A stretch of 64,000 nucleotides of DNA from Haloplasma contractile SSD-17B (GCF_000215935.2 NZ_AFNU02000014.1:1-64000), one strand, 5' to 3'. Shown: positions 1 through 64,000, counted from the first letter of the stretch. Program-made: numbers and translations. Notes: generated by a model from the letters alone, not told the origin.

Positions 1-263
1 TGTTGACCTTGTTGTCCTTGATTTTGATTTGGCTGATAGCTTCTCATTTGTTGTGCAGCTTGTTGACTTTCTTGTCTTGCTTGTGGACTCATTGCACTTA
101 CGCCCATTCCTCTAGAAAATTCAGTCATGTAGTTTTGTCCACCTTGACCTTGATTTTGATTAGGTTGATAGCTTCTCATTTGTTGTGCAGCTTGCTGACT
201 TTCTTGTCTTGCTTGTGGACTCATTGCACTAAATCCGGTTCCATACTGATTATTATTATTCAT
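1..263 (-). CDS. Gamma-type SASP-like protein (3' end outside window)
   Basis: The gene starts at ATG 261-263 with an AAGGAGGA ribosome site just upstream and runs off the left edge, so about 87 residues are visible. The protein is hydrophilic, rich in Gln, Asn, Ser and Ala, and lacks a signal peptide. It contains two nearly identical units (core SAMSPQARQESQQAAQQMRS) offset by 44 residues, joined by a linker with MTEFS. Gamma-type SASPs (SspE) are Gln/Asn-rich, carry two direct repeats and have a TEFA-like site cut by the germination protease GPR; the layout matches. These proteins store amino acids in the spore core. The neighbouring gene is an alpha/beta SASP, which supports the call. The family assignment is by pattern only. 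Confidence 0.65.
   Translation of the reverse strand, partial: MNNNNQYGTGFSAMSPQARQESQQAAQQMRSYQPNQNQGQGGQNYMTEFSRGMGVSAMSPQARQESQQAAQQMRSYQPNQNQGQQGQ
16..235. repeat. Tandem DNA repeat inside the gamma-SASP-like gene
   Basis: Two copies of about 88 bp (roughly 16-103 and 148-235) lie 132 bp apart, exactly 44 codons, and differ at only a few positions. They encode the two repeat units of the protein. High identity at DNA level suggests recent duplication or gene conversion. Confidence 0.8.
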
Positions 264-399
264 ATTGAATTTCCTCCTTGTATAAATAGAATAGTGTTTA
301 CAGTACTATTTTTGTCAAATAAAAGAAATATATAACGAAAAAATAAAATTTTACAATTTTTTGTCATAAAATCAACAATAACTCATGAATTTTTGCCTA

Positions 400-624
400 T
401 TACTTATTATTATAGTTCTTACTCAATTCATTTTGAGCGATTTCTATTAACCGTTTTGTAATTTCTCCACCTACAGGACCAGCTTCTTCACCTATAGATT
501 TTGATGTGCGTTCGCCACCATTTAATATCGGTTTTTCTTCCATACCAAATTCAGTAGACACTTGCTTTTTCATTTGATTCATTCCATCCTGGATTCGCTT
601 TTCATTTTCAAAGTCTCTAGCCAA
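400..624 (-). CDS. Small acid-soluble spore protein, alpha/beta type
   Basis: A 75-residue DNA-binding spore protein that coats and protects DNA in the dormant spore core. It shows the two family signatures: a STEFGM segment near residue 29, resembling the GPR cleavage site (TEFA/SEFG type), and the C-terminal GPVGGEITKRLIEIAQ motif, the conserved DNA-binding helix. I place the start at TTG 622-624 because AAAGGAG lies 7 bases upstream; an ATG further out (642) would put the ribosome site inside the gene. It shares strand with the gamma-SASP-like gene. The N-terminal half is more charged than in the Bacillus major SASPs. Confidence 0.88.
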   Translation of the reverse strand: MARDFENEKRIQDGMNQMKKQVSTEFGMEEKPILNGGERTSKSIGEEAGPVGGEITKRLIEIAQNELSKNYNNK

Positions 625-729
625 CGATCTCACTCCTTTCATATAAAATCATTCCACTGATTATTGGAATTATGCTTGACAATATCTATGAAAATAAAAA
701 ACTCTATAAATAACAGATAAATTTAAACT

Positions 730-775
730 TAAAAATAAAAAAAGATTACAAATACATTTTAGTATTTGTAATCTT
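730..775 (-). terminator. Intrinsic terminator of the putative Trp/Tyr ABC operon
   Basis: A perfect 14-bp stem (742-755 with 762-775), six-base loop, then a T-rich run on the minus strand, 23 bases after the stop codon of the ABC ATPase gene. Confidence 0.9.
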
Positions 776-797
776 AGTTGACTTATAGATCAATGAT

Positions 798-1583
798 TTA
801 GTTAAAGAGCAAACGATCACTGATCGAATTTCGATTCTGTTTAAACTGTTCAATTAATACTTCGGGTGTTAGACTTGTTTTTTCACTTTCTTTGACATCT
901 ATTATAATGTCTCCCTGATCGAGCATAATTAGACGATTCCCATATGATAACGCATCATTCATATTATGTGTAACCATCAATGTAGGAATTCGGTGCTTCT
1001 CAACAATCTCTGATGTCAATTCTAGAATTTTTTGTGATGTCTTAGGGTCTAGTGCAGCAGTATGTTCATCAAGTAATAACAACTGAGGTTTAACTAATGT
1101 AGCCATTATTAATGCTAAAGCTTGACGCTGACCACCTGATAATAATTTTACCTTAGTATCCAATTGATGTTCTAAACCTAATCCGAGATCCTTTAATTTT
1201 AGTTTATAAAACTCTATTTTTTTCTTTTCAACTCCACATTTTAATCGAAATGCTTTATGTTTATGATCTGCCATAGATAGGTTTTCAATGACAGTCATAT
1301 TTGGTGAGGTTCCAAGTGCTGGATCTTGAAATACACGACTTATTTTCTTAGCTCGTTTATAAGCTTTTACATGAGTGATATCATTTTTTCCTAGTAAAAT
1401 AGAACCACTGTCACTATATGTATTCCCATCAATTAGATTTAATAGTGTTGACTTTCCTGCACCATTACTACCAATAATCGTTATAAAGTCCCCTTTTGCA
1501 ACTGTCAATGACAACTGATCGAAAATCGTTTTGTGACTGCATCCAGTCACAAATGTTTTGCTTATATCTGAAATCCTTAACAT
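798..1583 (-). CDS. ABC transporter ATP-binding protein (TrpXYZ-type uptake system)
   Basis: A 261-residue cytoplasmic ATPase that powers the permease encoded just upstream. Walker A GSNGAGKST is at about residues 38-46, the signature LSGGQRQ near 150 and Walker B LLLLDEHTAALD near 170. The His after the Walker B Glu (DEH rather than DEP) is typical of this small subfamily. The start codon ATG overlaps the permease stop by 7 bases, with GGAG inside the permease end, so translation is coupled. The solute-binding protein two genes upstream is of the ABC_sub_bind family, linked in Bacillota to tryptophan/tyrosine uptake; the substrate here is inferred, not shown. A 10-bp inverted repeat lies in the coding sequence near the start. 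Confidence 0.88.
   Translation of the reverse strand: MLRISDISKTFVTGCSHKTIFDQLSLTVAKGDFITIIGSNGAGKSTLLNLIDGNTYSDSGSILLGKNDITHVKAYKRAKKISRVFQDPALGTSPNMTVIENLSMADHKHKAFRLKCGVEKKKIEFYKLKLKDLGLGLEHQLDTKVKLLSGGQRQALALIMATLVKPQLLLLDEHTAALDPKTSQKILELTSEIVEKHRIPTLMVTHNMNDALSYGNRLIMLDQGDIIIDVKESEKTSLTPEVLIEQFKQNRNSISDRLLFN
1530..1553. repeat. Intragenic palindrome in ABC ATPase gene
   Basis: Perfect inverted repeat TTTGTGACTG-N4-CAGTCACAAA, codons 11-18 of the ATPase gene. In mRNA it would form a stable hairpin soon after the start codon. It could modulate translation of the ATPase relative to the permease, or be an intragenic operator, or be chance. Confidence 0.6.
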
Positions 1584-2482
1584 GCAATCTCTCCTCTCTC
1601 TTTAAGTTGAGAGGAACTTTTCTTATTCTTACGTTTGTTTCTTATCTTAAATAAATCCTTGCGATTATGAATTCCAAGTGCTGTTACAATTAACAATGCA
1701 GATATTAGTTTAAAATCACTAGCTTCAAAACCTAATTGATAGGTAACAATCTGAGATATTTTATAAACTAATGCTCCTAGTATAACAGTCGATGTAAAGG
1801 CTAATGGTCGAATTTGCCCAAATATTGTTTCGCCAATAATAACTGCAGCAAGTCCTACCACGATTGTACCCATACCCATTCCAATTTCCACGAAACGTTG
1901 CTGCTGAGCCAGCATTGCACCAGCAAATGCAACTAATCCATTTGATAGCATCAGTCCAATTAGTTTCATAAATCCTATATCTACTCCAAGAGAAGTAATT
2001 AACTTAGGATTATCACCTGTAGTTCTAAGTACCATCCCTAGATTTGTTTTCAGAAATAAATCTAATACGATTTTAACTAGCACTACTGCTATTATTATAA
2101 TAATTAGTTTATTATAGTTCTCGTAAATAGTATTTACATTAAATAAAGCCATATTAGGTTTTTTACCAGAAATGCGTAGGTTTAGAGAGTAAAGTCCGAT
2201 CATAACCAGTATACCAGATAACAAGTTGGTTATCTTGAGATAAACGTGTAAAATACCCGTAACTAAACCTGCTAGCATTCCACCAAGACTTGCATAGATT
2301 GTTGCTAAGTATGGATTCACACCGTTTATTAATAACGTTGCAACGATAAAGGCACCAAGAGTAAACGTACCATCAACTGATAAGTCTGGGAAATTTAATA
2401 TTCTATATGTGATGTAAACACCAAGAGCCATAATACCGAATATAAGTCCTTGTTCTAAGACACTTACTCCTAAACCGAACAT
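1577..2482 (-). CDS. ABC transporter permease (TrpXYZ-type, branched-chain permease fold)
   Basis: A 301-residue integral membrane protein with about eight hydrophobic segments, of the BPD_transp_2 type (related to LivH-like permeases). It ends in a basic cytoplasmic tail (RNKRKNKKSSS). It lies between the solute-binding lipoprotein (2 bases between stop and start) and the ATPase (7-base overlap), the standard order binding protein, permease, ATPase. It would form the channel of the putative aromatic amino-acid importer. The substrate is inferred from the family of the binding protein only. Confidence 0.87.
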   Translation of the reverse strand: MFGLGVSVLEQGLIFGIMALGVYITYRILNFPDLSVDGTFTLGAFIVATLLINGVNPYLATIYASLGGMLAGLVTGILHVYLKITNLLSGILVMIGLYSLNLRISGKKPNMALFNVNTIYENYNKLIIIIIAVVLVKIVLDLFLKTNLGMVLRTTGDNPKLITSLGVDIGFMKLIGLMLSNGLVAFAGAMLAQQQRFVEIGMGMGTIVVGLAAVIIGETIFGQIRPLAFTSTVILGALVYKISQIVTYQLGFEASDFKLISALLIVTALGIHNRKDLFKIRNKRKNKKSSSQLKERGEIAC

Positions 2483-2484
2483 TT

Positions 2485-3480
2485 CTACTCACCACTCTCG
2501 ATTAATTCTCCACGTTCTTTAAATGAATCTGGAATTGTAATATTCAACTCTTGTGCTGTATCTAAGTTAATTACAAGAGACGTGTTCTCTAATGTTTCAA
2601 CCGAAATAGACTTAGGGTCCTTTCCCTCTAATATATCTGCTGCCATTAAACCAGTTTGAAATCCAAGTTCAAAGTAATCGATTCCTTCAGTAATGAGCGC
2701 ACCCGATTCAACATGTGCCTTTTCAGATCCAATGACCGGTATATTTAATTCAGTTGCTTTTTCTATTACCACAGGCATTGCTGATGCAACGGTATTGTCA
2801 GTAGGAACGTATAAGACATCTACATCAGGCAATAGGCTAATTAAAGCGTCCTGAATTTCATTTGATGATGTGATTCCTTTTTCAATAATTGTTAATCCTT
2901 TTTCATCAGCTAACGATTTTGCTAAATCAACTTGTATCTGTGAATTTGATTCACCAGTGTTAAAAATAATACCAACTTTAGTTTTATTAGGAAACAGTGA
3001 CTTGATCAATTCAAATTGTTTGCTGATTGGTGTCATATCACTCGTTCCGGTAACATTTTCACCAGGCGTTTCCATTGTGTTTACTAACCCCGCTGCTAAT
3101 GGATCAGTTACTGCAGAAAATACAACTGGAATATCATGATCCATTGTTGCGTTCTTTGCTGCCTGTGCAGTAGGTGTCGCAATCGCCATGATCAAATCAA
3201 CTTTATTTGAAACAAAGGTATCGGCAATTAATTGTGCACTCGCCGTATCACCTTGTGCATTTTTAACATCTATCTTTATATTTTCACCATCTATAAATCC
3301 TCTTGATTCAAGACCTTTAATAAACCCTTCACGGTTACGATCAAGAGCAGGATGCTCAACAATTTGTGTGATTCCAATCTTAATCACATCATCACTGTTT
3401 CCATTTTGACACCCCATTAACACAACTACTGTTAAAACAATAATACTTATAACTCTGAAAAACTTTAAAAATCCTACCAT
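2485..3480 (-). CDS. ABC transporter substrate-binding lipoprotein (ABC_sub_bind family, TrpX-like)
   Basis: A 331-residue extracytoplasmic binding protein. A signal peptide with lipobox VLMGC gives a lipidated Cys at about residue 24. The start of the mature part (IGITQIVEHPALDRNREGF) and the later IAIATPTAQAA-like and FSAVTDPLAAGLV segments are typical of the ABC_sub_bind (PF04392) family, several members of which bind tryptophan or tyrosine. AGGAGG sits 8 bases before the ATG. It is the first gene of a three-gene operon. Upstream lies a leader with an intrinsic terminator and, beyond it, a HutP-family gene, so expression may be controlled by read-through. Confidence 0.87.
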   Translation of the reverse strand: MVGFLKFFRVISIIVLTVVVLMGCQNGNSDDVIKIGITQIVEHPALDRNREGFIKGLESRGFIDGENIKIDVKNAQGDTASAQLIADTFVSNKVDLIMAIATPTAQAAKNATMDHDIPVVFSAVTDPLAAGLVNTMETPGENVTGTSDMTPISKQFELIKSLFPNKTKVGIIFNTGESNSQIQVDLAKSLADEKGLTIIEKGITSSNEIQDALISLLPDVDVLYVPTDNTVASAMPVVIEKATELNIPVIGSEKAHVESGALITEGIDYFELGFQTGLMAADILEGKDPKSISVETLENTSLVINLDTAQELNITIPDSFKERGELIESGE

Positions 3481-3533
3481 TCTTCCATCCTCCTAGTATT
3501 TTTGTTCGTTTAATCGAACTTTTTATTTATACA

Positions 3534-3570
3534 ATAAAAAAACTCCCTATAGATACCTAAAGGGAGTTTT
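3534..3570 (-). terminator. Intrinsic terminator or attenuator between hutP-like gene and ABC operon
   Basis: A 9-bp perfect stem (AAACTCCCT with AGGGAGTTT, 3540-3548 and 3561-3569) and a 12-base loop, followed by seven T on the minus strand. It lies about 105 bases after the hutP-like stop and 55 bases before the binding-protein start. It can end the hutP-like transcript or serve as an attenuator of the transporter. Confidence 0.85.
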
Positions 3571-3645
3571 ATTGCACACTAAAAAACAAGAAAATAATGC
3601 AATACTCTTAAAACGTTCTCCTACCTAGCTACCATCTACCAATTT
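3571..3645 (-). promoter_or_regulatory. Candidate HutP-type RNA target in the leader of the ABC operon
   Basis: Minus-strand leader with a dense cluster of NAG triplets at 3618-3638: four TAG and one GAG, with two pairs separated by exactly four bases. A 7-bp hairpin (TATTGCA/TGCAATA) and then the terminator follow. B. subtilis HutP binds NAG triplets spaced by four bases next to the hut terminator and allows read-through. The match is partial: three triplets in a single N4 register are not present. Confidence 0.4.
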
Positions 3646-3676
3646 ATATTAAGTTTTTTTATCATCTATTATATGA

Positions 3677-4096
3677 TTAATGTTCAGGAATTGAACGATG
3701 AGCTAAACCAATCGCAACCTCATTGAGATGGAGTAAACCAATGCTCATAAATATACAAACACTAAGATGTTCACCACTTCTAGCAACACCAATCTTCCCA
3801 CCAACATTAAGTCCAGTTGCTTTTGTTGCAACCTGCATAATTGCTTCCCTAGCTGCACCTGCTACTGCACCATCATATACATGACTTTCTTTAATTACAT
3901 CTGTTCTTCTAGAAGCAACAATTGAGCGTTCGATCACTTTTGGTATTGATTCTAATAAATTACCACCAATATCAATCGCTACTGCTTTGATTCCATTTTC
4001 TTTTTGTTCCGCTATTTTCTTCTGTTCTTCCTGTCTACTTTCTGTCATTGCTACTTCAATTGCAGCTTTTGCAATTGCTTTACTTGTTTCGTTCAT
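3677..4096 (-). CDS. HutP-family RNA-binding antiterminator-like protein
   Basis: About 140 residues. An N-terminal helix (residues 1-35) is followed by a HutP-like core: VIKESHVYDGAVAGAAREA, then GGKIGVARSGE, and a C-terminal NEVAIGLAHRSIP. B. subtilis HutP has the same order (ETHALYHAV, GxxxAIVRG-like strand, EAIGLGINHI) and is a histidine- and Mg-dependent RNA-binding antiterminator. Here the first metal-binding His of the HALYH motif is kept but the second is replaced, so ligand or metal use may differ. I prefer ATG 4094-4096 (GGTGAG just upstream, and the protein then begins MNETSKA); ATG 4108 is the alternative. A consensus promoter lies upstream. The next gene downstream is an ABC transporter behind a terminator, as in the hut operon. 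Confidence 0.75.
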   Translation of the reverse strand: MNETSKAIAKAAIEVAMTESRQEEQKKIAEQKENGIKAVAIDIGGNLLESIPKVIERSIVASRRTDVIKESHVYDGAVAGAAREAIMQVATKATGLNVGGKIGVARSGEHLSVCIFMSIGLLHLNEVAIGLAHRSIPEH

Positions 4097-4142
4097 GTTT
4101 CTCACCATTTTTCTTAACTACTTGTTTACTATTATGATATAT

Positions 4143-4171
4143 TATATAGTTGCTACCTATAAATGTCAATA
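4143..4171 (-). promoter_or_regulatory. Sigma-A promoter of the hutP-like gene
   Basis: Minus strand TTGACA (4166-4171), 17-base spacer and TATAAT (4143-4148): a perfect vegetative consensus, about 45 bases before the preferred start. Confidence 0.85.
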
Positions 4172-4199
4172 GATATAATAAAATTACTAAATAGAAATG

Positions 4200-4457
4200 T
4201 TACCTTGAATGACTATTATCATTTCTTAAAGCTATTTCCTGTCCCATCTGAACGAGTCGCTTAGTCATCGTGCCTCCTACGTTGCCTGCATAAGTAATTG
4301 CTTTTCGATTCTGGTTATACATGTTATTCTTTTTAATAATTAATTCTTCACTAATTTCGTGTTTCATTTGATCCATTTCTCTCGTTAATTTCTGTCTTCT
4401 CTCATTGATTTCTTTTACTTTTTTCATTTGTTCATTGTATTTGTTTTGATCCATCAT
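4200..4457 (-). CDS. Divergent alpha/beta SASP-like protein
   Basis: 85 residues. The C-terminal segment GNVGGTMTKRLVQMGQEIAL matches the conserved DNA-binding motif of alpha/beta SASPs (GxVGGxxTKRLV). The N-terminal half is a highly charged helix, and the expected GPR site (SEFG/TEFA) is replaced by ISEELI, so cleavage during germination may be lost or changed. AAAGGAG lies 5 and 8 bases before two adjacent ATGs (4457 and 4454); either may be used. It may be a minor spore-core protein rather than a major DNA-coating one. The family call is firm for the C-terminus and weaker for the whole. Confidence 0.68.
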   Translation of the reverse strand: MMDQNKYNEQMKKVKEINERRQKLTREMDQMKHEISEELIIKKNNMYNQNRKAITYAGNVGGTMTKRLVQMGQEIALRNDNSHSR

Positions 4458-4613
4458 AATCACTCCTTTACTATTAGTGTTACGACAGATGTGTAAATAC
4501 ATACCTTTATTCGAAATCAACTATGTTGTAATAATTTACAGAAACAAAAATTTATTAACATAACTTGTTAGGTTTTTAAAAACTTTTTTCATGTGAATAT
4601 GTATTTCGTGATA

Positions 4614-4650
4614 CAAAAAAAATGCGAAGCTAATAAGCCACGCATTTTTT
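4614..4650. terminator. Bidirectional intrinsic terminator
   Basis: AATGCG/CGCATT stem with an inner GCT/AGC pairing, flanked by A and T runs on both sides, directly after the stop of the tcyP-like gene on the minus strand. Confidence 0.8.
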
Positions 4651-4660
4651 AAATGAACTA

Positions 4661-6010
4661 CTATATTGTAGCGCTATTAAACGCCTCTTCATCAAATTCA
4701 CCAATTGATTTACCAACTGTTGTGGCAACAACCATATCTCCAGTTACGTTTACACTAGTTCTAAACATATCAACGATAAAGTCAACACCTACTACTAAAC
4801 CAATTGCTTCAACCGGTAATCCTGCAGCTGATAATGCAATTGTTGTAAAGATTGTTGCTCCCATTGGTACACCTGCAGTACCAAGTGATGCTAGAATTGA
4901 AACGAATACAATTATAATATATTGAGTAATACTTAGATCAATATTAAACGCATTTGCTGCAAAAATTGCTACTACTGCTGGGTAAATACCACCACAAGCA
5001 TCCATATTCATAACTGCTCCAATTGGAGCTACGAAGTTAGCAACTCGATCGCTTACTTTCAAACGCTCTTTAATTGTTTGAATTGTTACAGTTAATGTAC
5101 CTGCACTACTACGTGATGTGAACGCTAGTATTGATGCAGGTGAAGCTGCTTTGAAAAATTTTATAGGATTTAATTTATTGACTAATACGGTAAATCCAAA
5201 TCCATATGTTAAGGTTACATGTAATAAACTAGCGATTATGATCGCTAATACGAATAATCCTAATTCAGGAATTGCTTCTATACCACCTGCATTTGATAAC
5301 CAGAATGCTGATAATGCAAATACACCGTATGGAGTAAGTTTTAAGACAATTTTTGTAATTCGTATTACAACTGTATAGAATGATTGCATAAATTCTTTAA
5401 ATGCTTTCAGTTTCGAAGCATCACGACCTTGTTCAATTGAAGCTGCTACTGCAACAAATAAAGAAAATACTATAATTGGTACTAATTTCATTTCCGCAGC
5501 ATTTGCAATAGGATTACTTGGTATAAATCCTCTAAACTGTTTGAATAGTTCAGCAACTGTTGAACTTTTAGATGGTTCAGCCGCAGCTGTTAGGTCCATT
5601 CCAGATCCTAAATTCATAACTGATGCAACTAGTACACCTATTAAACTAGCTACAGAGGCAGTAATGAAGAATAATCCTAATGTTCTGAACCCAATTTTTT
5701 TAAGTAACTTTTGATCATTAATTTGTAAGAAACTGACAATAATACTTGTCGGAACTAATGGAATGATGATCATTTTTAATAAATCAATAAATCCATAACC
5801 AACAAAAACAAATAAGTATGATCGTAAGTTAGACAATGTTTCACCAGATCCAATCGTCTTATATGCTAAGAATCCGAATAACCCACCTGCAATCATAGCA
5901 ATAAATACTCGAACTGAGAAACTAATTCTAAACTTTGTTTTCAGTGTACGTAAAATAAATAATGAAACAACAAATAGTAAAGCCCATAACGTAAATAAAA
6001 TAATATTCAT
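4661..6010 (-). CDS. tcyP: Cation-coupled L-cystine/dicarboxylate symporter (TcyP-like)
   Basis: A 449-residue membrane carrier of the dicarboxylate/amino acid:cation symporter family. It keeps the serine-rich reentrant motif AFTSRSSAGT near residue 300, the TM7 segment ending CGGIYPAVVA and the TM8 segment FRTSVNVTGDMV. These variants (GIYPA rather than NMDGTALY, RTSLNV-type) resemble the B. subtilis cystine symporter TcyP more than glutamate carriers. GGGAGG precedes the ATG. The promoter shares its core and two operator boxes with the tcyABC-like operon at 13 kb, which supports cystine as substrate. It is a single-gene unit closed by a terminator. Confidence 0.82.
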   Translation of the reverse strand: MNIILFTLWALLFVVSLFILRTLKTKFRISFSVRVFIAMIAGGLFGFLAYKTIGSGETLSNLRSYLFVFVGYGFIDLLKMIIIPLVPTSIIVSFLQINDQKLLKKIGFRTLGLFFITASVASLIGVLVASVMNLGSGMDLTAAAEPSKSSTVAELFKQFRGFIPSNPIANAAEMKLVPIIVFSLFVAVAASIEQGRDASKLKAFKEFMQSFYTVVIRITKIVLKLTPYGVFALSAFWLSNAGGIEAIPELGLFVLAIIIASLLHVTLTYGFGFTVLVNKLNPIKFFKAASPASILAFTSRSSAGTLTVTIQTIKERLKVSDRVANFVAPIGAVMNMDACGGIYPAVVAIFAANAFNIDLSITQYIIIVFVSILASLGTAGVPMGATIFTTIALSAAGLPVEAIGLVVGVDFIVDMFRTSVNVTGDMVVATTVGKSIGEFDEEAFNSATI

Positions 6011-6057
6011 TTTAAATCCTCCCTTAATTGTTTGCTTTTTAAAATCCGTCTTTAAAA

Positions 6058-6072
6058 GTGATTTAAGTCACA
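6058..6072 (-). promoter_or_regulatory. Downstream operator box of tcyP-like gene
   Basis: Inverted repeat GTGA-N6-TCAC (minus-strand TGTGA-CTTAAA-TCAC), centred about 20 bases after the predicted transcription start. A counterpart with the same form and position lies in the tcyABC leader. Confidence 0.65.
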
Positions 6073-6091
6073 GTTTTTGACTACACTATCT

Positions 6092-6120
6092 ATTATACCT
6101 TAATTGTGACATAAGTCAAA
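6092..6120 (-). promoter_or_regulatory. tcyP-like promoter with overlapping upstream operator box
   Basis: Minus strand TTGACT (6114-6119), 16-base spacer and TATAAT (6092-6097). A TTTGA-N6-TCACA box (6105-6120) overlaps the -35 and spacer. The tcyABC promoter has the same spacer length and the same ATGTCACA core. Confidence 0.8.
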
Positions 6121-6189
6121 AAATACGATAAACTTTTTATTTACATATTTTTACAAAAATAAAAGTAGGGGCACTCATCGATGAAAAAT

Positions 6190-6218
6190 CAAAAAAGAAC
6201 TATCCCTAAGACAATTCT
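6190..6218 (-). terminator. Terminator of the histidine-type ABC operon
   Basis: Minus-strand 9-bp stem AGAATTGTC/GATAGTTCT with five-base loop and six T, about 65 bases after the ATPase stop. Confidence 0.75.
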
Positions 6219-6283
6219 TTCCCTTGATTCAGTTATACAATACTATAAGATTATCCTAGATGGAATCCTAAGACTCGTTATAT

Positions 6284-6994
6284 CTATAGATTAAAATATT
6301 CCTCAGGTGTTAACGTTTTTTCTATACTTCCGTCGCGCATCATTAGAATTCGGTTCGAAATCTTCGCAAATTCCATATCATGAGTAATGATTAATACACT
6401 TAACCCTTTCTTAACAAGTGATTTTAGAATATTAGCTACTTCATTACTTAATGCAGGATCGAGTGCTGAAGTCGGCTCGTCAAAACAAATAATCTTCGGT
6501 TCTAAAATTAAAGCTCTAGCAATTGCAACACGCTGTTTTTGTCCTCCCGATAATTCATAAGGAAAATTATCCTTCTTTTCCTCTAAACCAAGGCTTTTTA
6601 AAATTTGAATTGCCTTTTCTATAGCACTTTCTTTTTTCATTCCATATACATGTATAGGCGAAAGAATAATATTCTCTAGTACACTTTTATGCGGAAATAG
6701 ATTGAAGTGTTGAAATACAAGCCCAATATCTTTACGTATTTTTTTTAGTTCATCATTTTTTGCATGGACTGGTTCTGTCTCATCATTACCTTTTACAAGG
6801 TATCGATTCTTAATAACAATATCACCACTATCACAGCGTTCAAGTCCACTTATACAACGAAGTGTCGTTGTCTTTCCTGCACCTGAAGGTCCTAGTAGCG
6901 TGACGATTTCACCTTCGTTGATTTCAAACGAAACATTATTCAAAATCCGGTTTTGTTTAATTGTCTTTGATAAATTATTTACTTTTAGTACCAT
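6284..6994 (-). CDS. Polar amino-acid ABC transporter ATP-binding protein (histidine-type)
   Basis: A 236-residue ATPase of the polar amino-acid uptake family (HisP/GlnQ). Walker A GPSGAGKT is at residues 35-42, the Q-loop in LVFQHFNLFPH, the signature LSGGQKQR near 143 and Walker B IICFDEPTSALDP near 165, followed by the switch His in ITHDMEFA. GTAGGAGGA precedes the ATG, 11 bases after the permease stop. It is the last gene of a binding protein, permease, ATPase operon behind a T-box whose specifier and tRNA-end motif fit tRNA-His, so histidine is the likely substrate. Confidence 0.9.
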   Translation of the reverse strand: MVLKVNNLSKTIKQNRILNNVSFEINEGEIVTLLGPSGAGKTTTLRCISGLERCDSGDIVIKNRYLVKGNDETEPVHAKNDELKKIRKDIGLVFQHFNLFPHKSVLENIILSPIHVYGMKKESAIEKAIQILKSLGLEEKKDNFPYELSGGQKQRVAIARALILEPKIICFDEPTSALDPALSNEVANILKSLVKKGLSVLIITHDMEFAKISNRILMMRDGSIEKTLTPEEYFNL

Positions 6995-7005
6995 GCTACG
7001 TCCTC

Positions 7006-7722
7006 CTACTCATAGTATGCCAAACGCTTCTCAACGCGGTCAAATAATTTTGTGAAACCATAAACAAGTATCAAATACACTATGCCTACAAGCGCATAAG
7101 GAACTAAAGTCGCATCACGATTTGCAGCAATTTTAGCAGTTCTTAATAAGTCAGTGATAGCTAGTACATAAACAAGTGCAGTATCCTTAACTAAGGTAAT
7201 GACTTCATTTGCAATCGCAGGAAGTACACGCTTAATAACCTGTGGTAATACAACCAATTTAAACGTTTGTGCCTTACTTAATCCTAATACTTCTGCGCCC
7301 TCATATTGACCTTTATCAATAGAAGCAATTCCAGCTCTAAAAATTTCAGCAAAATATGCAGCATAATTTAATGAGAACGCAAACAATGCTGCAGTTAGTC
7401 GGTTAAATTTAATTCCAAGTTCGGGTAAACCAAAATAGACAAAAATAAGTTGTAAAAGAAGAGGAGTTCCTCTCATCACCCAAATATACAACTCGGTAAA
7501 CTTACTTAGCGGTTTAAACGTAGATAACCTACATAAAGCTACAATAATCCCTAATGGAATTGAAATCAATAGTGTAATAATGAAAATTATAAATGTTGTA
7601 TAAAGTCCGTCTAACGCCGCGGGGATAAACTTATTGATATAATGTAAAAGTTCATTAAACGAACTGTCTGCCTGTAAAGAAGACATAGTCTGATTATTTA
7701 AAATGTGTTGTATCATGTTCAT
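7006..7722 (-). CDS. Polar amino-acid ABC transporter permease (histidine-type)
   Basis: A 238-residue permease of the HisM/GlnP family. An N-terminal extension of about 35 residues precedes five hydrophobic segments. VMRGTPLLLQLIF and the cytoplasmic EAA loop (EIFRAGIASIDKGQYEGAEVLG) are clear. GGTGGG lies 3 bases before the ATG at 7722; an in-frame ATG at 7716 would give better spacing. It follows the binding-protein gene after 151 bases that contain a partial terminator hairpin and precedes the ATPase gene. A single permease gene implies a homodimeric channel. Confidence 0.9.
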   Translation of the reverse strand: MNMIQHILNNQTMSSLQADSSFNELLHYINKFIPAALDGLYTTFIIFIITLLISIPLGIIVALCRLSTFKPLSKFTELYIWVMRGTPLLLQLIFVYFGLPELGIKFNRLTAALFAFSLNYAAYFAEIFRAGIASIDKGQYEGAEVLGLSKAQTFKLVVLPQVIKRVLPAIANEVITLVKDTALVYVLAITDLLRTAKIAANRDATLVPYALVGIVYLILVYGFTKLFDRVEKRLAYYE

Positions 7723-7804
7723 GTTCCCACCAATCTTTGTAATATCAAAATATATAAATACATAATAGGTTTAGTATTAGCAAAAGAGACTGTTTTTAAA
7801 ATGA

Positions 7805-7842
7805 CAAAAGTTTTAGGAATCACAGACTTGTGACCCTAAAAC
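7805..7842 (-). terminator. Intra-operon hairpin after the binding-protein gene
   Basis: Inverted repeat GTTTTAGG...CCTAAAAC (7810-7817 with 7835-7842), with inner TCACA/TGTGA pairing and a short T run on the minus strand. Such partial terminators or 3'-end stabilisers often follow binding-protein genes and raise their dose relative to the permease and ATPase. Confidence 0.6.
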
Positions 7843-7873
7843 AAACATTGCCCTCTAATATAATCATTAACTA

Positions 7874-8677
7874 TTATTGTACAATATCTTCTCCAAACCA
7901 TTCATTTGAAATGGTAGCACTTGCTCCGTCTGCTTTCATACTTGCTAGTTCGTCATTGATGGCATCTAGAAGCGCATCATTCTCTTTTCGAACTCCAATT
8001 CCATACTCTTCTCTTCCAAAGTCATCAGTTAATACTGTATATAGACCATCTTCTTTTAGACTAATATAATAACGTGCAAGAATCTCATCAACTACAACAG
8101 CGTCAACACGTCCAAATTCTAATTCTCGTAATGCTTCATCATTTGTCCCGTATTGTAATGCTTCACCACCATCGAATGCTTGAACTACATCGCTCTCTTT
8201 ATTTACAGCATCTAATGAACTTGACGCCTCTTGGACAGCTACTTTTTTACCACTCAAATCAGCTTTTGAAGAAATTCCACTATCCGTTAATACAACAATT
8301 ACTTGTCTATTAGCTAAATATGGAGTCGAGAAGTCAACCTTTTCCTTACGTTCATCTGTAATTGTGTATCCATTCCAGATCAAGTCAATATTACCTGAGT
8401 TAAGTTCTGTCTCTTTCATTGACCAATCAATCGGTTGAAATCTTACTTCTAAATCTAATCGTTCAAATAATTCCTTTGCCATGTCTACATCAAATCCAAC
8501 AATTTCATTGTCTTCATCTCTAAACCCCATGGGTGCAAATGAATCATCTAGACCCATAACGATATAACCGCGATCCTGAATTTGCTCATAATTAGGAGCC
8601 TCATCACCTTGACACCCTACTAAAGTAAATACTACTGCTAAAATCATTAAACCTAATAATACCTTTGCCTTTTTCAT
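7874..8677 (-). CDS. Polar amino-acid ABC transporter substrate-binding lipoprotein (histidine-type)
   Basis: A 267-residue family 3 solute-binding protein. The signal peptide ends in lipobox LVGC (Cys at about residue 22). The typical core follows: YIVMGLDDSFAPMGFRD, EIVGFDVDMAKELFERL, LNSGNIDLIWNGYTITDER and STPYLANRQVIVV. Acidic and aromatic residues at the usual ligand-binding positions are present. GAGGAG precedes the ATG. The first gene of the operon, it is preceded by a long T-box leader with a CAC (His) specifier, so transcription should rise when uncharged tRNA-His accumulates. Histidine binding is therefore inferred from the regulator, not from the fold. Confidence 0.9.
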   Translation of the reverse strand: MKKAKVLLGLMILAVVFTLVGCQGDEAPNYEQIQDRGYIVMGLDDSFAPMGFRDEDNEIVGFDVDMAKELFERLDLEVRFQPIDWSMKETELNSGNIDLIWNGYTITDERKEKVDFSTPYLANRQVIVVLTDSGISSKADLSGKKVAVQEASSSLDAVNKESDVVQAFDGGEALQYGTNDEALRELEFGRVDAVVVDEILARYYISLKEDGLYTVLTDDFGREEYGIGVRKENDALLDAINDELASMKADGASATISNEWFGEDIVQ

Positions 8678-8731
8678 CTTTCATTCTCCTCTTATTATAA
8701 TTTTATATTCGTTACTTTTCAAAAAACAAAT

Positions 8732-8767
8732 AAAAAATCTCGTCCTAAGCTTACGCTAAAGGACGAG
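8732..8767 (-). terminator. T-box terminator hairpin
   Basis: Stem 8739-8746/8760-8767 on the minus strand followed by TTTTTT. It competes with the antiterminator that contains the T-box sequence. Confidence 0.88.
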
Positions 8768-8992
8768 AGAATCTCCCGTGTTCCCACCTTTTTTCATTAA
8801 TATCTCACAATATTAATCTTATCGAGTACCAATTGTATACTCTAGCACGATATCGGGTGCAAATCCGTAGCAGCCTACTACTTTATAGGGTTCGGTGCTA
8901 GGCTCTGAGATGTGTTCAGTAAAGCTTCTAAAGTCCTTTTCACCAACCAGGACCTCTCTGTAATAGAAATTCTATACTTACTAGTTCTCTTC
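8732..8992 (-). ncRNA. T-box leader, predicted histidine-specific
   Basis: The minus-strand leader of the histidine-type operon has the T-box layout. Stem I spans about 8992-8900, with AGAGA and the GGTCC/GGAC apical arm. The specifier loop reads GAA-CAC-A (CAC at 8912-8914, His). An antiterminator carries AGGTGGGAACACGG (8776-8789), followed by an 8-bp terminator CTCGTCCT/AGGACGAG and six T. The bulge reads TGGG, which pairs with a tRNA ending CCCA, that is discriminator C73, almost unique to tRNA-His in bacteria. Two independent signals thus point to histidine. Confidence 0.9.
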
Positions 8993-9123
8993 ATTGCCAA
9001 TATAATTTAAATGCTTTATTTAGATAAAGTAACTTTGATAGTTACTATAATAAAGCAAAATCAGATAAATGTCAACACTTTATTTCAATAAAGTTTATTT
9101 TTATTGTATATTATTTAAAAGCA

Positions 9124-9153
9124 CAAAAAGGTACCAGGATTACTCCTAGTACC
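9124..9153 (-). terminator. Terminator of nitronate monooxygenase-like gene
   Basis: Stem of about 10 bp (GGTACTAGGA with TCCTGGTACC) and five T on the minus strand, directly after the stop codon. Confidence 0.85.
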
Positions 9154-9165
9154 TAATGAATAATT

Positions 9166-10239
9166 TTATGCGTTTGATAGTTCCTTCTTTAAACTCTGCA
9201 TCATTTCTTTGACGGATACGATTTTGTCTACCTTGTATGCATTTGCACCACAAAACAGTAGTCCTTCATCAATATTACCCTTTACCGCATTGATCAAGGC
9301 TTCCGTTATACAGTATGGAATAGTAACGCGGTCACAGATTGATTCTCTTAAACATCCATAACATTTCTTTACCTTAACCTGCTCAGTTTTTAAGCGTTCA
9401 ACTAACTTGTTTAATATGGCTCTCCCAGGCATTCCAACAGGACTCTTAACAAGTTCTATTTCGTCTTTCGTACAAGATAAGTAAGAGTTTTTAAACGCAT
9501 CACTTGCATCGCATTCATGAGTTCCTATAAAACGTGTCGCCATTTGAACACCACTTGCTCCCGCTTTTAAGTAATCCGCTATATCGTTTCCATCAAAAAT
9601 ACCCCCAGCTGCAACTACCGGTATTTTTTTGTTATATTTATGTTCATATTTCTTTACCTCATCAACTACACCAATGACTATTTGCTTTAAATCAGTCGTT
9701 TCTGATGTTAGTTCATCTAAAGAATATCCTAAATGCCCACCTGCTTTAGGACCCTCTACCACAACTAGGTCAGGTATTCTATTCTCTTTACGATCCCATA
9801 CCTTTAAAATGGTTTTAATTGCTTTTACAGATGATACAATAGGTGCAATCTTTACTTTTGTTCCCTTAACAAGTTTAGGTAATGCTAGTGGGAGGCCTGC
9901 TCCAGATATAATCAGATCTATTTTTGAGTCAACCGCTGCTCTGACATAGTCTTTGTAATTTTCCATAGCAACCATAACATTCAGCCCAATAATCCCAGAC
10001 TTTGCGCGCTCCTTAGCAAGTTTGATATGCTTTTTAAGAGATCTTATATTTGCGTTAACTGGGTCTTTTGCAAAGTCATCTTCATCATAACCAATTTGAG
10101 CAGCTGATATTACACCTACTCCTCCTGAATTTGCTACAGCTGCTGCTAAATTTGAACGCGAAACACCAATTCCCATTCCACCCTGTATAATGGGCAACTC
10201 TGAGGTTAAGTTATCTATTTTTAATGGTTTTATTATCAT
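9166..10239 (-). CDS. Nitronate monooxygenase / 2-nitropropane dioxygenase family flavoprotein
   Basis: 357 residues, TIM-barrel FMN enzyme (PF03060). Visible are the N-terminal PIIQGGMGIGVS, GLNVMVAM, a central EGPKAGGHLGY, the FMN-phosphate loop VVAAGGIFDG and GASGVQMATRFI. The C-terminal third has a Cys-rich segment (KKCYGCLRESICD, IPYCI, LLFCGANAYKVD) found in the clostridial subgroup. Family members oxidise nitronates, while relatives (FabK) are enoyl-ACP reductases. The subgroup with this Cys-rich tail has no settled role, so the exact reaction is open. It is a monocistronic unit with AGGAG before the ATG and its own terminator. Confidence 0.8.
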   Translation of the reverse strand: MIIKPLKIDNLTSELPIIQGGMGIGVSRSNLAAAVANSGGVGVISAAQIGYDEDDFAKDPVNANIRSLKKHIKLAKERAKSGIIGLNVMVAMENYKDYVRAAVDSKIDLIISGAGLPLALPKLVKGTKVKIAPIVSSVKAIKTILKVWDRKENRIPDLVVVEGPKAGGHLGYSLDELTSETTDLKQIVIGVVDEVKKYEHKYNKKIPVVAAGGIFDGNDIADYLKAGASGVQMATRFIGTHECDASDAFKNSYLSCTKDEIELVKSPVGMPGRAILNKLVERLKTEQVKVKKCYGCLRESICDRVTIPYCITEALINAVKGNIDEGLLFCGANAYKVDKIVSVKEMMQSLKKELSNA

Positions 10240-10393
10240 TTATCTCACTCCTTCCTTTTCATTATATAGCATAAGGTGTAATTTGTAAATTGCTTTGAGA
10301 ATCAAAATATTATTTTATCAAAGTTTTTATGGAGTTTTCATTTACTTAACTAATAAATCATACTATTAAGAAATAAGTTAATTTACAATAAAC

Positions 10394-10424
10394 GAAAAAA
10401 ATGGTTGATTCAGTTGAACCAACC
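10394..10424 (-). terminator. Terminator of mscS-like gene
   Basis: Stem GGTTGGTTC/GAATCAACC with four-base loop and seven T on the minus strand, just after the stop codon. Confidence 0.85.
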
Positions 10425-10435
10425 ACTAATAATTA

Positions 10436-11251
10436 CTAACTATTTGAAACATGTACATCCATTTGTGGATAAGGAATATTAATATTATTTTGATCAAAAT
10501 CTAACTTAACACGTTCTTGAAGTTCATAGAAGATCGTCCAGTAATCTTCTCTTTTACACCAAACACGAACATAGAATATGATTGCATTGTCGCCATGTTC
10601 TCCTATGACGATTTTGGGTTCAGGCTCTTGTATTATTAAACTATGACTAGACACTATATTATTTAGAATATCTTTGACTAGCTTAATATCGTCGTCATAA
10701 CTAATTCCAAATTTAAAGTCTACTCTACGCGTCTTATTGATTGAGTAGTTAATTAAACTTGAATTTGATAACTCTTTATTTGGTATAATCACACGTTTAT
10801 TATCTGGAGTATCTAATGTTGTGTAAAAGATTTGTATTTCATTTACAGTACCAGAATGATCCTTCGTTTCAATATAATCGCCTACTTTGTAAGGCTTTAG
10901 AACTAGAATTAATAACCCACCTGCAAAGTTTGCTAAACTTCCTTGTAAAGCCAAACCGACTGCAAAACCGATTGACCCTATAATTGCTACAAATGATGTC
11001 ATTTCAGCACCAAGCATAGTTGCTATACTTATACCTAGTAATATTTTTAAGGAAAGACTAATTCCTGGAAGTAAAAAGGACCTTACAGAAGGATCAAGTT
11101 TTCTTCTTTCAAATCGCTTTCTAAGAAAGGATGTTAATCGCTTAATAATAATCAAACCAATTATTAATAGTAATAGTGCCTGCAATAATTTTACACTATA
11201 TGTCATGGCTAGATCATATAGTTGTTCTACATCGATAAAATCACCCATCAT
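10436..11251 (-). CDS. Small-conductance mechanosensitive channel, MscS family
   Basis: About 272 residues. Three membrane helices are followed by a cytoplasmic beta and alpha/beta cage. The pore helix TM3 reads FVAIIGSIGFAVGLALQG and continues to FAGGLLILVLKPYKVGDYIE, the family hallmark; VIIPNKELSNSSLINYS is the conserved beta domain. The channel opens under membrane tension to release solutes during osmotic downshock. AGGTGG sits just before tandem ATGs (11251 and 11248), so I choose these over an ATG at 11296, which lacks a ribosome site. It is a single-gene unit with its own terminator. Confidence 0.92.
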   Translation of the reverse strand: MMGDFIDVEQLYDLAMTYSVKLLQALLLLIIGLIIIKRLTSFLRKRFERRKLDPSVRSFLLPGISLSLKILLGISIATMLGAEMTSFVAIIGSIGFAVGLALQGSLANFAGGLLILVLKPYKVGDYIETKDHSGTVNEIQIFYTTLDTPDNKRVIIPNKELSNSSLINYSINKTRRVDFKFGISYDDDIKLVKDILNNIVSSHSLIIQEPEPKIVIGEHGDNAIIFYVRVWCKREDYWTIFYELQERVKLDFDQNNINIPYPQMDVHVSNS

Positions 11252-11387
11252 ACCACCTACATTTCTTATTTTATTTATATCGTAACATGTTATCAATTAT
11301 ATGTTTAATTATACGCTTATAGTTGTGATATTACATACTAAACCAAGGAAACTTAAAAAAGGTGTTAAAAATGACCATAGCGTTACT

Positions 11388-11603
11388 TTATTTTAAAATA
11401 CAGTAATCCATTAGAATATATAAGGTTCTTTCAAAGGAGTGTGACTGTGATATTCTGTCTTTCATTGAATCAATTGCTTGTTGGTAATCCGCTTCTCTAT
11501 TCAGTTCTTGACCCTTATTCACAAGCGCATTCGTACATAAATTTAAAATATAATCAAAGTCACCTTTGTTTTCACTAAGATGAATCACTGGTTTATCTAA
11601 CAT
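11388..11603 (-). CDS. Small protein of unknown function
   Basis: 71 residues, soluble, mildly acidic, with no signal peptide or membrane segment. Predicted mostly helical; the C-terminus SFERTLYILMDYCILK is amphipathic. A weak GGAG lies 10 bases before the ATG. It is divergent from the lipase-like gene; the intergenic region holds an 18-bp perfect palindrome. I do not recognise a family. The reading frame is AT-rich like its neighbours and could be real, but the evidence is limited to length, start context and isolation. Confidence 0.5.
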   Translation of the reverse strand: MLDKPVIHLSENKGDFDYILNLCTNALVNKGQELNREADYQQAIDSMKDRISQSHSFERTLYILMDYCILK

Positions 11604-11690
11604 ATCTCGATCACTCCATATATAGTTTATCTTCTATAGTATGAGTGATAATATCATTGATTATTTACTAGTTTTTTTAAATTCTCAATC

Positions 11691-11708
11691 GTGTATGTTA
11701 ACATACAC
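11691..11708. promoter_or_regulatory. 18-bp perfect palindrome, candidate operator
   Basis: GTGTATGTTAACATACAC is fully self-complementary and lies between the divergent small-protein and lipase-like genes. It ends next to the -35 region of a TATAAT promoter serving the plus-strand gene. The form suits a dimeric repressor; the regulator is unknown. Confidence 0.55.
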
Positions 11709-11816
11709 TACTTGTCCAAAAAACATCAATTATAATGTTTAATTAAAAAAAGCAAATTCTTTATTTCAATTCATCTCTATTTATTATAAAATGGTATTTA
11801 AAGGAGGGTCTTTTGT

Positions 11817-12743
11817 ATGAAAGAAAATCGAACGATTTCAGGGTACAATGGTTCAAAAATCAATTTTAACTTCTACGAATGTGAACATCCTAAAGGCTCA
11901 GTTATTATTGTTCACGGAATGTGTGAACATAAAAACAGGTACAATCATTACGCAGACTTCCTACGTAAATATGGGTATCATGTTTATACCTATGATCATC
12001 GAGGACACGGTGATTCAATTTGTGACAATGTTGAATTAGGCGATATAGGACGTCATGGGTTTAACAGTATGGTTTATGATTTAAAGATAATGAATGACTA
12101 TGTAAAACAAAAAGAGCCTCAATTACCAATTTTCATTTATGGACATAGTATGGGGTCATTCATTACTCAGCGTTATATGCAATTGCATGGTAATCTTATA
12201 GATGGAATTATTTTAAGTGGGAGTAATGGAAAAACGCCGACACCGATATTAGTTCTTGGTAAGATAATAAGTCGTTTACTGTTTATTTTTAAAGGCCGTA
12301 AATCAAAAGGTAAATTTTTAAATAAATTATCATTTGGATCATTTAATAAACGCTATAATGACTGCAAAACTGACTTTGACTGGTTAAGTCGAGATGATAG
12401 CGAAGTCAAGAAGTATATTGATGATGAAAAATGTGGTTATGTGTGCTCAAATGAGTACTATTATGAACTTTACAAAGGTATGCACGAACGTCAAAAAAGT
12501 AAACATATAAAACAGGTACCAAAAGATCTCCCGATTTTAATTATTTCAGGAGATATGGACCCGGTCGGCAACTATGGAAAGGGTGTTCAAAATCTTTATG
12601 GTCTCTACCAAAATCAAGTCGATCACCTTACAATAAAGCTTTATAACGATGCTAGACACGAGTTATTAAATGAAATCAATAAACAAGAAGTGATGAGTGA
12701 TACCCTATTATGGTTAAATACTCAGGCAAGTCCAAATAAATAA
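11817..12743 (+). CDS. Alpha/beta hydrolase, monoacylglycerol-lipase/lysophospholipase-like
   Basis: 308 residues, no signal peptide. The hydrolase-4 fold shows the oxyanion segment IVHGMCEH (31-38), YDHRGHGDS (59-67), nucleophile Ser111 in GHSMGS, a catalytic Asp in ISGDMDPVG near 246 and a His in DARHE near 282. Family members hydrolyse monoacylglycerols or lysophospholipids, so a role in lipid turnover is likely; the substrate is inferred. AAAGGAGGG lies upstream of the ATG. It is a single gene with its own terminator. A palindromic operator candidate lies about 110 bases upstream. Confidence 0.85.
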   Translation: MKENRTISGYNGSKINFNFYECEHPKGSVIIVHGMCEHKNRYNHYADFLRKYGYHVYTYDHRGHGDSICDNVELGDIGRHGFNSMVYDLKIMNDYVKQKEPQLPIFIYGHSMGSFITQRYMQLHGNLIDGIILSGSNGKTPTPILVLGKIISRLLFIFKGRKSKGKFLNKLSFGSFNKRYNDCKTDFDWLSRDDSEVKKYIDDEKCGYVCSNEYYYELYKGMHERQKSKHIKQVPKDLPILIISGDMDPVGNYGKGVQNLYGLYQNQVDHLTIKLYNDARHELLNEINKQEVMSDTLLWLNTQASPNK

Positions 12744-12752
12744 TTAATAATA

Positions 12753-12787
12753 ACCTGGTAAAGACTAAACTCTTTATCAGGTTTTTT
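12753..12787 (+). terminator. Terminator of hydrolase gene
   Basis: Stem CCTGGTAAAG/CTTTATCAGG, ten-base loop, then TTTTTT, just after the stop codon. Confidence 0.9.
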
Positions 12788-12949
12788 AATATAAATCCTA
12801 AAAAGAAACAGTAGTTATTACTTTATTAGTAATAATAGTAAGAAGTACCTTTTTATTGATAATCGTATAAAGAAACGTCTTGTATCAAAAAATAGATTTA
12901 ATGTGCTTAACGTATTGTATATTTTTACTTTTAAAAATTTAAAGTATTA

Positions 12950-12978
12950 TTTGACAAATGTCACATTTCTAGTATAAT
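12950..12978 (+). promoter_or_regulatory. tcyABC promoter with overlapping upstream operator box
   Basis: TTGACA (12951-12956), 16-base spacer and TATAAT (12973-12978). A TTTGA-N6-TCACA box (12950-12965) overlaps the -35 and spacer. Core and spacing match the tcyP-like promoter. The stretch 12788-12949 before it holds no gene. Confidence 0.88.
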
Positions 12979-12990
12979 AGGCTTTGTTGT

Positions 12991-13016
12991 ATTAATGTGA
13001 TTTATGTCACATTAAT
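12991..13016 (+). promoter_or_regulatory. 26-bp palindromic operator in tcyABC leader
   Basis: Perfect inverted repeat ATTAATGTGA-N6-TCACATTAAT, centred about 19 bases after the predicted transcription start. The core TGTGA-N6-TCACA is the classic CRP/FNR-type recognition form. A position downstream of the start suggests repression. The tcyP-like gene has the matching box. Confidence 0.8.
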
Positions 13017-13080
13017 GCGAACTACTTAAGTTTGCTCTAATAACTTAAATAAATTTATAAAAATATAGGAGGAAAAGAAA

Positions 13081-13866
13081 GTGTTTAAATTTAAACGTTT
13101 AACGTTAGTTTTAGGAATACTTATATTTGGGGTTACATTATCAGCATGTAACAATAAAGAACAAGATCTATACGAAAAAATTATAGAAGAAGGTAAGATT
13201 GTAGTAGGTACAGAAGGTACATATGCTCCATTTACTTATCATGACGCTGAAACAGGAGATCTTACAGGTTTTGATGTTGAAATCGCACGTGAAGTTGCAG
13301 AACGTCTTGGTGTTGAAGTAGAGTTTTTAGAAACAAAGTGGGATGGATTACTTGCAGGTGTAAATACAGGACGATATGATATAGTGGCAAACCAAGTTTG
13401 GAAAAAACCTGCTCGCGAAGAAGCGTATACATTAACGGATCCATACATGCTAACAAATGCTGTATTAGTGGTACAAGAAGGGAACACAACGATTACATCC
13501 CTTGAGGATATAGCAGGACAAAAAGGTGCGCATTCCTTAACAAGTGCGTATGCTGATATGGCTCGTGAAAAAGGCGCTGAGATTGTAGGAGTTGATACAT
13601 TTACTGAAGCGGTACAAAACTTAATCAATGGGCATGTTGAGTACACAATCAATGATACCGCAACAGTTGCTTATTACTTAGCACAAAATCCAGATGCTAA
13701 TGTTAAGGCACTGAACTTAGAATTAGATCAATTTGAAGTTGTATTTGCATTACCAAAAGAAAATGCAAATACATTAGAAGAAAAAATTAATGCGATTTTA
13801 GAAGATATGCGTAACGATGGTACATATGATGCAATCTATCAAACATACTTTGAAGTAATTGAATAA
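13081..13866 (+). CDS. tcyA: Cystine-type amino-acid ABC transporter substrate-binding lipoprotein
   Basis: A 261-residue family 3 binding protein. Start is GTG with AGGAGG 8 bases upstream. The signal peptide ends in lipobox LSAC (Cys23). IVVGTEGTYAPFTYHD, LTGFDVEIAREVAERLGV, FLETKWDGLLAGVNTGRYD and VANQVWKKPAREEAY are very close to the cystine-binding TcyA/FliY subgroup. The order binding protein, permease, ATPase equals tcyABC. The promoter shares its operators with a TcyP-like cystine symporter in this window, which strengthens the substrate call. The protein acts on the outer face of the membrane, delivering ligand to TcyB. Confidence 0.85.
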   Translation: MFKFKRLTLVLGILIFGVTLSACNNKEQDLYEKIIEEGKIVVGTEGTYAPFTYHDAETGDLTGFDVEIAREVAERLGVEVEFLETKWDGLLAGVNTGRYDIVANQVWKKPAREEAYTLTDPYMLTNAVLVVQEGNTTITSLEDIAGQKGAHSLTSAYADMAREKGAEIVGVDTFTEAVQNLINGHVEYTINDTATVAYYLAQNPDANVKALNLELDQFEVVFALPKENANTLEEKINAILEDMRNDGTYDAIYQTYFEVIE

Positions 13867-13878
13867 CGGAGGTTCCCT

Positions 13879-14547
13879 ATGATTGAAGTCATAGAAACAT
13901 ATTTTGGGGAATTACTATTGAAATTAATCACTGTTAGCTTACCACTAACAGTGATAGCATTTACAATTGGATTAATTTTAGCTCTTTTTATTGCAATTAT
14001 GAGAATGTCATCAAATAAAGTTCTAAAGGCAATCAGCGGTTTTTATATCTCATTGGTACGAGGAACGCCTCTACTTGTCCAATTATTTATCATTTTTTAT
14101 GGACTTCCTACAATAGGTATTGTAATTGATCCCTATCCATCTGCAGTAATTGGGTTTTCTATTAATATAAGTGCTTACGCTGCTGAATCGATACGTGGTT
14201 CAATTTTATCAATTCCAAATGGGCAATGGGAAGCAGCCAAATCATTGGGGATGAACTTCCCTCAAACAATGAGACGTATAATCATTCCTCAAGCTACTCG
14301 AGTTGCAATTCCACCATTATCGAATACACTTATTAGTTTAGTTAAGGATACATCATTAGCGTCAATAGTATTAGTTGCAGAAATGTTTCGTAGGGCACAA
14401 GAAGTAGCTGCCGTTAGACCAGGTATCATATTACAAGTGTACTTACTTGTTGCATTACTTTATTGGCTGATAGTCATAGGACTTACCTCACTTCAAAATC
14501 GATATGAAAAATATCTAAATCGCTACATTAAGGGGGCGAGTTCATGA
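13879..14547 (+). CDS. tcyB: Cystine-type amino-acid ABC transporter permease
   Basis: 222 residues, five hydrophobic segments, of the polar amino-acid permease family. Hallmarks are SLVRGTPLLVQLFIIFYGLP and the EAA loop ESIRGSILSIPNGQWEAAKSLG, which docks on the ATPase. CGGAGG lies before the ATG, 12 bases after the tcyA stop. The 3' end overlaps the tcyC start in an ATGA arrangement, so the two are translationally coupled. A homodimer would form the channel. Confidence 0.9.
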   Translation: MIEVIETYFGELLLKLITVSLPLTVIAFTIGLILALFIAIMRMSSNKVLKAISGFYISLVRGTPLLVQLFIIFYGLPTIGIVIDPYPSAVIGFSINISAYAAESIRGSILSIPNGQWEAAKSLGMNFPQTMRRIIIPQATRVAIPPLSNTLISLVKDTSLASIVLVAEMFRRAQEVAAVRPGIILQVYLLVALLYWLIVIGLTSLQNRYEKYLNRYIKGASS

Positions 14548-15284
14548 TTAGAGTAAATCAAATCAAAAAAACATTTGACGACCTTCAAGTACTAAAAGGC
14601 ATGAGTCTAGACGTACAAGAAGGGGAAGTAATTGTTATGATTGGACCTAGTGGTTCCGGCAAGACAACGTTTTTACGTTCAATAAACGCACTTGAAATCC
14701 CTGAAGATGGAGCTGTGACTATAGGCGACATAAAAATAGACTATAGTCAAAAACCTAGTGAGAACCTATTAAGATCACTGCGCTCTCAAATCGGAATGGT
14801 ATTTCAAAATTTTAATTTATTCCCTCACCTAACTGTCTTAGAGAATGTTATGGAAGGGCTAGTTACCGTTCAACGGATCTCTAAACATAAAGCGAGAGAG
14901 ATTGCAGCAGATTTCCTAGAGAAGGTTGGACTCAAAGAAAAAATCAATGAGTTTCCTTCTGCACTCTCTGGGGGACAGCAGCAACGTGTAGCAATCGCAC
15001 GAGCGTTAGCGACTAATCCAAAAGTTATTTTATTTGATGAACCAACAAGTGCACTTGATGTTGAACTCGTATCTGAAGTACTAAAAGTTATGAAGAAACT
15101 AGCCAGTGAGGGAATGACTATGATTATTGTGACACATGAGATTAACTTTGCTAAGGAAGTTGCCGATAAGATTGTCTTTATAGACAATGGTCATATACTT
15201 GATATCTTAAAACCAGATGAATTAAACAATAAATCGAACTCTGAAAGACTTCAAAAGTTTCTAAATTTAATAGAAAATAAATAA
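14544..15284 (+). CDS. tcyC: Cystine-type amino-acid ABC transporter ATP-binding protein
   Basis: A 246-residue ATPase. Walker A GPSGSGKT is at 34-41, the Q-loop in MVFQNFNLFPHLTV, the signature LSGGQQQRVA near 150, Walker B VILFDEPTSALD near 170 and the switch His in VTHEINFA. It overlaps tcyB by four bases. Last gene of the operon, closed by a strong terminator. The paralogous histidine-type ATPase at 6.3-7.0 kb is of the same family but clearly distinct in sequence. Confidence 0.9.
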   Translation: MIRVNQIKKTFDDLQVLKGMSLDVQEGEVIVMIGPSGSGKTTFLRSINALEIPEDGAVTIGDIKIDYSQKPSENLLRSLRSQIGMVFQNFNLFPHLTVLENVMEGLVTVQRISKHKAREIAADFLEKVGLKEKINEFPSALSGGQQQRVAIARALATNPKVILFDEPTSALDVELVSEVLKVMKKLASEGMTMIIVTHEINFAKEVADKIVFIDNGHILDILKPDELNNKSNSERLQKFLNLIENK

Positions 15285-15289
15285 TAACT

Positions 15290-15326
15290 AAAGACGTACA
15301 CAGAACTATATGTGTACGTCTTTTAA
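15290..15326. terminator. Terminator of tcyABC
   Basis: Perfect 12-bp stem AAGACGTACACA/TGTGTACGTCTT with eight-base loop and T run. Confidence 0.92.
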
Positions 15327-15430
15327 TTTATTATTGTGGTTATTAGTCAATATGAGTGAATTAATTTATCGTGCGTTTCTATCTATCTTTATATTTAAGA
15401 ATGAATCTATAGAATTTCTATTTTTTTATT

Positions 15431-16426
15431 TTAAATAAAGGGGATTTCTTTAAGACACATCATACATCTACCATCATGAATTCTAGTGTTGATGGCTTTG
15501 CTGTTCCGATTTACAATCTGTTGCCCGCAGTGATGACAGTACGAATTAAGATCAATTCCTCCTACATTCCCTATATAAACATAGTTTAGATACTCTAATG
15601 CTCGTTCTTTTCCTTTAAGCATCTTATCTATATCTGTAGGATCTTCACACATTTTATAATTTGGGTAATAGCGTGTTAGATGAAGCGGAATGTTAGGATC
15701 AACGGATGCAATAAACTCGGCTAGTTCAGCAACTTCCTCTTCTGAATCATTTTCTCCTGTTACCATTAAAGTTGTAATCTCAACATGCGTTTGTTCAGCT
15801 AGAAGTCGTATTGTATTTAGAACGGGTTCTAATTTTGCACCACATATTTTACGGTAGTACGAACTTGTGTATGCCTTCAGGTCAATATTTATAGCGTCAA
15901 CATAAGGGAGTAATTCCGTTAGTGGTTCTTCATTAATATAACCATTTGAAACAATGACAATTGACAAGTCTTTATATGTTTCTTTCATATATTTTGCTGT
16001 ATCTAATATATATTCATACCACATAAAGGGCTCATTATAAGTGAACGCAATACCGACATTATGATTTTCTTTATCTGCTTGATCGAGTAAATGCTTTATG
16101 TCGTGAATCTTTAAATCGTTTGTTTTGTGTCGGTGTTGAGAAATGGTATAGTTTTGACAAAAGCTACACGTCATATTACAACCAAACGTTCCTAAAGAGA
16201 TTATGGAGTGACCTGGCTTATAATGAAAGAGCGGTTTTTTCTCAATCGGATCGAGTGCGATTGAAGTGACTTGTTCATAATTTATAGCATATAAATGGTT
16301 GTTTTCATTCTTTCGCGTTTTACAAAGCCCATATTTCCCCTCACTTATCAAACAATTTTGAGGGCATAATTGACATCTAATATGCATACCTTCATGATGC
16401 CAGTACATTGCACTTTTTTTTGACAT
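15431..16426 (-). CDS. AmmeMemoRadiSam system radical SAM enzyme
   Basis: 331 residues. An N-terminal Cys cluster (C18, C21, C25, C35) precedes the radical SAM site CNMTCSFC (C83, C87, C90), which binds the [4Fe-4S] cluster that cleaves SAM. TLMVTGEND and LHLTRYYPNYK belong to the AmrS family. The C-terminus has a zinc-ribbon-like pair, C297/C300 and C321/C324. The ATG follows directly on the stop of the Memo-AMMECR1 gene, whose last codons contain its ribosome site, so the two products are coupled. The three-part system is widespread in archaea and anaerobes, but its substrate is not established to my knowledge. Confidence 0.9.
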   Translation of the reverse strand: MSKKSAMYWHHEGMHIRCQLCPQNCLISEGKYGLCKTRKNENNHLYAINYEQVTSIALDPIEKKPLFHYKPGHSIISLGTFGCNMTCSFCQNYTISQHRHKTNDLKIHDIKHLLDQADKENHNVGIAFTYNEPFMWYEYILDTAKYMKETYKDLSIVIVSNGYINEEPLTELLPYVDAINIDLKAYTSSYYRKICGAKLEPVLNTIRLLAEQTHVEITTLMVTGENDSEEEVAELAEFIASVDPNIPLHLTRYYPNYKMCEDPTDIDKMLKGKERALEYLNYVYIGNVGGIDLNSYCHHCGQQIVNRNSKAINTRIHDGRCMMCLKEIPFI

Positions 16427-17842
16427 CTATAGTTCTCCTTCTATATGACGCACGACTTCAAACTTTTCAATATTATAGTTACTGTCTTTATCAATCCCTG
16501 CCTTTTGGCACACGATTTCTAACTGCTGTTCTACTGAATTAACCCCTTCTAAATCAGGTAATAACACGCCACCATTTCCTTCATGGCTAACGATTACACC
16601 ATATTGTTTAGGGTTTAATTCATCTCTAGACGCAGGCACTGGTGCCATAATGACATCAACAGATACATCAAGATCAAGTAATTCATATTCTTCAACCTGA
16701 TTAAAACGTGGGTCTTTAACAGCTGCCTCTACAGCATTCCTAATGATTTCTTCTGCAACATTATTCATCGTTGGTAGAATTGTCCCTATACACCCTCGTA
16801 ATTGACCCGCTTTTTTAAGGGATACAAAAACACCATTTTTATTATTTACCAATTCTTCCTTAAGATCGTTTGGCACTTCCATCAATTGTTTATGTTTATA
16901 AAAATAATGCAAGCTTTCTCTGGCTAGTTTCACGTACTCATCCGAGTGTTCTAGTTTATCCCTAAATTGTTCTTTTTTTTGTTCCTTAATTCGATTCAGG
17001 TAATCAATATCAATATCACCACGGTTAAACCGCATCACTGCATACCCTACTCCAAACGTTCCTTCATAAGACAATAAATCACCGGTTATACTTTTTCCTG
17101 CCATTGTTCCAAGCATTATATAGATAGAACGTAAGCCGCACTCACCAGCCGCTTCTATCATATTAGCATTCATATCAAATATTGCCTCTACATCTCCCTC
17201 TTGTAAATGCTTTGTGATCGTCTGATCGAATTCTTTTCCAGAAGGAGAATACGAATACGCTCCACCCTCTTCTAGCAATCGATGTGACAAGTCACCACTA
17301 GCAATAATCACTGATTTTCTACCTAACCGCTTTATAGCATCCTGTATAACCATACCAAACTCATACAATTCTGTTTCTGATAAAAAACCATATGTAATAT
17401 GAACGAGTTTAAAATTCTTATATTTTTCATTAATAAAATATAAGGGAACGGTTGATCCATGGTCTAGATTAAAATCTGTATTAAATTGTTTTAATACATG
17501 ATCATTCACACCAATTGTTTGTATGCCTCTTATCTTAGAGTCGTTTAGTATTACCTCAACTAACTCCTGATCAATTGATTGTTCAAAAGATATTGATTTA
17601 GCACCGAATTGACTTAGGTCTCCTTTTATTGACTTAGCATCTGATATTGCAATTGCGTCACTAAATACTGGTCCATGCGGAGTAATTACTACAATCGTTT
17701 CAACATTCTTTTCCTTTATTTCATCCGCTATTAACTCACACGCTTGTTTCGTTCCATTAATTTTAGTTTCTAAAGACTTACCGATTTCCGGAATTACAAT
17801 TGGAGGGTGTGGCATTAAATAGTACCCTACTACTGTGTTCAT
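16427..17842 (-). CDS. AmmeMemoRadiSam fusion: Memo-like domain plus AMMECR1 domain
   Basis: 471 residues, two domains. Residues 1-270 form a Memo/LigB-like fold (MPHPPIVIPEIGK at the start, VVITPHGP, SGDLSHRL, GECGLRSIYIMLG) with His and Asp residues that could bind a metal. Residues 295-465 form an AMMECR1 domain with its signature LRGCIGTI near 355, followed by AVKDPRF and VSHEGNGGVLLPDLEGV. In many genomes these are separate proteins A and B; here they are fused. AAGGTGAT precedes the ATG. The gene directly precedes the radical SAM partner, with no gap. Biochemical role unknown. Confidence 0.9.
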   Translation of the reverse strand: MNTVVGYYLMPHPPIVIPEIGKSLETKINGTKQACELIADEIKEKNVETIVVITPHGPVFSDAIAISDAKSIKGDLSQFGAKSISFEQSIDQELVEVILNDSKIRGIQTIGVNDHVLKQFNTDFNLDHGSTVPLYFINEKYKNFKLVHITYGFLSETELYEFGMVIQDAIKRLGRKSVIIASGDLSHRLLEEGGAYSYSPSGKEFDQTITKHLQEGDVEAIFDMNANMIEAAGECGLRSIYIMLGTMAGKSITGDLLSYEGTFGVGYAVMRFNRGDIDIDYLNRIKEQKKEQFRDKLEHSDEYVKLARESLHYFYKHKQLMEVPNDLKEELVNNKNGVFVSLKKAGQLRGCIGTILPTMNNVAEEIIRNAVEAAVKDPRFNQVEEYELLDLDVSVDVIMAPVPASRDELNPKQYGVIVSHEGNGGVLLPDLEGVNSVEQQLEIVCQKAGIDKDSNYNIEKFEVVRHIEGEL

Positions 17843-17916
17843 ACTATCACCTTACTTTTATAATTTTTTTATAGAGTTCATCTTCATGCGTTTACAGTTT
17901 TCATGCGGTTCTACAG

Positions 17917-18279
17917 CTAACTTAACATCTTGATTCGGTTTAAAATCGCTAACAACAATCCATGGTCAATGCACAAAGCAATGATTCCGTGTCTGTATCG
18001 TTCTAAACTCTTAATAGTGATTAATAGTTTCTTCAGGGTTTCTAAGTCTGTATGATCAAGTTCTTGTTGATTTTGATAATAGAAATCAAATTCTGTTACA
18101 AAATCTTGCCAGCTGACTTCATACTTATAACACTCATTAATTACACTAAGAAAAAAATAATTAACATCTTGATCATAAGTGAAAAATCCTGACTTATTAA
18201 AGTAATAATCATATGATCCACTTTCGAAATACGGGATATAATCAATCAACTTATTAGATGCAACTTCATATTCTTCCAT
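17917..18279 (-). CDS. DUF6508-like small protein
   Basis: 121 residues, soluble, rich in Tyr and Phe. The C-terminal half (DHTDLETLKKLLITIKSLER, then HGIIALCIDHGLLLAILNRI) matches the DUF6508 pattern of a DLxTLxKLLT helix, a DRF-like turn and a closing helix; the function of the family is unknown. GGAG lies 7 bases before ATG 18277-18279; a TTG codon just upstream is less likely. It precedes the AmmeMemoRadiSam genes by 75 bases on the same strand and may be cotranscribed with them. Confidence 0.6.
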   Translation of the reverse strand: MEEYEVASNKLIDYIPYFESGSYDYYFNKSGFFTYDQDVNYFFLSVINECYKYEVSWQDFVTEFDFYYQNQQELDHTDLETLKKLLITIKSLERYRHGIIALCIDHGLLLAILNRIKMLS

Positions 18280-18477
18280 CAAACGTCTCCTTCACTTCAT
18301 ATCATTTATCAATTGTTTTTTATTATATCTCATTTTGAAAATAATATAAATATAGACCATTGATGTGCAATCCTAAATAACTGAACTGTAATTTATACAC
18401 CAATATATATGTATATTGATTTTGACTCTTATATATACAAATAGAGGAAAGGATATCATATTCTAAAATTTACAAAT

Positions 18478-18508
18478 TAAAAGCCAAGGCAAGAACCTTG
18501 GCTTTTAA
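18478..18508. terminator. Bidirectional terminator
   Basis: AAAAGCCAAGG/CCTTGGCTTTT stem (11 bp) and six-base loop with T-rich flanks; it follows the envelope-protein stop on the minus strand. Confidence 0.88.
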
Positions 18509-18512
18509 TTTA

Positions 18513-20165
18513 TTAGTCAATGTCTAATGTTTCATTATCAAATTCCTCAATATTATATGAGGTATTGTCTGTATCAAAGTAGGAAATCGTTACTCGTTCC
18601 CCTACTTTTGATAATGGCAGTTCATAACTAATAGTATAAGGAGCAGTAAACACTATATTCTCTAGATTATTAAGAACAATGTAATAATACGTCGTACCAT
18701 CTACATTTACCTTCTCTTTTATTAGAATGTTACCTGTAATCTCCTTTAGTTCACCTGACTCATTCGGATCAACATTCGCTTGACCTAGTGTTTTTAAGTA
18801 ATCGCGTTGTGCATCCTCTAAGTTTTTACCTATTCCTACAACTGAATAATCTTTTACATTAACATAAGCATATTGCTTAATTAAGCCTTCATTGTCTTTT
18901 AAAGTCATAAAGTACGTTGGAACATCGTTAAAGTTTACAAGAATTGGCCAATTAGCAACATATCCTAAATCTTGAACAGCACCTTCGGCAGACTTTCTAG
19001 CAGCAGATTCAGTTGCCCCGCCGATTGGATAGAATTTCGTTTCCTTAGTACGCATATTCGTTAATACAAAACCAACCGTTGATTCATCGGCTCCTACTGA
19101 TGTTAATCCCGTATATAAATAGAAGTCTCCATTATTATAAACATAGTTATACCCTTCTGTAACTCGTAAGACTTCTTTTTTAGCAAAGACACTATTCCAG
19201 TATCCATTAACATAGCGTCCCCAGTAATTTAATTGTTCCATTACAACATCTGCTGGCTGAATTCGATCAATCCACTCAGGGGCTTTATTTACACTATAAG
19301 AGTTTACTTCCCCCGTTACCGCATCCATAACAATAATATTCTCAGTATCACGTCCAGATGTCCATGCAAATTCTTTGTGAATATCTGTTACTACCCAATA
19401 AGGATGTCCTGTTTCATCTATTTCAAATGAAAAATCCGTCATTAAATCTGTCATATGTCCACTAAAGTAAATTTTACGTTTAAAATCTTGATTAAAGTAA
19501 GCAGATGAAACATATTTCATTTTAAAGTCTTCAACAAGTTCAACATCTGAAGGGTTTGTTGCTGATACTCTTATATAGCCGGGTACTCCTTCATTTCTAT
19601 TATTTAACCATTTAAAGAAGCCGGTATATTCAAGTGCTCCAACCCAGTACAATTTACCATTATAGTCGATCATCGTATAGTCGCGGACCGTGAACTGACT
19701 TCCAAGCCCTTTAATCTCACCGATTTTTTTGTCACCTAATCGAAAGGCAAGATTCTCATCAACAATAGGAACTTGCATTTCATCAATTTCTTGTACGTTT
19801 TCGGTAAATTTTGCTTGCTCATCAACTTCAATCAAATTACGATATCTTGCTGAATTAAAGACCTTGAATGTTGAGATATTTAATACTAAAAAAGTACCAA
19901 ATAATAATATAATTAAACCTATGAGCCACTTAAATTGTTTAATACCTCTCCAATCAATTTGAAACTCTTGCCTATTGTTTACCACTCTAGTATAGAGTAA
20001 TTTTCGACTCGTTAATAGAGTAAAGAGAATTCCAATTAGTATTACTATTAGCCAAAACCGAAAGCTTCTACTCTCTATTGTAATTGGCAATAGTCCAAAA
20101 TAGATTAAAAATAAGAATAGGAAAACAAGTGTCGTTCCTATTTTTTTTACGTTTATATTATTCAT
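18513..20165 (-). CDS. Large membrane-anchored protein, function unknown
   Basis: 550 residues. Three hydrophobic helices (about 8-28, 33-50 and 77-97) are followed by a 450-residue, probably extracytoplasmic part with no further membrane segment. The soluble part has two regions resembling PepSY-type modules (around VTDIHKEFAWTSGRDTENIIVMDAVTGEV, which I only cite in part as an HPYWVV-type strand pair, and ATESAARKSAEGAVQDLGY). YWVGAL and YLYTGLTSVGADES suggest a beta-rich fold. GGTGGTGAAGG precedes the ATG. Genes on both sides are unrelated. I do not recognise a named family. Confidence 0.7.
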   Translation of the reverse strand: MNNINVKKIGTTLVFLFLFLIYFGLLPITIESRSFRFWLIVILIGILFTLLTSRKLLYTRVVNNRQEFQIDWRGIKQFKWLIGLIILLFGTFLVLNISTFKVFNSARYRNLIEVDEQAKFTENVQEIDEMQVPIVDENLAFRLGDKKIGEIKGLGSQFTVRDYTMIDYNGKLYWVGALEYTGFFKWLNNRNEGVPGYIRVSATNPSDVELVEDFKMKYVSSAYFNQDFKRKIYFSGHMTDLMTDFSFEIDETGHPYWVVTDIHKEFAWTSGRDTENIIVMDAVTGEVNSYSVNKAPEWIDRIQPADVVMEQLNYWGRYVNGYWNSVFAKKEVLRVTEGYNYVYNNGDFYLYTGLTSVGADESTVGFVLTNMRTKETKFYPIGGATESAARKSAEGAVQDLGYVANWPILVNFNDVPTYFMTLKDNEGLIKQYAYVNVKDYSVVGIGKNLEDAQRDYLKTLGQANVDPNESGELKEITGNILIKEKVNVDGTTYYYIVLNNLENIVFTAPYTISYELPLSKVGERVTISYFDTDNTSYNIEEFDNETLDID

Positions 20166-20396
20166 ACCTTCACCACCAAATTAGTTTTTATCTGTACTAA
20201 TACTAACACTCTTTAGACATTATTACAATTTATACTACCAGTTTTTAGTATATACCATATTTCAAAATCTATTTTATCATTGAAATCTATTTTTATAATA
20301 TTATATACAAACTAGTACTAATATAGTTAATTGCTTAAATAAAAATCTATTTTAGACAAATAATAAGTGTATTATAGAAATAATGGAGGTTTTAAT

Positions 20397-20996
20397 ATGG
20401 ATGGTTTCGATTTATTTTTAAAGGTATTGGCTATTTTTATAGCCGGGTCTTTTTTTCTAAGACTTTCAGGTCGGAAATCAATCTCACAAATGACAAGCGG
20501 AGAAGTTGTTCTAACAATTACATTAGGGACGGTATTAGCAAACCCTATCACAAGTAGGAGTGTAGAGTTTACAATCTACAGTGTTGCATTTTTTACTCTC
20601 TTTTTTATCATTGCAGAACTTTTACAAATTAAGTTCAACTTTTTTGAAAAATTGTTTACAGGAAAATCAGTTGATGTCATTAAAGATGGTACTTTAAATA
20701 TAAATGAATTAGGAAAGCTTAGATTGACAGTCGATCAATTAGAGATACGACTCAGAGAAAATGGTGTCAGTCGAATAGAAGATGTAAAGACTGCTACTGT
20801 TGAAGCGAATGGTAAACTTGGCTATGAATTAAAAGCGAGTGCACGTCCAATTACAGAAAAAGACTTAGAACGTGTTTTAGAAAAACATGGCCTTATTAAA
20901 TTAGGCCAACAATCACAAACATCAAGTTCTACTATTTTTGATGAGGTTAAAAATAAAAATACCGAACAAAGAAATCAGAATGAGAAATTAAAATAA
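20397..20996 (+). CDS. YetF/DUF421 family membrane protein
   Basis: About 200 residues. Two or three N-terminal hydrophobic segments carry the family motif RLSGRKSISQMTSGEVVLTI, then TLGTVLANP. The cytoplasmic part follows, with GKSVDVIKDGTLN, a RLTVDQLEIRLRENGV helix and VEANGKLGYELK. TGGAGG lies 6 bases before ATG 20397-20399; an ATG at 20367 lacks a ribosome site. In B. subtilis, YetF-type proteins sit in the spore or cell membrane; some paralogs have been tied to spore germination. The role here is unproved. Single-gene unit. Confidence 0.85.
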   Translation: MDGFDLFLKVLAIFIAGSFFLRLSGRKSISQMTSGEVVLTITLGTVLANPITSRSVEFTIYSVAFFTLFFIIAELLQIKFNFFEKLFTGKSVDVIKDGTLNINELGKLRLTVDQLEIRLRENGVSRIEDVKTATVEANGKLGYELKASARPITEKDLERVLEKHGLIKLGQQSQTSSSTIFDEVKNKNTEQRNQNEKLK

Positions 20997-21132
20997 AAAA
21001 TCGCCAAAGAATATACACTACATAATTTTATAAAAGAATGTTTGGCTATAGAATCTCGATCCTATTTCATTGCCATTCAGGATAATGTTCGATATAATAA
21101 AGGTACAAAATGGAAGATGAAGGGAGAACACT

Positions 21133-22167
21133 ATGGTTAAGATTGATCAAGATTATTTACTAACCGTGGCAAAAGACTTATTAACAACGCCAAGCCCAAG
21201 CGGATATTGTCACCATGTTATGGGCAAAATTCAAAAACATGCACATGATTTAGATTTACAATTTGAAACAACTAAAAAAGGTGCGGGAGTTATAACAATC
21301 GACGGGGCTAGTAATGACTACGTAGTAGGACTATCAGCTCATGTTGACACACTTGGATTAATGGTACGTTCAATTAAAAGTGATGCAACACTAGCGGTCA
21401 CTTCAATAGGAGGTAACCTAATTAATTCACTTAATGGGTCCTATTGTGCAATCCATACTAGAGAAGGAAAAGAATATACAGGTACGATTGTTACAACTGA
21501 ACCCTCTACTCACGCAACAAGAGGTGCAGCGTCAAAAGGGACGAAAGCTGAAGAAATCGTAATCCGCATCGATGAAATCGTTAAAACAGCTGATGACGTA
21601 AAGGCTTTAGGTATAATGGCTGGTGATTTTATATCAATTGATCCTAAGACAACAGTAACTGAAGCTGGATTTATAAAATCTCGCTATTTAGATGATAAGA
21701 TTAGTGTCGCAATTATATTTGCTTTAATTAAGGCAATTAAAGATGAGGGACTAACACTAAAACATACACTAAAATTCTTTATTTCAACCTACGAAGAGGT
21801 CGGACATGGTTCTTCTTACATTCCAGAAGATATCGATGAACTAATTGCAGTTGACATGGGTGTTATTGGTGCTGACTTAACCTGTACTGAGTATGATGTA
21901 TCGATTTGTGCTAAAGACTCATCAGGTCCATACGATTATGAGATGGTAACAGAGTTTATAAACATTGCCAAGAAACAAGAATTAGGTTATGCAGTTGATA
22001 TTTATCCATATTATGGTTCAGATGCGACTGCAGCATTAAGAGCAGGAAACAATATTAAAGCAGCATTAATTGGACCCGGAGTTCACGCGTCACATGGTCC
22101 TGAACGTACTCATATCGATGCCTGCACAAACACAATTCACTTACTTTATCATTACCTAACAAAATAA
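21133..22167 (+). CDS. M42 family metallo-aminopeptidase/endoglucanase-type
   Basis: 344 residues, cytoplasmic. The co-catalytic two-metal site is visible: His70 and Asp72 in GLSAHVDTLG, Asp in SRYLDDK, the general base and ligand Glu pair in TYEEVGHG, Asp in AVDMGV, and the last His in HASHGPERTH. M42 enzymes (TET, glutamyl aminopeptidase type) trim peptides for recycling and form large shells. AGGGAGAAC precedes the ATG. Monocistronic with its own terminator. Peptide specificity cannot be read from sequence. Confidence 0.9.
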   Translation: MVKIDQDYLLTVAKDLLTTPSPSGYCHHVMGKIQKHAHDLDLQFETTKKGAGVITIDGASNDYVVGLSAHVDTLGLMVRSIKSDATLAVTSIGGNLINSLNGSYCAIHTREGKEYTGTIVTTEPSTHATRGAASKGTKAEEIVIRIDEIVKTADDVKALGIMAGDFISIDPKTTVTEAGFIKSRYLDDKISVAIIFALIKAIKDEGLTLKHTLKFFISTYEEVGHGSSYIPEDIDELIAVDMGVIGADLTCTEYDVSICAKDSSGPYDYEMVTEFINIAKKQELGYAVDIYPYYGSDATAALRAGNNIKAALIGPGVHASHGPERTHIDACTNTIHLLYHYLTK

Positions 22168-22177
22168 TAGAATACAT

Positions 22178-22215
22178 AAAGGCTGTATAACAAAATTGTT
22201 ATACAGCCTTTTTGT
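22178..22215 (+). terminator. Terminator of M42 peptidase gene
   Basis: 15-bp stem AAAGGCTGTATAACA with its complement, short AT loop and T run. Confidence 0.92.
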
Positions 22216-22302
22216 GTATATATTTTAATTTATAGTAGTCGATTGTTTATAAAAATACCAAGAATACAAATCATAATCATATGATGGATCGGAGGCGTAT
22301 AT

Positions 22303-23622
22303 ATGAAAAAGCGATTTTTTATGATCAGTATAATTCTCACTTCCCTATTAGTCTCAATAGTTGTCTTTTTAGTTTTTAAAGATAGTATTAGGAAGACAGA
22401 GTCGCACAAGTTAATCTCAATAACGGGAACTATTAAAGATTCTAGGGGTGAGCCTATCATTGCTACTATATCGGTAATTAATTCTGAAGGTAAGATTATA
22501 ACACGTGAGATTAGTAACTTGGATGGAAGGTTTTCACTAAAAGTAAAACAAAAGCCAAATACCTTAATTATTTCACGTGGACCTGAGTACGAGATTATTG
22601 TTCAAAGTCTAGACATTACAGGAACAACATATAATACGAGCGTTACGTTAAACAGGTTCATAAACTTAAGTAAACAAAATTGGTATAGCGGAGAGCTTCA
22701 TCAACATACTAACAAAAGTGATGATGGTAAAGTACATGCCGATCAAGTGATACGATATAATCAATCAAGAGGGCTTCGTTTTGCAGGCTTAACCGATCAT
22801 AACCACGTTTTTTCAAGTGATGACTATACGAATACTAAAAGAGATCACCCTTTTTTAACGCTATCAAGTTATGAACTCACGACTTCACTAGGAGATTACA
22901 ATATTCTTAATTCGGACCGACTACCTGATTATACATTTGAAAACTTTGATGACTTAAAACAAACCCTTGACCAAATGAATCAAACTTCTATTAAACAAAT
23001 CAATCATCCTTTCAAGGAAGATGACCCTTTTCAATTCTGGAATCATATTGATACATTTGATGTAATGGAAATTTGGCATGGAATTTTTAGATATGATGAC
23101 GCGAAAAATAAAAATGCAAAAGAAAAGTGGTTTGAACTCCTTAACTCAGGTTCACAAATTAGAGCTACTTGTGGAAGCGATAATCATTATTTAGACCGAA
23201 TCTATCTTCTAAATCGTGAAGAAACGATTATATCAAATACCACCGAGACTTATAGCGAAGTCCCAATGATTTATGTGTATACAGAATCTTTTACCAAAAA
23301 TGGTATTGCACAGGCAATAAAAAATGGAAATAGTTTTCTTACGAATGGTCCTTTAATTCTTTCAAGGTTAAATAATCAACTACCTGGATCACAAATTTTA
23401 TATAATGAATCAAATCAACTTTCACTACACATCATTGATCAGCTAGGTATTAATCAAGTTAATGTCATAAGAAACGGTACCGTAGTAAAAACAATTAACA
23501 CAAATAGCACTGAAATTAAGGAAACCATTCCATTATCATTAACAAAAGGGGATTGGGTCGTAATCGAATGTTATGGGGAACACAATGGATATGCGATCAC
23601 CAATCCATTTTTTATATCTTAA
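22303..23622 (+). CDS. CehA/McbA-family PHP metallohydrolase, membrane-anchored
   Basis: 439 residues. An N-terminal membrane anchor or uncleaved signal spans 5-28. Residues 40-115 form a carboxypeptidase-regulatory-like beta sandwich (ITGTIKDSRGEP, NLDGRFSLKV). The PHP domain starts with WYSGELHQHTNKSDDG, then GLTDHNHVF, a KQINHPF motif, MEIWHG and CGSDNHY, giving the His/Asp metal ligands of the fold. It probably cleaves phosphoesters or other esters outside the cell; substrates of this group vary widely. GGAGG lies upstream of the ATG. Followed by a terminator. Confidence 0.82.
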   Translation: MKKRFFMISIILTSLLVSIVVFLVFKDSIRKTESHKLISITGTIKDSRGEPIIATISVINSEGKIITREISNLDGRFSLKVKQKPNTLIISRGPEYEIIVQSLDITGTTYNTSVTLNRFINLSKQNWYSGELHQHTNKSDDGKVHADQVIRYNQSRGLRFAGLTDHNHVFSSDDYTNTKRDHPFLTLSSYELTTSLGDYNILNSDRLPDYTFENFDDLKQTLDQMNQTSIKQINHPFKEDDPFQFWNHIDTFDVMEIWHGIFRYDDAKNKNAKEKWFELLNSGSQIRATCGSDNHYLDRIYLLNREETIISNTTETYSEVPMIYVYTESFTKNGIAQAIKNGNSFLTNGPLILSRLNNQLPGSQILYNESNQLSLHIIDQLGINQVNVIRNGTVVKTINTNSTEIKETIPLSLTKGDWVVIECYGEHNGYAITNPFFIS

Positions 23623-23657
23623 TTAATAACGTATCTCTACTTATAATATCCACTAGA

Positions 23658-23693
23658 AAAAGGAGCGTTCTAATTTGAATACTCCTTTTTGCT
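23658..23693 (+). terminator. Terminator after PHP hydrolase
   Basis: AAAGGAG/CTCCTTT stem with a long loop and T run. Weaker than its neighbours because of the 18-base loop. Confidence 0.6.
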
Positions 23694-23701
23694 TATTTAT
23701 A

Positions 23702-23926
23702 TTATACAAAGTCATCTATCGATACATTTGCATTTTTAAAATACGTGTCCCATTTCTTTTTAAAGGCTTGATAATAGTCAAGTAATTCTAGTTTAAACTC
23801 ATTGATTTTTGCATCTGTTAAGATTGCTTTGGGATTATGGCCTACACTAAAATCGTCATCTTTAGTGCTCCACCAGAAGACAGCAACTAGTATATTATCA
23901 GAACCCTTATCATCGCCTACTCTAAT
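23702..23926 (-). pseudogene. Orphan coding remnant without a start codon
   Basis: An open minus-strand frame of about 75 codons ends at TAA 23702-23704. It has coding-like composition (WWSTKDDDFSVGHNP, LLDYYQAFKKKWDTYF) but no ATG, GTG or TTG start in frame, a TGA just upstream (23927-23929) and no ribosome site. It looks like the C-terminal remnant of a soluble protein. I do not recognise the family. The rest of the 23623-24102 gap holds terminators and nothing else I can see. Confidence 0.4.
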
Positions 23927-24029
23927 TCAAACTTGCTTTCAAAGACTATATATATAAGATTATTAAGTGCAAAATTCGTAATTATAAGCAATCAGCATTT
24001 GCTAAAACGAGCGTTATTCTAGTGATATT

Positions 24030-24072
24030 AAAAGACTTGACTCAGGTTAAAAACCGGAATCAAGTCTTTTTA
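24030..24072. terminator. Bidirectional terminator after GH31 gene
   Basis: AAAAGACTTGA/TCAAGTCTTTT stem with T-rich ends, 30 bases after the GH31 stop on the minus strand. Confidence 0.85.
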
Positions 24073-24102
24073 GTTGTTCTCTAGTGGCCTAGCCTCAAAC
24101 AT

Positions 24103-26481
24103 CTATTTTAACATTTTAATCAACGCTAACATTAACTCGTCATCACAAGAATCAAGTTCAAGAAGACGATTTATAATATCCTCACTTGAAGGATTCTCTT
24201 GATTGATAATATCCATAATTTTATTCTTGCAATTCGTTGATACTAACGAATCCATAAGCATAGAGGTTATTCTCTCTTTACGTAAATCTCTCTTGATGAT
24301 GTCTACCTTCATGAATTCAACCTCAAGTGTAGTAAAGTCATTTGTGTCAACCCAGATTTCCAGGCGACCCTTTTGCTCATTATAAATTGACTCAATCATT
24401 GCATGACGATTATCACAAGAAATACTTACATTATTAGGTCGTTCAATTGAATGAATTGTAACACGGTAGCAGCGACTATTCGGTATGTAGTCGTTTGCTT
24501 GTTCCTCTTCTTTTGTTATTCTAAACGTTACAAACTGATCCCAGTCAAGTTCAAACTTAGTCAATGAGTATTGACCGTCTAAGTAGTACTGCGACTCGCC
24601 ATCATCCTCATATAATGTAAACTCATTACTAGCACCTGGAAATACATCGATGCATAGTTGCTCAGGTAATGCAGTACCATTATTAGTTCCATTACTATCA
24701 AGTGGGATAATCGCTCCTGCACGCGCAAAGACTGGCATTTCATCTAAACGATAGATATCTGTAATTTCTCTATTTCCTTCATAGAATTCTTTCGAATTAA
24801 AATTAAAGAAAGACCCTTCTGGCAAATAGAATTTATGAATCGAGCGTTTGGTCTTAGTGCTCATTGGTTTTGTAATCGGTGCTACTAATAATTCACTACC
24901 AAAATAATATTGGTTCTTGTACTTATAAGCTATTTCGTCCTTTGGATTATTATAATATAAAGGACGGATTAAAGGAATTGCTTCTTCCGAATTCATCCAT
25001 GCCATACTATAAATGTAAGGAATTAATCGGTGTCTAAGCCTTAAAAACTTTGCCACTGTATTTAAAATATGTTCATCATGTTTCCACGGCTCACGTTTAT
25101 GGAAAAGGTTTTTAGTCGAGTGGTATCTAAAAATCGGACTAAATACTCCAAACTGTGTCCATCTTGTATACAACTCCGAATCTTCATATCCACCCATATG
25201 TCCTCCTATGTCGTGGCTCCACCAACCATATCCAACATTTGAAGCACATACTGTAAAATACGGTTGAAAATCTAGTGAATCCCATGTAACAACCGTATCT
25301 CCTGAAAACCCAATAGGATAACGATGATTACCGTATCCACCCCATCTAGAGAATATAAAAGGTCTTTTTTCTTTTTCACGACCTAAATCATGGAAGTGAA
25401 GATGATTTAACATCCATAAAGGGTCTAGTCCCTTCATATTCGACTCAGTCCCTTGTTGCCAATCAATCCACCAAAAATCGACTCCAATTTCTTCGTGCGG
25501 GTGATGAACTAAATCAAAATAGGCTGACATAAATTTAGGATCAGAGACATCAAATGGGATATGGTCATAATGCTTATAATCCACATCTAAAAACTTTGCA
25601 ACCTCTTCATAACAGTCTTCATGTGTTGAAATCCCATCAGCCGGGTGTAAATTCATTGATACTTTCAACTTTTTGATTTTTAACCAATCCAAGAACCGTT
25701 GCGGGTCAGGAAACAACTCTCGATTCCATGTGTAACCGGTCCAACCTTCAAGGTGCCAATCCATATCAATGACACATACACTTAAAGGTATACGGTAAGC
25801 TTCAAAATGATTGATTACATCCTTTAATTCATCTTCTGAATATTTCCAATATCGACTCCACCAGTTTCCCAGGACATATCTCGGAACAATTGGAGTTTTT
25901 CCCGATACTTTATAGTATTCTTTTAGACAGGCGGTAAAATCGAGACCATACCCAAAGAAATACAAGTCTATATTACTTGTGTTCTCTCTAGGTTCTAACC
26001 AGTAATCCTTACTAAACACAAGCGTATCTGAATCATCCAATGTGGCATAACCCTCACGCGAAAGCAACCCTTTTTCAAGCGCTACCTCTCCATCGACACC
26101 ATCAAGCGTCCTATATGTACCTTTTAAGTTCCCACGTTCAAACTCTCCATAATTCCATGTTTGATCTGTTTCCTTTACATAAACACTTAAGGTATGATTT
26201 GTAAAGGATTCATTTCTCAAGTATAAAATGGTTAGATATTTTGTGTCAATTTCGATCCACTCTTCTTTTTCGGTAAAGTAAAACTGTGGAGTATCTAACT
26301 TTCGATTAATGAATGTCTGAGATGCTCGGTCTTCAAACATTCCTTCTTCAGAATATTCAAATCGCACAAGCCGTTCCGTTAATAACGTTATTCGAAATTT
26401 ATCTCCCTTAATAATTGCTTCATCGTTTGCTAACGGCTGCATCTGAAACTTAAAGTGGTCCTTTATATAAGCCTCGTTCAT
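24103..26481 (-). CDS. Glycoside hydrolase family 31 alpha-glucosidase
   Basis: 792 residues, no signal peptide, hence cytoplasmic. An N-terminal beta sandwich is followed by a TIM barrel with the family signature DFWWIDWQQG (catalytic nucleophile Asp) and the acid/base Asp in FSGDTVVTW. DMDWHLEGWTGYTWN and RYHSTKN line the active site. Distal beta domains and an extra helical tail of about 65 residues (from about 728) follow. ATG 26479-26481 has TTGGAGGG 7 bases upstream; a TTG inside that site is not a start. It releases glucose or xylose from alpha-linked oligosaccharides. Monocistronic. Confidence 0.92.
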   Translation of the reverse strand: MNEAYIKDHFKFQMQPLANDEAIIKGDKFRITLLTERLVRFEYSEEGMFEDRASQTFINRKLDTPQFYFTEKEEWIEIDTKYLTILYLRNESFTNHTLSVYVKETDQTWNYGEFERGNLKGTYRTLDGVDGEVALEKGLLSREGYATLDDSDTLVFSKDYWLEPRENTSNIDLYFFGYGLDFTACLKEYYKVSGKTPIVPRYVLGNWWSRYWKYSEDELKDVINHFEAYRIPLSVCVIDMDWHLEGWTGYTWNRELFPDPQRFLDWLKIKKLKVSMNLHPADGISTHEDCYEEVAKFLDVDYKHYDHIPFDVSDPKFMSAYFDLVHHPHEEIGVDFWWIDWQQGTESNMKGLDPLWMLNHLHFHDLGREKEKRPFIFSRWGGYGNHRYPIGFSGDTVVTWDSLDFQPYFTVCASNVGYGWWSHDIGGHMGGYEDSELYTRWTQFGVFSPIFRYHSTKNLFHKREPWKHDEHILNTVAKFLRLRHRLIPYIYSMAWMNSEEAIPLIRPLYYNNPKDEIAYKYKNQYYFGSELLVAPITKPMSTKTKRSIHKFYLPEGSFFNFNSKEFYEGNREITDIYRLDEMPVFARAGAIIPLDSNGTNNGTALPEQLCIDVFPGASNEFTLYEDDGESQYYLDGQYSLTKFELDWDQFVTFRITKEEEQANDYIPNSRCYRVTIHSIERPNNVSISCDNRHAMIESIYNEQKGRLEIWVDTNDFTTLEVEFMKVDIIKRDLRKERITSMLMDSLVSTNCKNKIMDIINQENPSSEDIINRLLELDSCDDELMLALIKMLK

Positions 26482-26707
26482 TTTAAAACCCTCCAAAAAT
26501 AGAATGATATTATATCTATAATTATGATGTGCATTTATACAATTTTTATAAAAAACTGGTCATATTCTTTTGACTAATTGGTATTATTTTCTATTCCATT
26601 AAACCATACTTTCTACGGCATCTCAACACTTATCAAATATGTTATTCGCTAATCATGATTTATAAGGCAATAAGTGCATGTTATATATTAATCTCCTTAC
26701 ACATAAT

Positions 26708-26752
26708 AAGAGCTGTCTTTAGCCTATTTGCTATAAGACAGCTCATTTTTTT
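26708..26752. terminator. Terminator hairpin after Prx6 gene
   Basis: Long stem GAGCTGTCTT...AAGACAGCTC (26711-26720 with 26735-26744) with an inner TAGC/GCTA pairing. The T run is best on the plus strand (seven T); on the minus strand, where the gene ends, the T run is short, so efficiency there is uncertain. Confidence 0.65.
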
Positions 26753-27413
26753 ACTTAATTTCTTTATAACAGAACCACCAGTCAAAGCAATTAATTGTAC
26801 CATCTTTCGCACTTTCCAATCGCTTACGTACCATTTCTTCTGTCGATGCAGGTGGTAAAATAACCTTATCTCCAATTAAGTTATTCTTTGGCCAATCTGC
26901 AGGTATGGCTACACCCAATTCATCCGATGTTTGTAAAGCCCGTATTGAACGTAATAGTTCATCAATATTCCGACCAATCTCTTGCGGATAATACATAATC
27001 AGTCGAACAATTCCACGATCATCGACAATAAAGACCGCACGAACAGTATTTGTTCCTTTCGCCTCTTGAATCATTCCTAATTGTTTTGACACGTTACCAA
27101 GCGGATCCGCTATAATAGGGAATGGAATATGCGTATTCGTACGAGTATTAATCCATTCAATCCACTTCAGATGAGACTGTGCTTGGTCTACTGATAAGCC
27201 AATTAGTTTGGTATTTAATTGCTTAAACTCATCAGAACGATTTGCAAACGCTATAAACTCGGTTGTACAAACCGGTGTAAAGTCTCCAGGATGGCTAAAT
27301 AATACAAACCACTCACCTCGATAATCTTTTGGTAATTCAAACGTTCCTTGTGTCGTCTCAACTACTAAATCGGGAAATGATTCACAAAGCTTTGGAAACT
27401 GATCTCCTACCAT
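26751..27413 (-). CDS. Peroxiredoxin, Prx6 subfamily
   Basis: About 220 residues, cytoplasmic thiol peroxidase. The peroxidatic Cys lies in [14 protein letters not shown], with the PxxxTxxC catalytic loop. [13 protein letters not shown] and [19 protein letters not shown] are typical. The long C-terminus ends [12 protein letters not shown]; the two extra Cys match the archaeal-type Prx6 proteins, where they take part in disulfide relay. AGGGGTG lies upstream of ATG 27411-27413; a start at 27449 would lack a site. It reduces hydrogen peroxide and organic peroxides. Single gene. Confidence 0.92.
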
Positions 27414-27547
27414 GAAAACACCCCTCTCATATCTACTTATTTCTAGCAAACATATACACGATGCTAGTATATATATAAGATACAGAGTGGTGTTTTGTGA
27501 TTATATTTCTAATTTTATTGATATATATATTAAAATGACTCATACCA

Positions 27548-27578
27548 ATAAAAAAAGAACGATCAACATGACCGTCCT
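27548..27578 (-). terminator. Terminator of DUF4190-like gene
   Basis: Nine-pair stem with G-T pairs (GGACGGTCA with TGATCGTTC) and seven T on the minus strand, 8 bases after the stop. Confidence 0.75.
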
Positions 27579-27585
27579 TTAACGT

Positions 27586-27864
27586 TTAAATGAAAAGTGA
27601 ATAAGAATACGTCGGATCTTCAGCAGCACTCCCTAACACCACTAAAATGATTACCCATATTAGTGAAGCAACAATAGCTAAACTACTAAGAATAATACCC
27701 GCAATTCCCATACCTTTTTCCAATTGCTGACGTCCCTTTACTATTACTTCAGCGATTCCAAGACCTAATCCAATTAACGCAGGTATAGCTGCAAAAAATC
27801 CACAAAACGGAATTAATGCTAAAATAAAAGAAATAATGCCTATTACTAACGCGGCTACTCCCAT
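27586..27864 (-). CDS. DUF4190-like small membrane protein
   Basis: 92 residues with two hydrophobic helices (about 3-33 and 52-77). A glycine-rich loop (LIGLGLGIAEVIVKGRQQLEKGMGIAG) resembles DUF4190 proteins, where the GxxxAGIxLS turn starts the second helix. GGGAGGGA lies before the ATG. Function unknown. The 27865-28241 gap upstream holds only a hairpin at 28171-28190 and a terminator. Confidence 0.7.
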   Translation of the reverse strand: MGVAALVIGIISFILALIPFCGFFAAIPALIGLGLGIAEVIVKGRQQLEKGMGIAGIILSSLAIVASLIWVIILVVLGSAAEDPTYSYSLFI

Positions 27865-28199
27865 ACAATCCCTCCCTTATGTTATATATATCTAAGTATA
27901 TGAATAATAATTTAAATTTACCATTTTTTAGCATATTAATCAATACAATATTTTTAAAAAAAACCATATAGATAAAAAATCATCTGTAATTACAATACGA
28001 GTATGATTTAGGTATACAATCGGTATGCTAGATATACAGACATGCGGTATTAACTGTCTTCCAAAAAAGCATATTCTTTTTTGATGATAAAATACTGTAA
28101 CTGTAATGATTTTATGGGTAGCAAAACCATACTATGAACTGGAAGCTCTATTTTGCAAAATTATATACCACCACTGTTCACTAACAGTGGATTTACAAT

Positions 28200-28231
28200 A
28201 AAAAAAGCTATCCTTAGATAGCTTTTTTTTA
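28200..28231. terminator. Bidirectional terminator
   Basis: GCTATC/GATAGC stem with four-base loop flanked by A and T runs; it follows the YczE/YitT-family stop on the minus strand. Confidence 0.82.
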
Positions 28232-28241
28232 TACTGATGAT

Positions 28242-28898
28242 TTATTCCTTTACTATTGGGTCGATGTTGAATAATCGTTTCCATAATTCTGATGAATATT
28301 GTACTACAAGTCCAATACCAAAAAGTGTGATAATTGTACCGACACCGACTCCCCCGAACGCTTCACCTGCTATAATTCCAATAATGATAGCACTTGAAAA
28401 GGCAATCACCTCTGTAATTGTTTTAGCCGATGAATATTTAAGGTGGAACCGTTTCATTAAGCTGACCATTAAAACATCGGGTGGAGTTGGTGGAAGTTTA
28501 GATAATACTAATAGTGATATTCCACTTCCTAGTGCTGTGATTGCAGCAGTAAATACGACTATTTTTAAGCCTAGATCTAAGACAAGGATTTCTTGTTGAT
28601 AAGCATAAGCGTTAAACAGTCTAGACCATAAATTAATTAACTGTCCTAGTATGGTCGCAGATATAATAGCTGCGAAGAATTTCCATTGAAAATGTATAAG
28701 TGTTGCTGTGATTACAGTAATCACACCTACAATCGCTACCCATAGTCCAAAGTCTAATCCGAAATAGGTCAAGTTTGCGTGTAAGATATCCCATGATCCA
28801 TAACCTATACTAGCTACTAAATAACAAGATATACCAATTGCCATTAAATTAATAGCAAGTAGATAGAGTGCTATATTTTTAAGGGTAAAGTCTTTCAT
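28242..28898 (-). CDS. YczE/YyaS/YitT-family integral membrane protein
   Basis: 218 residues with about six hydrophobic segments. YLVASIGYGSWDILHANL near the N-terminus and SKLPPTPPDVLMVSLMKRF in the middle match this family, where GxxPWDxL and PPxD-like turns recur. Function not established; homologs are seen as possible transport or envelope factors. TTGGAGG precedes the ATG. The gene stands alone, with a terminator after it. Confidence 0.82.
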   Translation of the reverse strand: MKDFTLKNIALYLLAINLMAIGISCYLVASIGYGSWDILHANLTYFGLDFGLWVAIVGVITVITATLIHFQWKFFAAIISATILGQLINLWSRLFNAYAYQQEILVLDLGLKIVVFTAAITALGSGISLLVLSKLPPTPPDVLMVSLMKRFHLKYSSAKTITEVIAFSSAIIIGIIAGEAFGGVGVGTIITLFGIGLVVQYSSELWKRLFNIDPIVKE

Positions 28899-29049
28899 AT
28901 ATGCGTTCCTCCAATACTGTCATTTTTCCAAAAACCTATTATACCTTATTCTATATGAAAATGCTACCATTTTAAATTCTTAATTTTTTCCTTATTTATT
29001 AGGGTGCACAGAACATTCATTTTCATTGCAAATTAATTGGATTTTTCTA

Positions 29050-29151
29050 AAAAATAAAACGGTTATATCAAATTTGATATAACCGTAAACAGTAGGAGAA
29101 AAAAAGATATATATAAAATCCTCATACATCATTTTGTCTTTGATTTAGACA
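29050..29151 (-). ncRNA. Candidate small RNA of about 100 nt
   Basis: On the minus strand an extended -10 (TGATATAAT, TATAAT at 29158-29163) is followed by a 5' hairpin (TTTTGTCT/AGACAAAA) and a terminator built on a 28-bp perfect palindrome (29059-29086), then a T-rich run. No open frame with a ribosome site lies inside. The -35 is poor. The rest of 28899-29353 holds no gene. Confidence 0.4.
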
Positions 29152-29304
29152 AAACGAATTATATCAGATAAACTCATCTAAAAATGTCGAAATATATATA
29201 TGGTACTGTCTATTACAGTTTATTATATGAGACCAATCCTATTTAATAACTGAGTATGGGTATTTAATTGTTTTGTTTGTTTGCTCTTTGTCGGCTTATA
29301 GAAT

Positions 29305-29344
29305 TTTAAAAAAGCGTAATAAATCCTAACAATTAATTACGCTT
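29305..29344 (-). terminator. Terminator of DUF4097 operon
   Basis: AAGCGTAAT/ATTACGCTT stem and TTTTTT on the minus strand, 10 bases after the stop codon. Confidence 0.85.
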
Positions 29345-29353
29345 CTTCCTTAA

Positions 29354-30175
29354 CTATTTTAACAGTTCTAAGTCACCAGATACGGTTTTTACCTTAATTT
29401 TATTAGTACTCTCTGGATCAAAACCTAGTTCATTTTTTGTATCTCCAGACACGGTACTCATGTCTAGGTCAAACGTCGCGCCATCAGGAAAATAGATTTC
29501 AATATCCCCCGATACAGTATCGATATCAAGATCGTTGTTGAACTCTACGTCTGAATAATTTATGTCAATATCTCCAGAGGTCGTTTTTAAATCTAAATTT
29601 CCATCATAATCTTCAAAAATAAGATCACCAGATACTGTTGCAATCTTAGTTGTTGAGACCGCTAAATCATTTAAATCTATATCACCAGAGGTTGTTATAA
29701 TGTCAAGACTTGTTAAATTGAGGTTTTCTATATTAACATCTCCAGATACTGATTTAATATTGATTTCTTCCGCATAACTGCTTGGGATGTAGATATCCAA
29801 TTTCAAATTAGAGTTAACGATAATCCCGTATGATTTACTTTCAACATCTACAATTAACCTGTCTTCATTAACTTCTGCTTTGTAATTATAACTAGATTTT
29901 CCTAAGAATCTAGTAATTTCCCCATGATAATGAACCTTAATTTCATCAGTATCATGAACCGTAATAAAGTTAATGTCCCTACTTAAACTTTCAATATCTA
30001 ACTGCTTTAATCCTTCTATCTTAAACGTATTTTCTTCATCTATAATCTGTGTCGTCTTTACTCCACCAAATGAATTCTTGAATCCTTCTGTAGCTGCAAA
30101 TACAACTCCTGCTGTAACAAACGAAATCACCATAATCCCCACTAACCAAATAACAATCTTACTCATTTTACTCAT
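29354..30175 (-). CDS. DUF4097 (LiaG-like) membrane-anchored beta-strand repeat protein
   Basis: 273 residues. An N-terminal membrane helix (about 7-28) is followed by a long beta-helix-like part in which SGD recurs every 15-25 residues (SVSGDVNI, TTSGDIDL, TVSGDLIF, TTSGDIDI, TVSGDIEI, TVSGDTKN, TVSGDLEL). This is the DUF4097 pattern seen in LiaG-type envelope proteins. The third gene after padR and a HAAS-domain gene, it is probably a target or partner in an envelope-stress module. AGGAGG precedes the ATG. Confidence 0.85.
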   Translation of the reverse strand: MSKMSKIVIWLVGIMVISFVTAGVVFAATEGFKNSFGGVKTTQIIDEENTFKIEGLKQLDIESLSRDINFITVHDTDEIKVHYHGEITRFLGKSSYNYKAEVNEDRLIVDVESKSYGIIVNSNLKLDIYIPSSYAEEINIKSVSGDVNIENLNLTSLDIITTSGDIDLNDLAVSTTKIATVSGDLIFEDYDGNLDLKTTSGDIDINYSDVEFNNDLDIDTVSGDIEIYFPDGATFDLDMSTVSGDTKNELGFDPESTNKIKVKTVSGDLELLK

Positions 30176-30189
30176 TATAAATCCTCCTA

Positions 30190-30762
30190 TTATTTATTTT
30201 TAATAAAATCTATATTTATTTTTAAGTAGTGAACCATAAATCGATAAAATAATTTAAAGACGTAATACATACCTATACTCCATAACAGACCCATTATAAT
30301 GACTCCTATTGATAAAAAGAAACTAGCCACTGGATGAACCATTAGATTAAAGACATCTGGATTAAACGGTGCAACGATCGAAGCAATTAGAATTATAAAT
30401 CCAGAAAAAACAAGAGCTAATCCACTAACAAAAAACGCAAAGAGTACTGAAACGACTGGTATAAATACGATTGTAATGAAAAAGAAATTAAAAAAACCAA
30501 GTGCTCCTGTCGCAAACAAGGCACGTATTATGTTAGAAAAAGATGTGTTTTGTTCTGCCCTTGTTATCATGTAATTTGCCTTCATTTGTTTCGCGATCAT
30601 TCTAGGATTTCCTAATGAATTTGCAATATCTTCCTCTGTTCTTCCTTCATGTAACCCCACTTCAAAGTGTTCTTGATAGTCAAATAGAATTTCTTTACGA
30701 TCCTCATTTGGAATATTGAGTAAGCTTCTATTTAATTGGTTCATAAATTCGTTTTTATTCAT
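30190..30762 (-). CDS. HAAS/DUF1700 domain membrane protein
   Basis: 190 residues. The N-terminal HAAS region ([50 protein letters not shown]) is a helical domain found beside PadR regulators. Four hydrophobic segments follow. I choose ATG 30760-30762, with GGGAG 8 bases upstream; GTG at 30771 is less likely. It overlaps the padR stop by about 8 bases, so expression is coupled. Probably anchors the module at the membrane and may report envelope state to PadR, though no mechanism can be read here. Confidence 0.85.
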
Positions 30763-31078
30763 CTCGATCACTCCCTCTAATTATACTATTAACCGCCTCT
30801 GTAAATGAGAACCACTCATCTTTTAATTCATTGCGTACTTGCATCCCCTGCTCCGTCAATTTATAATACTTTCTAGGAGGCCCTTCCTGTGATTCAGCAA
30901 GATAGGTTGTGACATACGCTTCTTTTTTCAACCGACTCATAAGTGGATAGATTGTTCCCTCAGATATTGTAAAACTTTTAGAAATATTATGTACTAGTTC
31001 GTATCCGTAACAATCTTTTTCTCTTAGTATTGATAGGACACACAATTCTAGTACACCCTTCTTAAATTGAATATTCAT
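30755..31078 (-). CDS. PadR-family transcriptional regulator
   Basis: 107 residues. The winged-helix core is clear: [25 protein letters not shown], then [20 protein letters not shown] (recognition helix) and [13 protein letters not shown] (wing). PadR proteins are dimeric repressors. AGAGGTG lies 7 bases before ATG 31076-31078. The upstream region carries two copies of an AGTACCTT-N7-AAGGTACT-type site, a probable autoregulatory operator. First gene of the padR-HAAS-DUF4097 operon. Confidence 0.92.
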
Positions 31079-31125
31079 TTGGTACACCTCTACTTTTTCA
31101 AAATTCATAATACATTTTTTCATTT

Positions 31126-31148
31126 AGTATCTGTTAATACAAGGTACT
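31126..31148. promoter_or_regulatory. PadR operator candidate, imperfect copy
   Basis: AGTATCTG-N7-AAGGTACT, 48 bases before the padR start. It has the same half-site length and spacer as the perfect copy at 31259. Confidence 0.6.
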
Positions 31149-31258
31149 ATCACAAAAAAATGAGTAACAACCTAATACAGATCAATTTTATCTAATTATT
31201 AAAAGCTACTGCATTTTTAAAATAGCTATTTTTCTTCAACAAATACATCTTATCACAT

Positions 31259-31281
31259 AGTACCTTTTATAGCAAGGTACT
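31259..31281. promoter_or_regulatory. PadR operator candidate, perfect copy
   Basis: AGTACCTT-N7-AAGGTACT, a perfect inverted repeat about 180 bases upstream of padR and 133 bases from the first copy. The stretch 31282-31532 between it and the SDR gene has no other feature that I can see. Confidence 0.65.
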
Positions 31282-31532
31282 TATAACTATTTTATTATAT
31301 TTTTCCAAAATTATGCATTTTGATTGCCTATATTTTAAAAAACTATTTTTTTATTTAAACTTACTTTGTTCATCGGTTATATATAATCTACACTATACGA
31401 TTAAGAGTGTGAATGACTGCCTATTAAACAACCTACACTACGCATTAATAGTTTAGATTAATTTTTTTCATTATATAACTAAGATTAGACATAATAAAAA
31501 CTGTAAAGATTAAATAAACAAGGAGGATAATT

Positions 31533-32456
31533 ATGGCAAATAATCAACAACAAAATCAAAATAACAACGGAAGCAAGCAAACAGGATATCCAGATTCTAA
31601 TTTTTTTATAAATATACCAAAGCAACATCAAACCACACATCCAGGGCTTGAAACCGATATGAACCCTAAACCGATTTTTGATCATCCCCTATATAATAAA
31701 CAATCAGGACGATTACAAGATAAAGTTGCAATTATAACAGGTGGTGATAGTGGCATTGGCCGTGCAGTTTCACTAGCTTATGCGAAAGATGGTGCCAAAG
31801 TTGTCATAGTCTATTATAATGAAGATCAAGATGCAAATGATACAAAAGCAGCAATCGAACAGGCAGGTAGTCAGTGCCACCTGATTAAAGGTGATATTTC
31901 AGATGAAAATTTCTGTAATACTGTAATTCAGGAAACCGTAACAACGTTCGGTGGTCTCAATATTCTAGTAAACAACTCTGCTGTTCAATTTCCAAAAAAT
32001 TCGCTCACTGAAATTACAAGCGAACAACTCAATCGTACGTTTGCCGTTAATATCTTTAGTATGTTCTATTTATCAAAGGCAGCACTTCCTCATCTAAGTG
32101 CAGGTGATAGCATTATAAATACGAGTTCAATTACAGCGTACCAGGGACATGAAACACTACTCGATTATTCTGCAACAAAAGGTGCAATTACAACCTTTAC
32201 TAGATCTTTATCCAAAAGTTTAGCGCCAAAGGCAATTCGCGTAAATTCAGTAGCACCTGGTCCGATTTGGACTCCGCTTATTCCATCATCATTTGATCCG
32301 CAAAAAACATCACAGTTCGGAAGTTCAACTCCACTAGGTAGGCCAGGACAACCTGTAGAACTCGGGGCAGCGTACGTCTTTTTAGCATCTGATGATGCAT
32401 CCTACATAACAGGACAGACAATACACATAAATGGTGGCGAAGTAATAAATGGTTAA
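31533..32456 (+). CDS. SDR-family oxidoreductase (YdaD/YhxC-like general-stress type)
   Basis: 307 residues. A 55-residue Asn/Gln-rich extension (NQQQNQNNNGSKQ, HPGLETDMNPKP) precedes a classical Rossmann domain: cofactor loop TGGDSGIGRA, NNSAV, catalytic Ser in NTSSITAY, and YSATKGA with Tyr and Lys. SVAPGPIWTPLIPSS and a C-terminal YITGQTIHINGG follow. This layout matches the YdaD/YhxC/YhdF group of stress-induced dehydrogenases of Bacillus; the substrate is unknown. AGGAGG lies upstream of the ATG. Single gene. Confidence 0.9.
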   Translation: MANNQQQNQNNNGSKQTGYPDSNFFINIPKQHQTTHPGLETDMNPKPIFDHPLYNKQSGRLQDKVAIITGGDSGIGRAVSLAYAKDGAKVVIVYYNEDQDANDTKAAIEQAGSQCHLIKGDISDENFCNTVIQETVTTFGGLNILVNNSAVQFPKNSLTEITSEQLNRTFAVNIFSMFYLSKAALPHLSAGDSIINTSSITAYQGHETLLDYSATKGAITTFTRSLSKSLAPKAIRVNSVAPGPIWTPLIPSSFDPQKTSQFGSSTPLGRPGQPVELGAAYVFLASDDASYITGQTIHINGGEVING

Positions 32457-32512
32457 TGAATAGATAAGCTATGTCGTATAGCGAGAGAATTTTGTTACCG
32501 CTAACCGAAATA

Positions 32513-32548
32513 AAGAGAGCTGAGACTTAAATCTCAACTCTCTTTTAA
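32513..32548 (+). terminator. Terminator of SDR gene
   Basis: AAGAGAGCTGAGA/TCTCAACTCTCTT stem with a short loop and T run. Confidence 0.85.
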
Positions 32549-32556
32549 TTTCTCAT

Positions 32557-32830
32557 TTAGGTCATGATAATAATCTCAGGACGGTTATATAAACGAACAG
32601 CAATAATTCAAAAGGCTACGATTAACAATCATGGTTGAATCACCATCAGTAAATGTACTTTTATCATACTTAAGATTTAAAGCTTGTTCTGGTGGTACTA
32701 CCCTCCAATAAATGGAAGTCTGAATGGTCACCCATGCGCATGACCAGTAAATAGTAAATCTATGTCATATTCCTTTAAATTAGTCAGGGTCATGAGACAG
32801 TAACATCTAATAATAATCCGAGACTAGTTG
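32557..32830 (-). pseudogene. Decayed YkuE-type metallophosphoesterase, C-terminal part
   Basis: On the minus strand, pieces in different frames spell in order LLSHDPD, EYDIDLLFTGHAHG, PFRLPFIGG, PPEQALNLKYDKS, GDSTMIVNRSL and RLYNRPEIIIMT. These are the conserved C-terminal motifs of calcineurin-like phosphoesterases of the YkuE type, in the right order. They are broken by at least three frameshifts and several in-frame stops. The N-terminal half is missing. This explains the apparently empty gap between the SDR and Nudix genes. Confidence 0.85.
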
Positions 32831-32849
32831 TTCAAGCTGTGCTATATTT

Positions 32850-33341
32850 CTATTCTATCGCATCAAACACCTTCTCTAAATAATCTGTCTTAACAAATTT
32901 GTCACCTTTAATCATGCTTACGATTTCATCTTTCGTTGCCCACTTAATATCAGCAACTTCTTCATGTTGAAGATTCAATTTCTTTATATCTATATCTTTT
33001 TGAACTAAGCATATATCATAAAAACAATGTTTAGTTTTGTGTGTAAATAGGATATTTATATCTTCAGCTTCTAATTCAATACTAAGCTCTTCCTTTGCTT
33101 CTCTAATAGCCGTATCAACTGTATCTTCACCCGATAATGCGCCCCCTACTACTGAGCAGTCCCAAAGATTAGGGTACCATTTCTTCCACGGTTGTCTTTT
33201 TTGTATTAAAATTTCGTTGTTATGGTTGGTGATCCATACATGAACAATGATAATATACTCTCCTTCTTTTAACGGATCACCTTTTATATTTGTTATTCCT
33301 GTTTTCTGGCGGTCCATTGTATATAAGTCTCTTATTTCCAT
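32850..33341 (-). CDS. Nudix hydrolase
   Basis: 163 residues. The Nudix box reads GGALSGEDTVDTAIREAKEELSI, matching GX5EX7REUXEE, with Ser in place of the last Gly; the metal-binding Glu residues are kept. Upstream are HVWITNHNNEILIQKR and KKWYPNLWDCSVVGG, the usual strands before the box; this resembles IPP-isomerase/YfcD-like Nudix proteins. It hydrolyses a nucleoside diphosphate-linked compound; the substrate is unknown. GAGGAG precedes the ATG. Downstream on the same strand is a dead phosphoesterase gene. Confidence 0.9.
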   Translation of the reverse strand: MEIRDLYTMDRQKTGITNIKGDPLKEGEYIIIVHVWITNHNNEILIQKRQPWKKWYPNLWDCSVVGGALSGEDTVDTAIREAKEELSIELEAEDINILFTHKTKHCFYDICLVQKDIDIKKLNLQHEEVADIKWATKDEIVSMIKGDKFVKTDYLEKVFDAIE

Positions 33342-33489
33342 CTAGTCATCTCCTCAATACTTTACTATAAATTAGTATATGACTAATGACCGCGTACGTT
33401 TATTAAAACTCTAAAATTAGTTATCTAGATAAAAAAAGAATGGACTAACAGAACTACTTTACATTTATCCTCACAAACTTGTAGTGACT

Positions 33490-33523
33490 AAAAAAAGGAT
33501 ATGATCCCATTCGAATCATATCC
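33490..33523 (-). terminator. Terminator of M3 peptidase gene
   Basis: GGATATGAT/ATCATATCC stem and seven T on the minus strand, just after the stop codon. Confidence 0.88.
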
Positions 33524-33531
33524 CTAAATTT

Positions 33532-35226
33532 TTATAATTTTGTATCGTCTACCTGGTCTAAGTAAGCTTCAATCGGTTTAATAATCGACTTAATACTTCC
33601 ATCTTCAAAAGGATTTTTTAGTCCAGCCTGCTTAAGTAGTCCTAAGAATGAACGGCTACCACCTGCTTGGCATAGTTCTAAATAACTCTTCCAAGCTTCT
33701 TCTCTATTCTCATTTGCCTTATTCCAATATTGGAAAGCACAAACTTGGGCTAGTGTATAATCGATGTAATAGAATGGAGCACTGAATATATGACCTTGTC
33801 TAAACCAGAATCCACCTCGTTCTAAGAAATCATTTCCTTCATAATCTTTGTAAGGTAGGTATTTCTTCTCAATTTCACGCCATTTTGCTTTACGCTCTTC
33901 AGGTGTAGCAGTCGGATTCTCATAAACAAAGTGTTGGAATTCATCAACTGTTACTCCATAAGGAATGAACTGGATTGAACCAGCTAGATGATTAAATTTA
34001 TACTTATCAACATCTTCTTTAAAGAAGTTTTTCATCCACGGCCATGCAAAAAATTCCATACTCATCGAGTGAATTTCACATGCTTCTAGTGTTGGGAAAT
34101 TATATTCAGGTACTTCATACCCACGACTAGAATATACTTGGAATGCGTGCCCCGCTTCATGCGTTAATACATCCACATCGTGAGCTGTCCCATTAAAGTT
34201 AGAGAAGATAAATGGTGATTTATAGTTACCTATGTATGTACAATATCCTCCACCACGTTTCCCTTTCTTAGCGACTAATTCCATTAACTCATGATCTAAC
34301 ATAAAATTAAAGAACTCATCCGTTTCTTTCGATAGTTCATGATACATTGTCTTAGCTTGATCTATAATCCACTCCGGTTCTCCTTTTGGTGTAGGGTTCC
34401 CTGTTAAGAATGCAAGTGCGTTATCGTAGTATTTTAACTCGTCTACACCCAAACGCTTCGCTTGTCGTTCTTTTAATTTATTCGCTACCGGCACTAAATT
34501 CTCATATACTTGCTTTCTATAGTTTGCAACCATATCTGCATTATAGTCCGTTCTATTAAAACGAGCATAACCAAGTTCAACAAAGTTATCGTACCCTAAT
34601 TTCTTGGCAATACGGTCGCGTACTTTTACCATCTCATCATAGATCGCGTCAAACTCATCTTCATGCTCTACAAAGAACTCCGTTACAGCCTCTTGTGCTT
34701 TTTTACGCATATTACGATCCTTAGATTGTGTGAATGGTGCCATTTGTGATAAATTACGTTCTTCACCTTCAAACATAATTTTAGCTGATGCCATTAATTT
34801 ATCATACTTCGTATTTAATTTATTTTCTACCTTTAAATCATCAATAATTTCAGGTGAGAATGTCTTAAGTGTGATATCAGCTAAATTAAATAAGTGTGAT
34901 CCCCATTTTTCCTCAAGATCGTTTCGAAACTTCGATTTCACTAACGACTTGTAAAACTTGTTTACTAATCCCTCATAACTTGGAGATACATCATCAAAGT
35001 ATTCTTGTTCCTTTTCATAGAATTCATCTCGCGTATCGATTGAATGCCTAATACTAACTAATGTTGCCATTGTATCAAAATCGTTTCTTACTTGAATAAT
35101 TTCTTTCATCACATTGTCTTGCGTTTCAAATGAATCTGCATTGTCGAATTGTTCTAATAAATCGTTAAACCTAGATTCCACTTCCTGCATATCCGGACGC
35201 TCATACTTGTAATCTTTGAATTTCAT
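33532..35226 (-). CDS. M3 family oligoendopeptidase
   Basis: 564 residues, cytoplasmic zinc metallopeptidase. The zinc motif HEAGHAFQ lies near residue 355, with the third ligand Glu in TLEACEIHSMSMEF. The C-terminal RGGFWFRQGHIFSAPFYYIDY carries the Tyr and His residues that grip the substrate. Length and motifs match the M3 oligoendopeptidase group (PepF-related), which cuts 5-20 residue peptides. GAAGGAG precedes the ATG. The promoter (TTTACA-N17-TATAAT) is abutted by a 17-bp palindrome. Confidence 0.92.
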   Translation of the reverse strand: MKFKDYKYERPDMQEVESRFNDLLEQFDNADSFETQDNVMKEIIQVRNDFDTMATLVSIRHSIDTRDEFYEKEQEYFDDVSPSYEGLVNKFYKSLVKSKFRNDLEEKWGSHLFNLADITLKTFSPEIIDDLKVENKLNTKYDKLMASAKIMFEGEERNLSQMAPFTQSKDRNMRKKAQEAVTEFFVEHEDEFDAIYDEMVKVRDRIAKKLGYDNFVELGYARFNRTDYNADMVANYRKQVYENLVPVANKLKERQAKRLGVDELKYYDNALAFLTGNPTPKGEPEWIIDQAKTMYHELSKETDEFFNFMLDHELMELVAKKGKRGGGYCTYIGNYKSPFIFSNFNGTAHDVDVLTHEAGHAFQVYSSRGYEVPEYNFPTLEACEIHSMSMEFFAWPWMKNFFKEDVDKYKFNHLAGSIQFIPYGVTVDEFQHFVYENPTATPEERKAKWREIEKKYLPYKDYEGNDFLERGGFWFRQGHIFSAPFYYIDYTLAQVCAFQYWNKANENREEAWKSYLELCQAGGSRSFLGLLKQAGLKNPFEDGSIKSIIKPIEAYLDQVDDTKL

Positions 35227-35287
35227 ACAATTCTCTCCTTCTTTTTTCCATATGTACCATTATAGTAAACCAAGGAACATTTGTAAA

Positions 35288-35304
35288 TGTAAACACAGTT
35301 TACA
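35288..35304. promoter_or_regulatory. Palindrome next to the M3 peptidase promoter
   Basis: TGTAAAC-N3-GTTTACA, a perfect 7-bp inverted repeat directly upstream of the -35 (TTTACA) on the minus strand. Candidate operator; not a good CcpA cre match. Confidence 0.5.
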
Positions 35305-35488
35305 AGATAATGGTCAGTTGATTTTCTATGTATACCTATAACTGTATGTCGGAACAACCCTTAAGTATTCCTATTATTTCCATTATAGTATAGGTGCAAC
35401 TTTTTGTAAATATATAATCAGTATACAAAAAATAAAAGAGAAACCTTCACAATATGAGTGAGAGTTCCTCATTTTTTAAATAGTTGTA

Positions 35489-36058
35489 TTACTCTATAAT
35501 TTCACTAGTTTCTAAATTAATGAACGCATTTTTTGCTTTTGTTAGTACAACAAACTCTAAAACTAGCACACCTAATCCACCTAGTATTAACGGAATCGCT
35601 ATGAATGGAATTAGCATTGTAGTATATAATCCTATGTTTATTACTAATACTAAAACCCAGGTCACATGAGACAACCGTGCTAGATCATAAAAATTATGAA
35701 ATTTTGCCTTTCTAGAGATTCCAATGAATAAATAATACATTAAGACAACAGATAAAATGCTCGTTAGAATCCCTAGTACAAACATGTAACCTAAATCAAA
35801 GGAACTAGTTAGACCATTATTTGTACTTAAATCAACACCATGTTTAATGTTTATTACACCTGGAATTGATAATACTAGTAAAACAATCGCGATATTTCTG
35901 CTTTGCTCAAACTCCTTTATAAAGCCCATTAGTGCAGTCATTCCAAGAAATATGAAAAGATACCCTATGGGGTCTGGTAAAACATCTATATTTTGTAGTC
36001 TAAAATCAAAGAATAAAAATACGAATCCGATAATTAGTTTATTAAAACCTTCACGCAT
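35489..36058 (-). CDS. Integral membrane protein, function unknown
   Basis: 189 residues with about six hydrophobic segments. The N-terminus (KLIIGFVFLFFDFRLQNIDVLPDPIGYLF, quoted here in its parts FFDFRLQNIDVLPD and IGYLFIFLG) resembles a family of small Bacillota membrane proteins without known function. GGGGAG precedes the ATG. It starts 17 bases after the stop of the upstream lipoprotein gene, so they form one operon. Confidence 0.72.
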   Translation of the reverse strand: MREGFNKLIIGFVFLFFDFRLQNIDVLPDPIGYLFIFLGMTALMGFIKEFEQSRNIAIVLLVLSIPGVINIKHGVDLSTNNGLTSSFDLGYMFVLGILTSILSVVLMYYLFIGISRKAKFHNFYDLARLSHVTWVLVLVINIGLYTTMLIPFIAIPLILGGLGVLVLEFVVLTKAKNAFINLETSEIIE

Positions 36059-36075
36059 ACTATCTCCCCTTATAT

Positions 36076-37659
36076 CTATTTGTCTTCAGAATTTTGTTCA
36101 TTAGAAAGAACATAGTTAAGTTCTATTACTTCATTATTTTGATACCGAATGAAATTCGTTCCCTCATTTGTATAGACAGCTAATAAGTAGTGATTTTTAG
36201 CTACTTTGGTAACATCAAAATCGACTACCGCCTTTGTATTCGTAAGTATAAATTCCTCCCCATACCTTACATCAAAGAATTTAATACTATGATCTTCTAA
36301 ATAATAAACACCGTCGTCAAAGACCATTAGTTCCCTACCATAATCCGGTAATTTGAATTCACCAAATGTTTTGTGATAGATGATATAATTATAACTTCCA
36401 TCATAAATTTTAGGCCTTCTTAATATTAATACTTTATCTGTGTAATAACGATCACTAGCACTAATAGGTAAATTGAAATGTGATGCAACCTCATTTTTGT
36501 CTTCGTTAATTACATAGGTTTTGTATCGTTCTCCTAAACCTTGAGAACTTCGATCCTCTACCGATAAAAGTAATTTTTGACCCATTCGCTTAGAATAAAA
36601 GCTGAATGGCTGTTCGTGATCTTCTCCTTCGAAGTGATTCACATCAATTGAATTCAGACCCTCGATTGGCTCATCATTGATCTTTAAAATCGTCTTTTTA
36701 TTATAATTAAACACATAGATGTTGTGACTCTCAGAAATCATAACTTTATCTTCATTTATAAACCCTATGACATTAAAACTGTTAATATACGTTTCTAATA
36801 CTTCCTGATCACTATTGATTAGGTTACATGATACGATTTCTGTTCGACGATTTTCATTACACGTTAACATTCGATTGTCGTTAAATGGAAGCCCTCGTAT
36901 TATAAATGATTGATAGTAGGGTAAATTGAAATCATTTTTAGCAATAGTTGAAGTTGTGATTGCTTTATTAGGTTCATCAATTAACGGATCGTATTCACTT
37001 AGATCGATGAAGAGGTAGTGATTATATGAAGATTCCCTCTCCCCTTTTAAACCAAGCAACATCGCTTGGCTACTCATTACATCATAATCTATTACATCTA
37101 AGCGATAATCTGAACTTTCGTAAAGCAACACGAACTGTTCTCCATCGATCAAGTATAAAGATTCCTTATTTTCATTTCTAAATGAGATAAAAGAACGATC
37201 TAAACCCAATGATTTATTAAACCATGTCATTTCTTCTACCGGTTCATCTAGTAAGACTCTCCTACATGCTAATGTATCCACAACATCACATATAAGTAAT
37301 CCTTTGATTAGGTCGGAATCTGATTGAATGATTGAAAATACAAATTCTCGATTCGATGATGACATTAACTGTTTATCTTTATTTTTGTATAACCGATTCA
37401 GTTCGTCAACTTTATTAAATGCATTACTTGTAGATTTAAGCGGACTGTGATTAAAGAGTTGAATATCCTCACCTGTCTCTAAATATTGTAGAGGATTAAT
37501 GATTTTAACTTCCTCTTCAAAATCATCTATTAAGTAAATTGTATAGTCATTCTCTGAATCTATAAAATAAACATAATCTTCATATTGCCTCGTCTCCATA
37601 CATGCAGTTAAGATTGGAATACTGATGAGTAATAACAACAGATATTTACGCATATTCAC
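36076..37659 (-). CDS. Lipoprotein of unknown function, beta-propeller-like
   Basis: 527 residues. Start is GTG with GGGAG 8 bases upstream. The signal peptide has lipobox LTAC (Cys at about 20). The mature part is rich in short strands with repeating aromatic-Asp turns (YVYFIDSEND, YLIDGEQFVLLYESSDYRLD, GVYYLEDHSIKFFDVRYG), which suggests a propeller or similar all-beta fold. I recognise no family. It lies upstream of a small membrane protein gene, with 17 bases between. Confidence 0.68.
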   Translation of the reverse strand: MNMRKYLLLLLISIPILTACMETRQYEDYVYFIDSENDYTIYLIDDFEEEVKIINPLQYLETGEDIQLFNHSPLKSTSNAFNKVDELNRLYKNKDKQLMSSSNREFVFSIIQSDSDLIKGLLICDVVDTLACRRVLLDEPVEEMTWFNKSLGLDRSFISFRNENKESLYLIDGEQFVLLYESSDYRLDVIDYDVMSSQAMLLGLKGERESSYNHYLFIDLSEYDPLIDEPNKAITTSTIAKNDFNLPYYQSFIIRGLPFNDNRMLTCNENRRTEIVSCNLINSDQEVLETYINSFNVIGFINEDKVMISESHNIYVFNYNKKTILKINDEPIEGLNSIDVNHFEGEDHEQPFSFYSKRMGQKLLLSVEDRSSQGLGERYKTYVINEDKNEVASHFNLPISASDRYYTDKVLILRRPKIYDGSYNYIIYHKTFGEFKLPDYGRELMVFDDGVYYLEDHSIKFFDVRYGEEFILTNTKAVVDFDVTKVAKNHYLLAVYTNEGTNFIRYQNNEVIELNYVLSNEQNSEDK

Positions 37660-37707
37660 TTATTTCACTCCCCTAACACTTTTACTTCTAGCTAATTAGC
37701 CTTTATA

Positions 37708-39336
37708 TTAATCACGTTTATAAACAATTTTTCCACCACAGATTGTAGTATCGACTGTAACATCTTTAATCGATTCACTTGGTATTGTAAACAAATCATC
37801 CTTTAGAATTGTCAAATCAGCCAGTTTACCTTCCTTAATAGACCCTTTGTTTTCTTCTTCAAATGATGCATAAGCACTTCCCATCGTATACTGATAAACA
37901 GCATCATATACAGATACACGTTCACTTGGATTGAATCCACCTTTAGGATACCCTTTTAAGTCTTGTCTTGTCACTGCTGAATAAATATTTGTAAATGGGT
38001 TAATTGTTACAACAGGGCAATCCGTTCCATATGCAACATGTACTCCTCTATCATAAAGTGTTTTAAATGCATAGGATGTTTTGGCAAGTTCGTCTCCAAC
38101 ACGATCTTCAACTATATGAATATCGTAGTCTAAGAAGATAGGCTGGACATGTGCAATTAAATCGAGTTCTTTATATTTTTTAAGTAACGTTTCGTCAGTA
38201 ATTTGACAATGAATAATTCCGTGTCTATGATCATCACGCGGGTAGTTCTTTAGAGTCTTTTCAATGCTAGAAAACACATTATACATAGAGCGGTCGCCTA
38301 TACAATGAACCGCAACATGCATACCACCCTTATGTGCTGTCATGATTAGATCATCTAATTCTTCCTGAGTAAAAGCCATAATTCCAGTCGTACTAGGATC
38401 ATCATGATAAGGATTCATCATTGCTGCAGTTCTAGCACCGAGTGATCCATCGCTAAGAATTTTATAAGGTCCAATTTTAAAGTACTCATTTCCCCATCCA
38501 GTTGTATACCCTAGTGATAAGAATTCTTCTAACATCTTTTTCGTTGGCAATAAAGATTGCTGATAGATTCTAGCGTTTAAATTCCCTTCTTCTGCTAGTT
38601 CTTGGTAAGCTTGTAACATTAATTTGAAATCTTGATTCGGAAGATGAGATAAATCATCCGTTTGAAGCGAGGTAATACCAAAACGATTCGCCTCTTTAAT
38701 CCCATTTATAAGTGTCTCTTTGATTTCATCTAAGTCTGGAACTGGTATATTATTATGTATTAATTGTAACGCATTTTCTCTAAATATACCTAGTGGCTCT
38801 CCCTGTTCATCAAGATCGATTTGACCGCCTTCTACTTGTTCTGGATTTTTACCAATTCCACATAGTTCTAATGCCTTACTATTCACTACAATCACATGAC
38901 CACACACGCGTGACAATAGGATCGGATGTTCAGTTGAAATTTGATCTAAATCGTATCGTGTAGGAAATCGATTTTCATCAGCAAAGTAATCTTGGTTCCA
39001 TCCACGTCCTCTAACCCAGTTACCTTTAGATACATGTCGCTCTTCAATAAATCTTTTTGTAATTTGGGTGACATCATCTATGGATTTAGCCGCTTCCGTG
39101 TTGACCATATTAAGAAAATACCCAAACATATACAAGTGTAAATGACTGTCATTTATTCCTGGAATAACAGTGTGACCTTTTGCATTAATTAATTTAGTTT
39201 GATCCATCTTTAAAGGTAAAATCTCATTATTTGTTCCAATCTTAACAATACGATCTTGTTTTATAGCAATTGCCTCTACCTTTTCTACATCGTTTTCCAT
39301 GGTATAGGCATTAGCATTATATATAATTAAATCCAT
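37708..39336 (-). CDS. Amidohydrolase family 3 protein (YtcJ-like)
   Basis: 542 residues, cytoplasmic. The first metal motif is VIPGINDSHLHLYMFG. RGRGWNQDYFADE, a LSDGSLGARTAAM segment, AVHCIGDR, HGIIHCQI and YGTDCPV supply the remaining His and Asp ligands of this family. Members hydrolyse amides or cyclic amides of unclear nature, some of them N-substituted formamides. AAAGGAG lies before the ATG. Single gene on the minus strand, divergent from a HAD phosphatase. Confidence 0.88.
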   Translation of the reverse strand: MDLIIYNANAYTMENDVEKVEAIAIKQDRIVKIGTNNEILPLKMDQTKLINAKGHTVIPGINDSHLHLYMFGYFLNMVNTEAAKSIDDVTQITKRFIEERHVSKGNWVRGRGWNQDYFADENRFPTRYDLDQISTEHPILLSRVCGHVIVVNSKALELCGIGKNPEQVEGGQIDLDEQGEPLGIFRENALQLIHNNIPVPDLDEIKETLINGIKEANRFGITSLQTDDLSHLPNQDFKLMLQAYQELAEEGNLNARIYQQSLLPTKKMLEEFLSLGYTTGWGNEYFKIGPYKILSDGSLGARTAAMMNPYHDDPSTTGIMAFTQEELDDLIMTAHKGGMHVAVHCIGDRSMYNVFSSIEKTLKNYPRDDHRHGIIHCQITDETLLKKYKELDLIAHVQPIFLDYDIHIVEDRVGDELAKTSYAFKTLYDRGVHVAYGTDCPVVTINPFTNIYSAVTRQDLKGYPKGGFNPSERVSVYDAVYQYTMGSAYASFEEENKGSIKEGKLADLTILKDDLFTIPSESIKDVTVDTTICGGKIVYKRD

Positions 39337-39592
39337 GTCGTTTAACTCCTTTCTAAAAATACCTGTTTATTATTTAATACATTTTGAATTACTGATTAAT
39401 TGTATAAAGATTATATGAATTTTAACACCATGTAAAATAACTGTCAATGAATATAAAATTATATACCATATTATACCATAAGAGGATATTAAATTTTTGA
39501 AAATATGATAAAAAACTTTCGAATTTTACAAAAATCATGTATGATATAGTCTGGATTAAAAAGCAAACTTTACAACAACTGGAGGTAAATTT

Positions 39593-40402
39593 ATGACATA
39601 TAAGGCACTCGTTCTTGATATGGATGGTACACTGTTAACATCGGAAAATAAAATTTCAGACCGTACAAAAGAAAAATTAATGGAAATACAAGAAAAAGGA
39701 TTCAGATTGATATTAGCATCTGGTCGTCCTACATTTGGGATGCTAAAAATTGCTAGAGAGTTAAAGTTAGACCATTATGGTAGCTTCATCTTACCATTTA
39801 ATGGCGGAAAGATTATTCAAATGAACGACTCAACAATTATTCATGATTCGTCACTAGATGAGGATATGATTCACGAATTATATGAAGTATCGAGAGAGTA
39901 TAAGGTAGGACTGATGGCCTACACACCAGAAAATATTATAACAGAAGATGACGATGAATATATTACAAAAGAATCGGAAATCAATAAAATGCCAATCAAT
40001 CGAGTTCAAAGCTTTAAAGAGGCATTTAGAACCAAATCGGTAAAATGTTTAATGACAGGACATGGGGACTATTTAGCTGAGTTAGAAACAAAGATGAAAG
40101 AGCGCTATAAAGGAAAGCTGTCGATTTCACGGTCGATGCCATTCTTCTTAGAGTGTATGCCATTAGGAATTGATAAAGCACAAAGTATCGAACGCTTATT
40201 AAATCATATCGGGTTATCTGTCGATGAAGTCATTGCATGTGGAGATGGATATAATGATGTTGCAATGGTAGAATATGCAGGTCTAGGTGTTGCAATGGCA
40301 AATGGCTGTGAACCTATAAAAGAGATTGCAGACTACATTACACGCTCAAATGATGAAGATGGAATTGTAGATGTTATTGATCGATTTTTATTAAATAAAT
40401 AG
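39593..40402 (+). CDS. Cof-type HAD-IIB phosphatase
   Basis: 269 residues. HAD motif I LDMDGTLL (nucleophile Asp at about 9), motif II LASGRP, the C2B cap in the middle, Lys in GIDKAQ and motif IV CGDGYNDVAM. Family members dephosphorylate sugar phosphates, FMN or pyridoxal phosphate. TGGAGG precedes the ATG; the promoter is TTTACA-N17-TATAGT. Followed by a terminator, so it stands alone. Confidence 0.92.
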   Translation: MTYKALVLDMDGTLLTSENKISDRTKEKLMEIQEKGFRLILASGRPTFGMLKIARELKLDHYGSFILPFNGGKIIQMNDSTIIHDSSLDEDMIHELYEVSREYKVGLMAYTPENIITEDDDEYITKESEINKMPINRVQSFKEAFRTKSVKCLMTGHGDYLAELETKMKERYKGKLSISRSMPFFLECMPLGIDKAQSIERLLNHIGLSVDEVIACGDGYNDVAMVEYAGLGVAMANGCEPIKEIADYITRSNDEDGIVDVIDRFLLNK

Positions 40403-40408
40403 TATGAG

Positions 40409-40452
40409 AAGATTAGCTAATTAGATTTAATGTCTAGTTAGCTTTTTTTTAT
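40409..40452 (+). terminator. Terminator of HAD phosphatase gene
   Basis: AGCTAATTAGA/TCTAGTTAGCT stem followed by eight T. Confidence 0.88.
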
Positions 40453-40627
40453 ATCATAATGTATGATTTTACCTTTATGAGAAAGTATACCTATTATAAA
40501 CTCACTTTATCCATTCAGATTTACCAAGTTCCATAAATAACACCAGTAATCAAGGAGTGATTCTAGTTTTATATCTAACCTTTTTTATGGTATGATTAGA
40601 ATGATATAAAAAGAGAGGACTGTTAAC

Positions 40628-42799
40628 ATGAGTAAAACATTAGTATTGGCGGAGAAACCATCCGTTGCAAGAGATTTAGCTCGCGTATTAAAGTGTAATA
40701 AGAAAAATAATGGATATATAGAAGGAAGTAAATATATTGTGACCTGGGCACTAGGACACCTCGTTACATTAGCGGGACCCGGTAGTTATAATGAACAATA
40801 TAAAAGTTGGCGTATAGAAGACCTTCCGATTATACCGAAACATGAAAAATTAGAAGTGATCAAAAAGACTAGCAAACAATTCAAAACCGTTAAGTCGCAA
40901 CTAAACCGAAATGATGTAAACGAAATCGTAATTGCAACGGATGCAGGACGTGAAGGTGAGCTGGTTGCTAGATGGATTTTAGAAAAAGCACATACTAAAA
41001 AACAAATCAAACGACTTTGGATTTCTTCCGTTACAGATCGTGCAATAAAAGATGGATTTAACAACTTGAAGGATGGTAAGCAATACTATAATCTCTATAT
41101 GGCTGCTGTCGCACGTTCGCAGGCAGATTGGGTTGTAGGGATTAATGCCACACGAGCACTGACCTGTAAATTTAACGCAGAACTTTCTTGTGGACGTGTA
41201 CAGACCCCTACTTTAGCATTGATAAAAGCTCGTGAAGATGACATAAGAAACTTTAAACCGAAAACATATTATGGGCTAACAGCCCTTACAAATGGGTTCA
41301 AACTAACTTGGACGGATACAAAATCAAACCAGAAAAATTCTTTTAACAAAGATAAAATTGAACAAATCTATAATAAGATTAAACATGATCATGCAACGGT
41401 TGTAGATATTAAAAAAACTGTTAAAAAAAGTTATTCACCAAAATTATATGACTTAACCGAACTTCAACGTGATGCCAGTAATCGTTATGGTTTCTCTGCA
41501 AAGGAAACACTATCAATTATGCAAACACTTTATGAACGTCATAAGCTGTTGACCTACCCTAGAACTGATTCGCGTTATATTACGACCGATATGGTACCCA
41601 CATTAAAAGAACGAGTAGATGCGATCGCAATTGGTCAATATCGATCACTCGCTAATAAAATTAATCATATTAAATCAAATAAATCATTTGTCGATAACAA
41701 AAAAGTTAGTGATCACCATGCAATTATTCCAACGGAAGAACGCGTAAACTTAAGTAAACTATCCGATCGTGAATTAAAGATTTATGATTTAGTTATTAAA
41801 CGTTTCATGGCTGTGTTATATCCACCTGCAACTTATGAACAAATTACACTAATCACATCAATCAAAAATGAACCATTTATCGCAAAAGGAAAGCGTATGA
41901 TCGACTATGGATGGAAGGACATCTATGACCGTCATGAAGATGATGATGAATTTAATGAAAAAATCCCTAATTTATCGAAGGGAGACTCATTACCAGTGAG
42001 TAAAGTGAGCATAGAAACTGGTGAAACAAAACCACCTACTCCATTCAATGAAGCAACCCTTTTATCTGCTATGGAAAATCCACATAAGTTCATGCAAATT
42101 AACAATAAAGAGCTTAAAGATACTCTAAGTGAAACAGGTGGCCTTGGTACAGTGGCGACACGTGCTGATATCATTGAAAAATTATATAAGAAATTCTTTA
42201 TTGAGAAAAAAGGAAATACGGTTCGCACAACCTCAAAAGGAAGACAATTACTAGATTTAGTTCCTGAGGGGTTAAAATCACCTACCTTAACTGCAAAATG
42301 GGAACAAAAATTAGCTAATATAGAAAAAGGAAAGTTAAATAAAAATAATTATTTGAATGAAATGAAAGACTATGCAAAGAAGGTTGTTTCGGAAATTAAA
42401 AATAAGGATGAAAAATTCGTTCATGATAACATTACAGGCAAAAAATGTCCAAACTGTGATGAATTCTTACTAGAAGTCAACAATAAAAATACAAATATGC
42501 TAGTTTGTAAGGACCGCGAATGTGGTTATAAAAAAGTATTATCAAAACTTACTAATTCTAGATGCCCAAATTGTCATAAACGTTTAGAGTTATTCGGTGA
42601 GGGTGATAAACAAGTATTTGTATGCAAATGTGGACATCGTGAAAAACTCACGAGCTTCAAAAAGCGTAAAAACAATGAAAAAAATAAATTATCAAAGCGA
42701 GATGTACATAAACATCTTAAAAAACAGAATCAACAAAATGATGTCCCAATGAATTCAGCACTAGCTGAAGCCTTAAAAGGCTTCAAAGTTGACAAGTAA
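40628..42799 (+). CDS. topB: DNA topoisomerase III
   Basis: 723 residues, type IA topoisomerase that relaxes negative supercoils and decatenates DNA. The Toprim domain opens LVLAEKPSVARDLARVL and continues with IATDAGREGELVARW. The catalytic Tyr is in LLTYPRTDSRYI near residue 310. After the core comes a zinc-finger tail with CPNCDEF...CKDRECG and CPNCHKR...CKCGH, and a basic C-terminus. GAGAGGAC precedes the ATG. Length and motifs are usual for TopB. Single gene closed by a strong terminator. Confidence 0.95.
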   Translation: MSKTLVLAEKPSVARDLARVLKCNKKNNGYIEGSKYIVTWALGHLVTLAGPGSYNEQYKSWRIEDLPIIPKHEKLEVIKKTSKQFKTVKSQLNRNDVNEIVIATDAGREGELVARWILEKAHTKKQIKRLWISSVTDRAIKDGFNNLKDGKQYYNLYMAAVARSQADWVVGINATRALTCKFNAELSCGRVQTPTLALIKAREDDIRNFKPKTYYGLTALTNGFKLTWTDTKSNQKNSFNKDKIEQIYNKIKHDHATVVDIKKTVKKSYSPKLYDLTELQRDASNRYGFSAKETLSIMQTLYERHKLLTYPRTDSRYITTDMVPTLKERVDAIAIGQYRSLANKINHIKSNKSFVDNKKVSDHHAIIPTEERVNLSKLSDRELKIYDLVIKRFMAVLYPPATYEQITLITSIKNEPFIAKGKRMIDYGWKDIYDRHEDDDEFNEKIPNLSKGDSLPVSKVSIETGETKPPTPFNEATLLSAMENPHKFMQINNKELKDTLSETGGLGTVATRADIIEKLYKKFFIEKKGNTVRTTSKGRQLLDLVPEGLKSPTLTAKWEQKLANIEKGKLNKNNYLNEMKDYAKKVVSEIKNKDEKFVHDNITGKKCPNCDEFLLEVNNKNTNMLVCKDRECGYKKVLSKLTNSRCPNCHKRLELFGEGDKQVFVCKCGHREKLTSFKKRKNNEKNKLSKRDVHKHLKKQNQQNDVPMNSALAEALKGFKVDK

Positions 42800-42802
42800 G
42801 CA

Positions 42803-42840
42803 AAAAGGTAGCACTTAATTAAATAAGTGCTACCTTTTGT
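42803..42840 (+). terminator. Terminator of topB
   Basis: 15-bp stem AAAAGGTAGCACTTA with its complement and T run. Confidence 0.92.
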
Positions 42841-42907
42841 TGATTTTGAGCTAATCTTAACTATAAAAACTGACTCAAACAGTTTATTTATTTTTATTTA
42901 GGCTTTT

Positions 42908-44032
42908 TTATGCCACATTTTCATCTTCTTCTGTCTCATCTTCTTCATCTTCGTCGTCATCCTCATCATCCACATCGTTGCGACGACGCTCTATACCTTC
43001 TCCTTTACCCTCTTCATCAATTTTATATCGATAGGACACATTTCCTTGTTCATCGATTTCTTCATAAATTTTGACTTCACCTTCAGTTTCACCTATCGCA
43101 TATTCGAACTTATAAACCGTCTCTCCATCTTCTGTTTCCTTTTTGAATTCGTACGAACTCTCTTGTCCATCGTGATAAAGTTCCAATTCCACTTTTGTTT
43201 CGCTTTCTTCCTGTTCAAACTTGATTTCTGATGTCTTTTCTACACCATCGATTACAGTTTCAATTTCGAATTTTTGTTCTCCCTCTTCCTCTTTCATTTC
43301 CACGTTTACATAATCTCCAGTATTCGTCTCATCTATTGTTTCAAACCACATTTTTGATTCATTACCTTCAGTTTCATTAGCACCAACTAATTTATATTCT
43401 ACATCATTGATAATCATTAATCCTTGTAGTTTAAACTCTTCTTCATTTTCTTCGTCCTCTTCTACATCTGCTTCCTCTTGATCCTCGTTTTCATTTTCAA
43501 TCTCATCATCGTCTTTGTCTGTATCTTCCTCTGTTGTAGCATTCATAGTCGCTACATCATTTGACTCCTCAGTATCTACTGTAAATTCATCTACATAAGA
43601 GTAATAGATTGTATAAGACTCATCATCAATTGTGTAAGTCACTTGGTAGTCATACCCATCTCTAGTCGAAACAGTTTCCTCAATATTAATGGCAGAGTCT
43701 AATCCCTTATCCATAAAAACTTTTAATTTATTAAAATATAAATTGACTTCATCTAATTCTGTATCGATTTCTAATGTTGGATCGTTAACAGTCTCTTCCG
43801 TAGTATTACTTAAATATTGTATACCAGTTATATGGTAAGTGTCTACTGACATATTTTGATTCGTATCATTTGATGCTCCAGTTAAGAACCCACTCGCCAA
43901 ATACGTCGAAAATGCTAACGATTGTTTACTTGTTAGGCTAACCACTTTGTTCTCTCCGGTTTCTGTCGCTCCACTACACCCTACTAAAATAAAAAGAAAG
44001 GCAACTACTGTTAAAGAAATTATTTTTTTCAA
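42908..44032 (-). CDS. Acidic lipoprotein of unknown function
   Basis: 374 residues. Start is TTG with AGGAGG upstream. Lipobox LVGC places the lipid Cys at about 19. Two highly acidic stretches, about 155-195 (EEDTDKDDDEIENENEDQEE) and the last 25 residues (DDEDDDEDEEDETEEDEN), flank a beta-rich part with alternating charged strands. The design resembles extracellular metal- or cation-binding linkers, but no family is recognised. The low-complexity parts may have grown by slippage. Single gene. Confidence 0.7.
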   Translation of the reverse strand: MKKIISLTVVAFLFILVGCSGATETGENKVVSLTSKQSLAFSTYLASGFLTGASNDTNQNMSVDTYHITGIQYLSNTTEETVNDPTLEIDTELDEVNLYFNKLKVFMDKGLDSAINIEETVSTRDGYDYQVTYTIDDESYTIYYSYVDEFTVDTEESNDVATMNATTEEDTDKDDDEIENENEDQEEADVEEDEENEEEFKLQGLMIINDVEYKLVGANETEGNESKMWFETIDETNTGDYVNVEMKEEEGEQKFEIETVIDGVEKTSEIKFEQEESETKVELELYHDGQESSYEFKKETEDGETVYKFEYAIGETEGEVKIYEEIDEQGNVSYRYKIDEEGKGEGIERRRNDVDDEDDDEDEEDETEEDENVA

Positions 44033-44269
44033 TTTATTTTCCTCCTAATTTTTTTATTATTTATGGTATATGTGTAATCCTTATACATATTTCTGAAATT
44101 ATATGTTTTGAGGTCTTTAACTGACCTTTAATTATATTATAATACCAACCTATGAAGATATGATGAAAACTCCTAATTTTCTTTCGTTTAAAGTTAAATA
44201 AAATAATTGGAAAAAATGGTAAGTTGTTATATAATAAAATTATTGAATTTTATAAAAGAGGTGTTTATT

Positions 44270-44695
44270 ATGATTTCATCACGAGAAATTGAAGTGAGGT
44301 ATAGCGAGACAGACCAAATGGGAGTTGTTTACCATGCAAACTATCTAACTTGGTTTGAGTTAGGGCGAACAAAATTTTTTCAAGACTTAGGGTATCATAT
44401 CATGGACCTTGAGCAGAAAGGCATTATCTTCCCTGTTCGAGAAATTAATATTGAATATTTAACTGCCTGTCGATATGGCGAAGTTATAATTGTTGAAACG
44501 AGTGTTAAAAAGTTTTCTAAAATTAAAACAGTATACCAACACGTTATTAAGAATAAAGATGGCGAATTAAAAGCAAGAGGTGAAAGCACGGTAGTTTGTG
44601 TACAAAAAGATAACTTTAGCCTTGCTAAAATAGATAAAGTAGCACCAGATGTCTACGAGGTTTACAAGAATGTAACAACAACCAAGTCATCATAA
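44270..44695 (+). CDS. Acyl-CoA thioesterase, 4HBT/YbgC family
   Basis: 141 residues, hotdog fold. The active-site signature YSETDQMGVVYHANYLTWFELGR is complete (catalytic Asp in TDQMG, then YHANY); I cite it as two parts, YSETDQMGVVYHAN and YLTWFELGR. REINIEYLTACRYGE follows. Such enzymes hydrolyse short acyl-CoA or 4-hydroxybenzoyl-CoA-like esters. AGAGGTG lies before ATG 44270-44272; an ATG at 44207 has no site. Followed by a terminator. Confidence 0.92.
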   Translation: MISSREIEVRYSETDQMGVVYHANYLTWFELGRTKFFQDLGYHIMDLEQKGIIFPVREINIEYLTACRYGEVIIVETSVKKFSKIKTVYQHVIKNKDGELKARGESTVVCVQKDNFSLAKIDKVAPDVYEVYKNVTTTKSS

Positions 44696-44728
44696 TGAGA
44701 ATGTCGGTATAGAGAAACATTTTTAAAT

Positions 44729-44767
44729 CAAAAAGGAATGATTAAATTAAAATCACTCCTTTTTTTG
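44729..44767. terminator. Bidirectional terminator between convergent genes
   Basis: AAAAAGGAATGATT/AATCACTCCTTTTT stem with seven-base loop and T run; it serves the thioesterase and the DUF3137 gene that converge here. Confidence 0.85.
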
Positions 44768-44780
44768 TTTATTAACACGT

Positions 44781-45713
44781 TTATTTTAACTCCTCGATCA
44801 ATGATTCTAAAATCTTTAAATCCTCGACTTGATCGTCTAAGGTATCCTTATTAATTTCCTTAAATATGGGTGCTTTAAATCGTTTTTTATAGTGATGAAT
44901 ACCAATATGAATCTGATGATTCACTATCGCAATAATGATTCTACCTGGGTATCGTTTATTCAGTCGTTTCAAATGTTTCATTAAATGTTCCGTCAATAAG
45001 CGACTCGCCTGGTTTTGTACGGTAGTAAAGACTTCAAATTGATCGTTAAACTCTTGATCATTGACAGTAACCTCATCAAATGGAGAATCATCAACTTTAG
45101 GTTTTTCATAATTTTTAAATATATAATTTTTATTACGTTGCTTAATATGAGTTTCACCTTCGAATTTCTTATTAACATCTAAGATATACCAATGCCCATG
45201 GCAAAGAGGTACATACTTTCGTCTTCTACTACTAAAGAATGTTATATTCCCCATTTTAATATCAGCTCGTGTTATATTCCCACCACCAATGTACCCAGTA
45301 ATTATATTCTTGGTAGTTATTTGATCAATACGGTTATAAAGTTTAGTATTGTGTATAGACGTTTCAAAGAACGGCTCATATACATGTTGATGTTCCTCAC
45401 CAAATTCATGAAAAAGTCTAGGTAAGCATTTCTTTCTAAAATTTTCTCGATAATAGTTTATTAGATTAGATAAATAATAAATAATAATAACTAAATTAAG
45501 CATATTAATCGAGATGAATAGTTGAAACACAAATTCACCGCGACCTAAAATAGTTAAAAATATGATCCACATATTTAGAGGAATGAAAATAATTAAATCA
45601 AGTGTAATGATTAATTTAATTTTCCTTAGCGTCTCTATTCTATATTCTTCTAACTTATCATAATCAATCCGTTCATCCATAATTTTAATTGAAAGACTAG
45701 TAATATCCTTCAA
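44781..45713 (-). CDS. DUF3137 family membrane protein
   Basis: 310 residues. Two hydrophobic segments (about 34-55 and 65-85) are followed by a cytoplasmic part. The C-terminal third, NDQEFNDQFEVFTTVQNQAS, then RLLTEHLMKHLKRL, NHQIHIGIHHYKK and FKAPIF, matches DUF3137 (conserved FxxxFxVxxxDxxxARxLLT). Function unknown. The start is probably TTG at 45713 with GGAGG some 13 bases upstream; the spacing is long, so the true start is uncertain. Confidence 0.75.
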   Translation of the reverse strand: MKDITSLSIKIMDERIDYDKLEEYRIETLRKIKLIITLDLIIFIPLNMWIIFLTILGRGEFVFQLFISINMLNLVIIIYYLSNLINYYRENFRKKCLPRLFHEFGEEHQHVYEPFFETSIHNTKLYNRIDQITTKNIITGYIGGGNITRADIKMGNITFFSSRRRKYVPLCHGHWYILDVNKKFEGETHIKQRNKNYIFKNYEKPKVDDSPFDEVTVNDQEFNDQFEVFTTVQNQASRLLTEHLMKHLKRLNKRYPGRIIIAIVNHQIHIGIHHYKKRFKAPIFKEINKDTLDDQVEDLKILESLIEELK

Positions 45714-45907
45714 TTGTTTACGAACACCTCCATTTTTACTTCTTATCTATAATGGTAACATACTTTTTCTTCTTTATTAACTGAGACACTGTTAGATCAC
45801 CCTAGAACACATTTTTCTAACTTTTTTTGAAAGGATTACATATTTATACAGATATTGTCAAAAATAGAATAGAATTAAACTTGATTTATAGAAGGGATGA
45901 AGTAATC

Positions 45908-46516
45908 ATGAAAAAGTTTTTATCAATCTTTGCAATCATTTCATTATTTTTAATTACTGGTTGTATGAATGATGATGGTGATTTAAATGATACTCAAGGA
46001 AATAACGAAGAGACTCCTGAAGATACAGGAGATGAATCATATGATGCAGGAACGTATAAGGTAGGGACTGATTTAGTTGCAGGTGAATACTATCTTGTAA
46101 GTAACGAAGATGAGGAAGGCAAACTAAAAATTAACGAGTGTGATGAATCATGTAGTAAAGTACTTGTTGATAAGGAGTTCTCTAATAATTACTATGTTGC
46201 AGTAACAGAAGGTCATTCAATTACAGTAGAGGGCGCTGTTATGTATTCCGTCAATCATAAACCAAATCCAGGCATTACCTATATAAGTAGCATGACAATA
46301 GAAGAAGGAATGTATAAAGTAGGGACTGATATTCCTGAAGGATCATATATGCTTGATAATATAGATCAAACTGGATACTTTAAAATCCTTTCAGGTCTAG
46401 GTAAAGATGCTACCATTATTGATGAAGGTTCAATAAATTTAAATGTCTCGAAACACCTAGCAAAAGGTCAATACATTATCATTGAAGGTTCAAGCATGTA
46501 CTACAACATGCATTAG
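45908..46516 (+). CDS. Lipoprotein with two tandem GxYxVGxDIxxGxY domains
   Basis: 202 residues. GAAGGGATGA lies before ATG 45908-45910; the frame is open upstream, but without a ribosome site. Lipobox ITGC, then an acidic linker. Two homologous beta domains follow, each opening GTYKVGTDLVAGEYYL or GMYKVGTDIPEGSYML and ending in a HSITVEGAVMY or QYIIIEGSSMY strand. Such domains occur in surface lipoproteins of Bacillota; the ligand is unknown. Single gene with a terminator. Confidence 0.78.
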   Translation: MKKFLSIFAIISLFLITGCMNDDGDLNDTQGNNEETPEDTGDESYDAGTYKVGTDLVAGEYYLVSNEDEEGKLKINECDESCSKVLVDKEFSNNYYVAVTEGHSITVEGAVMYSVNHKPNPGITYISSMTIEEGMYKVGTDIPEGSYMLDNIDQTGYFKILSGLGKDATIIDEGSINLNVSKHLAKGQYIIIEGSSMYYNMH

Positions 46517-46545
46517 TCAAATAATCTAAATTTTTAATACCAATA

Positions 46546-46603
46546 AATGAAAGCTGAATAGATTAATGTATAGAAACATTAACCTACTCAGCTATTTTTG
46601 TGT
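46546..46603 (+). terminator. Terminator of repeat lipoprotein gene
   Basis: Long stem AGCTGA...TCAGCT with inner TTAATGT/ACATTAA, then TATTTTT. The stretch 46604-46850 beyond it shows only a TATAAT promoter for the yuaF-like gene. Confidence 0.82.
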
Positions 46604-46850
46604 TAATAGATAGTCATACCGTGTTTTACAACTAGTCACCATGCATCACTTTCAAAAATTACGTCTCATTTATATGACTAACGAATATACTTAATACGTA
46701 TATTTATTTAATAAACCATACTTTAGCGTTTTTGTATGTAGAACAGCAAGATTAAATTATTTAATTTTTCCATATATTACAACTAATTATATTTACACCA
46801 AAATTTTCTAGTGTTATAATTAACCTGTATCTTAAAGGGGGTGGGAGGTT

Positions 46851-47441
46851 ATGAGTGAGTATTTCAGTGACTTAAATTCATTAGAATCATTTTATTTCTA
46901 TGTTGCATTAGCTGGATCAACATTCTTTGTCTTACAATCACTATTTACATTCTTAGGATTTGGCGAACAGTTTGACATGGATACGGATTTCGATGGAGAT
47001 ACAGACTTTGATGGATCATTTATCCCTGGACTTAACATGACATTGCATCTTTTTTCACTACGAGGGATGATCGCATTTCTTATGATTTTTGGTTGGTCAG
47101 GGTTAAGTTTCCTTAAGAGTGGTATGAATCCATACAAAGCATTTGGACTCGCATTTCTTGCAGGATTTACAATGATGGTCATTATTTCATTAATCTACTA
47201 TGCTGCAATGAAAATGGGCCAAAGTGGTAATGTAGATATGAAAGAAGCAATTGGTAAGGAATGTGAAGTATACTACCCGATTCCAGGTAATAGAGGCGGA
47301 ACTGGTAAGGTACACATTGTTCTAGGTGGAGGTCTTAAAGAGGTTGAGTCCATAACAAGGGGAGAAACCTTGAAAACTGGAGAATTAGTAGTAGTGATCG
47401 ATTTAGTAGATGACAAATTAATAGTAGAAAGAATTAGTTAA
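46851..47441 (+). CDS. yuaF: YuaF/NfeD-like membrane protein, flotillin partner
   Basis: 196 residues. Membrane helices lie at about 14-36, 63-80 and 95-118. An acidic repeat MDTDFDGDTDFDGSF is in the first outer loop. The C-terminal beta domain (GKECEVYYPIPGNRGGTGKV, GETLKTGELVVVIDLVDDKL) is the OB-fold of NfeD proteins. The gene precedes a flotillin gene by 63 bases, the conserved yuaF-floT order in Bacillota, where the pair organises membrane microdomains. GGGAGG before the ATG. Transcription starts near a TATAAT about 30 bases upstream. Confidence 0.88.
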   Translation: MSEYFSDLNSLESFYFYVALAGSTFFVLQSLFTFLGFGEQFDMDTDFDGDTDFDGSFIPGLNMTLHLFSLRGMIAFLMIFGWSGLSFLKSGMNPYKAFGLAFLAGFTMMVIISLIYYAAMKMGQSGNVDMKEAIGKECEVYYPIPGNRGGTGKVHIVLGGGLKEVESITRGETLKTGELVVVIDLVDDKLIVERIS

Positions 47442-47456
47442 CACACATTTGTGTTA
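47437..47456 (+). repeat. Hairpin between yuaF and floT
   Basis: Perfect inverted repeat TTAACACA-N4-TGTGTTAA overlapping the yuaF stop codon. It has no T run, so it is more likely an mRNA stability or processing element than a terminator. Confidence 0.5.
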
Positions 47457-47504
47457 AAACACAGAGTTTAAAATATAGATATTAGAAAAGGGAGGATTTA
47501 TTAT

Positions 47505-48947
47505 ATGGGAATTTGGATTGTATTAGCTGTCATTGTAATTTTTATTACTTTAGCAGCTACAATGTCTCGTTACAGAAGATGTCCGGCTGATAAAATCTTA
47601 GTAAGATACGGTAGAGTCGGAAAAGAAAAAAGTGGTGCTGGTCGATCAGCAGATTGTATTCACGGAGGTGCTGCATTTGTTTGGCCAGTAATCCAAGACT
47701 ACCAATACCTAGACTTAAAACCAATGTCAATTGAAGTTAATCTAACGAATGCGTTATCACGTCAGAATATTCGTGTAGACGTACCATCTCGTTTTACAGT
47801 TGGTATTTCAACTGAAGAAGGGATCATGCAAAATGCTGCAGAGCGTCTATTAGGATTAACGCATGAAGATATTAAAGAATTAGCTAAAGATATTCTATTC
47901 GGTCAGTTGCGTCTTGTAATTGCAACAATGGATATAGAGGAAATCAATGCCGACCGTGATATGTTCTTAATGAATGTTTCGCAAAATGTAGAAGCAGAGC
48001 TTAAGAAGATTGGTTTAAAACTGATCAACGTAAACGTTACTGACATCATGGATGAATCAGGATACATTGAAGCATTAGGTAAAGAAGCAGCTGCAAAAGC
48101 GATCAACGATGCACGTCGTACAGTTGCTGAGAAAAATCGTGATGGTTCAATCGGTGAAGCAAACGCACAACGTGATGAGCGTGTTCAAGTTGCTGAGGCT
48201 AACTCGATTGCCGTTGAAGGTGAGAACGAAGCGAAAGTAACAATTGCTAACTCTGAAGCAACACGCCGTGAGCGTGCTGCAGAAGCAGAACGTAGAGCTG
48301 CGGCATCTGAGAAAGTTCAAGCTGCAAAGGCCTTAGAGGAATCATATCTTGCTGAGGAAGAGGCAGAGAGAGCGAGAGCAAAACGTGAACGTGCCACTAA
48401 GGAAGCAGACATTGTCGTTAACGCGCAAATTGAGAAAGAACGCATCGAAATTGATGCTGAGGCAGAAGCTGAGAAGACTCGTCGTCATGCAAAAGGTGAG
48501 GCAGATGCGATTCTATTCAAAATGCAAGCTGAAGCAGACGGAATTAACGAAATTCTTTCAAAGCGTGCTGCTGGTTTCAAAAAGCTGGTTGATGCTGCAG
48601 GTGGAGACGCTCAATCTGCTGTATCACTTATGATTACAGATAAATTAGAAGATTTAGTTAAAGCACAAGTTGAAGCAATCAAAGGAATTAAGATTGATAA
48701 GGTTACCGTTTGGGATAACTTAGGTGGCGGAGATGGTAACGGTGCTCCATCAACTGCCAAGTTCTTATCAGGTATGCTAAAATCATTGCCACCATTTGAA
48801 GATGTTTTCAATATGGCGGGTATGGAACTCCCTGATATGCTAAAAGGTAAGTCGGTTGATGAACTAAAAGCTGATATCGTAAATGATTTTGATGCTAAGA
48901 TTGTTGAATCAGATGATGAAGACAATGAGTCTGACTCAGAGTCTTAA
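47505..48947 (+). CDS. floT: Flotillin, SPFH domain scaffold protein
   Basis: 480 residues. One N-terminal hydrophobic segment (3-20) is followed by an SPFH/band-7 domain (about 25-200: KILVRYGRVGKEKSG, LLGLTHEDIKELAKDILFGQLR, INVNVTDIMDESGYI). A long Ala/Glu/Arg-rich coiled coil (about 205-350) is full of EAE and AxxEAE repeats, and a C-terminal region ends with an acidic tail (ESDDEDNESDSES). Flotillins oligomerise under the inner leaflet and shape fluid membrane domains. AGGGAGG before the ATG. Cotranscribed with yuaF and closed by a terminator. Confidence 0.94.
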   Translation: MGIWIVLAVIVIFITLAATMSRYRRCPADKILVRYGRVGKEKSGAGRSADCIHGGAAFVWPVIQDYQYLDLKPMSIEVNLTNALSRQNIRVDVPSRFTVGISTEEGIMQNAAERLLGLTHEDIKELAKDILFGQLRLVIATMDIEEINADRDMFLMNVSQNVEAELKKIGLKLINVNVTDIMDESGYIEALGKEAAAKAINDARRTVAEKNRDGSIGEANAQRDERVQVAEANSIAVEGENEAKVTIANSEATRRERAAEAERRAAASEKVQAAKALEESYLAEEEAERARAKRERATKEADIVVNAQIEKERIEIDAEAEAEKTRRHAKGEADAILFKMQAEADGINEILSKRAAGFKKLVDAAGGDAQSAVSLMITDKLEDLVKAQVEAIKGIKIDKVTVWDNLGGGDGNGAPSTAKFLSGMLKSLPPFEDVFNMAGMELPDMLKGKSVDELKADIVNDFDAKIVESDDEDNESDSES

Positions 48948-48969
48948 TCTGAGTAATAATAAGCAAATT

Positions 48970-49007
48970 AAAAACCTATATGGATTTGATCCATATAGGT
49001 TTTTTTA
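48970..49007 (+). terminator. Terminator of yuaF-floT
   Basis: AAAAACCTATATGGAT/ATCCATATAGGTTTTT stem with short loop and T run. Confidence 0.92.
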
Positions 49008-49341
49008 GTGTGCAAGGATTTATTCTAAGATAACAATGAAAAGTGACCATAATACTATAATACATTTAATTTGTTTTATCTGTCTGTTAGCAGAATAAGT
49101 TTCATAAAAAAGTGAGTTCAATCATGATTCCTATTTATTCAGATGAACAATATAGATCAATCAATACCTATTACAGCATTAGAAATACATTGCATTAAGG
49201 ATGTAAAATTATTATTTAATCTCAAGGTTATATTCTTTAGATTTTTATTCTATATAAAACATAGACTTCACTCCACTATTAAAACAAAATATATTATCGA
49301 ATAAAAATCAATTTTAGTCTTTAATTAATTTAAATCTATGT

Positions 49342-49347
49342 TATAAT
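49342..49347 (+). promoter_or_regulatory. Extended -10 promoter of candidate small RNA
   Basis: TGTTATAAT, that is TATAAT with the TGn extension. The -35 region (TTTAAT at 16 bases) is weak, as is common for extended -10 promoters. Confidence 0.65.
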
Positions 49348-49352
49348 AGTTG

Positions 49353-49423
49353 TCGGGAAGAGATTATCGAGATTATATGAGAACGGATACCGGACTGACC
49401 TTTTCAGTCCGGTATCTTTTTTT
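49353..49423 (+). ncRNA. Candidate orphan small RNA, about 70 nt
   Basis: A promoter with extended -10 is followed after about 33 bases of single-strand-like sequence (GTCGGGAAGAG at the 5' end) by a 13-bp GC-rich perfect stem (49386-49398 with 49404-49416), five-base loop and seven T. No gene follows on this strand. The unit lies in a 600-bp gap between floT and a convergent phosphoesterase gene, so it is not the leader of a gene. I match no known RNA family. Confidence 0.6.
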
Positions 49424-49554
49424 ATGCTCTTTTTTATTTTGGATTATATACAATTTACAAGTTATTGAAGCTTATTTCGAAAAAAATCCTATAATAAAAT
49501 TATAGGATGAAAATAGATAGCAAGCACTTATATAAAAACAATGACATATTTAAT

Positions 49555-50271
49555 TTATTGTCCATCTTGTAACAACTGAATAAGATGATCTGAAATATAA
49601 GGGTTATTCTTAATTTCATTTACTATGGCAGTCACGTTATATTCTGTTTCAATAATTGATGTTTTTAAAGAATCACCATCAATATCAACTAAAACATAAG
49701 TTGCATTCGAATTGCCGTGTTTAGGTTTCCCGATTGAACCTGCATTTATAAAATGTGTATTATTTATGACTGTATGATAGGGTTTATGTGTATGACCACA
49801 TATTATGACATGTTCAGGATACTCCTTTGCAACCTCTTTTACAGTTTCAGATTCCTGATATAGATATTCATTATTTATTCGTGGACTTCCATGAACCATT
49901 AAAATGTTAAAATGCTCAAATTGTAATCGTAATTGTTTAGGAAGCTCTCTAAGATAGCGTTTATTAGAATCCGTTAATGTAAGTTGAGTATATATTTTTG
50001 AAGCTCCAGATTGAATATCTTCCTTTGACATATGCTTTACATCAGTTTCTGATAAAGAGTGACTCGTAGCAAAATATTCATCATGATTTCCCTGTATTGC
50101 AAGTATTCGATTGTTTCGAATAGTTTCAATCACTTCATTAGGAAATGGCAAATATCCAACTAAGTCGCCAGCACATAAAATATAATCAACATCACGAGTA
50201 TTAATGTCTTTAATTACTGCTTCCAAAGAAACGTTATTTCCATGGATGTCACTTATAACTGCAAAGCGCAT
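49555..50271 (-). CDS. Metallophosphoesterase, YfcE/MJ0936 type
   Basis: 238 residues. Calcineurin-like dimetal site: SDIHGN (residues 8-13), CAGDLVGY, QGNHDEY, MVHGSPR and CGHTHKPYH. HFINAGSIGKPKHG follows, the usual end of YfcE-type phosphodiesterases. It cleaves phosphodiester or phosphomonoester bonds; the cell substrate is unknown. AGGAG before the ATG. Nothing else could be seen in 50272-50547 upstream. Confidence 0.9.
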   Translation of the reverse strand: MRFAVISDIHGNNVSLEAVIKDINTRDVDYILCAGDLVGYLPFPNEVIETIRNNRILAIQGNHDEYFATSHSLSETDVKHMSKEDIQSGASKIYTQLTLTDSNKRYLRELPKQLRLQFEHFNILMVHGSPRINNEYLYQESETVKEVAKEYPEHVIICGHTHKPYHTVINNTHFINAGSIGKPKHGNSNATYVLVDIDGDSLKTSIIETEYNVTAIVNEIKNNPYISDHLIQLLQDGQ

Positions 50272-50547
50272 AAATTATTCTCCTATTCTTTTTATTCATT
50301 TTTGTATGATCAATTATTACCGAATATAGTCTCTCTAAATATAGGAACACTATTACGCCTCTTGATGCTATATTCTGACCATGTTATATGATTGCAGTCC
50401 ACAAATCCGTTAGATAAGGTATTTAAAATAGTTCCTAGTAAAAATGAACAAGTCAAGCGAGAGACTTAATAACTTCATTTACTAAGGTACAAAAATAAAA
50501 AAGTAGACACTAATACGTTACTATATAGGATTATATTAGTCAATAAA

Positions 50548-50597
50548 TTTAAAAACTCCCTAGTAATTTAAAAGTAAATTACTAGGGAGTTTTTTTA
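50548..50597. terminator. Terminator of PrsA-like gene
   Basis: 17-bp stem AAACTCCCTAGTAATTT with its complement, six-base loop and T run. Confidence 0.93.
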
Positions 50598-50604
50598 TGA
50601 TTAA

Positions 50605-52827
50605 TTATTCAGCACTTTCATTTTCTTTGTATAGTTCTTGAAGTAATTCGTATTGAGATTGCAATTCTGCATCCAAAAAGTTGAATCCTAATTCATCTCT
50701 TAATTCTGCTAAAAGCTTATTGATTTTTGGTTGAGATAAATGATTTTGTTTAATTGATTCCTTTAATTGATTAATAAGGGCACCATATTCTGTTTGTAAC
50801 TTTTCATCCTCAGTTAACTCATCATAATCAGACGGTCTAGTTGGTAAAGGTTTCTCTTCTGTCACAATGATTATATGATATCCAAACTGTGTCTTTACAG
50901 CTTCCGTTGTATATTCGCCTACCTCAAGTGCTCTTACAGCATCTTCAAATTCTTTAACCATATTTCCTGGAGAAAAGAACCCTAGCTCTCCACCTTTAGG
51001 TGCTGAAGGACCTTCACTCACATCCTTCGCTAGTTCTGCAAACGTATCAAATAAATCAGTTTCAGCCGTTTGATTTAATGTGTCAATTACTACATTTGCT
51101 TTGTCAAGTGCTGTCTCACATGACGAATCATCATTACATTTAAATAAAATGTGGCTAGCATTCACTTCAAACCAATTCGCTAATGCTTCATCAATTTCAG
51201 CCTGTGTAACAGGATTTATATGAAACACATATTCTCTAGTTAGTGTATTGGTTTTTAATACATTAAAGAGTTCTTTTTCACTCGTTACACCGTAGTATCC
51301 AATGTAGTCCTTCCATGAAAAAATTCCATATTGTTGAGCTAATTGCTGTGCTTGAGTATTATATTGTTGCTTCATAGACTGTATTTGTTTTGCAATTTCT
51401 TCAATTTGCTCATCATCTAATTGAATTGCTTCCACTGTTTCAAGTGCAGCTAGATTAATTTTTGGTAAAGTTGTTGTAGTACCGTACCTTGACTTTAATT
51501 CACCATATAATTCATCAACCGAGATCTCATATGGGGCAGTATCTGAATCTAAATCATGATCAAATGTTGCAACCAATGTCTCTGAGTCTGTATCTTTCAT
51601 CATATACTCTTTATTCACTGCTAAAAATTGTTCCTTAATTAATTGATCAAAAATGATAATATTATAATCTAAACGAATAGTCATCATCGCTGATTGAGCA
51701 TAGCCTTTTTGAGCCGTTGTTGCTTCTACTAATTGATCAATTAAGTCTTGTTTCATATTCTCAAAACTTGGCTTATCAACTTGCTTAACTTTATAAACTA
51801 AATAAAAGTAGTTATCAAATTCTTTTACTACAGTTGTGTATTCACTATCTTCTAGGTTAAATATGTGAGCATGTAACTCTTGTCCGATTGATTGATCATT
51901 CGATGAGAATACAGGTGCTGTACAGTTATCATTATCAGACGTTGCTAAATCATAACCGAGTGTATCATATTTTGCTTGATACGCAGCTTCTATATCGTCA
52001 GCAGAGTTTAAGTCAGAAAGAACCGCTGCCGCTGCATCTTCCGTATCAAAGCGAAGTGGAATTGCACACACATCAGGTTCTATTGCCTCATACGTAGATT
52101 CAAGTAACGCGTCATCATCTTCTATTTTATCTAAAGCATAAAGATATGCAGCATGATCACGTAAAAATGATAATTTATAGAAATCAAATACGTCCTTATT
52201 ATTTAAAATTTCATCTTTAGTAATACCTTCGTCTAATTCAATACCAATAAATTCTATTCCCTTTTTAAACTCATCTAATCCTTGATTTTCTATATCATCA
52301 CTTATTTTGTCTACTATATCTTGTTCAACATCAACTTCATAATCACTTAAGATTTCAAGGTCTATCACTCGAAGTAATGTATTTAATCCATTCTGTTTTT
52401 TTAACTTTGAATATAACTCACTGTTCGTAATTTCTTCGTTATTAAGTTTTGCAACCAAAGTATCAGGATTTGATACTTCAGGATCATCCGATGTAATCGT
52501 AACATCAATTGTTTTTTCAGTAGTATTTTCATCTGTATCTGTAAGTATGTATGTAATCTCATACATTCCGATTACACCTAAGAATACATCATCATCATTT
52601 GTTTCTATACTAAATTTCTCATATGTATTTAAATCATATTCACCATCTTCTACATCTCGAGCCTTATCTATATTATTTAAAAGAATGCCATTTATATTAT
52701 TCTCTAAATAATCGATTGTTAGCTGTTCTTTTTTCACCTCAATAATAGGTTTCTCTTTAAGTTCTTTAGAAGAACATCCTATTAAAACAAGCGCCATAGC
52801 TAAAATTAATATTGTATATTTTTTCAT
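50605..52827 (-). CDS. Large peptidyl-prolyl isomerase lipoprotein (PrsA/SurA-like)
   Basis: 740 residues. AAAGGGAG lies upstream of ATG 52825-52827. Lipobox LIGC places the lipid Cys at about 18. Residues 25-110 form an Ig-like domain (IEVKKEQLTIDYLENN, FLGVIGMYEITYILTDTDEN). Helical chaperone segments follow, then a degenerate parvulin (about 240-380), more helices, and a good parvulin domain near 570-680 (VNASHILFKCNDDS, GPSAPKGGELGFFSPGNMV, VKTQFGYHIIIVTEE). It folds secreted proteins at the outer membrane face. It is about 2.5 times the length of usual PrsA and looks duplicated. Confidence 0.85.
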   Translation of the reverse strand: MKKYTILILAMALVLIGCSSKELKEKPIIEVKKEQLTIDYLENNINGILLNNIDKARDVEDGEYDLNTYEKFSIETNDDDVFLGVIGMYEITYILTDTDENTTEKTIDVTITSDDPEVSNPDTLVAKLNNEEITNSELYSKLKKQNGLNTLLRVIDLEILSDYEVDVEQDIVDKISDDIENQGLDEFKKGIEFIGIELDEGITKDEILNNKDVFDFYKLSFLRDHAAYLYALDKIEDDDALLESTYEAIEPDVCAIPLRFDTEDAAAAVLSDLNSADDIEAAYQAKYDTLGYDLATSDNDNCTAPVFSSNDQSIGQELHAHIFNLEDSEYTTVVKEFDNYFYLVYKVKQVDKPSFENMKQDLIDQLVEATTAQKGYAQSAMMTIRLDYNIIIFDQLIKEQFLAVNKEYMMKDTDSETLVATFDHDLDSDTAPYEISVDELYGELKSRYGTTTTLPKINLAALETVEAIQLDDEQIEEIAKQIQSMKQQYNTQAQQLAQQYGIFSWKDYIGYYGVTSEKELFNVLKTNTLTREYVFHINPVTQAEIDEALANWFEVNASHILFKCNDDSSCETALDKANVVIDTLNQTAETDLFDTFAELAKDVSEGPSAPKGGELGFFSPGNMVKEFEDAVRALEVGEYTTEAVKTQFGYHIIIVTEEKPLPTRPSDYDELTEDEKLQTEYGALINQLKESIKQNHLSQPKINKLLAELRDELGFNFLDAELQSQYELLQELYKENESAE

Positions 52828-53028
52828 TACGAAATACTCCCTTTCTATTTGCGGTTTAACCATCCACTTACAACTACTCATTAAAATATGGTTTACAGTA
52901 ATTAAAAGCGCTAACGCTATTATATAACAAATCGCCCTAAATTAAAACCTTATTTCTAGTTGTTGAAGCATTTAATGCGTTGAAATTTTTTCCTTACCTA
53001 ACTTTTTAACCAATAGGTCATATTAACA

Positions 53029-53073
53029 AAAAAAGACGCCTACTTGTATTAAGTCGAGTAGTCGTCTTTTTAC
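53029..53073. terminator. Terminator downstream of the nucleoside transporter operon
   Basis: AAAAAGACG-CTACT paired with AGTAG-CGTCTTTTT, about 200 bases after the last permease. No gene is seen in 52828-53270. Confidence 0.75.
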
Positions 53074-53270
53074 TCGAATAAATCTAATCGAAAGAGTTTG
53101 ACTTACAATTAGTTTATACGTGTAAATAAGTTTTATTCAGGTCATCTCTGTATTGAATTAGTCTTTTATGATACGCAATTAATTGTGATTTTTTCAATTT
53201 TAGTTAGAATTGAGTTGATCACTTTTTTCAGAAAATTAAGTATAGGGTATAGTAGTCATTAACTACTATT

Positions 53271-54194
53271 TTACCGTTCTTCTCTAAAATATGGCATTCC
53301 TAAAGCCTTTGGTGGTGAAAACTTATTTGATTTTACATTTGACATAAGTACTAAAACAATGATTGTAATTAAATACGGGATCATTTCGATAAAGAATTGG
53401 GAGATAGGAAGATCATAATATAATCCAACTATACTTAACGATCCAAAGATTAAACTTCCAAAAAAAGCTCTTATTGGATGCCATCCAGAGAAAATAACAA
53501 GAGCAACCGCAATCCATCCAATACCTGATGTTATATTCTCCTGCCAAGAATGCATATAGATTACACTCAAATAAGCACCACCTAGTCCTGAAAGGAAACC
53601 GCCAAACAGTACATGTATATATTTATACAAATCAACATGAATACTACAGGAATCAGCTGCACTCGGATTCTCACCTACTGCAGTCAAATACAACCCCCAC
53701 TTTGTCTTAAATAAATAGATGGTTATAAGTATCACTAACAGATAAGATATGTAAATAGCAGGATCCTGGTTAAAAAAAATCTTCCCTATATAGGGGATAT
53801 CTCCTAATAGTGGAACTTTAACCTTATTTAAGTAAAATTCAGTAAATTTTTTAGAAAGGCTTAAGCCGATATAGTCATCTGCCAATAAATTACCTAAACT
53901 AACACCAAAAATGGTTAAGGTTAAACCAGTTACTGTTTGATTCGTTTTAAAACTAATCGTTAAAATAGCATAAATCAGTGTTACAAGAGCACCAGCCAAA
54001 CCGCCGATTAGAATTCCTAAAATAAGATTGTCTGTTTTATATGCTCCTATAAAGGAAGATGCAGCCCCCATTAGCATAATACCTTCAATCCCTAAATTCA
54101 AATGTCCTGCTCGTTCATTAAGTATTCCGCCAAGTGTTCCTAGTAAAATTGGAATTGCAAAGACTATGGATGCAGTTAAAAAAGGAATTAGCAT
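53271..54194 (-). CDS. BMP-type nucleoside ABC transporter permease 2 (NupQ/YufQ-like)
   Basis: 307 residues, eight or more hydrophobic segments, branched-chain permease type. ILNERAGHLNLGIEGIMLMGA near the N-terminus, TLTIFGVSLGNLLADD and LSVIYMHSWQENITSGIGWIAVALVIF are hallmarks of the YufQ/RbsC-like nucleoside permeases. It overlaps the first permease by 7 bases. Pairs with that permease to form the membrane channel for nucleosides. Controlled, with the whole operon, by a guanine aptamer about 360 bases upstream of the first gene. Confidence 0.9.
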   Translation of the reverse strand: MLIPFLTASIVFAIPILLGTLGGILNERAGHLNLGIEGIMLMGAASSFIGAYKTDNLILGILIGGLAGALVTLIYAILTISFKTNQTVTGLTLTIFGVSLGNLLADDYIGLSLSKKFTEFYLNKVKVPLLGDIPYIGKIFFNQDPAIYISYLLVILITIYLFKTKWGLYLTAVGENPSAADSCSIHVDLYKYIHVLFGGFLSGLGGAYLSVIYMHSWQENITSGIGWIAVALVIFSGWHPIRAFFGSLIFGSLSIVGLYYDLPISQFFIEMIPYLITIIVLVLMSNVKSNKFSPPKALGMPYFREER

Positions 54195-55252
54195 GTATGT
54201 TCACTCCTTACCGTTCTTACTAGTTGATAATTCATAAAGAATTTGAATGTTAATGCTAAAAACAAAATAAACGCTTGAATAACACTTACGGAATTATAAT
54301 GAAGTCCAATGGCACTCTCTAGATAGTGACCACCCTGTGTCATGATCGCAAATAAAAATCCAATTATAAATGTATATTTCACATCTAAATTTGAGAGCCA
54401 AGCAATAATAATTGCTGTGTATCCTACTCCCATCGTGAGACTGACAGTTAATGTATTTACACTACCTGATGATTGAATGAACCCTACCATTCCACAAATA
54501 CCACCACTTATTAACATAATAAGCAATGTATTTTTATCAATATTCATCCCTGCATATTTTGCTGTATTTTCACTTTCACCAATTACACTAATTTCAAACC
54601 CTTTTTTTGAATATTTAAGGAAATAATAGACAAACAAACCAATTAGTATTGAGATTACAATACCAGAATTAATATTTACAATACGCGGTAATCTTGCAGC
54701 TTGGGAAAATGAAGGAATCTTTGGAAACCCTAATGAGTTTGGATCTTTCCATGCTTCATATTGAAGAAAACCTACCCATGATAAGGAAATATAATTTAGC
54801 ATAAGGGTAATAATCGTTTCATTTGTATTAAAATTTATTTTTAATAATGCAGCGATCATACCATATAATGCCCCACCTATAAATCCTGCAATCAACATAA
54901 TCAGTAAAAGAGCCACTTTAGGAAGTGTACTATAGTTCAGTGCTACATAGGTGGCAAAAATAGCACCTGTTAAAATTTGTCCCTCCGCTCCAATATTCCA
55001 AAACCTCATCTTAAATGCAACAGAAATTCCTAAAGCAGTTGTGATTAGGGGAATTGCATAGTTAATGGTACTGCTGATTCTGTATTTAGATCCGAAAGAT
55101 CCAATTAACATTTCAACCATTACATTGACAGGATTATGTTGCCTAACTAATAAATATCCACTGATTAAAATAACGCCTATGGTTAAAAAGCTTATAATCA
55201 TCAGTATTCTATGATGATTAGATAACTGATCGATCTTTTTAATTCGCAACAT
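54188..55252 (-). CDS. BMP-type nucleoside ABC transporter permease 1 (NupP/YufP-like)
   Basis: 354 residues, about ten hydrophobic segments. FKMRFWNIGAEGQILTGA, FNTNETIITLMLNYI and GMVGFIQSSGSVNTLTVSLTMG identify the YufP type. The likely start is ATG 55250-55252; GTG 55261, very close to a GGGGAG, is an alternative. It overlaps the ATPase gene by 14 bases, so translation is coupled. Heterodimer with the second permease. Confidence 0.9.
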   Translation of the reverse strand: MLRIKKIDQLSNHHRILMIISFLTIGVILISGYLLVRQHNPVNVMVEMLIGSFGSKYRISSTINYAIPLITTALGISVAFKMRFWNIGAEGQILTGAIFATYVALNYSTLPKVALLLIMLIAGFIGGALYGMIAALLKINFNTNETIITLMLNYISLSWVGFLQYEAWKDPNSLGFPKIPSFSQAARLPRIVNINSGIVISILIGLFVYYFLKYSKKGFEISVIGESENTAKYAGMNIDKNTLLIMLISGGICGMVGFIQSSGSVNTLTVSLTMGVGYTAIIIAWLSNLDVKYTFIIGFLFAIMTQGGHYLESAIGLHYNSVSVIQAFILFLALTFKFFMNYQLVRTVRSEHTC

Positions 55253-56756
55253 GCAAATCACGTCTCCCCATCATCATAAGTCCAATTTCCTCTTTTGAAA
55301 CTTCCTTAGGATTAACAATACCGGTAACTTCACCATCACACATTACCATTATACGATCACAAAATTTCATCATCGCATCTAAATCTTCAGCAACATATAA
55401 AATACCCACACCTTCTTCTTTTTGCTTATTTAATAGATCATAGATGATATGTGTTGTTTTAATATCCAATCCTCTTACAGCATAGGCAGTTATTAATAAT
55501 TCTGGATTAGTATCCAGTTCACGTCCTAGTAGTATCTTTTGAATATTCCCACCTGACATATTTTTAATGGGATCATAGATACTCGCTGTTTGCACATTTA
55601 AATCTGTTACAATTTGCTTAGCCTTAGTGATTACTGAATTCCTATTAATGAAGAAAGGGTGACGGTTATAATATTTTAGTAATACATTCTCAACAATATT
55701 ATGATTTGCAACCAACCCCATACCTAAGCGATCTTCAGGAATAAAACTTAAACTAATACCACGACTAATGATTTCCTTAACCGATAAAGTTCTGATATTC
55801 TCTTTTTTAAAAAATATATCACCACGTTTAGTTGTTTGTAATCCAGATATTGCTTCACACAATGCTTTTTGTCCATTACCGGAAACACCAGCTAGACCTA
55901 ATACTTCACCTCTATAAAGTTTAAAAGATACATTCTTTAAAAGGGGGAAGCCCTCATTACTTTCAACAGTAAGGTTCCTAACTACAAGCAACTCTTCATC
56001 CTGTTTTGCTTTGATACAATCAATTTCAAAATGCATCGTATCCCCTACCATCAGATGGGTGAGTTCTTTAGGTGATGTTTGATCTGTATCGAGTGTCTTA
56101 ACCGTTTTACCTTTTCTTAATACTGTCACTCGTTTAGAAATTTCCATAACTTCATTTAACTTATGAGAAATAAAGATAATTGAACACCCATTCAGAACTA
56201 AATGTTTCATGATTAAAAACAGTTGATTCGTTTCTTGTGGTGTTAAGACAGCTGTCGGTTCATCAAGTATTAATAATTTAGCCCCTCGGTACAATACCTT
56301 AATAATTTCTAATAATTGTTTTTCACCAACGCTCATATCATCAACTATCTTATGAAGGTTGAGTGTTAGATCATATTGCTTCATTAACTGTTCTATTTTT
56401 TTATACTCTTTGTCTCTATTTAACCACACTGAGTTTATCGTTCCTAGAATAATATTCTCCATTGCAGATAGATGATCGACCAACTTAAAATGTTGGTGAA
56501 TCATTCCTATTCCAGTTTTTATCGAATCTTTAGGTGATGTAAAGTTACACGGCTTACCCTCAAATATAATAGAACCGCTATCAGGACGATAAAGTCCTGA
56601 TAGCATGTTCATTAAAGTTGATTTACCTGCACCATTTTCACCAAGTAAAGCATGAATTTCATTTTTTTGAACAGTAAAATTGACGTGATCATTTGCGTTA
56701 ATATCTCCGAATGTTTTCGTCAAATTTTTAATTTCTACTAATAGTTCATTACTCAT
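55239..56756 (-). CDS. BMP-type nucleoside ABC transporter ATP-binding protein (NupO/YufO-like)
   Basis: 505 residues with two ATPase domains in one chain. Domain 1: Walker A GENGAGKST near 38, signature MSVGEKQ, Walker B LLILDEPTAVLTP. Domain 2 has a degenerate Walker A (GVSGNGQKAL), signature MSGGNIQK and a Walker B with Ala-Val in place of the acidic residue (ITAYAVRGLD), so only one ATP site is likely to be hydrolytic. This asymmetry is typical of the RbsA/YufO group. AGGTGAT before the ATG. Confidence 0.92.
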   Translation of the reverse strand: MSNELLVEIKNLTKTFGDINANDHVNFTVQKNEIHALLGENGAGKSTLMNMLSGLYRPDSGSIIFEGKPCNFTSPKDSIKTGIGMIHQHFKLVDHLSAMENIILGTINSVWLNRDKEYKKIEQLMKQYDLTLNLHKIVDDMSVGEKQLLEIIKVLYRGAKLLILDEPTAVLTPQETNQLFLIMKHLVLNGCSIIFISHKLNEVMEISKRVTVLRKGKTVKTLDTDQTSPKELTHLMVGDTMHFEIDCIKAKQDEELLVVRNLTVESNEGFPLLKNVSFKLYRGEVLGLAGVSGNGQKALCEAISGLQTTKRGDIFFKKENIRTLSVKEIISRGISLSFIPEDRLGMGLVANHNIVENVLLKYYNRHPFFINRNSVITKAKQIVTDLNVQTASIYDPIKNMSGGNIQKILLGRELDTNPELLITAYAVRGLDIKTTHIIYDLLNKQKEEGVGILYVAEDLDAMMKFCDRIMVMCDGEVTGIVNPKEVSKEEIGLMMMGRRDLHVAN

Positions 56757-56768
56757 GGGATCACCTAA

Positions 56769-57842
56769 TTAATCAGACGGTATGGTACCAATAACGCCTT
56801 CTACAAACCAGTTCATAGAAAGAAGTTCTTCATCTGATAATGTCTCGTCAGACTCCACAGCTATTGTACCATCTTGCTTTTTAATTTCACCACTGAATAC
56901 AGTGAATTCGCCGTTTTTCATATCATTGTAAATATCATTTACAGTTGATTCAGCGTCATCTGTTGCATTTTTTGATAAATTCGTTATATCAACAATCGCT
57001 TCATCAATTCCACCCCAATAAGAGCCTGTTTCCCAGGTACCCTCCTGAATCATACTTACTTGATCAACATAGTAAGGACCCCAGTTCCATACAGCAGAAA
57101 CTAAGTGAGCATCAGGTGCATAATCATTCATATCAGAGTGATACCCTACTGCAAAAACACCTCTTTGTTCGGCTGCTTTTTGTGGTTCTGGTGTATCTTG
57201 ATGCTGAGCGATTACATCCACGCCTTTATCAAGCAGTGCATCTGCAGCTTGACGTTCAACCGTTGGATTATACCAAGTGTTTGTCCATGTCACTTCAACA
57301 GTTGCATCCGGATTCACAGATCTTACACCTAAAGTGAAAGCATTGATTCCTCTTACAACTTCAGGAATTCCGAATGCAGCTACATAACCAATTTTATTCG
57401 TTTGTGTTTTTAATCCTGCTACAATACCTGTTAAGTATCGTGCCTGATAAATTCGTCCAAAGTAATTCCCCATGTTGTCTGTTGTTTTATACCCAGAACA
57501 ATGTAAGAATTTTACGTCAGGATACTCTTTAGATAATTCCTCAACATAATCCATGTAACCAAATGAGTTTGCAATAATAACGTTATAACCCTGATCAATT
57601 AATTCTCTCATTCGATCTTTAACCTCTGAACTTTCAGGCACAGCCTCTACATACTTAGTTTCAACATCTAATTGTTGTTCTAAATAAAGTCTTCCTTGGT
57701 CATGAGAATAGGTAAACCCACCATCCCCTACATGTCCAATATAAATAAATCCAACCTTAATTTCATCACTACTAGAGCCTTCACAAGCTCCTAATACTAA
57801 AGCGAAAAGCAACGTAACTGATAATAATACTAATTTTTTCAT
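56769..57842 (-). CDS. BMP-family nucleoside-binding lipoprotein (BmpA/NupN/YufN-like)
   Basis: 357 residues. Lipobox ALVLGAC places the lipid Cys at about 19. The mature part opens with KVGFIYIGHVGDGGFTYSHD, then GYNVIIANSFGYMD, VKFLHCSGYKTTDNMGNYFG and IGYVAAFGIPEVVRGINAF, the BMP fold seen in nucleoside-binding proteins. It captures purine nucleosides outside the cell. AGGAGG precedes the ATG. Upstream are a terminator and a guanine riboswitch on the same strand, so guanine limitation should raise import. Confidence 0.9.
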   Translation of the reverse strand: MKKLVLLSVTLLFALVLGACEGSSSDEIKVGFIYIGHVGDGGFTYSHDQGRLYLEQQLDVETKYVEAVPESSEVKDRMRELIDQGYNVIIANSFGYMDYVEELSKEYPDVKFLHCSGYKTTDNMGNYFGRIYQARYLTGIVAGLKTQTNKIGYVAAFGIPEVVRGINAFTLGVRSVNPDATVEVTWTNTWYNPTVERQAADALLDKGVDVIAQHQDTPEPQKAAEQRGVFAVGYHSDMNDYAPDAHLVSAVWNWGPYYVDQVSMIQEGTWETGSYWGGIDEAIVDITNLSKNATDDAESTVNDIYNDMKNGEFTVFSGEIKKQDGTIAVESDETLSDEELLSMNWFVEGVIGTIPSD

Positions 57843-58028
57843 ATGAATCCTCCTAATAATTTAAGATATACGGTTGCTTTCCTCAATAATTAGTCCATTA
57901 AGTTTCGTGAGTATCTATCGCTTACTAAAACAGTAATACTTCATGATTAAATCTATAATCTATAGGTATTCAGATTTAGCAACTTGATTACTCAACTAAC
58001 TTAAACCTACAAATTACTCCATAAAGAC

Positions 58029-58059
58029 AAAAAAATCCTGTAACTCGTAAAAGTCACAG
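58029..58059 (-). terminator. Riboswitch-controlled terminator before the nucleoside transporter
   Basis: Stem CTGTGACT/AGTTACAG and seven T. The loop-side arm contains TACGAGT (58043-58049), identical to the 3' P1 strand of the aptamer, so the 5' P1 strand could pair with either. That gives a simple switch between terminator and antiterminator. Confidence 0.82.
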
Positions 58060-58206
58060 AATCTATGTCAAGGAGTATATTCACAAATATATTCAATACG
58101 AAATAATCCCCTTCTTTATTATTAATAATTATAGAAAGGGCTAAAAAGAATATAGGTATGCAAAGAATCACTGATTATATTAAATCAGGTTAAATGCACG
58201 TGAATA

Positions 58207-58275
58207 ACTCGTAGTCCCGAAATTTACGGCTTCGGGCTAGATACTTTCGGACCATATCACCGAGGATATACGAGT
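58207..58275 (-). ncRNA. Guanine riboswitch aptamer upstream of the nucleoside ABC operon
   Basis: Purine aptamer on the minus strand: P1 ACTCGTA/TACGAGT; P2 and P3 loops with GATATGG and CCGTAAA-type core; GTATCTA joining region. The diagnostic base in GACTACG (position 74 by xpt numbering) is C, so the ligand should be guanine or hypoxanthine rather than adenine. It lies after the guaA stop and before the BMP lipoprotein gene, so it controls nucleoside import. Confidence 0.92.
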
Positions 58276-58374
58276 GTAATCAATTTCGACTACTATTTAA
58301 TTTTACATGATTATACTTATAATTCAATACTAACCGGTATGAAAGTGTTATTATATTAAATTCTTTTTAAAAAA

Positions 58375-59910
58375 TTATTCCCATTCAATTGTTGCAGGAG
58401 GTTTTGATGTAATATCATAAACAATACGGTTTACATGATCAACCTCATTAACAATACGCCTTGAAATATGCTCAAGAACATTCCATGGAATTTTTGCAAA
58501 GTCTGCTGTCATACCATCAATTGAGGTGACTGCACGAATACCAACCGTGTAATCATAAGTACGCATGTCCCCCATTACTCCGACCGTTTTCATATTTGAG
58601 AGCACTGTAAAGTACTGCCAAACCTCATTTTCTAGTGCTGCTTTTTTTATTTCTTCTCGTAATATTGCATCAGATTCGCGAACAATCTCTAACTTTTCTT
58701 CTGTTACATCACCTAAAATACGAATAGCAAGGCCTGGTCCCGGAAATGGCTGACGCATGACGATCTTTTTAGGAATTCCTAATTCTAGACCTAATTCTCG
58801 AACCTCATCTTTAAATAATGTGTTTAATGGTTCTAGTAACGTGAATTTCATATCCTCAGGTAGTCCACCAACATTATGATGTGATTTAATAGTCTGTGCT
58901 GTTTTTGTGCCTGACTCTATTACATCTGTATACAAGGTCCCTTGTCCTAAGTATTCAAAATTCCCAAGTTTCTTTGCTTCATCATCAAACAAATAAACAA
59001 ACTCATTGCCTATTATTTTACGTTTTTGTTCTGGGTCAGAAATTCCTTTTAATCTTGAGAGAAATATTTCTTTTGCATTTACTTTTTCTATTTTAATATT
59101 AAAGCCTTCACTGAATGTTTTCATAACCTCGTATGCTTCATTTTTTCTTAGTAAACCATGATCAACAAAAATACACTGTAACTGGTCTTTAATTGCATGG
59201 TGGATTAATACAGCTGCAACAGATGAATCGACACCACCACTTAATCCTAGTAAGACTTTTTTGTCTCCAACTTGTTCTTTTATTTCGGCAACTTTCACAT
59301 CAATGAAGTTCTCCATATCCCAATTTGCAGATGCCTTACAAATTTTAAACACAAAGTTCTTTAACAGTTCTGTTCCATATGTAGTATGTTTAACTTCAGG
59401 ATGAAACTGTACCCCATAGAATTGCATCTCATTATTATAAATTGCTGCATAAGGGCAGGTTGGGCTCGATGCTAGTGGTTCAAATCCATCCTGAAGGCTA
59501 ATTAGTTGATCACCATGTGACATCCATACATCTTGTTGAACTGGCAACTCATTAAACAATAAATTTTCACGTAACACATCAATTCGCGCTTTACCATATT
59601 CTCGATGTTTAGCACGGTTAATGTCTGCACCGGATTTATACGACATGAGTTGCATTCCATAGCAAATGCCTAATACCGGTATACCTAATTGAAAAATCTC
59701 CTGATCAATTCCATAAGCATCTTTACTATACACACTATTAGGTCCGCCACTTAAAATAATCCCTTTTACATGCTTCATGCTTTTTATTTCCTTGGCAGTA
59801 ATATCATTTTGTAGCAATTCAGAGTAGACCCCTAGTTCTCTAATTCTTCTTGCAATTAATTGATTGTATTGACTCCCGTAGTCAAGAACAATTATTTGAT
59901 CGAATTCCAT
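58375..59910 (-). CDS. guaA: GMP synthase (glutamine-hydrolysing)
   Basis: 511 residues. The N-terminal glutamine amidotransferase domain shows GGPNSVYS, the catalytic Cys in GICYGMQ, and HPEV with the His-Glu pair. The ATP pyrophosphatase domain has the P-loop [16 protein letters not shown] and [15 protein letters not shown]. The C-terminal dimerisation domain ends [11 protein letters not shown]. It converts XMP to GMP. GGAG sits 8 bases before ATG 59908-59910; a GTG codon 9 bases further up is less likely. It follows xpt after 5 bases, so the two form an operon under the xpt riboswitch. Confidence 0.96.
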
Positions 59911-59915
59911 CCTTC

Positions 59916-60500
59916 TCACTCCTCTGTAAAGTAGGCTGTATCATTATCTAACGCTTTAATTGATACAAGTGGTTCTAAGTTTAATTGTGGGTAGTGACTT
60001 AAAATATTCTCACGACCATTTTGAAAACGTTTTTCTATTAATGGAACAAACCCTACTACATCTGCTTTTGCTTCTTTTACAATATTCATTAGTGCGATGG
60101 CTGCATTTCCTTTTGCCAAAAAGTCATCTATAATGAGTACCCGGTCTCCTTGTTTAATATAATCCTTTGACACTAAAATGTTGTAATACTTCTCTTTAGT
60201 GTACGAATAAACTCTTTCTCTATAATTATTCTGCTTTGTAATTAATGAGGCTTCTTTTTTAGCAAATACAACCGGTATATGATTAAGCTTATGTGCAGCC
60301 GCGCACGCAAAGGGAATCCCTGATGTTTCGATTGTTAATATTTTTGTTACTTGTGCATTTTGAAAACACTCTGCTATTCGTTCACCAATCTTATATAAAA
60401 GGTACGTGTCCACCTGATGATTGATAAAAGAATCTACTTTAATGACATTTTTTTCGATCACCCTTCCATAATTAAGAATATAGTCTTTTAAAAGTTCCAA
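59916..60500 (-). CDS. xpt: Xanthine phosphoribosyltransferase
   Basis: About 194 residues. The PRPP-binding loop is [17 protein letters not shown], with the flexible loop and [12 protein letters not shown] upstream. It salvages xanthine to XMP, the substrate of GuaA encoded next. The start is TTG 60498-60500, in frame and with GGAG 9 bases upstream, giving a MELLKDYIL start as in relatives; GTG 60506 is the alternative with tight spacing. The leader contains a guanine riboswitch and terminator. Confidence 0.93.
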
Positions 60501-60537
60501 ACTCACACACTCCTCATCCTAGTTATAATTTAGGCAA

Positions 60538-60565
60538 TAAAAAAAGCACTCGACATCCGAATGCT
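60538..60565 (-). terminator. Riboswitch-controlled terminator before xpt
   Basis: Stem AGCATTCG/CGAGTGCT with GATGT loop and a run of T on the minus strand, 38 bases before the xpt start and about 100 bases after the aptamer. Confidence 0.85.
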
Positions 60566-60665
60566 CTACTAATCCCATCACGAAAAGAAGAATGAGAAAA
60601 CTATTAAAAACACAGTAAAAAACCATGATAAACACAAACAATATAAATCGGTTTGTACACTGCAT

Positions 60666-60732
60666 TTCGTAGTCCCGAAATTTACGGTTTCAGGGTAGAG
60701 ACTTTCGGACCATATTTCCGATATTATACGAA
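60666..60732 (-). ncRNA. Guanine riboswitch aptamer of the xpt-guaA operon
   Basis: Same purine aptamer core as at 58.2 kb: P1 TTCGTA/TACGAA, ATATGG, GTCTCTACC joining segment and CCGTAAA. The diagnostic base in GACTACG is C, giving guanine or hypoxanthine specificity. It represses xpt-guaA when guanine is plentiful. Confidence 0.93.
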
Positions 60733-60930
60733 TACACTTATATTTTATCAAATTTTTTTTAGTAATCAAGATGTAAATGCTATCTTTTATAATTTTGAAT
60801 GCAATTGAATTAAAATAGTTCATGAAAAATGGTAAACTAATAACGATAAATAAATAGATATGAATTTATAATAATTTTCTCTACGATATAAACTTAGCAT
60901 AATTGGATTGTATATAAAGGAGGTATACCT

Positions 60931-61650
60931 ATGAAAATCATTATGTCACCAAGTAAAACACAAGATTTTAGTAAAGATCTTAGTCTTGTTACTACCACTC
61001 GTGAATTCAAAACAAAAACAGATGAGTTACTTGATATAATTAATGATCTATCCAAAGAAGACATTGCAACCATTATGAAGATCAAAGGAACTCTATTAGA
61101 GGATACGTATCAAAATTATCAGAATTATGTTAACTTACCAACAAATAAAGCAATAACTAGTTATACCGGTGCCGTATTTAAAGGTTTAGAGATCGATCAC
61201 TATACAAAAACTGAACAAGACTATCTGAACGATCACTTACGTATTTTATCAGCGTTATATGGTGTTTTGAAGCCTACTGATGAAATAAAACCTTATCGTC
61301 TAGACATGAAAATGAAGATTCTAGATGAGGGGCTCTATTCATTTTGGACAGAAACCATTACTGAGTTGTTTAAGAAAGAAAATCTGATTATTAATCTAGC
61401 TTCTAATGAGTTTAGTAAACTAATTAAACTTCCTATGATTACGATTAATTTTAAAGAACATAAAAATGGTATCTATAAGGTAATCGGTGCCTATGCTAAA
61501 AAAGCGCGTGGAAAGATGATTCATTATATGATAAAAAATCAGGTACAGGATATTGAAACTATTAAACAGTTTAATACAGATGGCTATGCTTATAATCGTG
61601 ATTTATCTAGCGAAAAAGACTTTATTTTCACACGATCAACTAGTGATTAA
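60931..61650 (+). CDS. yaaA: Peroxide stress protein YaaA (DUF328/UPF0246)
   Basis: 239 residues, cytoplasmic. MKIIMSPSKTQDF at the start, then YTGAVFKGLEIDHY, ILSALYGVLKPTDEIKPYRLDM and INLASNEFSKLI are conserved in the family. In E. coli YaaA binds DNA and limits damage from iron and peroxide. GGAGG before the ATG. Single gene with a terminator. It diverges from the xpt operon. Confidence 0.93.
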   Translation: MKIIMSPSKTQDFSKDLSLVTTTREFKTKTDELLDIINDLSKEDIATIMKIKGTLLEDTYQNYQNYVNLPTNKAITSYTGAVFKGLEIDHYTKTEQDYLNDHLRILSALYGVLKPTDEIKPYRLDMKMKILDEGLYSFWTETITELFKKENLIINLASNEFSKLIKLPMITINFKEHKNGIYKVIGAYAKKARGKMIHYMIKNQVQDIETIKQFNTDGYAYNRDLSSEKDFIFTRSTSD

Positions 61651-61662
61651 TCACGTATCAAA

Positions 61663-61700
61663 TAAAAGATCTCAGAGAATCTCTGAGATCTTTTATTTAG
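61663..61700. terminator. Bidirectional terminator
   Basis: Perfect stem AAAGATCTCAGAGA/TCTCTGAGATCTTT with T run, between converging yaaA and the GH5 gene, overlapping the GH5 stop. Confidence 0.9.
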
Positions 61701-62716
61701 TTATAAGACTTTGGAAATATACCTTGTTTAACAAGTTGTTTGAAATTCCATCCATCAAGTGAATCATTTCTTTCTAGTTTGTAACTCCAAAAATACCATC
61801 CAAAACAGTTTTCATAAGTAAACAATTGTGTGTTGGCGTATGTGGTTAACGCATTTACTTTCATGAACTGGTCCATTCCTTTAAATACGTGTCCATGTAG
61901 TCCTAATGACCACTCTCCTACAATCAGTGGTACTAGTTTATTTAGACGCTCAATTAAGTCAAGTCTTCCTAGTGTAAATTCAATGTGTTCCCTGATTTTC
62001 ATGTCATTAAACTGATCACCAAAGCATTGATATAAATGTAAATCAAAGAGAACGTTATGAAACGCATTTTGTTTAAAAAATGAAACCCATCCTTCATTAT
62101 CTGGTCTAAATGAGTCATGAAATACGATATAGACATCTTTAAGATGTTTTCGAATCAATGTGTATGCATGTTTATAAAAAGTCTGAAGTAGGTCTAAATC
62201 AATGGTCCAATGTGGTTCGTTTAATACTTGAATTCCCCATAATGACGTGTGATTCTTATAACGCTTAACAATGATTTCAAGTGTTTCTATTGTCTTTTTA
62301 ATATTTTTAGTATCTTTGTCCCATTCAATGACACCCGTAATACCACCGTTATCAAAGCCGTTTTGACAGCCCGGAGCCGTATGTAAATCAAGTAGTACTT
62401 TTAAATCATATTGATCTGCCCATGCCATTGCTTTGTCTAGATACTTAATTCCACTAAAATATGGGGTGGTATCAAAAAACATCCACCATGGAATTGGGAT
62501 TCGAATTGAATTTAATTCTAAATCTTCTTTAATATATTTAAAGTCTTCTTCTGTTATAAACGTATTCCAATGCTCTTGTAACGTTTCTAAAGCATTCTCA
62601 GCCTGTTTACAAAATATGGTTTCATCAGGTCCATCAACACCATTAAATAATACTGGCTTCATCCATTTTTCCAATACAAACCATCCACCAAGATTGATTC
62701 CTCTTATTGTTGCCAT
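61697..62716 (-). CDS. GH5-family glycosidase, exo-beta-1,3-glucanase-like
   Basis: 339 residues, no signal peptide, hence cytoplasmic. RGINLGGWFVLEKWM at the start, FKYIKEDLELNSIRIPIPWW, LLDLHTAPGCQNGFDNGG, the acid/base Glu in VLNEPHW, and nucleophile Glu in VGEWSLGL fit the exo-beta-1,3-glucanase group of GH5. It would release glucose from beta-1,3-glucan oligosaccharides. AAGGAGG precedes the ATG. It follows the GH30 gene after 162 bases on the same strand, suggesting joint use on a mixed beta-glucan. Confidence 0.88.
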   Translation of the reverse strand: MATIRGINLGGWFVLEKWMKPVLFNGVDGPDETIFCKQAENALETLQEHWNTFITEEDFKYIKEDLELNSIRIPIPWWMFFDTTPYFSGIKYLDKAMAWADQYDLKVLLDLHTAPGCQNGFDNGGITGVIEWDKDTKNIKKTIETLEIIVKRYKNHTSLWGIQVLNEPHWTIDLDLLQTFYKHAYTLIRKHLKDVYIVFHDSFRPDNEGWVSFFKQNAFHNVLFDLHLYQCFGDQFNDMKIREHIEFTLGRLDLIERLNKLVPLIVGEWSLGLHGHVFKGMDQFMKVNALTTYANTQLFTYENCFGWYFWSYKLERNDSLDGWNFKQLVKQGIFPKSYN

Positions 62717-62878
62717 CTTATTCCTCCTTGTAAAGCTTAATAATTAGTTTTATTTATATATACAACTACAATTATTGAATGCATAATGATCCGTGGAAAA
62801 TTACGTGTTTAAATAAATTCTATTTATCTCTTAATACGTTAAGGTATTATAAGTTACTATAAAAATCCTTAATCATAA

Positions 62879-64000
62879 TCATTGTTTCCATTCATTCCAT
62901 ATAAATGAAGTAATTGAATTCCCTTCTATTGTATGTAAAAATTTAGCACCTTTATAGTTGACTTCATACTCTGTATCTCTACTAGAATTGTTATGCACAA
63001 TTAAAGCCGTAGAACCATCTGGATTTCTAAATGCTAATGACTTTATAGTTCGGTTGGTTGATGTTGAATCGATTCTGACAGCACCATTTTCTACATACTT
63101 ACTAAAATGTGCTAGTAAGTAGTACTCGACATTTTTTGTGTATGAGCCATCTTGACTATTGATTGTTACTACACCTCTACAATTACTACATCCACCAAAT
63201 GTAGGGCCATTGTTTTCATCTAATGCTAAGTTCCATAATAAGACTGCCTTACTGTGATGCTCTATTGATCCAAAAAAAATATTATTAAGGTTCCAATTTA
63301 AGTTGTCTTTAAAATTAGTTGACCATGCCCCCGCTGAACATTCAGTAAACCAAATTCCTTTATCAGGGTGTGAATTATTGATATATTGTTGTTCTTCTAC
63401 ATCTCCTTCATAACAGTGAAAAGCTGTCCCTGCAACATATTCTCTAGCTTCTTGGTCATTCAGTACCGTATTCGGATAACTCCAGTCACTCCAGTTATGG
63501 TCATATGCAATAATTTTAGTATCGATATTATTTGATTCAAATGTAGGACCTACGTAATGTTTAATTAGGTGTGTCTGTTGATTAACTGGCATTTTCATAC
63601 TTGGATAATGACTCGTTTCGTGCAAAGGTTCATTTTGCAATGTAACAGCATAAATAGGTAAGCCTTCTTCTTCATAAGCTTTAATGAATTTAACAAAATA
63701 GTTGGCAAATGGATCATAATAATCTGAACTTAACCTACTACCATTTAAGGTTTCGCTATCTTTCATCCATGCAGGCATGCTCCAAGGTGTCCCCATCAAA
63801 TATAGATCATTATTTAACGCTTTTGCTCGTTTTAATACCGGTATTACATGTCGCCTGTCACGCTCAATGCTAAAGTGCTCCAAGTTAGGGTCGGTTTGTC
63901 CAAGTGGAAGGTCATTATATGTATAGCTATCTAAGGCAAAATCAGATGCTCCCATCTGAATCCTGACAAAACTCAAGTTGATTCCCTCTTGTGAAAATAA
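62879..64000 (-). CDS. GH30-family beta-glycosidase (5' end outside window)
   Basis: At least 373 residues are visible; the frame continues past the right edge (it reads LFSQEGINL before the first internal start-like codon). RIQMGASDFALDSYTYND, LMGTPWSMPAWMKDSETLNG (first 20 residues of the motif), acid/base Glu in TLQNEPLHE and nucleophile Glu in WFTECSAG are GH30 hallmarks, as is a C-terminal beta sandwich (STNRTIKSLAFRNPDGSTAL). Members cut beta-1,6-glucan, glucosylceramide or beta-xylosides. The Cys pair GGCSNCRG is a feature of the glucosylceramidase-like subgroup. Confidence 0.9.
   Translation of the reverse strand, partial: LFSQEGINLSFVRIQMGASDFALDSYTYNDLPLGQTDPNLEHFSIERDRRHVIPVLKRAKALNNDLYLMGTPWSMPAWMKDSETLNGSRLSSDYYDPFANYFVKFIKAYEEEGLPIYAVTLQNEPLHETSHYPSMKMPVNQQTHLIKHYVGPTFESNNIDTKIIAYDHNWSDWSYPNTVLNDQEAREYVAGTAFHCYEGDVEEQQYINNSHPDKGIWFTECSAGAWSTNFKDNLNWNLNNIFFGSIEHHSKAVLLWNLALDENNGPTFGGCSNCRGVVTINSQDGSYTKNVEYYLLAHFSKYVENGAVRIDSTSTNRTIKSLAFRNPDGSTALIVHNNSSRDTEYEVNYKGAKFLHTIEGNSITSFIWNEWKQ

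Follow-up and report, generated by a model that had tools for sequence, protein, structure and literature searches.

Within a 64-kb window of the Haloplasma contractile SSD-17B genome (the whole stretch of DNA that was analysed, 64,000 nucleotides), two transporter promoters carry matching pairs of inverted-repeat boxes, which raises the question of which regulator binds there and what it might sense. In Firmicutes, cysteine uptake is usually described as being under the control of CymR, of LysR-type regulators or of T-boxes; CymR is an Rrf2 protein and its DNA site differs from the boxes considered here.

Two probable cystine transporters and their promoters

The minus strand encodes a tcyP-like symporter of 449 amino acids (4661..6010) belonging to the SDF / Na+:dicarboxylate family (Pfam PF00375, E = 6e-106), whose closest tcyP-like counterparts in relatives are 36-40% identical. 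The plus strand encodes a tcyA-like substrate-binding protein with a GTG start (13081..13866), a tcyB-like permease (13879..14547) and a tcyC-like ATPase (14544..15284). For these tcyABC-like proteins cystine families are the best matches, yet all remain below the curated cut-offs: the top NCBIfam match of the tcyA-like protein is the cystine-binding family PRK11260, the permease reaches 236 bits with the cystine permease family PRK15100 (cut-off 300) and the ATPase 310 bits with the TcyN family (cut-off 406). The best PDB relative of the tcyA-like protein is 2yln (E = 5e-49), the closest solved relative, which was deposited as an amino-acid-binding protein and is a binding protein for cystine. 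Judging from these similarities, cystine is the likely substrate of both transporters.

The core promoter of tcyP (6092..6119, minus strand) consists of a -35 hexamer TTGACT (6119-6114), a 16-bp spacer and a -10 hexamer TATAAT (6097-6092), and that of tcyABC (12951..12978, plus strand) of TTGACA (12951-12956), again a 16-bp spacer, and TATAAT (12973-12978), so that the common core TTGAC(A/T)-16 bp-TATAAT of the original prediction was confirmed in the sequence. Each promoter also harbors the two predicted boxes, one over the -35 and the other at about +20, the start sites being inferred from the -10 hexamers and box positions counted accordingly. At tcyP, box B1 (TTTGACTTATGTCACA; 6105..6120, minus strand) covers the -35 with its centre at about -27.5, and box B2 (TGTGACTTAAATCACT; 6057..6072, minus strand), which fits the pattern TGAYWWAWGTCACA, is centred at about +20. 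At tcyABC, box B3 (TTTGACAAATGTCACA; 12950..12965, plus strand) covers the -35, again with its centre at about -27.5, and box B4 (TGTGATTTATGTCACA; 12996..13011, plus strand) is centred at about +19.5. In both promoters the centre of the upstream box lies 15 bp 5' of the start of the -10 hexamer, and the two box centres are 48 bp apart at tcyP and 46 bp apart at tcyABC, as first reported.

Compared with TGTGA-N6-TCACA, one of the four boxes in the window is exact and the other three have one mismatch each; with their two-fold symmetry over 16 bp they have the form of a CRP/FNR-type operator. B4 lies within a 26-mer (ATTAATGTGATTTATGTCACATTAAT) that had been described as a perfect palindrome. 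Symmetry is indeed complete in its 10-bp arms but is interrupted in the central TTTATG, and with 22 of 26 positions symmetric the element is an imperfect palindrome. When read by eye, the tcyP and tcyABC promoters are dissimilar apart from the boxes and the -10, and a recent duplication is therefore unlikely. Looping between the boxes, one of the mechanisms considered initially, was set aside on half-turn phasing, because a spacing of 46-48 bp amounts to about 4.5 helical turns and places the boxes on opposite faces of the DNA, which does not favour a dimer-dimer loop on one face.

Occurrence of the boxes in the genome and in relatives

Within the 64-kb window the loose pattern TGTGA-N6-TCACA shows no enrichment, and in the whole genome hardly any, 80 matches comparing with 70 for a reversed control; these counts are uninformative and were dropped as evidence. 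For a twin-box pattern (TTGACNNNNGTCACA, 25-36 bp, TGTGANNNNNNTCA), written after the sites had been seen, the expected number of matches in this genome is 0.0004, and the genome-wide scan returned two matches, at the tcyP and tcyABC promoters only. No match was obtained in the 394 other genomes of the class (395 searched in all). Since the twin pattern was built from the sites themselves, independent support comes from the strict single-box pattern TGAYWWAWGTCACA, which fits all four boxes and occurs at five exact places in the 3.4-Mb genome. The fifth place is the -10/start region of a methyltransferase-luxS-mccB-mccA operon, and the probability that a random match falls in a sulfur-gene promoter is about 0.0004-0.001. 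Both results speak for the earlier view that such matching geometry is unlikely to have arisen by chance.

This third operon encodes a methyltransferase, LuxS, MccB and a CysK/MccA-type enzyme, with LuxS and MccB scoring above the NCBIfam cut-offs, and its box has one mismatch to TGTGA-N6-TCACA. It is a methionine-to-cysteine operon, and the same pathway was thus hit independently; in B. subtilis, an operon of this kind is under the control of CymR.

Pattern searches and the inspection of selected stretches of the genome did not place the box in front of many unrelated genes, which would have spoken against a dedicated operator. Matches with one mismatch are mostly located inside genes, and the box is absent from the three other amino-acid ABC operons of the genome. 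One-mismatch boxes do precede spx, an nfu operon, a gene for a DUF438-hemerythrin protein and an HMA/thioredoxin-like cluster. At hcp, ric, the DUF438-hemerythrin gene and nfu, the box centre lies 29 bp before a -10-like hexamer (TACAAT in the case of hcp, read and counted by eye), which corresponds to -41.5, the classic position of an activator. Relatives retain boxes of the GAT type at hcp and ric; the -41.5 boxes of nfu and the DUF438 gene are of the GAC type, as the cysteine boxes are.

The motif was not found in relatives' tcyP-like promoters, and on this point the evidence goes in part against the original prediction: besides the absence of the twin pattern from the other genomes of the class, no matching boxes were seen in the tcyP-like promoters of relatives, and the one in family member G005 combines similar half-sites with a different spacing. 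The search turned up no close relative sharing these promoters, so no phylogenetic footprint was possible. Two other candidates were rejected. The perfect palindrome TGTGACNWWNGTCACA occurs in 2 of the 395 genomes, both times inside predicted reading frames and with a GC-containing centre, and was judged to be due to chance; a near-perfect box common to the genomes G001 and G004 sits in a conserved stretch near ffh that resembles a small RNA more than an operator.

Candidate regulators

There is no regulator gene adjacent to the tcyP and tcyABC boxes, where one had been looked for. The genome encodes four CRP/FNR proteins, of which A adjoins ric, C adjoins hcp and D adjoins an SsuABC-like transporter; protein B (contig C4, 273626-274345, minus strand) is an orphan whose neighbours are not telling. 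The recognition helix reads R-E-T-[V/L]-S-R in A, B and C, with A and B identical over TRETVSR, and R-P in D. In this family, the box is dictated by residues 180 and 181 of the helix, Arg-Glu going with TGTGA and proline at position 181 with GTAAC-N4-GTTAC (PMC1274295), and an FNR consensus of TGTGANNNNNNTCACA is given for B. cereus (PMC8151001). This code holds in the present genome, since the Arg-Pro protein D has TGTAACATATGTTACA in its own promoter; the GA paired with Arg-Glu is kept in 10/10 half-sites of the five sulfur boxes. The luxS-mcc site, the absence of Rrf2 proteins described below, the presence of Arg-Glu proteins and the -41.5 boxes all support the predicted involvement of a single dimeric regulator that would bind these operators and whose recognition sequence is of the CRP/FNR type.

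Which of the Arg-Glu proteins is concerned may be indicated by the next base. GAC is found in 8/10 half-sites of the cysteine boxes (GAC..GTC) and in 0/10 half-sites next to A and C, where boxes read GAT..ATC (p = 0.0007; 0.0015 when the two half-sites coinciding with the -35 are left out), in a comparison of few boxes, some of them chosen by eye. This difference speaks against A and C, so that B remains. The elimination is a weak step, given the small sets of boxes and the identity of A and B in their contact residues, and the known contacts do not explain a differing box preference of A and B. In a search of 295 genomes, protein B had no relative with more than 29% identity. It is most similar in the PDB to FNR-type regulators (E = 8e-19), the CRP/FNR fold and the helix-turn-helix are both present, and its 87 bits against NCBIfam Fnr fall short of the cut-off of 228. 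It has cysteines at positions 7, 10, 15 and 110, the last of which (C110) is matched to the central FNR cysteine in the alignment; the three N-terminal ones, spaced C-X2-C-X4-C, lie outside it. Protein A has FNR-like cysteines at 6, 9, 14 and 112. With these residues placed much as in FNR, both A and B could plausibly carry a labile Fe-S cluster and respond to oxygen, NO or cluster supply. We infer binding, repression, the identity of the protein and the signal from sequence, and on balance give an even chance to a cysteine-supply regulon that is repressed by a cluster-type FNR protein, most likely B.

A role of protein A instead of B, as an activator at -41.5 of ric, the DUF438-hemerythrin gene and nfu and as a repressor at the cysteine genes, would tie cysteine supply to the response to Fe-S/NO damage. 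It would be consistent with the recognition helix common to A and B, with the resemblance of the nfu and DUF438 boxes to the cysteine boxes, and with the FNR-like cysteines of A and its conservation next to ric. However, the boxes beside the A orthologs at ric are of the GAT type, and A is conserved in G005, whose tcyP-like promoter lacks the boxes, which makes this assignment rather unlikely.

A regulator of another family (MarR, TetR, LysR or similar) might read TGTGAC-N4-GTCACA by happenstance, and cysteine regulators of Firmicutes are indeed varied, comprising CymR (Rrf2) as well as the LysR types CmbR, CysR and YtlI (PMC2940859); the regulator families of the present genome were surveyed selectively. 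In view of the exact CRP/FNR spacing, the agreement between helix and box in this genome, and the fact that redox genes adjoining CRP/FNR genes have this type of box at -41.5, we consider such a coincidence unlikely.

Treated as the main rival in our overall assessment, Rex would repress cystine uptake at a high NAD+/NADH ratio. Two Rex proteins are encoded in the genome and could in principle bind such boxes, Rex is a repressor by nature and the boxes occupy repressor positions, and the S. aureus protein binds TTGTGAAW4TTCACAA while tolerating changes at position 7 of this site (PMC2883068). Arm sequence and similar length are shared with the boxes, but these do not follow the Rex form TTGTGAA-W4-TTCACAA: the sixth base of the half-site, an A in Rex sites, is C or, sometimes, T in 5/5 sulfur boxes. 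In addition, a canonical TGTGAATTAATTCACA occurs separately in the genome, in front of a MaoC-like gene adjoining an acyl-CoA dehydrogenase gene, so that Rex and sulfur sites look like distinct types. Given the differing sixth base and the presence of GAC-type boxes at -41.5 of nfu and the DUF438 gene, an activator position that is not Rex's, assignment of the operators to one of the two Rex proteins is improbable.

That the downstream boxes act at the RNA level, by forming 5' hairpins with a stabilising or attenuating effect on the messages, is very improbable, as a strong 15-bp hairpin over B4 in the tcyABC leader (z = -4.4) has no counterpart in the tcyP leader (z = -0.4), B1 and B3 precede the transcription start, and there is no Rfam leader match.

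A putative FNR-type regulon for cysteine supply

In this genome and seven family members (8 genomes), no Rrf2/CymR protein was found over the Pfam cut-off, and the same search gave hits above cut-off in 12/14 control genomes. Together with the shared FNR/CRP-type boxes at blocking positions of all three promoters, this suggests that cysteine supply is here under a different, probably redox-sensing, regulator instead of CymR, which in other species works with CysK (PMC2940859).

In the regulon that we favour, tcyP, tcyABC and the methyltransferase-luxS-mccB-mccA operon would be controlled together, with the four boxes of the window as the transporter operators. A CRP/FNR homodimer with an Arg-Glu recognition helix, of the class that recognises TGTGA-N6-TCACA, would occupy each box: at both transporters one dimer over the -35 and a second at about +20, and at the mcc operon one dimer over the -10/start. 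Because -35, about +20 and the start are positions typical of repressors, the bound protein is predicted to repress, by excluding RNA polymerase, by acting as a roadblock, or both. To judge from its four cysteines at FNR-like positions, protein B would probably carry a labile Fe-S cluster, and loss of the cluster through O2, NO or poor cluster supply would free the operators and thereby increase cystine import and methionine-to-cysteine conversion. The original prediction named cysteine as the signal; the protein family suggests redox or Fe-S status as much as cysteine. One extension of this scheme, in which the FNR-like Fe-S protein has replaced CymR as master repressor and its cluster, which needs cysteine sulfur, reports cysteine/Fe-S sufficiency via the paired -27.5/+20 operators, is less likely than not and is advanced tentatively.

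The box type and the protein family are already known, and in the part of the open literature that was covered we found no paper on CRP/FNR control of cystine uptake via paired operators. Cystine import and methionine-to-cysteine conversion seem to have been placed under an FNR-type regulator in this lineage. If true, this would be a case of regulator replacement in a lineage without detectable Rrf2 proteins, and it would link redox or Fe-S status directly to cysteine supply.

The targets overlap with those of the CymR regulon of B. subtilis and S. aureus, namely cystine transporters and the mccA-mccB operon; the regulator there is an Rrf2 protein, a family of which no member passes the cut-off here. 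Bacillus Fnr and E. coli FNR/CRP are similar with regard to box sequence, spacing, the Arg-Glu helix, the four putative cluster cysteines of A and B at FNR-like positions and the -41.5 boxes at hcp, ric, nfu and the hemerythrin gene. They differ in that the boxes of the cysteine genes described here lie at -27.5, +20 and the start, and are doubled at the transporters. HcpR and HcpR2, FNR-like regulators of hcp (PMC1274295), share the recognition code, but their targets are nitrosative-stress genes and not cysteine genes; protein C is the hcp-linked member in the present genome, with its box at -41.5.

Boxes adjoining crp D, a NifU-domain operon and spx

Between crp D, which encodes a CRP/FNR protein with an Arg-Pro recognition helix, and a divergent SsuABC-like transporter, a TGTAACATATGTTACA box is located on H. 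contractile contig C16 (L198, about 3978-3993). Orthologs of D in two relatives (G006 and G007) adjoin boxes near-identical to TGTAACATATGTTACA, and crp D and the SsuABC-like transporter look like a conserved Crp/Fnr-transporter pair.

On contig C5, a box is found at -41.5 of an operon (L185, 4573-8085) that encodes a protein with a NifU domain and a DUF1858 plus solute-binding protein for which no obvious membrane partner was seen, together with a CobW-like GTPase and an ABC ATPase. The spx promoter on contig C10 (L231, 1773-2300) harbors the box TGTAATTTATGTCACA with one mismatch, and the encoded Spx protein has a cysteine-containing C-terminal extension.

Two paralogs of Rex, a rival candidate regulator of the cysteine-gene boxes, are encoded in the genomic stretches L301 and L302; one shares an operon with a ferredoxin-hydrogenase-like gene and the other adjoins an ABC-F gene.

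Loci of the probable cystine transporters

In the family member G005, GTGACCTTGTCAC and TTGTGACTTTCACAA are present upstream of the tcyP-like gene (L017), immediately 5' of the ribosome-binding site. These half-sites resemble those of the window, and the spacings differ.

In the window, a third amino-acid ABC transporter (6284-8677) sits between the tcyP-like and tcyABC-like cystine loci, downstream of a T-box leader (8756-9003, minus strand; 119 bits), and therefore control modes differ among these neighboring transporters.

Other features of the window

The minus-strand region at 15431-17842 may be read, judging from its sequence, as encoding a fused MEMO-AMMECR1-like protein with a radical SAM protein as neighbor. 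Two purine riboswitches are located on the minus strand (58192-58293 and 60650-60751), and a guaA-like region lies between them.
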